A DNA stretch of 42,574 nucleotides, taken from the IMG/VR virus record IMGVR_UViG_3300018416_000032, positions 1-42,574 of that record; one strand, written 5' to 3'. The stretch's first letter is position 1. Each line of letters opens with the position of its first letter. A program made the translations under genes and the position numbers. Of this stretch, positions 1 through 42,574 are shown one piece after another. Source of the stretch: a virus. The notes under the pieces were generated by a model. The model saw only the letters and a program-made list of their open reading frames with translations, had not been told where the DNA came from and made no database searches.

Positions 1-1
1 T

Positions 2-3000
2 AAGGAGGTAACTACTAGAGTAGAGGTCGATCTTGCTCGTGAGGGTTTATTCAACGATACATTTGTGCCGGAAGAGGAAGACTTAACTCCCGAGGTAGAT
101 GAGCCTGAGGTTGTGGATACGGACGCATCCGAAACGCCTACCGTGTATGAGGATTTCTCATATAATGAAAAGAGCGTAAAGATTGAGCCACAGGAGAAGG
201 AGGTCTTGGAGAAGGCAATCAAGGCATACGAGGATTCAGCACAGAAAGTTAATGGAGTATCAAGTCAATCAGCTACTCCAAAAAAAGATTTTGCAGAAAC
301 AACAGGAATAAACAGCCAGTCCAAGTTGGGTCAAAAGGTATACCAACAACTAAAGGACTTGGATGTAATAGATAAAGACGGCAAGTTCACTAAGCCTACC
401 GCCAAGGATCAGAAGCTTGAACAAGATGCAGCTAAGTTGCAGGTCACTAAGAATAAGAACAAGGTAAAGAAACTATTCGGTAAGACTAGCGATGATGGAA
501 GGCGAGTTACTGTACCCGATCCGGTGGGCCAAAAGGTAGCAATCAATAATAGTGCTGAGCCATATACTATTACATCATACGATCCTGACACAGGAGAAAT
601 GCGGGCTGAACAGGTAACTACTAGGGGTGGTAAGATAATCAACCGACCCGTGAAAGTAGATGCCGACGGAGCTTTTGATGTAGCAACGGACAAGCGAATA
701 GGGAATGTCAGGAAGTTTACAAAGCGAGGTAAGGTAGGTAATAAGAAGACTGAGTACCGAGCGTACCAAAGTGCTGAGAACGAGGATATATTCTTTAGTG
801 AGGAAGCACCAGAGGGCGGATACATCCCTGGACTAGGGGGCGAGTTTACCACGGCAGAGCAAAAGTCTGTTATGCTACAAGACCCGATCGTCCTGAACAT
901 GAATGGAGGAATCCCGAATGAGCAAGACATGGAGATCGCACAGCGTAATCTTGCTACGAATAATGACGGGGTAGTATTTGAGAATGTTGGTTTTAATCAA
1001 AGGGAGATAATCATTACCCGAAACCAAGGCGAGGTGTATGAAACACGAAACACATCTATTCGCAACAAGATGGGAGAGCTTGGTTACTCTGAGGCCGAGA
1101 TGGATGAAGTGTTTAACCCTGTGGGGGAAGTACTAGGAGAAGACCCTATACTCCCACTAATTGGATCCATCGTAGGAAATCATCAATTCGAAAGGTCTAG
1201 TCCATTTATAGGTAAGACTATATCAAGGGAAGAGCTTATGGCAGATTCCCCTGACAGGAGTGGCATTGATGAAAAGTATATAGATTCCAACGGAGAAGTT
1301 AATGCGATTCGCTGGGCGTATGACAATAAGAGGTCATACTTTACAGGTAAGTCACTAAGCACATCCGATATGGTGCAGGGCAATAACCTAGGTGTTAGTG
1401 AGACTTTCGACTTTGATCCTGATGCGGTGTATGAGTTTAGGGGCAGGGATGCTTATGATGTAATCGAGGCTAAGACACAGGAGGAATTTGAGGAGGCATT
1501 GTACAGGAAGCGACCAAAGGGAACTAAGAAGATATTTAAAAACCGATCCGAGAACACGGGCGGGTATTATGAGTTTGCCTCAGATGATTATGGTAAGAGT
1601 TTCACGCTCGGAGATGTAGAGTTTAAAAAACCAGTTCCAGATGAGCAAAATGCTTACCTTCCATTGCTAGATGACTCACTTGAGCAACAACAGGTATCTA
1701 TTCTTTCAGTTGAAAATAGGTTAAGCCCAAGGCAAGAAAAGGGAGAGGAGGGGGAGGTCTTAGTTATTTTACAGGCAGACACCACCAGGGATGGACTAGA
1801 GGAAGGTAACGTCCGCATAGCTCAGCTAGACAAGACAGGGAAGAAGATTTTTGATTCAGTAAAAGTAAAGAAGGATGGTAAACTGCCTGTCAATAGGTAT
1901 ACACCTGTTCAAGACCTTACCGAGAGTAGTTATACTATGATTGGTCAGGTTAAGTTGTTTGAGCCTCACTCCGAGAGGATTGACTTAATGTATACTAATT
2001 TATCCGAGTTCCTGTCTGACCCGGAAGTGCAGGCGGTAACAGGATATGATGGGGAGGTTTTCGTGCCTTCACTCAATATACCTAAGGTTAGTGGAGCTAG
2101 GGGCGAAAGGTTAAAGCAGTCCTTTTCTGCGATCCAGCAGATAGAGCGGTTGCAGAAGGATAAGCCAAAAGACTACAAGAAGAGGATCAAAGGATTGCAG
2201 TCTATACTTGATGGCTTGCAGGCGGAAAAAATACTTTTACGGGACACAGAAACTAAAGTAATAGAATCAGCCTTAGGAACTCTTAATACAAAATTTTCTG
2301 CTGAGAATGGATTAATCGAAGCTGACTTAAAGGATGTAATGCAGATATATCCAATGCTTGATCCGGTTTTACAGAAAAGGATAACAGACCTTTTAAACAA
2401 GGGAGAAGGGTCAAGTGAAGCTACATTCTTTACCGATCTACTTGAGCTTACGGTATCCGACCAGGAAGTAAAAGAGCAGATACGAGACCTTAAGGCAAAA
2501 TTCGCAAGCGTAGATGCCGAGAAACTATATGCTGCACTACGAAATTCCCCTGAGTTAGGTAGTGTTATATCCGAGTACAGCGAGATTTACCGCCAACTTA
2601 CTGGGTACCAAAATCAATCTAGTGAATACATAAAGACATTAAACGATGGTATATTTAATCTGACTCAGGCTTTCAAGGAAGTGCGTAGCAAGCTGGGTAT
2701 GCCCGAGATTAGCAATATCGAAAAGCATGCACTAGATGCAGTCGAAAACATAAGTGCAAGTGCTGAGATGAAGCAATTGCAGAGTATCCTGGCAACGGAG
2801 GGATTGCGTGCATATAGGGAGCTTGTCGAGCAAGGCGTAATTATTCCTTACACTACTAATGTATTACCCGTAGCGCGATGGGGTGATTTTGGGGCAGGCA
2901 CTCCTGAGTACAACGACTGGGTAGAGTACTCAAAGAAAAATCCTATACGAAAGGAAAAGGACTATGGGATACCTGCCATTAGGTCAAAGCCAGCCGAGAG

Positions 3001-6000
3001 GTTTGAAAAGCAGATAAAGAAAAAGTTCGAGGAGGTCATAAGGATTGCTACATTAGCCGAGGATCAGGAGAGCAAAAAGGAACAGACTCGTGCAGTAGAA
3101 AATATATTAAGCAGAATCAAAACAGGAGACTCTACCGCTCTTGATTTTAAAGCACTCCTTTTTGAGTACATCAGGGTGTACACTGATCAGTCAGAACTGA
3201 ATACGGATGGGGCTGAGGAAATATTCGATATACTTGATTCTGAGGCTATACTACGCGTGGTAGGTCGCGCCCCAATTGATGCAGTTGACCGCCTTATACT
3301 AGAAGTACAGCACTCGGATGAGTTTAACGACTTCATGCGAGATAACAAAGGAATGGGCATTCTTTCGCAGGACATAAAAGATAAGATATTTGGAAGCATG
3401 CGTAATGCATATGGCGTGCCCTCTCCTGAAGAAAAGATTTGGAAGGTTACCCCAAGTAAAAAACCAAGGGGTAAAAGAAAACAAAGGGAGTCCGAGAAGT
3501 TTATAATAGCAAAAAATAAATTCAGCGCACTTAGCCAATACCGTGAGCTGATGGGTTTGCCGTCAAATGATACTGGCATTAAGGCAAGCACTTCCAAATT
3601 CGGAACCTCAATATACAAGAGGGGGGCACAGACCTTAGCTAATAACCTAGCTGATATGTTTAGGGGTGGCGTGATTTTGTTTTCTGATGAGGATAATAGG
3701 ACTACTGTAAAAATGTCTAACATGGGTGCAATGCCCAAGGGTTATGTTGACATGACCACAGGTAGGGAGATGGAGACTGACATCTCACCCCTTAACGAGG
3801 AAGATATTGAGGGCAATCGGGCTGGTCGGATCAAGCAGACAGGTGTGGTTGCATTTACTGAAGAGCATCCGATGGAGCTTACAGGGATGCAAGAGCAGTT
3901 GGGTGAGGCAAGGGCAGCCATCGGTAGGTTTACGGAAGCTAATTCTGCAATGCAAGGTCTTCCATTCCCTGCGATTAGTGCGGTCAATCGAGTACTTAAG
4001 TTGGCAGAGTCTAATAAGGCTACCAAGTATTGGGCACAAGCGATTCAGCGTAATAAGGATTTAGTAGATGGAATGACCGTGAGGTTTGTTCCGTGGTCTG
4101 AGTTCAGGAAGTACGCAACCACTCGGGAGGACCAAATATCAACTGCGGTATATCTGCAGTCGAAGAATGAAATTTTAGTTTCCGATCTATTTTACGACAA
4201 CCCGAGCATCACCGCAGATGAGCAGTTGTCTAGCGTGATCGTACACGAGATAATCCACGGCCCCACAAAGTTGGCTATGGATATTGGATACATGCAAGCC
4301 AATGGTCATGAGTTGCCGGGCAAGATGGACTCCACTGATGCCGAGACCCTTGGAAGAATCTACAGAAGCTTAGACGAAGTAGTACTCCCAGAGTTACGCG
4401 AAAAACTAGGTAACGCAGACTATGTACATGGATTGTCATCAGTAGATGAGTTTTGGTCAGAGGTGGCATCTAACCCTAAGTTCCGTAAGTCACTATCCAG
4501 GACAAGATTTTCAGCAGAAACGAAGAAGAAGTTAGGGATAAGTAAGTCGTGGATTTCAAATGCATGGGACTATGTAAAAGCAATCCTTGCTAAGTTCTTC
4601 GGGCTTGAGACAAACACCGAGTCACTCAAGTGGGCAAACGAGCAACTTGATAAGGTACTAGAGTCAGCTCAACAACTTACCCCAATGCGTCATTCAATAA
4701 ATGCAGTCAATGCTCGAGGGGTCGGAAGCCTGCACATGCTTGGTGGCGAAGGAGCAATCAAGGTAATGGGAGATGAGTTTGCATTTGAGTGGTTTGATGG
4801 CACAAAGCGCGTGTTAATCAATCCAAAGGAGTTGCAGATAAAAAGGAATATATCATGGAGTAAGGAAGGGATCTTTGAGGATGGAGAAAAAATCTCCGAC
4901 ACCACACAGATGATTAAGTTATCTGACTTGGTGGAGTGGGATCAATTATTCTACGCCTACCCAGGTCTTGAGAATATAGATGTAACTATTGACCCTAATT
5001 ATAGGGCTGAGGGTTCATACATAAAAGAGGTTGCATCTATTCAGTTGGGTCTAGGTGGTTTTACAGAAAGGGACTTATCTGAAAAAGATACTATTTCTAC
5101 ACTTATCCATGAGATGCAGCATGCGATAGATACAATAGACGGAAACCCTGGAGGGTTTAGCCCAAGTGCTTTTAAGTTAAACCTGCCTTGGTTGAAGAAG
5201 TCCAAGCTATGGCAAGACTTCATGATGGGTATGGCAGATGAGGGGTCAGTTGCATCAATACATAATTGGATGTTAATCGCCCATCGGAATATCAATACCC
5301 TAAAGGAGTTGGTACCTAATGATCAAACGGGAGTAATCCAAGATACCATAGATAACCTTGAGAAGGTAGTCTCAATACTTTCACCCTTCGAGATATATAA
5401 GAGCAAGTCAGGAGAAGTTACTGCTTTTGCATCTGAGAATATATACGAGGCAATGAACGAGCGGCTGGAGCAAGAGCTAGCTGATTATAGGGAAGCAATT
5501 AAAGCCGGCAAAACTGCCCGTCATCCAGCACTAAACTTTGGGGGTATGTTGGCTAACAATGCGTGGAGGTTTAATTATACCAACTTTCATGTTATTGAGT
5601 CCGCACTGAAAAGAGCAGGTAAGAATGATCTGGCTGAATTATTTAGTCCGCATGCAACCCGAGACTTTGAAGCACTAGGCATGTACGATAAGGCGGTACC
5701 CACTCCCGATGCATCCGAGCGTGTGTTTCAAGAGGGTGATGTGGCTGCAGTCAATGAGGTAGTAAGCTTACTAGCTAAGGCATATAATAAGTTGTCTTCC
5801 AAGGGCATGGTTACACAGACTCCCGAGGAGTTCCTTAAGGACATGGCTCCCGGTAAGGTAGGCACTGAGGGATTTTACAAGCGACTAGCTAAAGGCATAG
5901 ATGACCCTGAGTCTATCCGTATAGGTGACCAAGGTAGAAACCAGGTAACAAGAACCCATGCCTCTAATAAGGCTATTGATTACATTTCTCAAATGCTTAG

Positions 6001-9000
6001 GGGTAGGAAGCAAAAGAACACAGGCATCCTAGACAAGCTGGATCAAGCGGAAAGAACTGCACTTGATATCAATGAGCAGATAGAAGACTTTAACGAACTA
6101 TTTAAGGGAGTAATAAAGAAAGGCTTAGCTACCCCTGAAGACATTTCTAAGACCATGCTCGTTAGTATGAAGAAGCTCACCATTGAGCAAATACGAGACA
6201 TTGCCGCACAGGTTAAGAAGCCAATCCGCAAGTCCGCAATGGATATGGATGATGTTAAGACCAGTGATATTGTACGAGTGGTCAACAAGATCGTAGACAT
6301 TGACACCTTCGAGGACTTAACTACTCAAGAAAAGAATGACGCTATTGAGAACCTCAATGATCGTCAGTTCTCAGGCAACACACCTGAGGACAAGTACCGC
6401 AGAATGGCGCTACTCAAAGTTTTGGAATCACAAAAGGACACAGGGATGTTCCTTTACAGAATGGCAACTGACAAGCTCGGACAAGGAGTAGGGTCGGAAA
6501 GGAATAAACTAATTCGTGATCTTAATAAGATCGTGAGTGCCACAAAGACCGAACAACTAGATGGCATCAAGTACGAGTCAACCTTCACTAAAAGACTTGA
6601 TACTGTTAAGAAGAAAAGGAAGAACTTATTTTTACTCGTTGAACTTCTTGACTCCACCCAAAAGGAGAAGGAGATGCTCAAGGAGTTACATAATGTAATA
6701 AATCCTACATACAAAAGACTCCGTGCATCCATGGGAGAGCTTGAACCTACCGACATTGGTGACGGAAAGCCCATGACCATTATGAGGCTGAATAGAAACC
6801 CCGACGGGAAACCTGTCGGCGGGTACACTAAGGAGACTATCGTCATTAGCCTAGATAAGAACGGGGCAATAAATAATCCCGGCTTTGACAAGGCAATATC
6901 TGAAACACTTCACTTTGCCCGTGATCCAATCAATGTAAAGAAGTACGGAGACCAACCATGGTTCAGGAATATGTCCCGCAATGCACAGGTTGCCCTCATG
7001 GATCCAAGTGGAGGACTAAAGGATAAATACTTTACGCAACGAAAGAACTGGCACCTCGGGTCACTAGAATCAGTAGGTCAAGCGATGAGTCGGTTTGGTC
7101 CTGCGGGGAAGAAGATAGGCGGGTTGATCTCGCAAGTCATTGGTCAAACACGAGACCTTCAAAGCCAAGTCAAGGTCTACGCAATCGCAGCCAATAAGGC
7201 ATTTGTTCGGGTATCCAAGGAACTAGGTCTTAATGGATCGAGTATTTACAGCGAAGTCTGGCAAGACATGGCATTTTGGTTCGACAATCACCCCGAGTAC
7301 TACGGCAGGGAAGATGTTGCATTTTCTGAAATGTGGAAGTGGTTAAGGAACGAGCGCCCCATGCATCTTGAGAATGTTAAAGACATGAATCGTGCCCGTG
7401 ATGCCGTTAGGTTTTGGGTTAATAAGGAGGTAGAGGCTAAGAATCACATGCGATATGTGAATGAGGAGGTGCTTGGCAATAGGATCCGTGATGACCAGGT
7501 TACCGTGCAGTCAGAACTTGATGGGTCACAGGTAGATTTTTACAGAAGACCAATTGATCTAGGTTTCTCCACATGGAGCAGATCCTTAAATAATCATGCA
7601 ATCTCCTCGGTAGTCATGCTTATGCGTAGCAAGCTAAACGAGGAAGTAAATACCGACACTAATCGTGAGAAGCTACTCCAACAGCTTTCCAATAGTGCCC
7701 AGCAAGGAGACATGCCAAATGTAGATAAGTTGATGTCCCTTCTTTATGGGGATGATCAGGTAATTAGTGAGTTCGTGGAGCCATTCATATTAGGTGGGGT
7801 GAGAAGGTCAGCCTTTACTGGACCAGATGGAGCACCGGTAGGGAACTCTCAGTTTGCCATGTCATGGAAGAAGTCAGGTAAGGACATGATGACATTCCTT
7901 AATGATGTCTTTGATACATACTCTGAGAATGATGGTCTTGATTCTGAGCAAGAAGACCAAGCGAGGTTTGAGTGGTACGATAGCTTTGCTAAGCAATTAA
8001 ATTCAAGATATAAAAGATTAGTTCGGGCTGACACTCAAGTAGCTAACGATGCTCACAATGTGATGAAGGCAAGTGAGGCTATTAAGAATACACCTCGCTC
8101 ATTAGACTCAAGGCAAATTGAGTCCAAGCTTCCCAAGAAGTTTTTCTACTACGATATTCATGATGAGGTAAGCACTCAGATTAGATTAGCCATGATGGTT
8201 GCCACATCAGTGTTCGGTAGGAATGGCATGAAGATCAATAACATCGGTCAAGGTTTCTATGACAAGATGAAGGATCGTAAAGCTCTGTTTAACAATATCA
8301 TGACAGAGGCTACTAGGGGAGTCCATGAAGCCCCTCAGATGACATACAGCGGTGCAGCCAAGAAGGAAGCTTATAGTATCTTAAAGGATCAGCTTAAGGA
8401 AAGTAACCCTAAGTTAGCATGGGAAAGACTGTATAATGATGCGGTTACATATCGAGAATTTGGAAAAGTCTTCGATCAACTAGGTCAGTACTACGGCAAG
8501 GGGAACATATCGGGAGCTTACGGTGATGCAAATGTGCTACTTGAGTTATTGGGCACGCAATCACTACTTGTGCTTAATAATCCCAAGTCATCATTTTGGC
8601 AGACCCTAGCGTTGGGAGAGTTCCCGATGGCATTTCGTGGTCTGAATAGGATGTCAGGTAAAGCTACAGGTGCTGCGCTTGCAAATATGTTCGATCAATC
8701 ATTTGGCGGTATACTTGAGGCAATGAACTTCAGTCTTCCCAAGACAAGTCGTCTCGCTAGGTCACTAAATAATACACACTTTCGCACACCAGAAATGGAG
8801 CTACCGCTCAAGGATTTACTTACTCAGGTCGGACCAAATGGTGAGATGGTGAATGGTACGAAAACGAACTCATTCAAGAAGGGTATTCGTTTTGTAAAGA
8901 ATGCAATAGCACACAGCAGGCAATACAACCCGGATGGTAGTAGGCAATCCTTTGATGCATTCACAATGTTTACGGGACTATTCCCGTGGGCGAACGGAGT

Positions 9001-10462
9001 GATCAATCACTCGGTGGGTGTTGGTACTGCTACTGCCTACGAGTCTGAGATACTTAGGATCGCAAAGCACATACAGGATCAGGGTAATGACATATTTGAT
9101 CCAAGGGAGTTCACTGCAGAGGAGTTGGGCATGAATAACTCAAAGACTGCGGAGATGGTGATCGGGGAGAGGGATGGTTGGAACAACATGAACAACATGC
9201 TCCTGGAGAATGGCACATCAAGCATGTCAAGGCTTGCGTTTGACTACCTCCAAAGAAGGGTAAGTAACCCGGATGCACCCGTGCTTGAGCACAATACGGT
9301 TCTTATGATGAACCAAGTGGGAATGTCCAATGTATCAGGTGAGGGATTTAATGCTAAGATCCCCGCACTTTATAATAACGGACTAATGAGGTACGCTGGA
9401 ATCTTCCTTGGTTGGCCTATCTGGAAGATGGCACAGTCCAACAGATTTATTGGTAGGGAAGCAGGTGATGAGCTTGGTTCCTACATGGCATTCATTAAGT
9501 ACCTCGGGTTACTTTCTGCGGTATATATGCCATTGGGATTATCCGCAGCTTTCTTAGTAGATTGGTATGACGAGGAGATTGTAGGTAAGCCTAACAACCT
9601 TCCACCACTTACCCCGTGGGCAATGATGCCGGTAGTCGGTCCCTTGTTCGCGCTTAGCAATGAAGAGTCTACAATCTACGCCCTTACATCTAGGCTTGCC
9701 AGGGCAGGTAACATTTACGGCATGGGTTTTGAGTTGGCTAATAGTATGTTCGCCACAGGTGATCCTTTTGGTGCAGCCAAAGAGTTCTCCCTAGATAGTA
9801 GACTATTCATGTTCAACACCTTTAGGAATGTGCGAGATGCACTAGGTACATGGTACCACCAAGGTGAGGCAGATTATGGTAATGTCATTCGACCAATGAT
9901 GTACGGGCTAGGCTTAGGCTCAGTCATACAGCAAATGGACATAGTTACCAACCTCATGGATATAGACATTGAGGAGCGTAGGGTAGCTGACTACTTATCA
10001 GCAAAGAATTTAATCAAGAAGGCATCGTGGGTAATGGGGCTTCCATTAACACCGCCCGCCAAAGGGTATGGTAAGCCTTCTCCTGTCTCCATAAACCTGC
10101 GCCAAATGGAAAGGGCGGCATACGCCAATGACAAGACAGAGTTTTTTAAGCAATACCAAGAGGCGATAAGTGCCGCCAAGGTGTACATCGAGGAGAACGG
10201 CATGAACACAACTGCCGAGAAGTATGTACACGAAAGGTTTAGGCAACGAAACTTAAGGTATGGAATAACCAAGGGTAGAATCTCGGACGCTGATTGGAAA
10301 AGGATCCTGGAGATACAAGATGCTGATGATCGAGTCATGCTCGAGAACTACCTAGGTCTACATGAATTTTATTTAAATCAAATAGGAACTAAGCAATCTT
10401 CACTCCCAAGTGCGTCTCAGTTGAGGCGCATGGCATTGCTAGGGGTTCCTATGCGCTACTAA
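2..10462 (+). CDS. Giant polyvalent-type phage protein with two zincin-like motifs (5' end open)
   Basis: A single frame of about 3,480 codons. It is open to the left edge; the first conventional start in it is GTG at 65, which has no Shine-Dalgarno, so the gene may begin outside the window. The perfect AAGGAGGT at 2-9 has no in-frame ATG, GTG or TTG at usable spacing. Counting from the GTG, there are two zinc-peptidase motifs, HEIIH near residue 1394 and HEMQH near residue 1682. The second is followed by Asp/Gly-rich sequence typical of the LPD23-like domain of large polyvalent proteins. The N-terminal third is hydrophilic and charged. The last 400 residues hold hydrophobic stretches (around 9390-9430 and 9500-9560). 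Such proteins in phages are thought to be packaged and ejected with the DNA, but this is family inference. N4-type virion RNA polymerase has similar size, yet I see no polymerase motifs. Order of unnamed domains is unresolved. Confidence 0.85.
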   Translation, partial: KEVTTRVEVDLAREGLFNDTFVPEEEDLTPEVDEPEVVDTDASETPTVYEDFSYNEKSVKIEPQEKEVLEKAIKAYEDSAQKVNGVSSQSATPKKDFAETTGINSQSKLGQKVYQQLKDLDVIDKDGKFTKPTAKDQKLEQDAAKLQVTKNKNKVKKLFGKTSDDGRRVTVPDPVGQKVAINNSAEPYTITSYDPDTGEMRAEQVTTRGGKIINRPVKVDADGAFDVATDKRIGNVRKFTKRGKVGNKKTEYRAYQSAENEDIFFSEEAPEGGYIPGLGGEFTTAEQKSVMLQDPIVLNMNGGIPNEQDMEIAQRNLATNNDGVVFENVGFNQREIIITRNQGEVYETRNTSIRNKMGELGYSEAEMDEVFNPVGEVLGEDPILPLIGSIVGNHQFERSSPFIGKTISREELMADSPDRSGIDEKYIDSNGEVNAIRWAYDNKRSYFTGKSLSTSDMVQGNNLGVSETFDFDPDAVYEFRGRDAYDVIEAKTQEEFEEALYRKRPKGTKKIFKNRSENTGGYYEFASDDYGKSFTLGDVEFKKPVPDEQNAYLPLLDDSLEQQQVSILSVENRLSPRQEKGEEGEVLVILQADTTRDGLEEGNVRIAQLDKTGKKIFDSVKVKKDGKLPVNRYTPVQDLTESSYTMIGQVKLFEPHSERIDLMYTNLSEFLSDPEVQAVTGYDGEVFVPSLNIPKVSGARGERLKQSFSAIQQIERLQKDKPKDYKKRIKGLQSILDGLQAEKILLRDTETKVIESALGTLNTKFSAENGLIEADLKDVMQIYPMLDPVLQKRITDLLNKGEGSSEATFFTDLLELTVSDQEVKEQIRDLKAKFASVDAEKLYAALRNSPELGSVISEYSEIYRQLTGYQNQSSEYIKTLNDGIFNLTQAFKEVRSKLGMPEISNIEKHALDAVENISASAEMKQLQSILATEGLRAYRELVEQGVIIPYTTNVLPVARWGDFGAGTPEYNDWVEYSKKNPIRKEKDYGIPAIRSKPAERFEKQIKKKFEEVIRIATLAEDQESKKEQTRAVENILSRIKTGDSTALDFKALLFEYIRVYTDQSELNTDGAEEIFDILDSEAILRVVGRAPIDAVDRLILEVQHSDEFNDFMRDNKGMGILSQDIKDKIFGSMRNAYGVPSPEEKIWKVTPSKKPRGKRKQRESEKFIIAKNKFSALSQYRELMGLPSNDTGIKASTSKFGTSIYKRGAQTLANNLADMFRGGVILFSDEDNRTTVKMSNMGAMPKGYVDMTTGREMETDISPLNEEDIEGNRAGRIKQTGVVAFTEEHPMELTGMQEQLGEARAAIGRFTEANSAMQGLPFPAISAVNRVLKLAESNKATKYWAQAIQRNKDLVDGMTVRFVPWSEFRKYATTREDQISTAVYLQSKNEILVSDLFYDNPSITADEQLSSVIVHEIIHGPTKLAMDIGYMQANGHELPGKMDSTDAETLGRIYRSLDEVVLPELREKLGNADYVHGLSSVDEFWSEVASNPKFRKSLSRTRFSAETKKKLGISKSWISNAWDYVKAILAKFFGLETNTESLKWANEQLDKVLESAQQLTPMRHSINAVNARGVGSLHMLGGEGAIKVMGDEFAFEWFDGTKRVLINPKELQIKRNISWSKEGIFEDGEKISDTTQMIKLSDLVEWDQLFYAYPGLENIDVTIDPNYRAEGSYIKEVASIQLGLGGFTERDLSEKDTISTLIHEMQHAIDTIDGNPGGFSPSAFKLNLPWLKKSKLWQDFMMGMADEGSVASIHNWMLIAHRNINTLKELVPNDQTGVIQDTIDNLEKVVSILSPFEIYKSKSGEVTAFASENIYEAMNERLEQELADYREAIKAGKTARHPALNFGGMLANNAWRFNYTNFHVIESALKRAGKNDLAELFSPHATRDFEALGMYDKAVPTPDASERVFQEGDVAAVNEVVSLLAKAYNKLSSKGMVTQTPEEFLKDMAPGKVGTEGFYKRLAKGIDDPESIRIGDQGRNQVTRTHASNKAIDYISQMLRGRKQKNTGILDKLDQAERTALDINEQIEDFNELFKGVIKKGLATPEDISKTMLVSMKKLTIEQIRDIAAQVKKPIRKSAMDMDDVKTSDIVRVVNKIVDIDTFEDLTTQEKNDAIENLNDRQFSGNTPEDKYRRMALLKVLESQKDTGMFLYRMATDKLGQGVGSERNKLIRDLNKIVSATKTEQLDGIKYESTFTKRLDTVKKKRKNLFLLVELLDSTQKEKEMLKELHNVINPTYKRLRASMGELEPTDIGDGKPMTIMRLNRNPDGKPVGGYTKETIVISLDKNGAINNPGFDKAISETLHFARDPINVKKYGDQPWFRNMSRNAQVALMDPSGGLKDKYFTQRKNWHLGSLESVGQAMSRFGPAGKKIGGLISQVIGQTRDLQSQVKVYAIAANKAFVRVSKELGLNGSSIYSEVWQDMAFWFDNHPEYYGREDVAFSEMWKWLRNERPMHLENVKDMNRARDAVRFWVNKEVEAKNHMRYVNEEVLGNRIRDDQVTVQSELDGSQVDFYRRPIDLGFSTWSRSLNNHAISSVVMLMRSKLNEEVNTDTNREKLLQQLSNSAQQGDMPNVDKLMSLLYGDDQVISEFVEPFILGGVRRSAFTGPDGAPVGNSQFAMSWKKSGKDMMTFLNDVFDTYSENDGLDSEQEDQARFEWYDSFAKQLNSRYKRLVRADTQVANDAHNVMKASEAIKNTPRSLDSRQIESKLPKKFFYYDIHDEVSTQIRLAMMVATSVFGRNGMKINNIGQGFYDKMKDRKALFNNIMTEATRGVHEAPQMTYSGAAKKEAYSILKDQLKESNPKLAWERLYNDAVTYREFGKVFDQLGQYYGKGNISGAYGDANVLLELLGTQSLLVLNNPKSSFWQTLALGEFPMAFRGLNRMSGKATGAALANMFDQSFGGILEAMNFSLPKTSRLARSLNNTHFRTPEMELPLKDLLTQVGPNGEMVNGTKTNSFKKGIRFVKNAIAHSRQYNPDGSRQSFDAFTMFTGLFPWANGVINHSVGVGTATAYESEILRIAKHIQDQGNDIFDPREFTAEELGMNNSKTAEMVIGERDGWNNMNNMLLENGTSSMSRLAFDYLQRRVSNPDAPVLEHNTVLMMNQVGMSNVSGEGFNAKIPALYNNGLMRYAGIFLGWPIWKMAQSNRFIGREAGDELGSYMAFIKYLGLLSAVYMPLGLSAAFLVDWYDEEIVGKPNNLPPLTPWAMMPVVGPLFALSNEESTIYALTSRLARAGNIYGMGFELANSMFATGDPFGAAKEFSLDSRLFMFNTFRNVRDALGTWYHQGEADYGNVIRPMMYGLGLGSVIQQMDIVTNLMDIDIEERRVADYLSAKNLIKKASWVMGLPLTPPAKGYGKPSPVSINLRQMERAAYANDKTEFFKQYQEAISAAKVYIEENGMNTTAEKYVHERFRQRNLRYGITKGRISDADWKRILEIQDADDRVMLENYLGLHEFYLNQIGTKQSSLPSASQLRRMALLGVPMRY

Positions 10463-10468
10463 TACATT

Positions 10469-11377
10469 ATGCCAGTTAAAAAAATCTCCCCCGGAACTAC
10501 TGAAGTCATTGAGAAAAGTAGGAATGTACATTTTATAAAGCACGCATTGAAGTCCACTAAGGACGAAGACTCATTTTGGGTGCTACTCAGCTTTGACCGA
10601 CACCATGATAACCCAAAGTCTGACAATGTCATGGAGCGTAGACACCTTCAGCAAGCTAAAGAAAGAAATGCTTTGATTATAGATGGAGGTGACTTGTTTT
10701 GTGCGATGCAAGGCAAGTATGATCCTAGGTCAGACAAGAGGGATTTAAAGCCCGAGCATCAAAAAGGTGACTACCTAGATGCGTTAGTTAAAACCGCAGC
10801 AGATTTTTACGGACCATATGCGGATCGGTTTGCCATCATGGCTCCAGGGAACCATGAGACCGCCATATCCAAGAGGCATGAAACAAACCTCACAGAGCGA
10901 TTAGTTACTATGCTCAACGATAGGCATGGTACAAATATAAGGGTAGGTGGGTTTAGTGGTTGGGTAAAGTTTCAGATAATGCTTTACGGGCAGGCACTTA
11001 CAGTAAATCTATGGTACCACCATGGGTATGGTGGGGACGCTCCAGTCACTAAAGGGGTCATCCAAACCAACCGACAATCTGTTTATCTCCCAGATGCACA
11101 CATTGTAGCAACGGGGCACACGCACAATGAATGGCAGTTCCCCATTCCGAGGATAAGATTAAGCCACAAAGGTAATGTGTACCATGATGAGCAGTTACAC
11201 CTCAAGGTTCCATCTTACAAGGAGGAATATGTGGATGGTTATGGGGGGTGGCATATTGAGAGGGGAGGGCCACCAAAACCAACAGGTGCAGTTTGGCTTA
11301 AATTAAGTGCAAGAAAGACCACGAAGAGCGGTAAGGATACAAGTGAGCCACTAATTGAGGCGATCCGTGCCAAGTAA
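10469..11377 (+). CDS. Calcineurin-like metallophosphoesterase
   Basis: A 302-residue protein that starts 6 bases after the giant gene. It shows the metallophosphoesterase motif series in order: DRHH (Asp43, His45), GGD (Asp75), GNHE (residues 127-130), a later HHG in the middle of the chain, and GHTH near residue 217. These residues bind two metal ions and hydrolyse phosphomonoesters or diesters. Phage members are found near virion or DNA-metabolism genes and may act as nucleases or 3'-phosphatases, but the substrate cannot be told from sequence. There is no signal peptide or membrane segment, so it should be cytoplasmic or virion-associated. The tight spacing suggests the same late transcript as the giant gene. 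Confidence 0.85.
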   Translation: MPVKKISPGTTEVIEKSRNVHFIKHALKSTKDEDSFWVLLSFDRHHDNPKSDNVMERRHLQQAKERNALIIDGGDLFCAMQGKYDPRSDKRDLKPEHQKGDYLDALVKTAADFYGPYADRFAIMAPGNHETAISKRHETNLTERLVTMLNDRHGTNIRVGGFSGWVKFQIMLYGQALTVNLWYHHGYGGDAPVTKGVIQTNRQSVYLPDAHIVATGHTHNEWQFPIPRIRLSHKGNVYHDEQLHLKVPSYKEEYVDGYGGWHIERGGPPKPTGAVWLKLSARKTTKSGKDTSEPLIEAIRAK

Positions 11378-11380
11378 GTC

Positions 11381-11412
11381 TTGCCAATGTGTTACACGAA
11401 GAACTATGTTAC
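11381..11412 (+). promoter_or_regulatory. Sigma70-like promoter overlapped by GTTAC dyad
   Basis: TTGCCA (11381-11386), an 18-base spacer and TATGTT (11405-11410) form a promoter-like pair. A 22-base dyad (11391-11412) reads GTTACACGAA-N6-TGTTAC and covers the -10 box. The predicted transcription start falls on or beside the ATG at 11417, so the mRNA would be leaderless. The same dyad recurs at 13134, 31307, 31484 and 33888. Confidence 0.5.
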
Positions 11413-11416
11413 TATA

Positions 11417-11563
11417 ATGCATCAACACATAATTATCAATTCAGACATCGGACTCCACTTAGTAATATTTTCAGAAGAGGAAACCATAGATCTTGTTGAT
11501 GTAATTGATCAGATGATAACCGAACAACTTTGCGATGCCACAGAAGGGATACAAAAAACCTAA
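11417..11563 (+). CDS. Hypothetical 48-residue acidic protein
   Basis: The frame is open from a TTG at 11381, but that TTG is the -35 box of the promoter above. The ATG at 11417 lies 7 bases after the -10 box and is the better start. The product begins with a His- and Ile-rich segment (MHQHIIIN), followed by an acidic helix-like tail (EEETIDLVDVIDQ). No Shine-Dalgarno is visible, which fits leaderless translation. It overlaps the next gene by 29 bases in another frame. No family is recognised. Confidence 0.45.
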   Translation: MHQHIIINSDIGLHLVIFSEEETIDLVDVIDQMITEQLCDATEGIQKT

Positions 11564-11780
11564 CGCCAAGAAACGAAGCGTATATCAGCGTAAGTACAAT
11601 AGTAAACCTGCGCAGATTAAGAATAGGTCTAACCGCAATAAGGCTAGGCGTAAAATAAAGTGCCCTGCCGGCAAGGATGTTCATCACAAAGATGGGAATC
11701 CAAGAAATAATAAGCGATCAAATTTGACCTGCTCATCTGTGAATAGCAATCGAAAGAAAAATAAGCACAAAACAAAATGA
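11535..11780 (+). CDS. Small basic HNH-like phage protein
   Basis: An 81-residue, very basic protein. Residues 49-59 carry a compact HNH-type core (V-H-H-K-D-G-N-P-x-N-N), followed by an N-L pair and a Lys/Asn-rich tail. This layout is common in small phage proteins related to HNH endonucleases, although the second metal-binding His of a full HNH motif is not obvious, so nicking activity is uncertain. The Arg/Lys-rich N-terminus probably contacts DNA. Its stop overlaps the start of the next gene (ATGA at 11777). Confidence 0.65.
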   Translation: MPQKGYKKPNAKKRSVYQRKYNSKPAQIKNRSNRNKARRKIKCPAGKDVHHKDGNPRNNKRSNLTCSSVNSNRKKNKHKTK

Positions 11781-11983
11781 GCGATGTGTCTCCTCAGCGA
11801 AAATGCATCAACGAAGCAAAGAATTTATATCATGTATTTGTTTCAAGGTGGGAAAAGGAATCTGACCTAGAGGCACATGAAATAGCTGACGCGCTAACCG
11901 AGGCATTTGATGAATACTATGAAATCGAGGAAGACACGACAGTGGAATTTGATCCAGACTTTGACTTGGGCGATGAGCAATGA
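11777..11983 (+). CDS. Hypothetical acidic 68-residue protein
   Basis: Starts at the ATGA junction with the HNH-like gene, which implies translational coupling. The product is strongly acidic, with a C-terminal half dominated by Asp and Glu (EIEEDTTVEFDPDFDLGDEQ). The middle (ESDLEAHEIADALTEAFDEY) looks helical. No known domain is recognised. The next gene starts inside its last 11 bases. Confidence 0.6.
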   Translation: MSDVSPQRKCINEAKNLYHVFVSRWEKESDLEAHEIADALTEAFDEYYEIEEDTTVEFDPDFDLGDEQ

Positions 11984-12224
11984 TCCAAGTATTTATTCTG
12001 AACAATTCAAGCGGGAGGTAAATGCCGCCCACAGGAGGTTCTTCCTTAAGAGGGGAATGGATCCCAACAATCTACCTAGACTCTGGGACCTTGGTGATCG
12101 TATATCTTCGTCGTCTCCTCAGAAGAATGACCCACCCATAATGCAATCTGCTCCAAGCTCTTTCCATGTTTCCGGCATCTTGAGACAAATGAGTGGCGAA
12201 GGCAGTGAAAAGACTTACCTTTAA
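11973..12224 (+). CDS. Hypothetical 83-residue protein, 3' half antisense to the integrase
   Basis: The ATG at 11973 overlaps the end of the upstream gene by 11 bases. The longer frame from 11907 has no reason to be used. The first 45 residues (YSEQFKREVNAAHRRFFLKRG) look like a genuine small phage protein. The rest, from about 12076, is Ser/Pro-rich and is read from DNA that encodes the integrase C-terminus on the other strand. The original 3' end may have been replaced when the integrase arrived. No function is recognised. Confidence 0.5.
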   Translation: MSNDPSIYSEQFKREVNAAHRRFFLKRGMDPNNLPRLWDLGDRISSSSPQKNDPPIMQSAPSSFHVSGILRQMSGEGSEKTYL

Positions 12225-13131
12225 TCTTCAACCGAGCAAGCATTCTACCATAGTAAACCGATAGGGTTGCCCTGCGGGAAACATCTCGATCAATTTCATT
12301 CTGTGCAGGAAATACAAATTTCTCATCAAGCTTATCTTTACTTAAGTTTTTAAGCATCTTTAGAACCGCACCATTTCCTACGAGTGGATCATCTAAAGGG
12401 ATACAAATACGAGTATCAGTTTTCTTAGTATGAATAATTAGCGTTTTATCATCTAAGTTAATAGATTCCCATTCAAGCCTAGCAATATCTGATAATCTGA
12501 GACCCGTCCACCACGCTAGGGCAGTAGCTTCCATGAAGAAATAACCGGAGTGAGCAATAATAGTATTATACTCCTCTTGCGTAATAGGTTGGCGAGGCTT
12601 CTTCTCCTTTTGTTGGTGGGATAATTTACTCTTGTCGATCGCAACAAGTTTGGTTGGGTTCGTGATAGTATAACCCATGGCAATTGCATACTGATACAAG
12701 GATCGTATAGCCGAGTGCCGTTGCTCACGACTGCCCGCTTTTGCCTTAGTGTCTTGGTTTATGTAATTAGCCACCATCTCCTTAGTTACTCCGTCAAGGT
12801 AGCTAACCTTGGAGAACTCAATGAATGCACGAATCAAAGACTCTTGCGTATAAATGGTATTCACGGACTGAGCCATATTGGTCTTGTACTTCTTCCATTC
12901 CTCAATGAGGTCAGAAAGTTTTATCTTCTTACCCGCAACGATCATGGCAATAGCGTCACGCTGTAATGCACCCGCACGGGCTGCCATCTCAAGCTCTTCA
13001 ATCTTAGCTTGCTTGCACAGCTCCCTAGCATCCTTTAGGCTTTTAGTCTCAAGTGATTTACGCTTACGCTTACCCTCACTTGAAAGGAAGCTGACATAAT
13101 AGATTCCAGTCTTTTCTTTATAAATCTTCAC
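12076..13131 (-). CDS. int: Tyrosine recombinase (phage integrase)
   Basis: A 351-residue protein starting with GTG. The N-terminal half holds a short SAM-like, core-binding-type region after an Arg/Lys-rich start. The catalytic domain shows Arg212 in TGLRLSD, a Lys in the HTKK beta-hairpin, His309 and Arg312 in HCLRHS, His335 in GHSS, and the nucleophile Tyr344 in KIYDH. All expected catalytic residues are therefore present and the enzyme should cut and join DNA through a 3'-phosphotyrosine. This points to a temperate life style or to a mobile element. No excisionase is adjacent, although the MerR-like HTH protein at 42145-42375 could act as one. Its promoter carries the recurrent dyad directly against the start codon. 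The last 149 bases overlap a convergent + strand gene. Confidence 0.93.
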   Translation of the reverse strand: MKIYKEKTGIYYVSFLSSEGKRKRKSLETKSLKDARELCKQAKIEELEMAARAGALQRDAIAMIVAGKKIKLSDLIEEWKKYKTNMAQSVNTIYTQESLIRAFIEFSKVSYLDGVTKEMVANYINQDTKAKAGSREQRHSAIRSLYQYAIAMGYTITNPTKLVAIDKSKLSHQQKEKKPRQPITQEEYNTIIAHSGYFFMEATALAWWTGLRLSDIARLEWESINLDDKTLIIHTKKTDTRICIPLDDPLVGNGAVLKMLKNLSKDKLDEKFVFPAQNEIDRDVSRRATLSVYYGRMLARLKIKGKSFHCLRHSFVSRCRKHGKSLEQIALWVGHSSEETTKIYDHQGPRV

Positions 13132-13133
13132 GA

Positions 13134-13167
13134 GTTACACCTAATAAAGTGTAACACTATTTGTCAA
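13134..13167 (-). promoter_or_regulatory. Integrase promoter with perfect GTTACAC dyad operator
   Basis: On the - strand a perfect TTGACA (13162-13167) is followed 15 bases later by TATTAG, which lies inside a dyad at 13134-13155 with arms GTTACAC and GTGTAAC separated by 8 bases. Only 2 bases separate the dyad from the GTG start, so no Shine-Dalgarno fits. This is read as an operator-controlled, leaderless or nearly leaderless integrase promoter. Confidence 0.55.
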
Positions 13168-13361
13168 TTCATATCATAACGGGGCAGGTTTTTGGTCATC
13201 ATGTAGATTTGCCGCCTACACTCGCATTATCCCTTCTTTCCTGTCCGAAGACACTCCTGACTACCGCCTACAGAAAGCCGATAAATCGTTTAATGAAGCA
13301 AGAAGGAAAGTCACAAGGAACCCCTAAGTATGAATATGTTATTATAAATATCGTGTAACTA
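13168..13361. other. Intergenic stretch between dpdA-like gene and integrase promoter
   Basis: About 190 bases with no convincing gene; a TTG-started + strand frame of 65 codons has no ribosome site and no domain. The stretch holds an imperfect 22-base dyad at 13338-13359 (GTTAT ... GTGTAAC), a short stem closing on a UUCG loop when read on the - strand (TGTC TTCG GACA, about 13243-13254), and two copies of CCGCCTAC. An attP site could be here but no core can be defined without a host sequence. Confidence 0.35.
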
Positions 13362-14246
13362 TTAACCTATAGCAAGTGATGTTTGTACATTATTATGTAC
13401 TATTTTATGACCGAAATTTCGTGCTGATTTAATGCGGTCTGTTCGTGTTCTTATTCTTGAGGTTAAGCGATCAGTGAAGTCATATGCGAATGAGTCAGCT
13501 GAGTATATGCGATCCTTAATCCGATCAGACTTGAGACCGGTGGTCTTGTACCCAAATAGATGAACCTTCAAGCCATTAGTGTATGGCTCAAGTGCATCAA
13601 GTATCTGCGCGACAACTTCTGGATTTTTGTTACGCTTACAGGTTGACCCTATCCCGATCCAACCAGGTATTGGCGTGTGCTTGCTAAACGAGTGATCCCA
13701 TAAGCCTTGCTCATTGCACACTTTATTACCAAACCTGTCGATCCAAGGTCTACTTATCGACTCATCCCTGAGCATACGTCGATATAAGTGGAAGTGATCG
13801 ACATAATCTTCCACATCCCAACCTTGAAGCACGGGCATGACAGGAACCTTAAGACCCTGCTTGATTGCTTGATCCACGATTTGGATGTATCGCTCAACAG
13901 TTTTGCGTTGATGTACTTTAATTGATGCCTTCTTGCCCATGCCTTGTAGCATCTTAATGACATCAGGTTCACACATGTAATCTTGTGTTACAATGCACGC
14001 AAGATCACCGCAGTCCTGAAAGCGTACGGCAATGCGTACATATTCTTCGGGCGACATAATAAAGTCCCCGTACTTTGTGACTTGGGAGAATGCTCCCGAG
14101 TCCATCATCCAACGACCCGCACGGATCGGAGCCTTGCGTATTTGCAAGGCCCCGTTGTTAATCCGTACCAAAGCGTTTGCCGAGATCATGGCATTCACTT
14201 GGTGGGCTCGCTGAAAATCATCTGTTCCAACGAAGTATTCCTTCAT
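13362..14246 (-). CDS. dpdA: DpdA-like tRNA-guanine transglycosylase homologue (7-deazaguanine DNA modification)
   Basis: A 294-residue protein with the look of the phage DpdA branch of the TGT superfamily. It has MDSGAFS near residues 48-54 (the Asp is the expected nucleophile or base-binding residue), VTQDY near residue 87, PVLQGW near residue 140, and the hallmark GIGSTCKR near residue 200. DpdA exchanges guanine in DNA for a 7-deazaguanine such as preQ0, which protects phage DNA from restriction. No folE, queD, queE or queC is seen in the window, so the precursor would come from the host or from genes outside. It is the last gene of the long - strand operon, coupled by an ATGA junction to a 57-residue ORF. 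The exact base inserted cannot be predicted. Confidence 0.7.
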   Translation of the reverse strand: MKEYFVGTDDFQRAHQVNAMISANALVRINNGALQIRKAPIRAGRWMMDSGAFSQVTKYGDFIMSPEEYVRIAVRFQDCGDLACIVTQDYMCEPDVIKMLQGMGKKASIKVHQRKTVERYIQIVDQAIKQGLKVPVMPVLQGWDVEDYVDHFHLYRRMLRDESISRPWIDRFGNKVCNEQGLWDHSFSKHTPIPGWIGIGSTCKRNKNPEVVAQILDALEPYTNGLKVHLFGYKTTGLKSDRIKDRIYSADSFAYDFTDRLTSRIRTRTDRIKSARNFGHKIVHNNVQTSLAIG

Positions 14247-14416
14247 GATTTATTCCTTTCTATTTCTTCATTCATGTCTAAGCCTTCATCCTTAATATGT
14301 TTTAGGATTAACTTTTTATAGACATCCTTGGTTATCCATCGGTTTAACTTATTATCAAATAGTCCCCAGCATGGTGACCATTTGTAGTCCGTCTTGCGAA
14401 CTTCATACCTTTTCAT
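14243..14416 (-). CDS. Hypothetical 57-residue basic protein
   Basis: A short ORF that fills the gap between the dpdA-like gene and the XF1762-like gene, joined to both by ATGA overlaps. The product is rich in Lys and Trp (KTDYKWSPCWGLFDNKLNRW). A GAAAGGA ribosome site precedes its ATG. Its last codons (IERNKS) are the same as those of the upstream gene because both 3' ends are built from the same 22-base box that provides the next ribosome site and start. No family is recognised. Confidence 0.6.
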   Translation of the reverse strand: MKRYEVRKTDYKWSPCWGLFDNKLNRWITKDVYKKLILKHIKDEGLDMNEEIERNKS

Positions 14417-14904
14417 GATTTATTCCTTTCTATTATCCATGTGTTTACATTTGGGTTTTCAACCCACGGGTGTCGCTTAAAGCCTACTGCCTTAAGACTT
14501 GTCCCGCTCTCGTACTTTCTTGTGTAGGTCACCACCACCTCGTACCCCATGGCGAAGCATGACTTGATCGCTTTGGAGTAGAGGAAGCTACATAGGTTAG
14601 GGTAACCTTCTTTTGCTACGCACCTGACTACCTCAATCCGAGTTGTGTTCGGTCCGTACCAATCATGCGAAGTCCAACCTTGATTTAGGAGCCTTTCTCC
14701 TGTCCAGTCTTTAGTGGCATCCCTTGCCCATCTGCTTGAGCAGTTATTAACCGTGACTAGACCGACAAGCTTCATGTCCTGAGTGCCACCGACAAAACCA
14801 CCGATGGAGAACTTGTGTCGCTTTAGTGGCTTGCTATGCCTATGATGCTCTTCAGTGAAGTCAGCAGCGTCATCCTTTGATATTGGGTAATACAAGTAAC
14901 TCAT
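14413..14904 (-). CDS. XF1762-family (GNAT-like) phage protein
   Basis: The start at 14904 makes an ATGA junction with the upstream gene; a longer frame begins at 14934 but would overlap by 34 bases. The 163-residue product has HHRH at residues 20-23, then HKFSIGGFVGG, IEVVRCVA, a conserved NLCSFLYSKAIKSC stretch, YEVVVTYTRKYESGTSLKAVGFKR, and a short tail. This series matches the XF1762 family found in phages and prophages, whose fold resembles GNAT acyltransferases. The substrate is unknown. Being next to a DpdA-like enzyme it could act in nucleotide or DNA modification, which is only inference. Confidence 0.6.
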   Translation of the reverse strand: MSYLYYPISKDDAADFTEEHHRHSKPLKRHKFSIGGFVGGTQDMKLVGLVTVNNCSSRWARDATKDWTGERLLNQGWTSHDWYGPNTTRIEVVRCVAKEGYPNLCSFLYSKAIKSCFAMGYEVVVTYTRKYESGTSLKAVGFKRHPWVENPNVNTWIIERNKS

Positions 14905-15137
14905 GATGCCTGGTTCCAGTCGCACTTCGTACATTGCACGAAGTTGTTTTTGAGTAGTTCACCTGTCTCATCGCAGAACACGCCCTCGCCCTCGGCAGGT
15001 GCATTACACGCAGGGCAGTCCATGGTGTATGTGTCAGTGTAACCACTTCTTGCTCCTGTCTTACTTTTAACAGGACGTCCATGCGACACGAATAAGCTTT
15101 CAATCTCCTCCTTGGTTGCTGGCTTTGGCTTACTCAT
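14901..15137 (-). CDS. Small zinc-ribbon protein
   Basis: A 78-residue protein with two Cys pairs, CPAC near residue 41 and CTKC near residue 69, spaced as in a zinc ribbon. The N-terminus is Lys/Pro-rich. It probably binds one zinc ion and a nucleic acid or a protein partner. Both ends overlap neighbours by 4 bases (ATGA), so it is translated with them. Confidence 0.6.
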   Translation of the reverse strand: MSKPKPATKEEIESLFVSHGRPVKSKTGARSGYTDTYTMDCPACNAPAEGEGVFCDETGELLKNNFVQCTKCDWNQAS

Positions 15138-15427
15138 AGCTTACCCTCCGCGTATAGGTCAACGAGGGTAGTGATTGCATCTTCCTTGGGCATGTCGTTG
15201 AGGTTATCAATGAGACTCTCGACTGCGTTTTGCCTAATCTTGTTTAGGTTCTCCTTTATCGACAATCCCTCTTCCTCGGCTTGCTCGCACGCATTCTCCC
15301 AATACCCCTGCAGGGTATGACTGCCGTCAATGCCATCCTTTTTGAGTGCACGCCTCAGAGTATCGTCCCACCCTGCGTCTTCTGGTATCTCAGGTGGTGG
15401 CTTAGGTTCAAACTTAAACTCACTCAT
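15134..15427 (-). CDS. Hypothetical 97-residue helical protein
   Basis: A soluble, acidic protein with a Pro-rich start and a long helical middle. GGAGGTG lies upstream of the ATG. It overlaps the previous gene by 8 bases and the next by 4. No motif is recognised. Confidence 0.6.
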   Translation of the reverse strand: MSEFKFEPKPPPEIPEDAGWDDTLRRALKKDGIDGSHTLQGYWENACEQAEEEGLSIKENLNKIRQNAVESLIDNLNDMPKEDAITTLVDLYAEGKL

Positions 15428-15779
15428 CGGTCACCTCCTCTACTTTAAGTAAGGGAAGACCATGCAGTCGGCTCCGTAGTTTCTCCTCAGACTTCTCGTG
15501 CACGATCATGGATGTAGCACCACCTAGTTCCTCCTCCAGGAATATCCTGAACTTCTTGAGCGGAGTCTTGTCCTTCTCAAACTCATCAATGAGCTTGTGT
15601 AGATCATTCTCACCTAGGTGCTTGTATGGTAATAGGTCACGAGACGATCCCTCGAGGAAGATTGGTCCTCCCTCGCCGTCATTCCATATCTCGATACCAT
15701 CTACATTAGTTTTCACTTGATACCCTGTGCCCCTGCGGGTCTCAAAGTATCGAACGCTTGTTACTTTTAGATCACTCAT
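15420..15779 (-). CDS. Hypothetical 119-residue protein
   Basis: Begins with strand-like sequence (VTSVRYFETRRGTGYQVKT) followed by helical, charged segments. It overlaps the previous gene by 8 bases. No cysteine pairs, membrane segment or catalytic motif are visible. Confidence 0.6.
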   Translation of the reverse strand: MSDLKVTSVRYFETRRGTGYQVKTNVDGIEIWNDGEGGPIFLEGSSRDLLPYKHLGENDLHKLIDEFEKDKTPLKKFRIFLEEELGGATSMIVHEKSEEKLRSRLHGLPLLKVEEVTDE

Positions 15780-15957
15780 CGTCTGTTATGTTTTCTTGGT
15801 TAGTATCTTTTTCTACACTTATGCACTCAGCACCCCATCCGGCGGCTTCCTCCACTCCTGTGCGCTTGAGCTTACGAGGATCGGTCTCCTCGCTTATGAA
15901 TTTAAAAAAGAATCGTTCACCTGCCTCTATGCAGTGCGCTATATATCTGATTTTCAT
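15772..15957 (-). CDS. Hypothetical 61-residue protein
   Basis: Small ORF with GAAGGAG before its ATG, made by the last codons of the upstream gene. It starts with MKIRYIAHCIEAGERFFFKF and ends in an acidic tail. It overlaps the next gene by 8 bases. No family is recognised. Confidence 0.55.
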   Translation of the reverse strand: MKIRYIAHCIEAGERFFFKFISEETDPRKLKRTGVEEAAGWGAECISVEKDTNQENITDDE

Positions 15958-15958
15958 A

Positions 15959-16348
15959 TTATTCTCCTTCTATTTCTGACTCATGTACGAGTCCGTGTTT
16001 AGTAGGGCGGTAGCCCTGTGATTCAAGTGTGCTGAATAACCTCATCCAGCAATGCCCGAAGAGCTTCACGATCGTCTCGGGAAACTCGATTAGCTTGAGA
16101 GCTAGGTACTTGCGTACCGACTCCTCGCATAGCTCGTCATTCATGACATCGTATGCCAACTGATATGGCGGTTGCCTGTGGTTATTCCACTCCTCGCACT
16201 CAGTTACATCAACTGGTAGATCGTTGATTAGGTCAGGGCATATCTCCAAAAGCTCCTCTTGAGTGCAGTGTTTGATGTAGTCCTCGACCAAGCTACGTTT
16301 CTCAGAATCCCTCTTGAAGTTTTGCGGATCAACTGAAACTGGGATCAT
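15959..16348 (-). CDS. Hypothetical 129-residue protein
   Basis: AAGGAGG lies upstream of its ATG, which overlaps the stop of the upstream gene (ATGA). The product is acidic and mostly helical, with several Cys and Trp residues but no zinc-type spacing. No function is recognised. Confidence 0.6.
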   Translation of the reverse strand: MIPVSVDPQNFKRDSEKRSLVEDYIKHCTQEELLEICPDLINDLPVDVTECEEWNNHRQPPYQLAYDVMNDELCEESVRKYLALKLIEFPETIVKLFGHCWMRLFSTLESQGYRPTKHGLVHESEIEGE

Positions 16349-16701
16349 CCGTACCTCCTTCTATCTTGTAGTTCATCGAACCGATTTGATGCAGCCAACT
16401 CCATGGCATCTGACTCCCAAGACTCAACCAACTCACTCTGATTGCCTTCGAAGTGTGCTTCAACGCATAGTCGAACTTGCTCTAGCTCCTTAGGGTCAGT
16501 TATGTCGTTGTCCTCACAGTCGGATGCCTCATCGAGTATCGCGCTAATGTTCTTCGCAGAAGCATCACATCCTGGCGTGCCTCCACCCTCTGCGGGTTTG
16601 TGATCAGGTTCCCCTGCTTCGTATTCAAACTCAACGGAGCCACTACAATAGTAGTGCTTGCCGTTGTCTTCGATTTCTAATCCATCGTATGTATAACTCA
16701 T
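16345..16701 (-). CDS. Hypothetical 118-residue acidic protein
   Basis: Begins with a strand-rich segment (YYCSGSVEFEYEAGEPD) followed by a Gly-rich turn and a long acidic helical region. The start codon directly follows the dyad at 16702-16723, leaving an untranslated leader of one base or none if transcription starts there. No domain is recognised. Confidence 0.6.
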   Translation of the reverse strand: MSYTYDGLEIEDNGKHYYCSGSVEFEYEAGEPDHKPAEGGGTPGCDASAKNISAILDEASDCEDNDITDPKELEQVRLCVEAHFEGNQSELVESWESDAMELAASNRFDELQDRRRYG

Positions 16702-16723
16702 GTTACTTATCCTTTCGTGTTAC
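16702..16723 (-). promoter_or_regulatory. 22-base GTAAC dyad-like element before an internal operon gene
   Basis: Read on the - strand it is GTAACACGAA-N5-AAGTAAC and ends right at the ATG at 16701. It shares 20 of 22 positions with the element at 25549-25570. It also encodes the last five codons and stop of the upstream gene, so it could partly reflect a ribosome site (AAAGGA) rather than an operator. Confidence 0.35.
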
Positions 16724-17390
16724 TTTTTGCTACTGTTAGAACCGTGCCAAGAGGTAGGTCTTGATTAAGAGCCTCTTGTACGATTGCGTTTTGTGTCTGC
16801 CTTAGACTATTAGTGGTCGTCTTGGGCTGATATTTACTCATGAATGCGATAACCTGCTCCGGGTTCTCGACTTTGTGTGACCTAAGTATCGCTCTACCCA
16901 TCTCGATCCACTCTTGCATTTCCTTACGGGCAGAAGCGGGAACCTTCGGGCTGTCTACTGTAATCACGGGTGCTGCATTAAACGAGTCTTTAGCGAACTC
17001 TGGTGCATACTCCTTGATCTTCTTGAATTTATCACCATCAATTGCTCGATAGGATTCCTTCACACTGATCCGCACCTGTCTTGCGCCTAGCACATAGATA
17101 ACTGCTTCAGGCAGGAAGGTTAGGTTATCTATGGTCTCAAGTGCGTGCTTAGTCAGCCTGCTCTTTTGACTTGCTTGCTTTGCCTTTGCCTCCAGGTCTT
17201 TGGAGTAGAATTGCTTGGCTACAATTTGCGCCAAGGCATCTGTGTATACTCCATCCTCCTGCTCCTCAGGTAGGGTGATGACATGCAATGAGTCATCGGA
17301 CTTTGTTTTCTTAATGACTGGGGTGGAATCTTCCATATCCCATTCATCTACTGCACTTGATTGTTCTGTTTCTATTATTATTTCTGTCAT
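16707..17390 (-). CDS. Hypothetical 227-residue protein
   Basis: A soluble protein with an acidic N-terminal 40 residues, a central helical region (YTDALAQIVAKQFYSKDLEAKAKQ) and a C-terminal Gln/Asn-rich helix. It lies between the PRTRC/SNF2 group and the small-gene run. A GGAG upstream of the ATG supports the start. It does not resemble the ParB-like member of PRTRC cassettes. Function unknown. Confidence 0.6.
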   Translation of the reverse strand: MTEIIIETEQSSAVDEWDMEDSTPVIKKTKSDDSLHVITLPEEQEDGVYTDALAQIVAKQFYSKDLEAKAKQASQKSRLTKHALETIDNLTFLPEAVIYVLGARQVRISVKESYRAIDGDKFKKIKEYAPEFAKDSFNAAPVITVDSPKVPASARKEMQEWIEMGRAILRSHKVENPEQVIAFMSKYQPKTTTNSLRQTQNAIVQEALNQDLPLGTVLTVAKSNTKG

Positions 17391-17402
17391 GATCTTGTTC
17401 TC

Positions 17403-17648
17403 CTAGTTGTAGGTTACCGCAACCTCCTGATCAATGAAGGTGTACGCATGTTTTGTTGTGTAGAATTTTAGAACTTCCACAGTAGTTGGGACACTAGGCA
17501 GTATGAACTTATCTGTTTCATACTCCTCCTCCCACTCTAACTGAACGAAGCTCCAAGTTTTATTTAGCTCTGCATCTTTGGGTAAGGAGTCATGCTCCTC
17601 ATAAGGACCAAATGTGTCCTCCCATTGCCGAAAGGTCATACGCTTCAT
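17403..17648 (-). CDS. Hypothetical 81-residue protein
   Basis: The ATG at 17648 forms an ATGA junction with the stop of the SNF2 gene and has AAGGCGG 7 bases before it. A second in-frame ATG at 17654 is possible. The product is Trp/Glu-rich (MTFRQWEDTFGPYEEHDS). No domain is recognised. Confidence 0.55.
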   Translation of the reverse strand: MKRMTFRQWEDTFGPYEEHDSLPKDAELNKTWSFVQLEWEEEYETDKFILPSVPTTVEVLKFYTTKHAYTFIDQEVAVTYN

Positions 17649-20431
17649 AAGCATACCGCCTTACATTCACTTAGCTTCTGCTTAAGTATCGGCCAATATT
17701 GTTTTTCTAAGTCATACTCACCGACTAGACCGCCGTGATCCTTCCAGTCGAACAGGTGTTCTGCAAGAAGCTCACTCGGCTCCATCGTCTTGGTGTGTCG
17801 AGGTACACGCTTTTGGTGCATAACGGTCATAGCAGCATCCTCCTTGCGGACTAGCTTGTCATAGACCATCTCCTCAATAGTGTCTTTGATTAGTATGCAG
17901 TAGATATTTACATCCACTTTAGAATCGAGTCGGAATACCCGACCTAGTGCTTGATTGAACTTACCATAAGACCAGTCAAGACTTGCAATAATTAGATTAG
18001 GGCATTGGCTAAAAGATAGTGCTTGCGCACATCCAATGCTCATAAGCATTACCTGTGTTTTCTTGTTTTTGAAGTTATTTGATTCCAGGCTTTTACGGGA
18101 TATGCCGCCGTGGATTGTTGAGTGTTCTATGTTTGCCGATGATAGCAGATCGCGTAGGACACGACCTTGACCCTTTGAGTAGTAGACGATTGTAACTTGC
18201 TCGCCCCTGAGTAAGCAGGAGATTGTAGTCTCAATTACCGCAATAATTTTGTGATTAAACGGGCTGGGCATGAGTAATCCTTCCGCCTCATAGTTATCGG
18301 CATGCTTACCCTCATCTGGTGATGAACATACACCGCGAAGATACTGCATCTGAGTCATTACCATCTGTGTGCCCGCGGCAGGAACATTCTCGAAGTCCAA
18401 CCAATGCTTGTACATGGCATGTTGCTCGAGGGACATAGATACACGAACATCATGTATGATGCACTCGACAAGGTCAGGGTTACATTGCTTCTTGGTCACA
18501 AAGCCAAGGAATGTACCTGTCTGCTTGAGTAGTGACTGAGGCTCGGACAGTATGGGTGACTCCTTGGTAGGGGTTATCTGCGTCTTGCTCCTTCTGTTGA
18601 TTTCCCGTTGGGTATGATCATTCTCCTTAGAAAGGAAGCGATCCCTGAACTTATGCATCTGCTGACGAGTGTAAGGCCAGCGAGAGTTGGATCTGCCACC
18701 TTTCCACCAGTTGTCCACGCACAACCATCCAGCTAAGGTAAAGATGTCATAAGCATAGTTATGGATCGGTGTAGCAGTAAGACAGAACCGATAGGGTGCT
18801 TGCATCATGGTCACCGCTTGCGTGATCTGTGAGTCAGGATTCTTGATAAGGTGTGCCTCATCAATGACAACCATATCCCATATCGGACCAAGCTTGTTAG
18901 CTAAGCAGGGCATAGCAATGCACTTAACTCCACCCTTAGGGGTACTTGCTGACTTCCTCTTCTTAACTACGGCGTTGCCGTCCTCATCATACTCGATGCT
19001 TGGGGTAGCAGTCTCGATAACCCTTCCGTCCGAGATCTTACCGATATTCTGAGAAAAGAACTCATCTCCGATCTTCCACTTGGGTAGCTCACAACGCTTA
19101 CGCATCTTGTCTTCCATCGTGGTCTTAGTCCATGCGTCCGGCTCAACCTCCAATGCATCCTTACGAAACATTACATAGTCCCATGTGATGAACACACCAT
19201 AGGGCATCTCGCCACCATTCTTCTTACGCAGATGCTCAATATCAATCTCGGATGATATGGTAAACACGGGCGTATCAGGGGAGAACTTCTTGAACTCACC
19301 TTGCCATTGAGCTAGATCCATTGATCCGCCATCGTCTACCGTGCCCTTAGGTGCGATAAGAAGAGTGCGACCAGGTGCCTTGCATTGTATGAGTCCGATT
19401 GCCATAGCTGACTTACCCGCACCTGTCTCGGCTGCGATCAGACCAGTGTCGGCACATGCCATAGACGCAATGAACTTACGCTGTACATCGTACCAACTTA
19501 CTCCCTCGGTGAATACCTGCATGAACTCAAGGGTATCAAGGTTATGCTGGTACTTCTCGGGGTACTTTTGAGTGATGGTATTAACTACAGGCTTTTCGAA
19601 GATTTCCCATATGAGATTCTCATCTACCTCGGGTGCACCTCGTGGCTTATCCACATTGACATACTGTCGGAATACAACCTCAAGCGGGTTATTCCATGTA
19701 CGTACAAAGTGATCACCTAGTTCCTTTGAGGACACATGATCCTTACTGCACCTGTACCAACCATAGTCGTACCTTACTAGCTCACCATCCACATACTTAG
19801 TGTCAGGTGCCCAATTGGTAGATAGGTTGACCACAAGATTGGTATCTTTACCTTCAAGCGTAAGGTCATGTATAACCTTGGTGATCTCCTTCTTAGCCGC
19901 ATTGTAGTGAACCTTTGGCTTAGTGAATGCATCAGAGTATCCCTTGCCTTGTAGCTCCACGCTGTACTCCTTGCCCTCTGCGATAACATAAGGCTGAATA
20001 ACACCGCAGTGAGGTAGGGCGAATCGCCTGGTGTCCTTACACTTTAGCTTACCAAACTCATCCACATAAGCGACTAGCGAATAGTCGGACGGTTCAAGTA
20101 TGGGTGGCGCAATCTTCTCGGAGTCCTGAAGTGCCTTGAGTATTGCCTCTGCACATTCTTGATCCTTGGTTACCTTGGGGTGAGAGTACAAAGCAACAAG
20201 CTTGTCTCGGTCCTCCATAGTTATTGTTAGCTCTAGCGGAGCCTTACCCTTGATTGACTCAAGGCAGTCAATAACAGAACCCCTAGGGATTTTGATGTTA
20301 AGGTTATGCTCCTCGATTAGAGCGGTTAGTTCTTTCCAGCCTCTATGACCGGTGTCATCAAACGGTGCGAACTCGGTATCAATTCCGAGCGTCCCGTCAT
20401 TCTTGATGTACATGTCGTGTATATTGATCAT
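17645..20431 (-). CDS. SNF2-type (superfamily 2) DNA translocase/helicase
   Basis: A 928-residue protein. Residues 1-320 form an accessory region that includes a Trp/Tyr-rich segment near residues 208-240 (NWAPDTKYVDGELVRYDYGW) resembling a chitin-binding-type CBM5/12 module. The motor follows: TGAGKS Walker A near residue 337, DEAH near residue 524, TATP about 30 residues later, and QALGRVFR (motif VI) near residue 829. It should use ATP to move along double-stranded DNA or strip proteins from it. The start makes an ATGA junction with the ThiF-like gene, placing it in the same operon as the PRTRC cassette. In phages such proteins may remodel DNA or block host defence, but no specific role can be assigned. 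Confidence 0.85.
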   Translation of the reverse strand: MINIHDMYIKNDGTLGIDTEFAPFDDTGHRGWKELTALIEEHNLNIKIPRGSVIDCLESIKGKAPLELTITMEDRDKLVALYSHPKVTKDQECAEAILKALQDSEKIAPPILEPSDYSLVAYVDEFGKLKCKDTRRFALPHCGVIQPYVIAEGKEYSVELQGKGYSDAFTKPKVHYNAAKKEITKVIHDLTLEGKDTNLVVNLSTNWAPDTKYVDGELVRYDYGWYRCSKDHVSSKELGDHFVRTWNNPLEVVFRQYVNVDKPRGAPEVDENLIWEIFEKPVVNTITQKYPEKYQHNLDTLEFMQVFTEGVSWYDVQRKFIASMACADTGLIAAETGAGKSAMAIGLIQCKAPGRTLLIAPKGTVDDGGSMDLAQWQGEFKKFSPDTPVFTISSEIDIEHLRKKNGGEMPYGVFITWDYVMFRKDALEVEPDAWTKTTMEDKMRKRCELPKWKIGDEFFSQNIGKISDGRVIETATPSIEYDEDGNAVVKKRKSASTPKGGVKCIAMPCLANKLGPIWDMVVIDEAHLIKNPDSQITQAVTMMQAPYRFCLTATPIHNYAYDIFTLAGWLCVDNWWKGGRSNSRWPYTRQQMHKFRDRFLSKENDHTQREINRRSKTQITPTKESPILSEPQSLLKQTGTFLGFVTKKQCNPDLVECIIHDVRVSMSLEQHAMYKHWLDFENVPAAGTQMVMTQMQYLRGVCSSPDEGKHADNYEAEGLLMPSPFNHKIIAVIETTISCLLRGEQVTIVYYSKGQGRVLRDLLSSANIEHSTIHGGISRKSLESNNFKNKKTQVMLMSIGCAQALSFSQCPNLIIASLDWSYGKFNQALGRVFRLDSKVDVNIYCILIKDTIEEMVYDKLVRKEDAAMTVMHQKRVPRHTKTMEPSELLAEHLFDWKDHGGLVGEYDLEKQYWPILKQKLSECKAVCL

Positions 20432-21114
20432 GCACTCCTCCTTTCTGTTGTCTGTACACCATTGCTTGCAAACTGAGCTAGGTCGAAGAATACTCCTCGA
20501 TGACTGAGCTCATGCTTACGCAATAGATTCCAGATGATTTGTTGTACGTAGACTGCTACCTGTCTATTAACGGGTAGGTCTTGTTTATAGTATGGGTCGA
20601 GACATCCCTCGCCCTTTGGTTCTTTTCCCTTGGTTAGAGCTGGGTGCTCATCATAAGGGTTGGGCAGATCGCCCTTGTGTTGTCCTAGTATTACCTGACC
20701 TGATGACCTGGCATTACCACACTCAATGATGTATGTGTCGTCATTCATATCAGCGGACTTGATTGTTTTGCGTGAAGCCTTGGTGTCTACGCATGAGACA
20801 ATAATGTCTGCTCCGATCTGCTCCTTTCGCATGAGGTTTCCGCGGTGCGACCAATTCAATCCATAGTGCATATTGATACGCTCAATTAACACCTTAGACT
20901 TAGGTTGACCTACATCCTGTAAGTAGAATGCTTGTCTACCTACATTGCTGTAAGCAACGGAGTCACCATCAAAGGCACGAACGGATACACCCTCATGCCC
21001 TTGATTAACCATCGCAGAATGCACATCAACAATCTGATTAACAACATGGGAGCCTGTGCCCCCGCATCCAATGACATAGATCATTGGCTTATGTAGTCTT
21101 CTTACTCTGTGCAT
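20428..21114 (-). CDS. PRTRC-type ThiF-family (E1-like) adenylyltransferase
   Basis: The frame is open from 21144, but an ATG at 21114 overlaps the upstream stop by 13 bases and gives the usual short lead before the nucleotide site. The 228-residue product shows GCGGTGS at residues 16-22 (ATP binding), FDGDSVAYSNVGRQ with the Asp and the N-x-x-R-Q expected of ThiF/MoeB/E1 enzymes, and SCVDTKASRK carrying the metal-binding Asp. E1-like enzymes adenylate the C-terminus of a small protein or peptide. The closest style is the ThiF-related member of PRTRC (ParB-related, ThiF-related cassette) loci, and gene order supports this. No obvious catalytic Cys for a thioester is seen. Confidence 0.75.
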   Translation of the reverse strand: MHRVRRLHKPMIYVIGCGGTGSHVVNQIVDVHSAMVNQGHEGVSVRAFDGDSVAYSNVGRQAFYLQDVGQPKSKVLIERINMHYGLNWSHRGNLMRKEQIGADIIVSCVDTKASRKTIKSADMNDDTYIIECGNARSSGQVILGQHKGDLPNPYDEHPALTKGKEPKGEGCLDPYYKQDLPVNRQVAVYVQQIIWNLLRKHELSHRGVFFDLAQFASNGVQTTERRSA

Positions 21115-21686
21115 AGTTCCGATACATCTCCTGTTAGCTTCCACTCCTTAAGGTTGGGAAGCATGTTATAGGTTGATTCGAAGAAAGCATTCTCCCACTC
21201 GGGGATCATGCCTACACCTATGCCATTTGGTGTGCGTGTATTACAAAATGCAGCGTTCATATGATGAACATCCATTGCATTGAATATGTTGTACACCCTA
21301 GTGCTAGGGTTAGGTCTTCGATTATTTCTAAGGCAACCGACTCGTAGTGTTCCGCACAGCAAATTGAAAACCATTGCTGGATAGTAGAACACTTTGCGCG
21401 TCGATCCCTTAACGCTTATATTCCTGCGTTTAGCAGGTACCCACCATGAGAAGTTAATCTCACTTGTGTAGGTTAGTATTTTATCAGGTAGGAACTCAGT
21501 ACTTGATGATGTCTGATTTGCAATGGCAACCATATCGTCTGCCCCTACGGGCTTTGGACTATGCCACCCATGCTCATCGTCCCACTTCATCAGTAGTGCA
21601 ACATCTTGGTTGCCTACCTTGAAGAACATCAATGCCCTGGATACCTTACCCTCAAAAACAGTTGAATCCACATTCTTTTGTATCAT
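21102..21686 (-). CDS. PRTRC system protein B-like
   Basis: A 194-residue protein. It contains FLPDKILTYTSEINFSWWVP, a following Arg-rich turn (AKRRNISVKGSTRK), YPAMVFNLLCGTLRVGCL, then RPNPSTRVYNIFNAMDVH, and ends with WENAFFESTYNM. This succession (Trp-Trp-x-Pro, Pro-Ala-hydrophobic, Arg-Pro-x-Pro-x-Thr, then Trp-x-x-Ala-Phe-Phe-x-Ser) is what I recall of PRTRC protein B. The biochemical role of the family is not known. It overlaps the upstream gene by 35 bases. Confidence 0.6.
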   Translation of the reverse strand: MIQKNVDSTVFEGKVSRALMFFKVGNQDVALLMKWDDEHGWHSPKPVGADDMVAIANQTSSSTEFLPDKILTYTSEINFSWWVPAKRRNISVKGSTRKVFYYPAMVFNLLCGTLRVGCLRNNRRPNPSTRVYNIFNAMDVHHMNAAFCNTRTPNGIGVGMIPEWENAFFESTYNMLPNLKEWKLTGDVSELCTE

Positions 21687-22521
21687 GAGATAAGTATTTG
21701 ATTAGTTTTGCGTATGGTTTCGCCAACTCCACGATCCTTCTTGCTTGGTCAAGGTCGTGGTATATTGGTGATCCCATGTGAGTACTCCCGTCCTGATATG
21801 TTTGCTCAGCGTAGGAGTCCATTATTGCGTAAGCCGGGTTAGTCCCATGCTCCATGGTGAAGGTTGGGTTACGCAAGCATTGCCCATTGTACCAGTGGAT
21901 ATTATCCCACCACGACAGCACAATAGCAGGTAGATGGTAACATTCCTCATCAGGATATTCACCATCTCCCACCGTTCTAACATCTAGCTCAACTGCTTCT
22001 ACATCAGCACATAGCTTCTGTAGATTGTCGGGTAGCAGATGCTTGGACATCTTTTGCTTCCTCTCAGTTGGTGCCTTTTCCCATATCCAATCTGATGTAC
22101 ACTTAGTGAAGTCTAGCCTGAAGCTCTCCCTCGCATGGTCATACATATAGTTTGGTGTCCATAGTGCTATGGGGCATGACTCAAGCAGGTTAAGTAGATA
22201 CCAACCTGCACCAAATCTACGCTCAAGCAGATCAATCCTTGCGCCTACTGCATAGCTAGTGAACTGACTATGGGAGTCGATATAGCATCCACCATTCTTG
22301 ATACCTGCCACAATGGGGAACCCTGACTCTGAGAACATCTCACTCAACCCTTTGTCTGCCTCACTGTCGTCATGAAGCATGAGGTAGGGTAGATCAGTTA
22401 GGGTAATCGTTGGTGCGGTACGAGGTAGAGCTAGAGGCGAGGAGGCAACAAACGAGAATGGAGCCCTGCCGGGCTTACTCTTTTTAGCCTTTCTTTCAGG
22501 GCCGAGCAGTATTTTAACCAT
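21652..22521 (-). CDS. Probable PRTRC system protein F-like
   Basis: A 289-residue protein located where PRTRC cassettes usually carry protein F, between C and B. It has a Lys-rich start and RRFGAGWYLLNLLESCPIA followed by LWTPNYMYDHARE and a segment near DWIWEKAPTERK. The assignment rests mainly on gene order and on this Gly-Trp/Cys-Pro/Trp-Thr-Pro stretch, so it is less sure than for proteins B, C and ThiF. GAGGAAT precedes the ATG. No enzyme motif is visible. Confidence 0.5.
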   Translation of the reverse strand: MVKILLGPERKAKKSKPGRAPFSFVASSPLALPRTAPTITLTDLPYLMLHDDSEADKGLSEMFSESGFPIVAGIKNGGCYIDSHSQFTSYAVGARIDLLERRFGAGWYLLNLLESCPIALWTPNYMYDHARESFRLDFTKCTSDWIWEKAPTERKQKMSKHLLPDNLQKLCADVEAVELDVRTVGDGEYPDEECYHLPAIVLSWWDNIHWYNGQCLRNPTFTMEHGTNPAYAIMDSYAEQTYQDGSTHMGSPIYHDLDQARRIVELAKPYAKLIKYLSHDTKECGFNCF

Positions 22522-22530
22522 GGGTATTCC

Positions 22531-22731
22531 TCACCCTTTGGTACCGTAACTTGCCTCAAACCTGACGACGAGTCTGTCACCTTCAACTTTTTCTGTGTAT
22601 TTTGCATTTGTTAGTTCCGGATAGGTTTTAGCGAGCAAGCCTTGTACCTCAGGCACCGATAATGATGGTGCTGGATCAGGTAGTGGCTCCTTGCCAGGTA
22701 TTACGAAGTCACGAGGTAGTACTCTACTCAC
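22531..22731 (-). CDS. PRTRC system protein C-like
   Basis: A 66-residue protein starting with GTG at a GTGA junction. It contains LPDPAPSLSVPEVQ, then YPELTNA, and ends with a basic, strand-like stretch closing on YGTKG. This LPDP-x-PSLS ... YPELTNA ... GTKG pattern is the clearest signature of PRTRC protein C, a small protein of unknown function that ends in Gly-x-x-Gly. A small protein beside an E1-like enzyme invites the idea of a ubiquitin-like partner, but this is only inference. Confidence 0.75.
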   Translation of the reverse strand: MSRVLPRDFVIPGKEPLPDPAPSLSVPEVQGLLAKTYPELTNAKYTEKVEGDRLVVRFEASYGTKG

Positions 22732-23273
22732 AGCTCGATCTCCACATTATCAGCGGGTTCCGCTGGGGATGAATTAGGGGGGGAATTGTCCCCGCTTGAC
22801 AATGACTTATCCAATGACTCCTTAGCCTTGGCGCTCCGATCCGACTGGAACAGAGGTAGGTCAGCCATTGCTTTCTCAGCCTTATCCCTTGCAGCTTCCT
22901 TTGCCGTCTTCTTCTTAGCCACTGTTCCCTTAGCGGGAGTCTTCTTCTTAGCCTGTTGTATCTTATCATACTCCTCCTTGATGGAGTTGGAGATAGGCAC
23001 ACGCTCCTCAACTACAGGTTTCAGCTCAGCAAGTACGACCTGCTCTAGCTCCTCTGAGGTTGATGGCGGTATTTGTATAGGCTTTTTAACAAGCTTGAGA
23101 ATCCCATCCGTTGTGTGAGCGTTTAGCACCTTGCCATTTAGATCTGCGAGATGCTTATCGCCCGACAGAAGGAAGGTAGCATTGATCTTACCCTCCTCCT
23201 GTGACGGTGAGTACACCATATTTACGGTGAACCCTGCACCACAGAGTTCACCAATCTGTTTAGTGACACTCAT
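22728..23273 (-). CDS. PRTRC system protein E-like
   Basis: A 181-residue protein. The first 90 residues are strand-rich (FTVNMVYSPSQEEGKINATF, then IQIPPSTSEELEQ) as in PRTRC protein E. The C-terminal half is a low-complexity linker rich in Lys, Ala, Pro and Ser, including two KKK/KKT clusters, and ends in an acidic peptide. It starts at a TAATG junction and its stop overlaps the GTG of protein C, consistent with the E-C-F-B-ThiF order of these cassettes. Confidence 0.6.
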   Translation of the reverse strand: MSVTKQIGELCGAGFTVNMVYSPSQEEGKINATFLLSGDKHLADLNGKVLNAHTTDGILKLVKKPIQIPPSTSEELEQVVLAELKPVVEERVPISNSIKEEYDKIQQAKKKTPAKGTVAKKKTAKEAARDKAEKAMADLPLFQSDRSAKAKESLDKSLSSGDNSPPNSSPAEPADNVEIEL

Positions 23274-23920
23274 TAGATGTCCCTCATTGCGTTGAAGAGG
23301 CTCTTCACTTTCTTTTCGAGCTTCTCAATGATCTGCGATTGCTCATGCACAATCTTTCCAAGCTTAAGGATTGCCTCCGTATCCATAGGATTATCCTCTT
23401 GCGGAGAATCCGTAGAAGCAATGAAGGCATGCAACGCAGTACCCAACTTAGCCAGCACATCAGGAACCTCGGGGCAGGTTTGTGATAGCACAGGTTCTGC
23501 CTCCTGCTTGTTATCAACGGCAGTGGCAATATCCTCTGCCTCCTGTTCTGCTGATGGTACATCCTTAGCCACCTCAATATCCTTAGGCTTAGGTGGTGTA
23601 GGTATATCGTTGACCACCTCAGTCTCCGGGATGTCGGTGATGTCGGTGATGTCACCGCGCTCCTCCTCCTTGGTAGCAACAGGTGAGGTATCCATAACCT
23701 CAAGCTTCTGCTTCCACTCATTGACTAATCTCCAGCGTGTCTGCTCCTTACTCTCGCCCTTCACCTCAAGCACATTCTTGTCATCGGTAAAGAAGTTGGT
23801 CGGGTTAGCCGACAGCTTAGGGTTAGATAGGACGATAAGATCCTTGAACTTATCCTTTAGGGGCTTATCTAGTGGAGCATACCACTTGTTGAACGATAGT
23901 TTATCATTTATTTCTGACAT
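23273..23920 (-). CDS. Hypothetical 215-residue acidic protein with C-terminal coiled coil
   Basis: The N-terminal 70 residues look globular (FNKWYAPLDKPLKDKFKDL). The middle is an acidic, Pro/Thr/Val-rich linker with a small tandem repeat (DITDITDI, encoded by three 9-base units near 23630-23655). The last 40 residues form a probable coiled coil (HEQSQIIEKLEKKVKSLFN). It is joined to the AAA+ gene by TAATG. It could be a partner of that ATPase, by position only. Confidence 0.6.
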   Translation of the reverse strand: MSEINDKLSFNKWYAPLDKPLKDKFKDLIVLSNPKLSANPTNFFTDDKNVLEVKGESKEQTRWRLVNEWKQKLEVMDTSPVATKEEERGDITDITDIPETEVVNDIPTPPKPKDIEVAKDVPSAEQEAEDIATAVDNKQEAEPVLSQTCPEVPDVLAKLGTALHAFIASTDSPQEDNPMDTEAILKLGKIVHEQSQIIEKLEKKVKSLFNAMRDI

Positions 23921-24615
23921 TATACTGTTTCCTTGCTATTTACTGCCGCTTTCCATTTTGCGACCTGCTTAAGTGCTGATCGCACGGACCCTTGTGCATT
24001 GCGCGCGGCATGTTGCGCAATGTTGTCCGGTACACCCGTTAGGCTAACAAGGGATGCGGACATCTCCTCATTAGTTGGGTTAGTTATGTGGTAGGGCATG
24101 AACCGCTCGGCAAATCTAGGCTCGAGGTATTCCTCACGCTCAGACTTGCTAAGTTTATCAAGCACCACCTTTTGTTCTTGGTTCTTGTTTGTAGTCACAA
24201 AGACCACAAAGTGATCAGGCAGATAGTCCTCGATCCAATCGAGTAGCATCTCCTGAAGATGTCGTTGCATCTTATCCACCTCATTGATGACAAGGGCACG
24301 ACATTTGCCATACATTGGCATGTACCTACACTCGTCAATTAAGGTGGACAGAGTTGCCTCCTTGATACTGCGACCCGAATACTCGGGTCCATGTCTTAGG
24401 TTGAAATCAGAGTCCACCCAAGAGCGTGCAAGCATCATGGCAATAGATGTCTTACCCACACCAGGATCACCGCTGAAAGCAAAAGACCCCGTAGATTCTG
24501 AACCTACGAGGTCTTTCATTTCGGAGAGTTGTTGTGCAACTCCTCGATATGTGGCTTGCGCCTTGCTTCCTACTATTTGATCTGGTGACTCAAGCTTCCA
24601 CTTAGCCCAGTTCAT
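23920..24615 (-). CDS. Clamp-loader-like AAA+ ATPase
   Basis: A 231-residue single-domain AAA+ protein. It has Walker A GDPGVGKT at residues 49-56, a Walker B-type ALVINEVD in which Asn-Glu-Val-Asp replaces the usual Asp-Glu, a sensor-1 segment VVFVTTNKN, and an LEPRFAERF region with candidate Arg finger residues. The C-terminal part (GSVRSALKQVAKWK) resembles the lid of RFC/DnaX-type loaders. It may load a ring or a helicase during phage DNA synthesis. No sliding clamp gene is seen in the window. Confidence 0.7.
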   Translation of the reverse strand: MNWAKWKLESPDQIVGSKAQATYRGVAQQLSEMKDLVGSESTGSFAFSGDPGVGKTSIAMMLARSWVDSDFNLRHGPEYSGRSIKEATLSTLIDECRYMPMYGKCRALVINEVDKMQRHLQEMLLDWIEDYLPDHFVVFVTTNKNQEQKVVLDKLSKSEREEYLEPRFAERFMPYHITNPTNEEMSASLVSLTGVPDNIAQHAARNAQGSVRSALKQVAKWKAAVNSKETV

Positions 24616-25180
24616 CGTCAGCGGGAATCTTATCCATGATCAACTGTGCCTTGAAGTCACTGTATAAGATAGGCTCAAATCCTATATCAACATTGAGCAT
24701 AGGGCACACTTGCATGATGTCATCCTGAGGGTAGCGAGGATCACTGAAGACAAATGAACCATACTCACCGCAGTCTTCGAATATCTTGCAGTACCCCCAA
24801 GCATGATCGCCTGTGGTTTTGTTAGGCTTGTTCATCATGTACCAATGTCCGGCTCCCGATAGATTGAAGAAGTGTAGGTACACCTTATCCAAGCTGGGGT
24901 CATCTGATGGTGCGTCAGGTAGATCGCGCCATATATCGGCAAGCTTTTCATAGTTACGAGCGATCTCAACTGCCTCCTCCTCCCTGAATGTTGACTCAGC
25001 TAGAGCCTGGCATTGCAGATTAGGCACGAACTCCTCCAGTCGCTTCCCGAGGTTAGCATACTTGCTCGGCCACGGAACTGACCCTCGCTTAGGCACCTTT
25101 AGCGTGCAGATCATCTCACCGGATTTGTGATCGGTTAGGGAGTACTCACTCCCATCATTTGGGTTACTGTATGTTGTCAT
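24602..25180 (-). CDS. Hypothetical 192-residue protein, weak DUF2958-like look
   Basis: Soluble protein. The stretch LHFFNLSGAGHWYMMNK followed by AWGYCKIF and an acidic Gly-Ser-Phe segment resembles the arrangement of DUF2958 proteins, which occur near plasmid PRTRC loci, but identity is weak and this is a suggestion only. GGAAGGATG precedes the ATG. It overlaps the AAA+ gene by 14 bases. Confidence 0.55.
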   Translation of the reverse strand: MTTYSNPNDGSEYSLTDHKSGEMICTLKVPKRGSVPWPSKYANLGKRLEEFVPNLQCQALAESTFREEEAVEIARNYEKLADIWRDLPDAPSDDPSLDKVYLHFFNLSGAGHWYMMNKPNKTTGDHAWGYCKIFEDCGEYGSFVFSDPRYPQDDIMQVCPMLNVDIGFEPILYSDFKAQLIMDKIPADDELG

Positions 25181-25535
25181 TGCCCATCATCCTTCCTATT
25201 AGTTCTAGGTCCATTGGAGACTCCATATTGTAGAGTGGGGAGCCTTCTTGACTTTTCGTTATTAGTTTTACTTGCTTGCCGAACTGAACACGCACGGCGA
25301 AGCATCCATTTATATCCACAACCTCAATGAAGTTAGGTCGGGCATCATGCACATTCATCAGTGCAACAACGCCATTGATCTGCCCCTCATTGATGTTTGG
25401 ATGATTTCTTATAGAGGGTGGCACATCTAGTGCCTCCCATAGTACAGGTGAAACAGGACGCATAGCATCCTTCACCATATGATCGATGTGTGTATTTACA
25501 TCCCCCACAACATAGGGATCTAGTTTATCAGGCAT
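25164..25535 (-). CDS. Hypothetical 123-residue protein
   Basis: The first gene behind a dyad element, with a clear AAAGGAGG Shine-Dalgarno before ATG 25535. It contains a strand-rich middle (FIEVVDINGCFAVRVQFGK). It overlaps the next gene by 17 bases. No domain is recognised. Confidence 0.6.
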   Translation of the reverse strand: MPDKLDPYVVGDVNTHIDHMVKDAMRPVSPVLWEALDVPPSIRNHPNINEGQINGVVALMNVHDARPNFIEVVDINGCFAVRVQFGKQVKLITKSQEGSPLYNMESPMDLELIGRMMGNDNIQ

Positions 25536-25548
25536 AGTGCCTCCTTTC

Positions 25549-25581
25549 GTTACTTATTATTTCGTGTTACATTTGTAACAC
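25549..25581 (-). promoter_or_regulatory. Operator-like double dyad in a 49-base intergenic gap
   Basis: Two overlapping elements: the 22-base GTAACACGAA-N5-AAGTAAC (25549-25570, - strand) and a perfect 18-base palindrome with 8-base arms GTGTTACA and TGTAACAC (25564-25581). The gap between 25536 and 25584 is one of the few true intergenic spaces in this operon, so an internal promoter under the same control as the other dyads is likely. Confidence 0.5.
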
Positions 25582-25584
25582 ATA

Positions 25585-26421
25585 TTAATCCCATCGGAGC
25601 TTCTTCCATCCTCCGATGTTACTGGTCTGCTCCTTACCCACCTCATGAGGTTCAATGTAGTGGATAGTGTAATGGTGAAACCTTGGCTTCATGACTATAC
25701 CCTCGTAGTGCTTGAACTTGAGGTGCGGGTCATCTGGATATCGCCAGCCACTTGCCGTTTTTACTGCTTCACGCACAGCATTGTGGTAATTATCCCACTC
25801 CGGCAGGACTGTAGGGTTTACCCGTCTATTGACGAATAACTTCTGATGCGGATATAGCCCGCCACGCCTGCACTCAAGGTGAAGAAATGGCAGTAGGTTG
25901 TCCTGCTCCAACCATCCCTTACGATGGCAGTATGCCCACTTAGCTGCAATGTCATGGATAACTGCCTTACCTTTTAGGTTGGGGTACTTGTCAGATGTAA
26001 ACAGACCTAGGTCATAGCCGACATACCCACCTCGTTTATCAGTGGCAGTCTTCCTGATCCTATCGTTCCACACAACCATGTAGCACCGCATCTCATCAAG
26101 CTTACCCTCAACATATGTCTTGGGGTCGAGTGGTGATTGGAGTGATCCGGCGGGATGCTTAAGCATATCCATAATCTCCTGAAGAGGTAGGATAGGGCAT
26201 GACTCCATGCGAGGCATCCAGATTGGCTTAGGCTCAACGCATTCAACCACATTGCAGAAGTCAGTAGGAGACTTGGGTGCATGTACGAAGTAACTGTTGT
26301 CGCCAAATATGTAGTCGTTGACGAGTGATAGCTCTTCTGCGATTGGGCGAAGAAAGTCATCACCGACCTTTGCGATCGGCTCACCCTTTCTGTTCCACGC
26401 GTGGTATAGCTTTTGCTCCAT
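25585..26421 (-). CDS. Hypothetical 278-residue protein
   Basis: A very strong AAGGAGG lies before the ATG. The product is rich in Trp, Tyr, His and Arg, with several His-x-x and Cys residues (FLHLECRRGGLYPHQKL) and a C-terminus rich in His and Tyr (RFHHYTIHYIEPHE). It could bind nucleic acid or metal, but no family is recognised. It is followed by the dyad gap, so it may be the last gene of its transcript. Confidence 0.6.
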   Translation of the reverse strand: MEQKLYHAWNRKGEPIAKVGDDFLRPIAEELSLVNDYIFGDNSYFVHAPKSPTDFCNVVECVEPKPIWMPRMESCPILPLQEIMDMLKHPAGSLQSPLDPKTYVEGKLDEMRCYMVVWNDRIRKTATDKRGGYVGYDLGLFTSDKYPNLKGKAVIHDIAAKWAYCHRKGWLEQDNLLPFLHLECRRGGLYPHQKLFVNRRVNPTVLPEWDNYHNAVREAVKTASGWRYPDDPHLKFKHYEGIVMKPRFHHYTIHYIEPHEVGKEQTSNIGGWKKLRWD

Positions 26422-26551
26422 TGCGTACCTCCTTCCTAGGTCCGATGATTTCTACACGCACAGCAGTACCATTGTAATAGTAGTCAATCTTACCACCTCG
26501 CTTCAACTGGGTGACATCATCCTTAGTTAGTTGTATAGGTATATGCTTCAT
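26381..26551 (-). CDS. Hypothetical 56-residue basic protein
   Basis: The start at 26551 is chosen because it forms an ATGA junction with the stop of the upstream gene; a GTG/ATG further up would overlap more. The product (MKHIPIQLTKDDVTQLKRGG) looks like a small strand-helix protein. The last 14 codons overlap the following gene in another frame and supply its Shine-Dalgarno. Confidence 0.55.
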   Translation of the reverse strand: MKHIPIQLTKDDVTQLKRGGKIDYYYNGTAVRVEIIGPRKEVRNGAKAIPRVEQKG

Positions 26552-27192
26552 GTGTGTGTCCCCCATCCGTGTGAGTCATGGTATATAAGTCCGCCATTCA
26601 TGGAGAATACATACCCCATCCGCTCATCCTCGGGCAACTCAGATGTATACTTACGATAGTCATAAAGCATCATGAAGTCCTGAGTCCTTTCCTTATCTAT
26701 ACCGGGGTAGGGATACCATTTATCTGCAGATTCATTGTTACGCACATAATTCCATCGCTCAACAGCATCCTTCAGTTCTACCTCACGGCGAAGTTCATAC
26801 CGTTGGAACGCAAAGCAATAACGGTCATCACGAGTAAGGCGGTACACGATCTTATTAGGTATAGACTTGTATGACCCCGTGTCCACACACCATTCACGAT
26901 GGGCATGCCATATCTGGAATGTCTTAAACAGACGGTCCGTATGATCCCATGGTAAACCACGACCCTTACCATTAGGTGGCTCATCTGAGCCCCAACCTGC
27001 ACCATTGAGTACAGCTTCTGCGATACCGGTCATTACAAGCTTAGCACCCGCATCCATATATATATTAGTATACGGATCGAGTGTAGAGTCATAGGCATAC
27101 AAGCCACGGGCATGGTTAAGGAACCACTCCCTTCTGCTTACCTCATCAGCTAGTTCACCTGTATATGTTGCTGCTACTACTACTTCAGGCAC
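26548..27192 (-). CDS. Hypothetical 214-residue protein
   Basis: The frame is open to 27312, but a GTG at 27192 has AAGGAGG at proper distance and overlaps the upstream gene by only 8 bases, so this start is preferred. The product is Trp/Tyr/Arg-rich (FQIWHAHREWCVDTG) and soluble. No recognised family. Confidence 0.6.
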   Translation of the reverse strand: MPEVVVAATYTGELADEVSRREWFLNHARGLYAYDSTLDPYTNIYMDAGAKLVMTGIAEAVLNGAGWGSDEPPNGKGRGLPWDHTDRLFKTFQIWHAHREWCVDTGSYKSIPNKIVYRLTRDDRYCFAFQRYELRREVELKDAVERWNYVRNNESADKWYPYPGIDKERTQDFMMLYDYRKYTSELPEDERMGYVFSMNGGLIYHDSHGWGTHT

Positions 27193-27610
27193 TGGGCACC
27201 TCCTTGTTTTCCCACTTTGCAGTGAATTTATCATGTGCCTTATTGAACTCTCGGTCAGCTTGCTCATTGTTGTATGACCAATCGGCCACCAATTCATCTG
27301 CACCATTGCCAAGTATGATCAATACACCGATCCGAAGGTGGTTGTGTACGGTCTTATCTGCCAGGAGATGACTTGTCCTGCCAGTATCCACAAGCTTGGT
27401 GAGTACAACAGATGACTCATCTACACCCATGATATGGGGTAAGGCTCGGTTCATGTCACTAACTCTTGCCCCTCCAATTGATGACCCCTCAGTGTGCGAT
27501 GAACCAATGACATAAGTAGCTTCACCGTCATTAACGGAATTAATTGTCCACCCGTCATCCAAGACAGCATGAAGGAAGTCCACAACGATAGGTCTGTAGT
27601 TCTTACCCAT
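27185..27610 (-). CDS. Hypothetical 141-residue protein
   Basis: AAGGAGG precedes ATG 27610. The N-terminus (FLHAVLDDGWTINSVNDGEA) and the following strand-turn pattern suggest a small alpha/beta fold. A C-terminal helix is rich in Asn, Glu and Lys. It overlaps its neighbours on both sides by 8 bases. Function unknown. Confidence 0.6.
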   Translation of the reverse strand: MGKNYRPIVVDFLHAVLDDGWTINSVNDGEATYVIGSSHTEGSSIGGARVSDMNRALPHIMGVDESSVVLTKLVDTGRTSHLLADKTVHNHLRIGVLIILGNGADELVADWSYNNEQADREFNKAHDKFTAKWENKEVPSA

Positions 27611-27788
27611 GTTTATTCCTCCTTGCTTGTGTTAGTTCTAGACCAAGTGATGTACCAAATGCCTTGGTACGCCTGGGTCGACCGACCTCCACCTCAATGC
27701 AAGCCTGTGACTTGCGTGGTTTGCGTTGTTTTTGTACACGACGCTCAACAGCGAGCTTCATGCGTTTCTTTGCTTTGTTTTTAGACAT
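27603..27788 (-). CDS. Hypothetical 61-residue very basic protein
   Basis: Starts with MSKNKAKKRMKLAVERRVQK and is about one third Arg and Lys, so it probably binds nucleic acid. The 33 bases before it hold a hairpin (GGGGT and ACCCC arms, 27793-27807) close to the start, which could hide the ribosome site. Confidence 0.55.
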   Translation of the reverse strand: MSKNKAKKRMKLAVERRVQKQRKPRKSQACIEVEVGRPRRTKAFGTSLGLELTQARRNKHG

Positions 27789-27821
27789 AGCTTGGGGTAT
27801 CCAACCCCGATGTTGTTATTA

Positions 27822-28034
27822 TTAGCACCCAGTGGGCACACCAGTGCGCCCAGGGGCAGATTTAGGAGTCACATCCCCCACCGATGGAGGATCATTTGAC
27901 TTAAAGATCAGGTTAACAAATGACTTATTGACCTGCAGTTGGGTAACACGACGGAACTTAGCCTCACCCTTGATTAAGGATTGAGCAAAGTTGTGAGCTT
28001 TGTTGGCACGCTTGCCACGCCTTGTCCTACTCAT
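27822..28034 (-). CDS. Hypothetical 70-residue basic protein
   Basis: Opens with MSRTRRGKRANKAHNFAQS and is basic through most of its length, with a Pro/Gly-rich tail. It overlaps the upstream gene by 4 bases. The downstream gap has another small hairpin (TGGGC and GCCCA, about 27831-27850). No family is recognised. Confidence 0.55.
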   Translation of the reverse strand: MSRTRRGKRANKAHNFAQSLIKGEAKFRRVTQLQVNKSFVNLIFKSNDPPSVGDVTPKSAPGRTGVPTGC

Positions 28035-28582
28035 TGGAATAGCAGGTCATCACTGAGGATAGGTGTATTTATACCCTCAACACCCTCACCATTGTATGGG
28101 TCTTTGATGGATTTAAACTTATTACCCTCAAGGTTACTCAAGCTAATGTGTAGCTGAATTTTATTGTGCCTGGTATGATAAGGACGAAACCATGGTATCA
28201 AATCAATGAAGGTTTCGGGTTGGAAGTGTATGTAACTACTCTCCCTGTATTCTTGCTTCACAGTGCCTTCCTTAATCCACTTCATTGGATCAGGATCGTA
28301 CCACTTGGAGCAGTAGATGCCCCTTTGGAAAGCATACCCAGTGTAATGATACAGGTTAGGGAATGAAGGTGTGAGCAGAATCTCATCATCCTTAAACTCT
28401 TCCTTGTGATCCTTTAGGTATCTTGAATTATGTATGGACACATGGAACTCCTTTAGTGGAGTATGCCCATACCTTCGCGCGGCTAATTCAGCCTTAGCCT
28501 TTAACATATTATGCAATGGGAAATCCACATCAGGGCAGATTTCTACACACGCATACCTTCTACTTTTACGAACCAGCTTCAT
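28031..28582 (-). CDS. Hypothetical protein with possible 2H phosphoesterase motifs
   Basis: A 183-residue protein with two His-x-Ser motifs flanked by hydrophobic residues: FHVSI at residues 46-50 and LHISL at residues 144-148. A pair of such motifs about 80-100 residues apart is the signature of the 2H superfamily (LigT-like), which hydrolyses 2',3'-cyclic phosphates or cyclic oligonucleotides and includes phage anti-defence enzymes. The rest of the fold cannot be checked by eye, so the call is tentative. It overlaps the upstream gene by 17 bases. Confidence 0.55.
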   Translation of the reverse strand: MKLVRKSRRYACVEICPDVDFPLHNMLKAKAELAARRYGHTPLKEFHVSIHNSRYLKDHKEEFKDDEILLTPSFPNLYHYTGYAFQRGIYCSKWYDPDPMKWIKEGTVKQEYRESSYIHFQPETFIDLIPWFRPYHTRHNKIQLHISLSNLEGNKFKSIKDPYNGEGVEGINTPILSDDLLFQ

Positions 28583-28757
28583 TTAGTTTAGCTGCTACTT
28601 CGCAGGAAGCTAGGTTACTGAAGATACAGTATGTACCATAGCCAGCATTGCCGACTACCCATACCTTTGACTTAACTTCACCCATGATGCAGTCCTCGAT
28701 CGAGGTGACATACTTGGGATTGACCCATTGATTTTGGTTACCGATTTGTACAAGCAT
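28566..28757 (-). CDS. Hypothetical 63-residue protein
   Basis: AAAGGATAA precedes the ATG and is formed by the last codons of the upstream small gene. The product is strand-rich with three Cys residues (CIMGEVKSKVWVVGNAGYG). No family is recognised. Confidence 0.55.
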   Translation of the reverse strand: MLVQIGNQNQWVNPKYVTSIEDCIMGEVKSKVWVVGNAGYGTYCIFSNLASCEVAAKLNEAGS

Positions 28758-28760
28758 GAC

Positions 28761-28934
28761 TTATCCTTTCTTACGAAAGCCAGCCTTGAGCATAGTAGAC
28801 TCACGCTTAGTAAGGACCGGAGCGGGGACAGCACGGAAGCACGGAGTGCCATTGCCATGCACCCTTTGAATAGGTTGTCTCCATCCGAGTCCGTAAGCTA
28901 CATGGAGAATGATTGGTTCGTTGATCCATTTCAT
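28761..28934 (-). CDS. Hypothetical 57-residue protein, first gene of the long - strand run
   Basis: A short ORF from ATG 28934 to TAA 28761. The product (MKWINEPIILHVAYGLGWRQ) is compact and basic at its end, with Lys-Lys-Gly as the last codons, which also give the ribosome site of the next gene. Beyond it lie 1.7 kb without genes, so the promoter of the whole run should be in that region or farther upstream. Confidence 0.5.
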   Translation of the reverse strand: MKWINEPIILHVAYGLGWRQPIQRVHGNGTPCFRAVPAPVLTKRESTMLKAGFRKKG

Positions 28935-30314
28935 GTTATTGCGCCGAGTTTAACGGGCTGGCTCCGCCCGGTTGTTGTTGTGAATGATAGCATTCGTTGT
29001 AAAAAATGGCTGTTGCCCACACCATGATCAGAAGTGAGATGTCGATCTCACCTACATAGTGCGGACTACGGGACAGGTAGCTCCGATTGTGTTGCCGTAG
29101 TTTGGTTGGGGTAACTACTCCCATTTACACATCTGCTCTAGCCTGTTGTTATCAGGCACTACTTGCTTCAAGCAGTTTGGTTACACAAAGGCGGGGGCAC
29201 CCAACCCCCTAACTGTATTTACATACTACATTTAGCCTCCTTGGTTTAAGGTTCTTGGATGTGAAAGAGGTCACCCACACTACATAGTGTAGTGCGAGTG
29301 ACTGCACCCACGATGAACGCATCCATCGCTTCGGGATGCTACGGGGGCATAACGCTCCCCGTGGACGAAACAACATCACCTACATTTATAGACAATCATC
29401 CATAGACATACATACACACCAATTACCTGTATAGCTGGGTCAGATAATCTGAGACGAACATCATTCATTCAGCCCGTAGGCCTAGTTCGTTGTTATTATG
29501 GATAGACATAGGTTTCAGTCTAGACAGTTCCTGCAGTGATGAGACAGGTCTTGCCGTACCTAATTGCATCAAGTGATCTGCACATACATGACATACATAC
29601 AAATTACTAGGTGGCTCCGAACCACCGCTCCTTGCTCATGCTCCGTTGGTAGATGCGCGGAGAGGAGGCATACAAGAGTGCATTCCCATTACCGCGGTTC
29701 AAATCGCTAGGGTGCCCATGATCTGGTCATAGTGCTGGCTACATCTCGTATGTTTTATAAAGCGTCTGACGGGGACTTACACCCTCCTTCACCTCTATGG
29801 CTACTTCGTTCAGTACGTGATCAAACGCTACTCACAGATCGCATTGTATTGGCATCGGCTCCATTCGTCCGTCCATGCAATTAAATGCAGTGCGCATCAC
29901 ATAACTATAAAATATTCTGATGACCTAAGACATCAGTACCGCACATAGGTAACTCCACGCACCCCCAAGGGACTGAACATACAGGCACAACGCTAAATAT
30001 ATACCGCAATACATAAAAGGTAATCGCTACCCGCTACGCTGTATAGAGTGAATGGCAAATGTACGAGCGATCAACAAGCCGGACCGCAACTGGCGAGCAA
30101 CGCCGATCGTAACCGACGCGCATCAATATAGTACACAATGAACACAAGACCGCAGGCTACATAACCCAACGCGATCTGTGGCTAATCAAAAACTGACCTG
30201 CTCCGCAACTAGGCTGCTGCTCGATGATAGTGATAGCGATTTTTTAAAAAAATCTACAAGACATCTAAGGAGTCCAGGGTCAATGCGTACAAAATAAATA
30301 GGTACGCAATGAAA
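28935..30314 (+). ncRNA. Gene-free region rich in stem-loops: candidate large structured RNA
   Basis: No ORF above 62 codons with a plausible start exists here on either strand, yet the sequence is not AT-rich filler. Perfect or near-perfect stems follow one another: 29034-29040/29045-29051, 29062-29071/29095-29104, 29107-29111/29119-29123, 29141-29145/29153-29157, 29193-29197/29205-29209, 29278-29284/29288-29294, 29319-29324/29334-29339, 29340-29347/29356-29363, 29440-29444/29448-29452, 29453-29459/29485-29491, 29610-29614/29622-29626, 29641-29645/29658-29662, 29917-29922/29931-29936, 30238-30245/30247-30254 and 30284-30290/30302-30308. Seven G-U extensions work only on the + strand and two only on the - strand. 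A + strand terminator follows at 30315. Strand, ends and function are inferred; a weak promoter pair (TTGTTG 28975, TGTAAA 28998) could start it. Confidence 0.4.
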
Positions 30315-30340
30315 TCTAGGCAAGTTGCCTAGAAGTTTTT
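30315..30340 (+). terminator. Rho-independent terminator on the + strand
   Basis: Arms TCTAGGC and GCCTAGA (the complement extends to 9 bases with a one-base centre) are followed by AG and five T residues at 30336-30340. There is no + strand gene within 17 kb upstream, so if used it would end a non-coding + strand RNA. On the - strand the T-run is only three bases. The stem shares AAGTTGCCTAG with the repeats farther right, so it might be part of that repeat set instead. Confidence 0.5.
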
Positions 30341-30379
30341 GAAATTATTTTACGATCTTTACGCTAGTATTCCAACGCG

Positions 30380-30580
30380 TAGGCAACTCCCGCAAGAATT
30401 CCGTTGTCGTTGGTAGCGTGAAATCATGCGTTTTGATCTACTCCCACGGGAGCAATCTACTTTGCAAGTTCTCAATCTATGTCTAAAAGTTGCCTGATTT
30501 GCAATTAACGCAAGGCAACCTAGGCAACTCATCGAAACAAGTTGCCTAGGTTGCCTTGCCATTGGCGAGCAATGGCAAGG
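30380..30580. repeat. AGGCAACT octamer cluster with two strong alternative hairpins (candidate origin)
   Basis: AGGCAACT or AGTTGCCT occurs at 30381, 30488, 30522 and 30540, AGGCAACC (or complement) at 30513 and 30549, and a partial copy in the terminator at 30318. Two of the copies form a perfect 20-base inverted repeat (arms 30510-30529 and 30540-30559, 10-base loop). A second perfect hairpin with 11-base arms (30554-30564 and 30570-30580) uses part of the same sequence, so the two structures exclude each other. Iteron clusters beside an AT-rich palindrome (GATTTTTT-A-AAAAAATC at 30238) are typical of replication origins, but an RNA switch or attenuator is equally possible. An 83-codon - strand frame across it looks like noise. 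Confidence 0.5.
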
Positions 30581-30614
30581 TAAGTTTATAATGTTGGTTA
30601 GGTGTTCCAATTGA

Positions 30615-31184
30615 TTAAGCAGTCAAAGATTTCCTCAAGTCAATGTCACCATTGGCAAGGATTTTTACTCCTGTAGATTCTCCTCCTGCTTCTCGGTGTG
30701 CTTCACTTATAGCAGTCAAAACCTGTTGGTTGTGAGAGTGTAGCATTAGAAATCCCCTAGCCATTAGGTTGGCATTTTGAGCGTTTTTCTTGGCTTTACC
30801 TTCAAGTTCTTTGGCGTTAATGGCATTGCATCGGTCAAAGAGTGCGACTGCCATCTGCCTTGCAAAGTTTGCAACTTGTCCAAGATATTTTCCATCGGGC
30901 AAAAGTTGGCAAATTGCCATGGGGTCAAAGGAATTGATTTTGCCAAGTTCTTTCATGGTGTTGCCATGTTCTTTCCATAGGGTCGAATTGACTTCGTTCC
31001 GTGCTTCCTCGGTCAAGCGGTTGCGTTCTACTTGGGTCAAGGATTCGTTGGCGTCAATCTCCTCATAGGTGGCAAGCAATGCGTCTGAGGGCGTTGGCGT
31101 TGGTGTCTCAATCTCGGCAACTGCTTCCGTCTTTGCCTTGGTCTTGGTGCTTTTTCTTGCGGTGGTTGGTTCTGTGTTCTTCAT
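30615..31184 (-). CDS. Hypothetical 189-residue Ala/Asn/Lys-rich protein
   Basis: The N-terminal 35 residues are a Thr/Lys/Ala-rich, disordered-looking segment. The rest is helical, with LPDGKYLGQVANFARQMAVALFDR and a long Ala/Asn/Lys helix (ELEGKAKKNAQNANLMARG). Alanine is often encoded by GCC followed by an AAN codon, a habit less marked in the neighbouring genes, so it may be a recent arrival. The leader is a mutated copy of the 22-base box seen at 14243 and 14413, lacking the AGGA. It sits alone between the repeat region and the divergent promoter region, a place fitting a DNA-binding or origin-related protein, but no domain is recognised. Confidence 0.65.
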   Translation of the reverse strand: MKNTEPTTARKSTKTKAKTEAVAEIETPTPTPSDALLATYEEIDANESLTQVERNRLTEEARNEVNSTLWKEHGNTMKELGKINSFDPMAICQLLPDGKYLGQVANFARQMAVALFDRCNAINAKELEGKAKKNAQNANLMARGFLMLHSHNQQVLTAISEAHREAGGESTGVKILANGDIDLRKSLTA

Positions 31185-31292
31185 GATTTATATTTTCTAT
31201 TTGTTGGCGGTTCCAATGATAGCGCATGATAGCGGGCAAGATCGGAACCAAGTATACTCTTGCCACCTATGTAAACCACTACAAACCAAGGG
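31185..31292. promoter_or_regulatory. Divergent control region, left part
   Basis: Upstream of the - strand gene ending at 30615. It holds the direct repeat ATGATAGCG (two copies, about 31217-31235), enclosed by the inverted pair GGTTCC and GGAACC (about 31208 and 31245). No gene is seen. A repressor or activator site is likely. Confidence 0.35.
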
Positions 31293-31330
31293 TTTGTGTG
31301 TGTGGTGTTACAATACTATAATAGTGTAAC
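31293..31330 (+). promoter_or_regulatory. TATAAT promoter inside a 24-base GTTACA dyad
   Basis: A perfect TATAAT (31317-31322) lies at the centre of a dyad with arms GTTACA (31307-31312) and TGTAAC (31325-31330). A weak -35 (TTGTGT, 31294-31299) is 17 bases upstream. The - strand also reads TATTAT and TATAGT here, so it could fire both ways. A T-poor G run (seven G) follows. Confidence 0.5.
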
Positions 31331-31469
31331 AGGGGGGGCTATGGGGGGTGCGGTCATTCCCGTGCGTGTATGTATATAACCCCTTTCTCAAGTTTCCAGC
31401 CCTCCTACACATTCCAAAACCCCATTTAAAGCCCCGTATGATGCCCTTATAGTGGTTTTTAGATGCTCC

Positions 31470-31505
31470 TTGACTAAAAGTGTGTTACAATAATAATATA
31501 GTAAC
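31470..31505 (+). promoter_or_regulatory. Strong sigma70-like promoter with GTTAC dyad
   Basis: TTGACT (31470-31475), an 18-base spacer and TAATAT (31494-31499). A 22-base element GTTAC-N12-GTAAC (31484-31505) covers the -10. The expected start is 7-9 bases before the ATG at 31515, leaving almost no leader and no Shine-Dalgarno. It drives the + strand small-gene run. Confidence 0.6.
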
Positions 31506-31514
31506 AATGCGACC

Positions 31515-31982
31515 ATGGTAGAATTAATAAAAAAGCCTGATTTGGAGATTAGTGAGTCGACTAATTTCAAGGAGGCAGTGTCTGCATTGGAGAATTACTG
31601 GATGGAGAACCCGGATCACATAAAAGGTGATGATTGGGTAGATGAATTGGGAGGTAAGCTTACCCATCAATTCATTAATGGTTTATATGTGAGAATGGTA
31701 TACATGCCTGCGGGTATGGTGGTGACTACAAAGATCCATAAGGTAAGGCATCCTTTTTTTGTATTGTTTGGCAAGTGCCGGGTAATGACTGAGGAGGGTA
31801 CAGTTGAGATACACGCACCTTATCAAGGAGTTACTGAGCCAGGAACTAAGCGATTGATACATGTTTTAGAGGATTGCGTTTGGTATACGGTACACGCAAC
31901 GGACAAGACTACTCCTGAAGATGTTGAGGAAGAAGTCATAGCAAAAGATTTTACAGAACTAGAAACTAAGGAGACAAAATAA
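31515..31982 (+). CDS. Cupin-like phage protein
   Basis: A 155-residue protein. After a charged N-terminal helix comes a strand-rich core: NGLYVRMVYMPAGMVVTTKIHK, then HPFFVLFGKCRVMTEEG, EIHAPYQGVTEPGTKRLIHV and an acidic tail. The pattern of Gly-turn-His strands, the KIHK-x2-HPF pair and the pGTkR turn fit the small beta-barrel cupin-type proteins common in marine phages. Metal ligands (His in KIHK and HPF, and a late His) are present but the function is unknown. It is the first gene behind a strong promoter with almost no leader. Confidence 0.6.
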   Translation: MVELIKKPDLEISESTNFKEAVSALENYWMENPDHIKGDDWVDELGGKLTHQFINGLYVRMVYMPAGMVVTTKIHKVRHPFFVLFGKCRVMTEEGTVEIHAPYQGVTEPGTKRLIHVLEDCVWYTVHATDKTTPEDVEEEVIAKDFTELETKETK

Positions 31983-32968
31983 TGGCATTTGCATTTGCAT
32001 TACCCGCAATAGGAACAGCAGTATTACCGGCAATAACAGCAGTTGGCAGTGGTTTAGGAGCCGCAGCTAGTGGAATTGGTGGAGCGTTAGCATCTGGTGC
32101 GGGAGCACTTGGTGGGGCATTGGGTTCAATTCCTGTTATAGGAGGAACTCTTGGCGGAACGATTGGGAGTTTGGGTAGTGGACTGGGTGGTTCACTTGCC
32201 GCCCTAGGTGGTGGCAATATTGGGGGAGCGTTAAGTTCCCTTGGTAGTGGCATTATTGGAGCAGGTTCAAATATTCTTGGGGGAATGGGCGGTCTTTACA
32301 CAGGAGCTGATAAGGTACTTGGTGGATTGCTTCCTAATATTGGTGGAGCGGGGATAACCCCGCAGAACGGATACTTGGGTTCTTTGTTTAGTCCACAAGC
32401 AGCAGGATCAGCAATGCAGGGACCACAGATTCCATTAAGTAATCAATTTGAATCTTTCTTAAATGGCGGACCTAATGTAAGTCAGGCAAACATTGATGCT
32501 GGACTTGCCCAAATCGCCCCAGGTAATGACGGTGGATTTTTTGGCATGGGTAAAGGTGGAGGCTTAATGGGCACAGTAATGGGCGGAATTGGAAAAGCAT
32601 CCGAGGTTGCTAAGATTGCACAAAGTTTAGGATTGGGCGGTATGAGTAATGCCACACCTGGCGTAACCCAACAGCAAATCACTACTCGTCCTGTTGTTGA
32701 GTCTAAGCCAATTATTTTAGGAGGCGGGCAGACCCCGCAGAACCAAAACATTCAATTGTCTCCTCCTACGAGTTATATGCCAATGCCGGTACAACCTGTT
32801 GGTGACCCGAGACAGTCAGAAAATTACACACCACTTCCTATGAGAAGCCCGATCGTGGATCAAACATTCCAAGGATTAAATGATCCGAGAATGCAATTAG
32901 CGGGAACATCTCCGCAGGCACAATCGCTGGCATCTATATATGGAGGTGGTCAAAGCTCTATGGTATGA
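31982..32968 (+). CDS. Gly/Ala-rich 328-residue protein
   Basis: The first 110 residues are Gly, Ala, Ser and Leu with repeated Gly-zipper-like runs (GGTLGGTIGSLGSGLGGSL) and could insert into membranes or pack in a fibre. The remainder is Gly/Pro/Gln-rich and disordered, with repeated SPQAQ and QTPQNQ-type segments. Such proteins in podovirus-like genomes are often virion or ejection proteins. It starts one base before the end of the cupin-like stop codon (TAATG) and overlaps the next gene by 4 bases. No domain assignment is possible. Confidence 0.6.
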   Translation: MAFAFALPAIGTAVLPAITAVGSGLGAAASGIGGALASGAGALGGALGSIPVIGGTLGGTIGSLGSGLGGSLAALGGGNIGGALSSLGSGIIGAGSNILGGMGGLYTGADKVLGGLLPNIGGAGITPQNGYLGSLFSPQAAGSAMQGPQIPLSNQFESFLNGGPNVSQANIDAGLAQIAPGNDGGFFGMGKGGGLMGTVMGGIGKASEVAKIAQSLGLGGMSNATPGVTQQQITTRPVVESKPIILGGGQTPQNQNIQLSPPTSYMPMPVQPVGDPRQSENYTPLPMRSPIVDQTFQGLNDPRMQLAGTSPQAQSLASIYGGGQSSMV

Positions 32969-33267
32969 TTTCGATTCGCAGATTTAAGGAATTTCTAAGG
33001 GTTGCCTTCGGCCCCAAGGTTTCAGTCTTTGAATACCTTGAAATTTTAAAGTCTGCCTTTAGTATTGCAAGGAGTCCATACTCTCAGGAGATGTGGCGGG
33101 CTCGGATGGTTATTTGCTATAAATGCCCGATTTTTGATAAGGAACGAAAGACATGTCGCCCATTCCTCGAGTCAGCTATGGGGTGTGGATGTTATGCCCC
33201 GTACAAGGCTTTAGTTAAGAAACATTGCTGGGGCAGGGGTAAATTTGGAGAAAACTTCGGATGGTAA
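32965..33267 (+). CDS. Cys-rich, probably zinc-binding 100-residue protein
   Basis: The C-terminal half carries CYKCP, a later single Cys (KTCRP), GCGCY and a final HCW, that is seven Cys in 45 residues in treble-clef-like spacing. The N-terminal half is a basic and hydrophobic helix (FKEFLRVAFGPKV). Similar small Cys-rich proteins occur in late regions of many phages, function unknown. It begins at an ATGA junction. Confidence 0.6.
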   Translation: MISIRRFKEFLRVAFGPKVSVFEYLEILKSAFSIARSPYSQEMWRARMVICYKCPIFDKERKTCRPFLESAMGCGCYAPYKALVKKHCWGRGKFGENFGW

Positions 33268-33503
33268 TGAAATGGTCTAAGTTTAAGGGTTCGATAAAGA
33301 AGGCTGATTGTGAAGCAACTTTGGAGATGATGGATCTACCCAATCCGTTTTGGGAGGCACGATTTAGTTGGATGCTTCCCGAAAGCATGTCGCATGAAGT
33401 GAAAGCATTTGAAGAGGGTAAGCTAGATCAGGCTTACGAGTGGTGTGAAGAACAAATAAATAGTCATGAGCAAAGACAACGACTCAAGGGAGCAAGTAGT
33501 TAA
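33261..33503 (+). CDS. Hypothetical 80-residue acidic protein
   Basis: Overlaps the Cys-rich gene by 7 bases. The product is helical (MVMKWSKFKGSIKKADCEA) with a Glu-rich C-terminus. Another frame starting at 33466 overlaps its end. No family is recognised. Confidence 0.5.
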   Translation: MVMKWSKFKGSIKKADCEATLEMMDLPNPFWEARFSWMLPESMSHEVKAFEEGKLDQAYEWCEEQINSHEQRQRLKGASS

Positions 33504-33645
33504 AGTAAAGATGCAACATCTTCGTCAGGATCTTAATATGATCGACGCGAAGAAGGAGCGGTTAGAAAATGACCGCAATCATCTGATCTTAAAACTAATT
33601 GCCCAACGAGAACAGTTACTAGCACTCAACGAGCAGGATGAGTGA
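33466..33645 (+). CDS. Hypothetical 59-residue coiled-coil protein
   Basis: ATG 33466 to TGA 33645. The product is a single amphipathic helix with clear heptads (MQHLRQDLNMIDAKKERLEN, then LILKLIAQREQLLALNEQ). It overlaps both neighbours in other frames, and the next gene starts at the ATGAGTGA junction. Typical of small coiled-coil proteins found with virion or lysis genes. Confidence 0.6.
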   Translation: MSKDNDSREQVVKVKMQHLRQDLNMIDAKKERLENDRNHLILKLIAQREQLLALNEQDE

Positions 33646-33883
33646 ATTAAGCTTTGTCGTTCGACGGCAGTCGGATGACAAGGGCTGGATCATACGATCC
33701 CAGAGTACGCTGGGGGAAGGTCCTGTCGGCCCAAGACTAGCAAAGGGTAGTGCGTTCCCGAGTGAGTTTGGACTAATATTTAATACCAAATCAGAGGCTG
33801 AAGAAATAGCACAACGATGGACTGATTGGTATTATGGTCAGTCCTACTTAAAGAAAAAAAGGAAGTCAAAGTATCTTGCGTGA
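33638..33883 (+). CDS. Hypothetical 81-residue protein
   Basis: Starts in the last codons of the coiled-coil gene. The N-terminal part (MSELSFVVRRQSDDKGWIIR) is strand-rich, and the C-terminus is very basic (YLKKKRKSKYLA). No family is recognised. It ends just before the promoter at 33876-33909. Confidence 0.5.
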   Translation: MSELSFVVRRQSDDKGWIIRSQSTLGEGPVGPRLAKGSAFPSEFGLIFNTKSEAEEIAQRWTDWYYGQSYLKKKRKSKYLA

Positions 33884-33909
33884 TTAAGTTACACGAACTA
33901 AAATGTAAC
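33876..33909 (+). promoter_or_regulatory. Promoter with perfect GTTACA-N10-TGTAAC dyad, leaderless
   Basis: TTGCGT (33876-33881), a 17-base spacer and TAAAAT (33899-33904). The 22-base dyad at 33888-33909 has perfect 6-base arms and covers the -10. The start of transcription would fall on the ATG at 33911, and no ribosome site exists, so a leaderless mRNA is expected. Confidence 0.55.
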
Positions 33910-33910
33910 T

Positions 33911-34132
33911 ATGGAGATCACGCATTACATGTTTGCCGGAGTAACCCTTGCCATATCTGTGCTGGGTTTCTTTCTGAAGAAAAACAAAGCGGAGATCGAC
34001 TCGATGAAGGAGGTTATCAGGAAGTTAGAAATTTCTGATGCCCGAAATACCGAGCGTATAAGAACACTACTAAAGGTAGTGGAGGACAGGAGAAGGGATA
34101 TACAAAACCTATATGAAAAAACAGGGAAGTAA
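33911..34132 (+). CDS. Small membrane-anchored coiled-coil protein
   Basis: A 73-residue protein with one N-terminal hydrophobic segment (residues 6-22, YMFAGVTLAISVLGFFL) followed by Lys-Lys-Asn-Lys and a 50-residue coiled coil (DSMKEVIRKLEISDARN). The positive residues after the segment suggest an N-out or signal-anchor layout with the coiled coil inside. Proteins of this layout occur next to lysis genes, so it may be a holin, a spanin-like part or a virion anchor. No specific evidence separates these. Confidence 0.6.
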   Translation: MEITHYMFAGVTLAISVLGFFLKKNKAEIDSMKEVIRKLEISDARNTERIRTLLKVVEDRRRDIQNLYEKTGK

Positions 34133-34135
34133 TTT

Positions 34136-34279
34136 ATGAAAGTATGTAGTACATGTAAAACACCTGCCAAGTGCAGGAAAGCAGGAAAATGCCTAAAACC
34201 AAAGGGAGGGAAAGCAAGTGCCAAAAAGAAAGTCAGCAAAACCGGCAAAAGGAAAGCGTTTCGCAAAAGTAGTTACTAA
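34136..34279 (+). CDS. Small 47-residue Cys4 basic protein
   Basis: ATG 34136 to TAA 34279. The sequence MKVCSTCKTPAKCRKAGKC has Cys pairs suited to a zinc knuckle (CxxC, then C-x5-C), followed by a Lys/Arg tail. A second gene starts inside its 3' half in another frame. It may bind nucleic acid. Confidence 0.5.
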   Translation: MKVCSTCKTPAKCRKAGKCLKPKGGKASAKKKVSKTGKRKAFRKSSY

Positions 34280-34484
34280 TCCCAAGACTGGTAGGAAGCG
34301 TAAGGTTTCCTATGGTCAGGCGGGTAAGACTAAGAGTGGAAAAGACAGAATTTCTCCTGGATCTAAGAAGGGTGACGCATACTGTGCGCGCTCTGCTGGC
34401 ATTAAGAAGTGCAAGAAACCACCCTGTGCAAACGATCTATCCCGGAAGAAGTGGAAGTGCCGTGGTAAGAAGTCAATGCGATGA
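34218..34484 (+). CDS. Small basic Cys-containing phage protein
   Basis: A GTG start with AGGGAGGG 7 bases upstream. The 88-residue product is a third Lys and Arg. It contains KRKVSYGQAGKTKSGKDR, then GSKKGDAYCARSAGIKKCK and two more Cys. This Tyr-Cys-Ala-Arg-Ser segment is familiar from marine podovirus-like genomes, where it is of unknown function. It overlaps the Cys4 gene by 62 bases in another frame and the next gene by an ATGA junction. Confidence 0.6.
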   Translation: MPKRKSAKPAKGKRFAKVVTNPKTGRKRKVSYGQAGKTKSGKDRISPGSKKGDAYCARSAGIKKCKKPPCANDLSRKKWKCRGKKSMR

Positions 34485-34807
34485 GTGAGGGTAAAGCAAT
34501 AGGGGAGGACTCAGTCGTAAAAGCGAATCTCGCTTTTATGTTGAAAACCATAGCGGCTGTAGCAACATTTACCTATGGGTATGTTACCATAAAAAATAGT
34601 ATCTCAGAGCTAGAAAATGATAATGTTAGAATAAAGCACGAAATAGAAATGAACTCGGAATTTAGGATAAAATGGCCGCGTGGCGAGATCGGAGCATTAC
34701 CTGCAGACGCGACCCAAGATATGAAAATTCAACACTTGGAGAGCAGAGTAGATAAACTTGATGCTCATGTAGATAGCCTAAGATATGGAGTAAATAGAAA
34801 TGAGTAG
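34481..34807 (+). CDS. Membrane-anchored coiled-coil protein
   Basis: A 108-residue protein with one hydrophobic segment (about residues 15-40, KANLAFMLKTIAAVATFTYG) and two coiled-coil stretches (KNSISELENDNVRIKHEIEM, and QHLESRVDKLDAHVDSL). The layout is like that of the protein at 33911-34132 and of phage i-spanin or holin-accessory proteins, but no partner lipoprotein is seen. It overlaps the following small gene by 8 bases. Confidence 0.6.
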   Translation: MSEGKAIGEDSVVKANLAFMLKTIAAVATFTYGYVTIKNSISELENDNVRIKHEIEMNSEFRIKWPRGEIGALPADATQDMKIQHLESRVDKLDAHVDSLRYGVNRNE

Positions 34808-34946
34808 TTGTTGTAATTTCTGCGCCGTCAAAGACACCATGCGCGATAATGTTAAAAAGGCATCAAAGCCTAAAACATGGAAAAAGAAGTCTCCCGACCT
34901 GGAACTTGCCAGGGCAGCTTTTAAAAACAAAAAGGTTGGCTCTTAA
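34800..34946 (+). CDS. Hypothetical 48-residue Cys-containing protein
   Basis: ATG 34800 to TAA 34946. Begins MSSCCNFCAVKDTMRDNVKK, with CC-x2-C, and continues with Lys-rich helix. It overlaps the upstream stop by 8 bases. No family is recognised. Confidence 0.45.
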   Translation: MSSCCNFCAVKDTMRDNVKKASKPKTWKKKSPDLELARAAFKNKKVGS

Positions 34947-34956
34947 AACTGAATGG

Positions 34957-35196
34957 ATGGAAGCCCGCAGGTATCTCCTGACGAGCTTAACCAACCCAGA
35001 CAATATCCATCTAGTCGACTTGGACGAGTTTGACGGATATGGTGAGTGCTCTTGCGAACACTTTCAGTTTAGGCTTTATCCGCGACTTCGACTGGGGAAG
35101 CGTCCTCTGTCGTCACCTTGTCGTCACCTTCGGCAGGCTCGGAAGGTTGAGAAGCTTTCGCCCCAGCAGTTATCCGGTTGTACACCTCAATCTTAG
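34957..35196 (+). CDS. SWIM zinc-finger protein
   Basis: An ATG at 34957 is the first within the recognisable protein; the frame is open to 34849 but that part is the shadow of the previous gene. The 79-residue product shows a SWIM-type motif: GYGECSCEHFQFR with CxC (residues 31 and 33) and CRH (Cys55, His57), the C-x-C-x(n)-C-x-H arrangement, followed by QARK. SWIM fingers bind DNA or proteins and occur in many small phage proteins. The 3' half overlaps a convergent - strand gene by 128 bases, and the last two zinc ligands lie in that overlap. Confidence 0.6.
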   Translation: MEARRYLLTSLTNPDNIHLVDLDEFDGYGECSCEHFQFRLYPRLRLGKRPLSSPCRHLRQARKVEKLSPQQLSGCTPQS

Positions 35197-35335
35197 CGAT
35201 CTCATAGTGACCAACTAGCTCACCAAGCGACATATTGCGCTCCTGTGCTAATTGAATCCCAGTTGAGATTAAAACCTCAGCAATGGGCACGTTTTTCATT
35301 TCGTCTTTCGACAGTTCCTTTTTTTCCTCACTCAT
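35069..35335 (-). CDS. Hypothetical 88-residue acidic protein, convergent overlap
   Basis: Starts at an ATGA junction with a 26-residue ORF. The N-terminal half is helical (MSEEKKELSKDEMKNVPIAE, LGELVGHYEIAKIEVYNRI), the C-terminal half is a low-complexity Ala/Glu/Ser/Pro tail. That tail is the part read antisense to the SWIM protein gene, so it may be a permissive tail. No family is recognised. Confidence 0.6.
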   Translation of the reverse strand: MSEEKKELSKDEMKNVPIAEVLISTGIQLAQERNMSLGELVGHYEIAKIEVYNRITAGAKASQPSEPAEGDDKVTTEDASPVEVADKA

Positions 35336-35412
35336 TTGTTTAGTGTGTTGTCTAGTATTATAACTCCCGCGATCATGAATATCGCGATTAAAAATAACTC
35401 AATTAGGGTCAT
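35332..35412 (-). CDS. Possible 26-residue single-helix membrane peptide
   Basis: ATG 35412 to TGA 35332, between the oxygenase gene and the acidic gene and coupled to both (14-base and ATGA overlaps). The product MTLIELFLIAIFMIAGVIIL followed by a short polar tail is one hydrophobic helix. AAGGAAAG lies before the ATG. It fits its slot exactly, which makes it more likely to be translated. Confidence 0.45.
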   Translation of the reverse strand: MTLIELFLIAIFMIAGVIILDNTLNK

Positions 35413-36130
35413 CTTTCCTTCTCATCCAAAATACCAATAGGTATCTGTCTCCTGACTCCACCGGCATACCTCTATGCAGAGTACTTTGAGCAGGAAATAT
35501 TAAAGCATGACCATTAGGTAGTGCCGGAACTGAGCATCTGTTAAAAAATTCTGTGCCTCCACCCTCATAGTCACCTGTATTGAGAGGGACAACCATGGTA
35601 AAGTCAGCATCACCGTCATGATGCCAGGATGTCTGCTGTACACCTCTAGGGTTGTAGTTAGCTAGTTGAATCACTCCCGAGGACATTATACGTCCATATA
35701 ACGCACCTATTACCACATTTATATGACTCAAGAACAATTGGAGCATAGATAAGTACCAGCCAGGGCATTTTAATCGTAATACAAACTCTTCGATCTGTAC
35801 TTCTTCTGCTTCGTCAGGATTCACCTCAAATCGAGAATGTGTTTTAATATTTTCGATTTCACTCTGAAGCATTGCCACAAATTCTTTACTGAATAATGGC
35901 ATGGTGTATATGTCATGCCCCCTATGCTCGGCATGTGGTAGAATACTAAGCTGATCCGGAGATAAGTCTGAAGGTACTCCTTCAGTTATACACTTCCTGA
36001 CCAAAGGTTTGTCTTGCGATATTGCTTTTGCAATCTCGGGGTCCAGCATCCATTCAGCAGGATACATGAGCATGTGGTTTTTAAGCACATACCCTTCTTC
36101 GTCTTGATTAACTAGGGATAGTAAATTCAC
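35399..36130 (-). CDS. 2-oxoglutarate/Fe(II)-dependent oxygenase
   Basis: A 243-residue protein. The double-stranded beta-helix signature is clear: WHHDGDADFTMVVPLN (His-x-Asp iron ligands near residue 170), GGGTEFF, then a distal His in STLHRGMPV and the 2-oxoglutarate-binding Arg in GDRYLLVFW. The order and spacing fit the prolyl hydroxylase/PhyH-type 2OG-Fe(II) enzymes common in aquatic phages. The substrate is unknown; DNA, protein and small-molecule targets are all known in the family. The N-terminal 90 residues are unassigned. Confidence 0.85.
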   Translation of the reverse strand: MNLLSLVNQDEEGYVLKNHMLMYPAEWMLDPEIAKAISQDKPLVRKCITEGVPSDLSPDQLSILPHAEHRGHDIYTMPLFSKEFVAMLQSEIENIKTHSRFEVNPDEAEEVQIEEFVLRLKCPGWYLSMLQLFLSHINVVIGALYGRIMSSGVIQLANYNPRGVQQTSWHHDGDADFTMVVPLNTGDYEGGGTEFFNRCSVPALPNGHALIFPAQSTLHRGMPVESGDRYLLVFWMRRKDDPN

Positions 36131-36285
36131 TTCTTACGAAATCCCATTTGGCGCATTTCCTTGACCCTGCGTTTACCAATTGCGGTAGGGGTGTTCTTTG
36201 CGGATCCAACCTGAATTAGCTTAATACCATTGGATCGCTTCTTCCCGAATGCACCTTTTGTGTGTCTTGCTGATTTCCCACTCAT
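36127..36285 (-). CDS. Hypothetical 52-residue basic protein
   Basis: The ATG at 36285 makes an ATGA junction with the HNH gene; a longer frame from 36312 is less likely. The product (MSGKSARHTKGAFGKKRSNG) is strongly basic. It may bind DNA. Confidence 0.5.
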   Translation of the reverse strand: MSGKSARHTKGAFGKKRSNGIKLIQVGSAKNTPTAIGKRRVKEMRQMGFRKK

Positions 36286-36560
36286 ACTAAATATCCTTTC
36301 TCCCGTGCCCACTTAGGCTCTTTATGAATCTTGTCATGACATGGACGACATACGGATAACCAGGTATCCACATCCATGTAGTATTTTCCTCTTCCATTGC
36401 GATGATGCACATCACTCGTCTTCGCCTTCATACAGACTTCGCACATAGGTAACTTCTCCAAAAACTCCTTCCTCAGAATCGAATACTCCTTCATCTCCTT
36501 CTGTCGTTTCTTGCTTACTCTTCTCAGTGGAGTCTTTCTTTTTAAAGGACTTCTTTTCAC
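36282..36560 (-). CDS. HNH endonuclease
   Basis: A 92-residue protein with a GTG start. It has the usual phage N-terminus (KRSPLKRKTPLRRVSKKRQK), then CEVCMKAKTSDVHHRNGRG with a first Cys pair and the His-His of the HNH core, followed by CRPCHDKIHKE with the second Cys pair and the last His. All ligands of a zinc-stabilised betabetaalpha-metal nuclease are there. Near phage recombination genes such nucleases may nick or process DNA. The first 149 bases overlap a membrane-protein frame. Confidence 0.85.
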   Translation of the reverse strand: MKRSPLKRKTPLRRVSKKRQKEMKEYSILRKEFLEKLPMCEVCMKAKTSDVHHRNGRGKYYMDVDTWLSVCRPCHDKIHKEPKWAREKGYLV

Positions 36561-36615
36561 TATAGAGCCAAAAACTAAACCCTGTTAAAATTGCCAAAAA
36601 TAAGACTAACCACAT
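36412..36615 (-). CDS. Possible small membrane protein overlapping the HNH gene
   Basis: ATG 36615, 14 bases after the dNMP kinase stop. It begins with a membrane segment (MWLVLFLAILTGFSFWLYS) and a Lys-rich stretch, then becomes acidic. Its 3' 149 bases are read in a second frame through the 5' part of the HNH gene. The hydrophobic start is convincing, but the tail may only be a passive overlap. Confidence 0.45.
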   Translation of the reverse strand: MWLVLFLAILTGFSFWLYSEKKSFKKKDSTEKSKQETTEGDEGVFDSEEGVFGEVTYVRSLYEGEDE

Positions 36616-36629
36616 TGATACAATAATTT

Positions 36630-37136
36630 CTATGTAACAACAGGTTTAGAGTCAAGGTTTACATGCTTAGTGATTAGGTTATCAGATACACCCGATTCAG
36701 ATATATGTGCGTCATTCTCATTTACTCCCGATCTTGACAACTTCCATACCTCGCCACCCATGTCACGAATCATTTCTGCCTCATTATCAAATCGTACATC
36801 ATCAATAATAAAAACATTAGCATCTGACTCTTCTATCCGATGCCTGGTAATATCAATCCATATTGAATCAGATATAAGATTCCTCCCCCACTCAGTACCC
36901 AAGGTCTGTAAACAGTGTCTTGCGGATACGCCAAGGTTAGGAATTATTCGCTCCTTATCTTCAATATAGTCTTTATGAACAATGCACCCAAGCATTTCCT
37001 TAAGTGGTGACGCAAATGAGATAATCCTAATGGCATCAGACCACTCTTGTTTTTTATACATATCAAAAACAAGTTGATTCGCATAAGTAGACTTACCTAC
37101 ACCTTTCGGCCCTGCTAATCCAATTATCGTAGACAT
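36630..37136 (-). CDS. Deoxynucleoside monophosphate kinase-like P-loop protein
   Basis: A 168-residue protein with the P-loop GPKGVGKST (residues 9-17), a middle segment LQTLGTEWGRNLISDSIW as in phage dNMP kinases, and IIDDVRFDNEAEMI carrying the Asp-Asp-Val-Arg motif that contacts substrate. It probably phosphorylates dNMPs to feed phage DNA synthesis. A strong AAGGAGG precedes the ATG. Confidence 0.85.
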   Translation of the reverse strand: MSTIIGLAGPKGVGKSTYANQLVFDMYKKQEWSDAIRIISFASPLKEMLGCIVHKDYIEDKERIIPNLGVSARHCLQTLGTEWGRNLISDSIWIDITRHRIEESDANVFIIDDVRFDNEAEMIRDMGGEVWKLSRSGVNENDAHISESGVSDNLITKHVNLDSKPVVT

Positions 37137-37146
37137 TTTTTCCTCC

Positions 37147-37260
37147 TTACACCTTCCAGCCCCGAGTTATGGTATATCCTGCAAATACGACTCCACACCA
37201 GAAGAGTGCGCCACAAAGGACGCACCCGTCTGGGCAGAAAGAAGAAAAATCTAAAGACAT
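37147..37260 (-). CDS. Possible 37-residue Cys-rich membrane peptide
   Basis: ATG 37260, 2 bases after the SSB stop, to TAA 37147, just before the Shine-Dalgarno of the kinase. The product MSLDFSSFCPDGCVLCGALF has four Cys, and the following part is hydrophobic (WCGVVFAGYTIT) with a basic end. It fills exactly the space between two genes, so it is probably translated; no family is recognised. Confidence 0.4.
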   Translation of the reverse strand: MSLDFSSFCPDGCVLCGALFWCGVVFAGYTITRGWKV

Positions 37261-37262
37261 TC

Positions 37263-37586
37263 TTAAGCATCTTTCTTATCGAGAAATGTTAAGTTATCCA
37301 TGGTTACCACGGGCTTCTGGAACTTATGTCCATCCTTTTCCCATTCCTCGATATGAAGAGGACCACGAATCTTTAAATTCTTTCCCCTTAGCTCTAGTTG
37401 CATGAGCTTATTATTAAGCTTCTCCCTCCAAGAATTTACAGTGATAAAGGAAGTTCTTTCCCCTTCACCAATCTTCTCATTAACAGCCAACCTTAAAACC
37501 ATGAGACTTTTACCTGATGGTATCTCCTTGATTTCTGGTTCTGCAACCGACGTTCCTATGATGTTTGTGTATATTTCTCCTAGCAT
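37263..37586 (-). CDS. ssb: Single-stranded DNA-binding protein (OB fold)
   Basis: A 107-residue SSB-like protein. It has the N-terminal strand (MLGEIYTNIIGTSVAEPEIK), FITVNSWREKLNNKLMQ, and RGKNLKIRGPLHIEEWEKDG, the usual OB-fold landmarks of small SSBs. It lacks a long acidic tail. It binds single-stranded DNA during replication and recombination. Confidence 0.8.
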   Translation of the reverse strand: MLGEIYTNIIGTSVAEPEIKEIPSGKSLMVLRLAVNEKIGEGERTSFITVNSWREKLNNKLMQLELRGKNLKIRGPLHIEEWEKDGHKFQKPVVTMDNLTFLDKKDA

Positions 37587-37593
37587 TTTGTTT

Positions 37594-38106
37594 TTAGTTA
37601 TTGGTTAAATTTCGAGGAGGCTGCGCCTCCTTACAATCTTCCTTAAAGATTTCAGATAAACTTATAAAATCGCATAGGTACTTAGGGCATACATACGCAT
37701 CACGCACGCCGTCCTTGTCTCGTTGTGCGATTATTTGCCATTGCTCTTTTGTTTCCCCCTTAATTACCGCAGCCGATGAATTGTTTTTATCTACGAAGAC
37801 TATGAACATAGGCTTTACCCTTAATTGATCCCATTGCTTGGCAGACATCACATGCACATTGGCAAACGGGAAATCGTGCTTTCCTGTCCATGCGTGTATG
37901 TTTGATCGTTTTACTTCAACAGGGTAAGTGAGTAATAAATCTCCGTCATCCCTATACATATGCCTATCTTTTGCACCGTCAGGTAATTCAAGGTTCGGAA
38001 GAACCTGGACTTGTAATCCTTGGAATCTCCTAAAGTACTCAGCAACTTTTGCTACTGAGAAATAAGATCTTTGCAGTTCAGTTCTAAATTCTTGTGCTGA
38101 TCTCAT
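37594..38106 (-). CDS. PD-(D/E)XK-like nuclease
   Basis: A 170-residue protein. Residues 53-66 carry DDGDLLLTYPVEVK, that is Asp56, then Glu64-Val-Lys66, the PD-(D/E)XK active-site arrangement. The His/Trp-rich segment following is typical of resolvase-like phage members. Adjacent replication genes suggest a role in recombination or junction cutting, but the substrate is unknown. It overlaps the DnaB gene by 23 bases. Confidence 0.6.
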   Translation of the reverse strand: MRSAQEFRTELQRSYFSVAKVAEYFRRFQGLQVQVLPNLELPDGAKDRHMYRDDGDLLLTYPVEVKRSNIHAWTGKHDFPFANVHVMSAKQWDQLRVKPMFIVFVDKNNSSAAVIKGETKEQWQIIAQRDKDGVRDAYVCPKYLCDFISLSEIFKEDCKEAQPPRNLTNN

Positions 38107-39454
38107 TTTTATAAAGAGTTTTTGGTTGATCGTCGTGCAATCGAGGCTCAGGCAGTTTCTCCGTGAACCTTTGGGTGAACCTGTCGAAAGTTACACGATC
38201 TTTCGTGTGTCCAATGGGACCAAAGCGATTCTTCTGAATCATAATATCGGTTGTTTGGGAATCACCACCGGCTTTCATTTCACGATGAAGCATTAAGACT
38301 ATATCGGCATCCTGCTCAATTTGCCCAGATTCCCTCAAGTGGTGAAGGGCAGGGGCTCCTCCTGTTTTAGCGGAGTCACGATTAAGCTGACAAATTAAGA
38401 ACACAACAATTCCAAGTTCCTTGGCGAGTCGCTTGCAAGCTTTAGATATTTGAGCCACTTGTTGCTCTCGTACATCACGCTTATCTTCCGGCTCCATCAA
38501 TCCAAGGTAATCAATAAATATAGCATCAAGATTATGTTTTCTATTCATTGTCTTTGTCTGTGCTCGTATCTTAGATATTGTCTGAGCAGAGTCATCATCT
38601 ACCCAAATGGGCAATTCCGATATATTCTCAAGACCTACCTGTAAAAGCCTTCTGTCTTCGTCAGACTCACGCCTTTCTGCAAACTTAGATAAATTCACTC
38701 CTTGGTCTATTGCCGCCAATTTCTTCCCCAACTGATCATTAGACATCTCAAGGCTGAAGAATAATATCTTTTTGCCCATATTCCCCGCATGATGGGCAAC
38801 ATTCATCGAGAATGTTGTTTTACCTATAGATGGTCGGGCTGCGACGACAACCATCTGTCCCGCACGAAATCCACCATCAAGTATCTTGTTTAAGAACTTA
38901 ATGTTAGTCTGAATACTTGCTCCACCTTGTTCCCGTTCGTGTTTAATAGCTTCATTTGTAGCAACCGCTAATTCTTTTGCTGAAACCAATGTTTTAGTGT
39001 TTGGCTCAATTAACTGAGTCAGCTCATCATCAGCGCGAACAGCAATATTTGTTGGATCATCAAGTTTACCCGCTTGGTCAACTTCGTCTTGCAGTTTAAG
39101 CGACAACTTCTGGATCTTCCTAAATTTATCAGCTTTAACTAACCGATCTACCCACTCTTTCCCCCGAGAATTTGTCTCACAACACATCAGTACATTAGAA
39201 ATAAAAGTAGGGTTGTTATCCTTCCAGCCTTTAGGAAGCCGAAGCATTGCTCCAATCATTCCAAAATCATCCTCTTTATCGGACTGCTTTAAAGCTACAA
39301 AATATTCTTTCAGGTCTTGGTCGGTAAAGTGACCCTCATTAATTCCATTATCTAGTGCGTATGCCCATATGTCATATGTACTTTCGCACTCTTCATCCCT
39401 AGTGCAGGAAAGGAATCCCCGCTCCGCATCGTAATCTGTATATTCATTCAACAT
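38084..39454 (-). CDS. dnaB: DnaB-type replicative helicase
   Basis: The frame is open to 39508. ATG 39454 has GGAGG about 11 bases before it and puts the expected YDAERGFLSC start at residue 7, so it is preferred. The RecA-like motor shows ARPSIGKTTF (Walker A), a hydrophobic IFFIDYLG-type Walker B (FIDYLGLM), and the C-terminal LHHLRESGQIEQDADIVLML that is characteristic of DnaB. It should be the ring helicase of phage replication using the host polymerase. The gene upstream is probably its loader. Confidence 0.9.
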   Translation of the reverse strand: MLNEYTDYDAERGFLSCTRDEECESTYDIWAYALDNGINEGHFTDQDLKEYFVALKQSDKEDDFGMIGAMLRLPKGWKDNNPTFISNVLMCCETNSRGKEWVDRLVKADKFRKIQKLSLKLQDEVDQAGKLDDPTNIAVRADDELTQLIEPNTKTLVSAKELAVATNEAIKHEREQGGASIQTNIKFLNKILDGGFRAGQMVVVAARPSIGKTTFSMNVAHHAGNMGKKILFFSLEMSNDQLGKKLAAIDQGVNLSKFAERRESDEDRRLLQVGLENISELPIWVDDDSAQTISKIRAQTKTMNRKHNLDAIFIDYLGLMEPEDKRDVREQQVAQISKACKRLAKELGIVVFLICQLNRDSAKTGGAPALHHLRESGQIEQDADIVLMLHREMKAGGDSQTTDIMIQKNRFGPIGHTKDRVTFDRFTQRFTEKLPEPRLHDDQPKTLYKNEISTRI

Positions 39455-39929
39455 CGTATGCCAATCCTCCATTATCAGTTTTTGTTTCGTTATCGTATCC
39501 ACCATCATTGAGCCAAGAATTTGGGTGCTTGTATTCGCGACCCCTCATGGCCTCAGTATTGCAGTAGTCATTGTATTTTTCACCGCAAGCCTCGGGATCC
39601 TTCTCCTTTATTATATCCCATTTATCTCCTATTGTTCTCACCACACGCTCGGGAAACTGCTTATCTTCGCAAACAACCCAAAATGTTTTAAACCAAGTTT
39701 GGACATCACTTTTTTTATCAGATGTATCGCAACGGGTCTCGGTCTTTGGATTATAGTGAGTTACCGCAGTCTGAACATTTGTATTCCCTAAGGTAGGGGC
39801 AATAAACTGAGCGAGCGCAGCTTTCACTACTTCTGATTTCCTCATTCCTGTCAAATGGCAGAAAGATTCTAACCTCAGATATGCAGTTTCGTTTAAACGA
39901 AAACTTGTTGGGTAACTTTTATCACTCAT
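39444..39929 (-). CDS. Ribbon-helix-helix protein fused to a helicase-loader-like domain
   Basis: ATG 39929 forms an ATGA junction with the RusA-like gene; a longer frame from 39947 is less likely. Residues 6-45 are a ribbon-helix-helix DNA-binding domain (SFRLNETAYLRLESFCHLTG, then KSEVVKAALAQF). The C-terminal half (WFKTFWVVCEDKQFPERVV, then KHPNSWLNDGGYDNE) resembles the DnaT/replisome-organiser tail found in phage loaders, with its hallmark Trp-Leu-Asn. It lies just before dnaB, so it is probably an initiator or loader that binds the phage origin through the RHH part. Confidence 0.65.
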   Translation of the reverse strand: MSDKSYPTSFRLNETAYLRLESFCHLTGMRKSEVVKAALAQFIAPTLGNTNVQTAVTHYNPKTETRCDTSDKKSDVQTWFKTFWVVCEDKQFPERVVRTIGDKWDIIKEKDPEACGEKYNDYCNTEAMRGREYKHPNSWLNDGGYDNETKTDNGGLAYDVE

Positions 39930-40254
39930 CTGCTTACTTCGACCCACGTCTCCTCGTATTTGTACCCTTTGACTTTTTCTTGCGTGACTTCGAGGGTGAT
40001 CGCTGTGGGATCATCTTCAGGTATAATCTTTGCATAGCGGAGGTAATCGACGAGATGCTTAACGCCCCCAATAAGGTTATCCGGATCGCAGAGCCTGACT
40101 CTTTTGGAGACAATGCGGACTCTGTGGCGACAAGGCATGCCATGGTCATGGACTGCTTCTCCTTGAGCAATTGCCATCGGTTCATTCCGAGCATCGTATT
40201 TAAGGAAGGGGTTCGCTTCTTTACACATAAAGTAATTTTTTCTCCCGCTTCCAT
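39926..40254 (-). CDS. rusA: RusA-like Holliday junction resolvase, apparently split by a frameshift
   Basis: Two frames together make one RusA. From ATG 40254 (a TAATG junction with the upstream gene) the N-terminal signature TPSLNTMLGMNRWQLLKEKQ is read to about 40150. Then the -1 frame gives DPDNLIGGVKHLVDYLRYAK followed by IIPEDDP, the two Asp clusters that bind metal in RusA, and ends at 39926 in a normal ATGA junction. No classical slippery heptamer is visible. Either an indel (real or from sequencing) broke the gene, or the -1 frame alone is used from an internal start (its ORF is open to 40318). RusA cuts four-way junctions. Confidence 0.6.
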
Positions 40255-40634
40255 TACTTAGCTCTGACAATCGAGGAAGACTTTGGTTTTGTCTTAGCAA
40301 CATCTTTAAGTCGCTCATTCAAATCCTTTTTTGCTTCTGCTTTTGTCATTCCGGTATGATCCGCCCAAGTTGAAACGAATGGAGTCATAGAAAACTTCAT
40401 GTGCTTCAAAAGGTCATCCCAACCTAAAATATTTGATTCCATTAATATCTTAGCAACTTCTTGTGCGTCGTAAGAAGTAATCCTTCCTCCGTCACGCAAC
40501 TTAAATCCTGGTACCGCCTCAGGGTTTTCCTCAAGCTTTGCCTTTACCGCCGCTTTTACTCCTTTTACAAATGCGTCACAAAGTGGGACCCACTCCATCG
40601 CTTCCGCCAAATTTTTGTCATCCAACCAATTCAT
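40254..40634 (-). CDS. Hypothetical protein resembling the C-terminal part of DUF2800 exonucleases
   Basis: A 126-residue helical protein. The stretch ENPEAVPGFKLRDGGRITSY matches the pattern of the DUF2800 C-terminal domain (Pro-Gly-x-Lys-Leu then an Arg-rich turn). It follows the PD-(D/E)XK protein with a 4-base overlap. Read together they look like a DUF2800 nuclease split into two proteins that probably act as a complex. Confidence 0.55.
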   Translation of the reverse strand: MNWLDDKNLAEAMEWVPLCDAFVKGVKAAVKAKLEENPEAVPGFKLRDGGRITSYDAQEVAKILMESNILGWDDLLKHMKFSMTPFVSTWADHTGMTKAEAKKDLNERLKDVAKTKPKSSSIVRAK

Positions 40635-41365
40635 TTTATTAATTCTTTTATTTTGTTTCTAACTGCAGGACAAAACGGGATCGCCGCGCACCATTTGCAC
40701 TGCGACGACCCCGCTGTCCGAGACGGATTATCACCCATTGCTTCGTCTACTATATTTTCAATCCATTCACCCTTACCCCTAAGGTGATCAGATGAGTAGG
40801 AAGCAGTGGTGTATATCGGGTCTTGGAAAGGTTCTATTAAAGCCACGTAAACCTCATGTACGTTAGGATAGTTCAGGTGTACTAAAACAGCTTGAGCAAG
40901 TAATTGAATATTTACTGGTGCTGGGTCATGGTCGCCACGAAGAGTTTTGTAATCAGCAACAAAAGCATATTCCTTAAGTCCTTGATCCATCTTTCCAAGT
41001 TTTGACCATGTCTCCAAGTAATCTAATTGCCCCGACCACTTTTCCCCTGACCACAATCTTACTTCTCGCTCGATTGTAGTTTGGTTCTCAAGTAAGCCGA
41101 GCTCGTCTCGACACCAATGCAAAGCTTTACGACTCCGATCCGCACACATTCTTTGCTCTGGATCAATAATTTCATCAAGTGGGGTTTGCAATTCTTCATA
41201 CTCGTGACGAATCGTACCTTCATTCGCCGCATCGCGATCAGCATACCAAGTAAAATCTTGATTAGCTTTATGGAAAGCTCTGCACTTAGCGATTGCCGAA
41301 ATCTTACTTGCTGACGGCGCATCTCCTCGATCCTCAGGCGACTTTTGCAAATCCTTGTTTCCCAT
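40631..41365 (-). CDS. PD-(D/E)XK exonuclease of the Cas4/RecB type (DUF2800-like)
   Basis: A 244-residue protein. It starts with SASKISAIAKCRAF (a first Cys ligand), then KWSGQLDYLETW (motif II Asp), FVADYKTLRGD (the Asp-x-Lys catalytic pair), NIQLLAQAVLVH (QxxxY-like motif), and closes with CKWCAAIPFCPAV (three Cys). Four Cys in this layout usually hold an iron-sulphur cluster. Paired with the annealing protein next door it would resect DNA for recombination. Confidence 0.75.
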   Translation of the reverse strand: MGNKDLQKSPEDRGDAPSASKISAIAKCRAFHKANQDFTWYADRDAANEGTIRHEYEELQTPLDEIIDPEQRMCADRSRKALHWCRDELGLLENQTTIEREVRLWSGEKWSGQLDYLETWSKLGKMDQGLKEYAFVADYKTLRGDHDPAPVNIQLLAQAVLVHLNYPNVHEVYVALIEPFQDPIYTTASYSSDHLRGKGEWIENIVDEAMGDNPSRTAGSSQCKWCAAIPFCPAVRNKIKELIK

Positions 41366-42128
41366 TATTGCTTTTCTCCTTCAAGTATTGATCCACCGCA
41401 GTGCGAAGCTCGTCTGATTTAATATCCTCTAATCCCGCCAACCAACTAAACCAATTTGGATCTGACTGTTCCACCTCACCAAGAGTTTTTCCCTTGTGCT
41501 TCGGAAAAGGGCAAATTACATCCCGCCAAGAAGATTCTTGTACATCATCTTGTACAGCTATTGGATCATTTTCCTCAAGCCAACCCTGTGGAGTTGAGTG
41601 CTGATCTGTTATATCGTTCCCGACATATTTAATTTCCTCTTCAGATTGTCCAATCGTTTGACGAATTGCGCCTTTTTTTATTTCAGCACGCTCAGATGCG
41701 ATCGCATTATCTTCTTCGGCAGTTCTTTCCATGGGGTCATCTTTCGACCACATCTGCCATCCATACCCAAATAATGCGGCGGCGGCTTTACACGCTCCAC
41801 GAACAAATGAATCGGCAACATCACGGGCACCTACAAGGTTGCCTTTCACGGGCTTCATTTTATGATCCATTATGGCGTGCGGAATACCTGTAGTCTTTGT
41901 TCCGTCTACATGGCGAAACCTAATTACTAGGTAAGCACTCCCGTCGGGAGCAGGGTGAACCTCTTCTCCATGGATATTCTCCACCATTTCCGGCATCCAT
42001 CCATTAGCATTCTCACGAATGTCGTGGAGACTTCTTGCCCAATTTATATAGGAAGCTGAAAAACTTCCTGTACCTTTTTTGCTGACATTTTGGGGGTCAG
42101 CGAAACCGCTTAGATTTGGTATATCCAT
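41334..42128 (-). CDS. Single-strand annealing protein (DUF1071/SSAP-like) with C-terminal ExoX-like module
   Basis: A 264-residue protein. The N-terminal domain has SASYINWARSLHDI, a strand region ending in GIPHAIMDHKMKPVK and ARDVADSFVRGACKAAAALF, with a following GYGWQMWSKDD. This fits the phage single-strand annealing proteins of the Rad52-like/DUF1071 type. After an acidic linker, residues 205-255 read ICPFPKHKGKTLGEVEQSD and WFSWLAGLE, resembling the DUF3820/exonuclease X C-terminal module. With the neighbouring exonuclease it forms a Red-like pair. Confidence 0.7.
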   Translation of the reverse strand: MDIPNLSGFADPQNVSKKGTGSFSASYINWARSLHDIRENANGWMPEMVENIHGEEVHPAPDGSAYLVIRFRHVDGTKTTGIPHAIMDHKMKPVKGNLVGARDVADSFVRGACKAAAALFGYGWQMWSKDDPMERTAEEDNAIASERAEIKKGAIRQTIGQSEEEIKYVGNDITDQHSTPQGWLEENDPIAVQDDVQESSWRDVICPFPKHKGKTLGEVEQSDPNWFSWLAGLEDIKSDELRTAVDQYLKEKSNNGKQGFAKVA

Positions 42129-42144
42129 AACAATCCTCCTTTTG

Positions 42145-42375
42145 TTAATTTATTTTAAACTCGGGTATTTCTGCAGGCTCTCGATCCGCGATCGCTAAGA
42201 CCTCTTCTCGCATGTATCTTGGGGTTTTTATCCCCGGCAGAAACACGGGTAGTATTACTTTATGAAGGGCGAGGAAATCGAGATACTTATATCCTGCGGT
42301 ATTGCCGAATCCTAGTAACCGTGCTGCTTCTCCCTTCTTAATCATTGTTTGTTCATCCACACTTTTTCTTGTCAT
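42145..42375 (-). CDS. MerR/excisionase-type helix-turn-helix protein
   Basis: A 76-residue protein. MIKKGEAARLLGFGNTAGYK is a winged helix-turn-helix of the MerR/Xis kind, followed by a wing-like hydrophobic stretch (VILPVFLPGIKTPRYMRE). It is the first gene of the - strand early run and is preceded by AT-rich DNA, so it is a candidate regulator of this module or an excisionase. Confidence 0.6.
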   Translation of the reverse strand: MTRKSVDEQTMIKKGEAARLLGFGNTAGYKYLDFLALHKVILPVFLPGIKTPRYMREEVLAIADREPAEIPEFKIN

Positions 42376-42558
42376 GTAGTGGTTTGTACACGCACGATTT
42401 GATAAAGAAAAGAAAAATCTTTAAATATTTAAAAATAATAAGAAATAAAATGAAAAGTATTTCATTTATAAAACTTTTTATGCTTTATTATTGACATTCT
42501 TATCATTTTATATCACTTGAAGGTAATTCATTATTAATAATATCAAAGTGACACACTA
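42376..42558. promoter_or_regulatory. AT-rich divergent control region with three palindromes
   Basis: About 180 bases, markedly AT-rich, between divergent genes. Palindromes: TTTAAATATTTAAA (42420-42433), ATGAAAAGTATTTCAT (42450-42465) and ATTATTAATAAT (42530-42541). On the + strand TTGAAG (42517) and TAATAT (42538) are 15 bases apart; TTGACA at 42491 has no well spaced -10. Promoters for both sides probably lie here. Confidence 0.45.
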
Positions 42559-42574
42559 ATGAAAAAGACATCAA
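42559..42574 (+). CDS. Start of a + strand ORF cut by the window edge
   Basis: ATG AAA AAG ACA TCA A at the extreme right. If the contig closed on itself the frame would end after 8 codons, so either the DNA continues beyond the window or this is not a gene. No ribosome site is seen. Confidence 0.25.

Follow-up and report, generated by a model that had tools for sequence, protein, structure and literature searches.

Genomic context of a gene-free interval

The window, meaning the whole 42,574-base stretch of DNA analyzed here, is a partial record of an uncultured virus of bacteria. Its genes include an integrase, a DnaB-like helicase, a clamp loader, a Sak-like annealing protein, and a DpdA-like gene. 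The annealing protein had matches solely in Synechococcus and Prochlorococcus phages, which suggests a cyanobacterial host. Positions 2-10462 encode a protein of at least 3,465 aa that had no match in PHROGs or Pfam. No genes are present between positions 30614 and 28937 (~1.7 kb), slightly more than the 28935-30340 that an initial annotation had already described as gene-free. A minus-strand gene lies on either side of this interval, and genes diverge onto both strands at ~31.2-31.5 kb, just upstream of the first of these:

30615-31184, minus strand: upstream gene, 189 aa
28761-28934, minus strand: downstream small open reading frame (ORF), 57 aa, sharing its C-terminal end with an ORF in the same place in a relative (L017:9697-9933)

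Conservation in a relative without protein coding

A helicase-guided search returned five loci, and the region was present in one of them, G004 (79,741 bases). Because both ends of the G004 record match adjacent window positions, we consider this genome circularly permuted and probably complete. Identity between the two phages was 85% at 29100-29638 and 72% at 29641-30402. Inside the gene-free stretch, 25.7% of 100-base windows were at least 90% identical to G004, as compared to 2.7% elsewhere. Judged from this alignment, the gene-free stretch is under strong constraint other than protein coding. A functionless, untranslated remnant of decayed genes would fit the lack of annotated function, but conservation above that of the surrounding coding genes argues against neutral decay, and we regard this explanation as extremely unlikely.

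There were 19 indels between the window and G004 in the stretch, 17 of which break the frame and two of which are multiples of three. The longest open frame common to both phages spans 47 codons. A protein-coding reading is excluded by the frame-breaking indels together with the lack of shared frames. Conserved reading frames in homologues, which the initial annotation said would count against an RNA, were looked for in G004 and not found.

Additional relatives were sought in several ways. A DNA search of phages and plasmids gave no match above chance, and when three conserved stretches were used as exact patterns to scan the viral collection, G004 was recovered as the sole relative. Two Prevotella matches from a pattern scan of bacterial genomes were dismissed as chance, with similarity ending at the pattern edge. 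Protein-guided searches were started from the helicase, from the upstream gene and two genes downstream, and from the gene on the far side of the strand switch, and none yielded an additional copy reaching the region. A covariance model of the four-way junction described below had no match in seven cyanophage genomes. All comparative evidence presented here is drawn from two homologues, the window and G004, with covariation assessed without a tree.

The same comparison revealed other features of the two phages, which are ~73-75% alike. A 141-aa gene at 27192-27607 in the window has no Pfam match, and G004 joins its two neighbors directly. Within the DpdA-like gene (13978-14249), 120 consecutive bases (13999-14118) are identical, far above the rest of the window, which could possibly reflect an exchange in the recent past or a second element under constraint. 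Runs of identical DNA also occur at 26594-26673 (80 bases), 25525-25582 (58 bases), and 4391-4452 (62 bases).

Folding energy and compensatory changes

The initial annotation had called the region stem-loop-dense, which was not upheld. Folding energy in 150-base windows was no lower than that of shuffles, and mean MFE per nucleotide in the stretch was -0.22 on the plus strand and -0.25 on the minus strand, versus -0.23 elsewhere in the window. Because local folding is ordinary relative to both shuffles and the rest of the window, the stem count given in that annotation is not evidence on its own. When the whole 1.3 kb was compared with dinucleotide shuffles, the minus strand was moderately more stable, with a z of -2.8 for the window and -2.7 for G004; on the plus strand, z was -1.1 and -4.3, respectively.

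We used Watson-Crick-only counts as the main test of covariation because raw counts allowing G-U pairs favor the minus strand partly via base composition. The initial annotation had proposed checking for compensatory changes in a homologue, and in this one relative they were found: 13 Watson-Crick helices of at least 5 bp had at least one double compensatory change. Across 300 class-preserving column shuffles, the mean number of such helices was 2.9 and the maximum was 8, such that none of the 300 reached 13. The RNAalifold consensus contained 311 pairs, with both sides changed in 21. The stretch is long, non-coding, and conserved, and its helices covary in two sequences, as would be anticipated of a large structured phage RNA. 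Conservation without coding and compensatory changes support the core idea of the initial annotation, a novel large structured RNA.

Architecture of the predicted RNA

Identity, covariation, consensus fold, and non-coding character support a predicted RNA with the following features:

28990..30237, minus strand: predicted large structured RNA, with both ends putative
30225..30250, minus strand: AT-rich element plus CGCTATCACTATCA, 26 identical bases
30204-30197/29077-29070 and 30237-30233/29069-29065, minus strand: predicted closing helix P1, from RNAalifold, pairing the 5' end with the 3' end
29830..30182, minus strand: domain I, closed by the long-range helix 30180-30172/29841-29833
29917..29936, minus strand: hairpin within domain I with two compensatory pairs, CTGATG/CATCAG to CCAATG/CATTGG
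29761..29829, minus strand: domain II, a near-invariant 10-bp stem around three small hairpins (four-way junction), with two substitutions between the phages
29641..29662, minus strand: hairpin adjoining a variable extension, from the alignment, with a ~79 nt insertion in G004 beside 29641
29255..29422, minus strand: 3' domain, helix 29422-29415/29263-29255 around more hairpins, in the block of 85% identity
29302-29270, minus strand: 15-bp hairpin in the 3' domain with two consistent changes whose pairs form on the minus strand only
29133..29175, minus strand: nested hairpins with one compensatory pair, CTGCT/AGCAG to CTGCA/TGCAG
28988..29064, minus strand: 3' tail and possible terminator, a 12-bp hairpin and then a U6 run

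The predicted RNA is ~1.17 kb long to the closing helix and ~1.25 kb to its possible 3' end. The helix closing domain I has 9 bp in both phages and spans ~340 bases, with the sequences CACAGATCG/CGATCTGTG in the window and CATAATTTG/CAAATTATG in G004, which differ by four Watson-Crick double compensations. A helix with at least four compensations occurred in 3 of 300 shuffles. The pairs of P1 survive G-C/G-U changes although the surrounding 3' stretch has diverged. Several independent small RNAs in series, rather than one large RNA, would account for the unequal conservation of the blocks (85% versus 72%) and for domains that are separable. However, the long-range helix and the helix closing the 5' and 3' ends bridge these blocks, making a series of small RNAs very unlikely.

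At the 5' side, the AT-rich element is a candidate promoter or 5' end. At the 3' side, the window has approximately eight bases between the 12-bp hairpin and the six U, which amounts to a possible but weak terminator, while G004 has a canonical intrinsic terminator at its minus-strand end (L017:9682-9720). Another contig, IMGVR_UViG_3300022929_000071 (L022), is 99.7% identical and starts at window position 28988; its edge falls exactly on the predicted 3' end and represents an assembly break. The direct repeats GACATACATAC and CTACATAGTG, which the initial annotation took as hints of duplicated domains, are present in the window, but G004 has not kept one copy of each and we rejected the idea of duplication.

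Strand of the predicted RNA

The consensus fold had a z of -8.9 on the minus strand versus -4.4 on the plus strand. When the two sequences were folded independently, they had 43% of pair probability in common on the minus strand versus 24% on the plus strand, and 63% versus 34% in the conserved 3' part. These two measures alone are supportive but not decisive, because coding controls reached a consensus-fold z of -7.6 and 49% shared pairs (ranges: -1.3 to -7.6 on the minus strand, +0.1 to -3.7 on the plus strand, and 13-49% of pairs in common). Both extremes belong to the control at 23850-25130 (minus strand), where RNA structure inside genes is possible.

Some pairs can form on the minus strand only. 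In the hairpin at 29302-29270, CUC in the window and CCU in G004 lie opposite GGG, pairing via G-U on the minus strand and leaving A-C mismatches if read on the plus strand. By the consensus fold and the agreement of independent folds, the predicted structure favors the minus strand, and the G-U pairs confined to that strand, the orientation of the flanking genes, and the G004 terminator are in agreement. This is the opposite of the initial annotation, which had read G-U extensions as favoring the plus strand and had placed a plus-strand terminator at 30315-30340. The sequence of that terminator is indeed present, but it is not conserved: at the same place G004 has a hairpin of other sequence with no adjacent U-run on the plus strand. 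Given that the comparative evidence favors the minus strand, we rejected a plus-strand RNA.

Upstream hairpins and repeats

More hairpins occupy the interval from the upstream gene to the predicted RNA, among them:

30510..30559, no strand assigned: inverted repeat past the upstream gene, a 20-bp perfect stem with 9 of 18 aligned pairs doubly changed

This repeat is possibly the terminator of the upstream transcript or an RNase cleavage site, and a role as DNA is also possible. The motif AGGCAAC is found in seven copies in 30315-30560, and the corresponding G004 repeats are AGGCAAA, as if changed together. Inverted repeats and several AGGCAAC copies at 30280-30600, along with AT-rich DNA at 30235-30250, are what might be seen in a DNA element, such as a replication origin or a hairpin-bearing protein-binding region, with or without an RNA primer. 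However, GC skew tracks gene direction without a separate origin signal, and a DNA element leaves unexplained both the 9-bp helix covarying over 340 bases and the minus-only G-U pairs. Hence, we consider a DNA element quite unlikely as the explanation of the stretch.

A single large RNA as the probable explanation

At the level of sequence, comparison of the two phages has shown conservation without coding, compensatory changes, and a strand preference. The best explanation is probably one large non-coding minus-strand RNA, extending from ~30237 to ~28990, that would be separately transcribed and act structurally. Transcription of this separate molecule would start near 30237 and proceed to the terminator, canonical in G004 and weak in the window. 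The closing helix would then join the ends of the RNA around an interior made up of the domain at 30182-29830, the four-way junction at 29829-29761, the variable arm by 29641, and the multi-hairpin 3' domain at 29422-29133. The product would be a long, free RNA with several domains, expressed from the minus strand in the course of infection.

Its position between two same-strand genes would also suit a long structured leader or intergenic RNA in a minus-strand operon, acting in cis to control the downstream small genes. The G004 terminator lies just ahead of the downstream ORF and could be an attenuator. However, ~1.2 kb with pairing of the 5' and 3' ends far exceeds usual leaders, conservation is high in the RNA but poor in the small downstream gene, and a strong terminator would cut the RNA from the downstream gene. 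For these reasons, a leader is an unlikely alternative to a separately transcribed RNA.

Comparison with known large RNAs

Covariance searches of both phage regions against Rfam, at the gathering score and at permissive E-values, matched no family, in agreement with the initial annotation's failure to match the sequence to GOLLD or ROOL. The covariance models of GOLLD, ROOL, and OLE gave no match to either region at E-values up to 5, nor did the Rfam models of group I and II introns, RNase P, and tmRNA. A tRNA or tmRNA identity was rejected after dedicated searching, which for tmRNA included ARAGORN. A stretch resembling a tRNA T-arm near 29700 on the plus strand was judged coincidental, as its stem does not pair. 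By the tests performed, the predicted RNA falls outside GOLLD, ROOL, and OLE.

GOLLD is often found near tRNA genes or contains them, and ROOL, which is ~600 nt in length, is found near tRNA islands. The window has no tRNA, and the one tRNA in G004, its sole Rfam match, is ~14 kb away from the region. OLE belongs mostly to Bacillota and is ~600 nt long (PMC12054373); the predicted RNA resembles it as a bacterial RNA that is large and ornate and has no known reaction, but differs in lacking a match to the model of that Bacillota-centered family.

GOLLD RNAs are encoded by phages or prophages, with many exceeding 800 nt, and comprise several domains, the 5' part being more variable and the 3' part conserved, while ROOL is phage encoded, large, and complex in structure with a variable linker within (PMC12286853). 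The predicted RNA is likewise large and has multiple domains with a variable 5' and conserved 3' part, and its encoding by a phage or prophage is indicated by the integrase, DnaB helicase, clamp loader, and Sak-like annealing protein. It shares a complex structure and variable linker with ROOL. In contrast, it is longer than GOLLD and approximately twice the size of ROOL, and it has neither an adjoining tRNA or tRNA island nor a covariance-model match to either family. Solely by resemblance in size and setting, the predicted RNA may conceivably play the structural part that GOLLD and ROOL appear to play, as a scaffold or RNA-only assembly (PMC12286853).

We tentatively entertain, at somewhat less than even chances, a new ~1.2 kb class of phage RNA that is unrelated to Rfam families, constrained above most phage proteins, and folded into a multi-domain assembly closed between its 5' and 3' ends, possibly as an RNA-only cage or ribozyme. 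Its clear domains and strand make the predicted RNA directly testable. To our knowledge, structured RNAs longer than 600 nt are rarely encountered apart from the ribosome and introns, and the phage RNAs GOLLD and ROOL have no known function although they form cages, the GOLLD cage being a homo-oligomer. If the prediction is true, an unrelated and still larger phage RNA would imply more than one origin for such RNAs, and it would offer an independent case for probing what large phage RNAs do.
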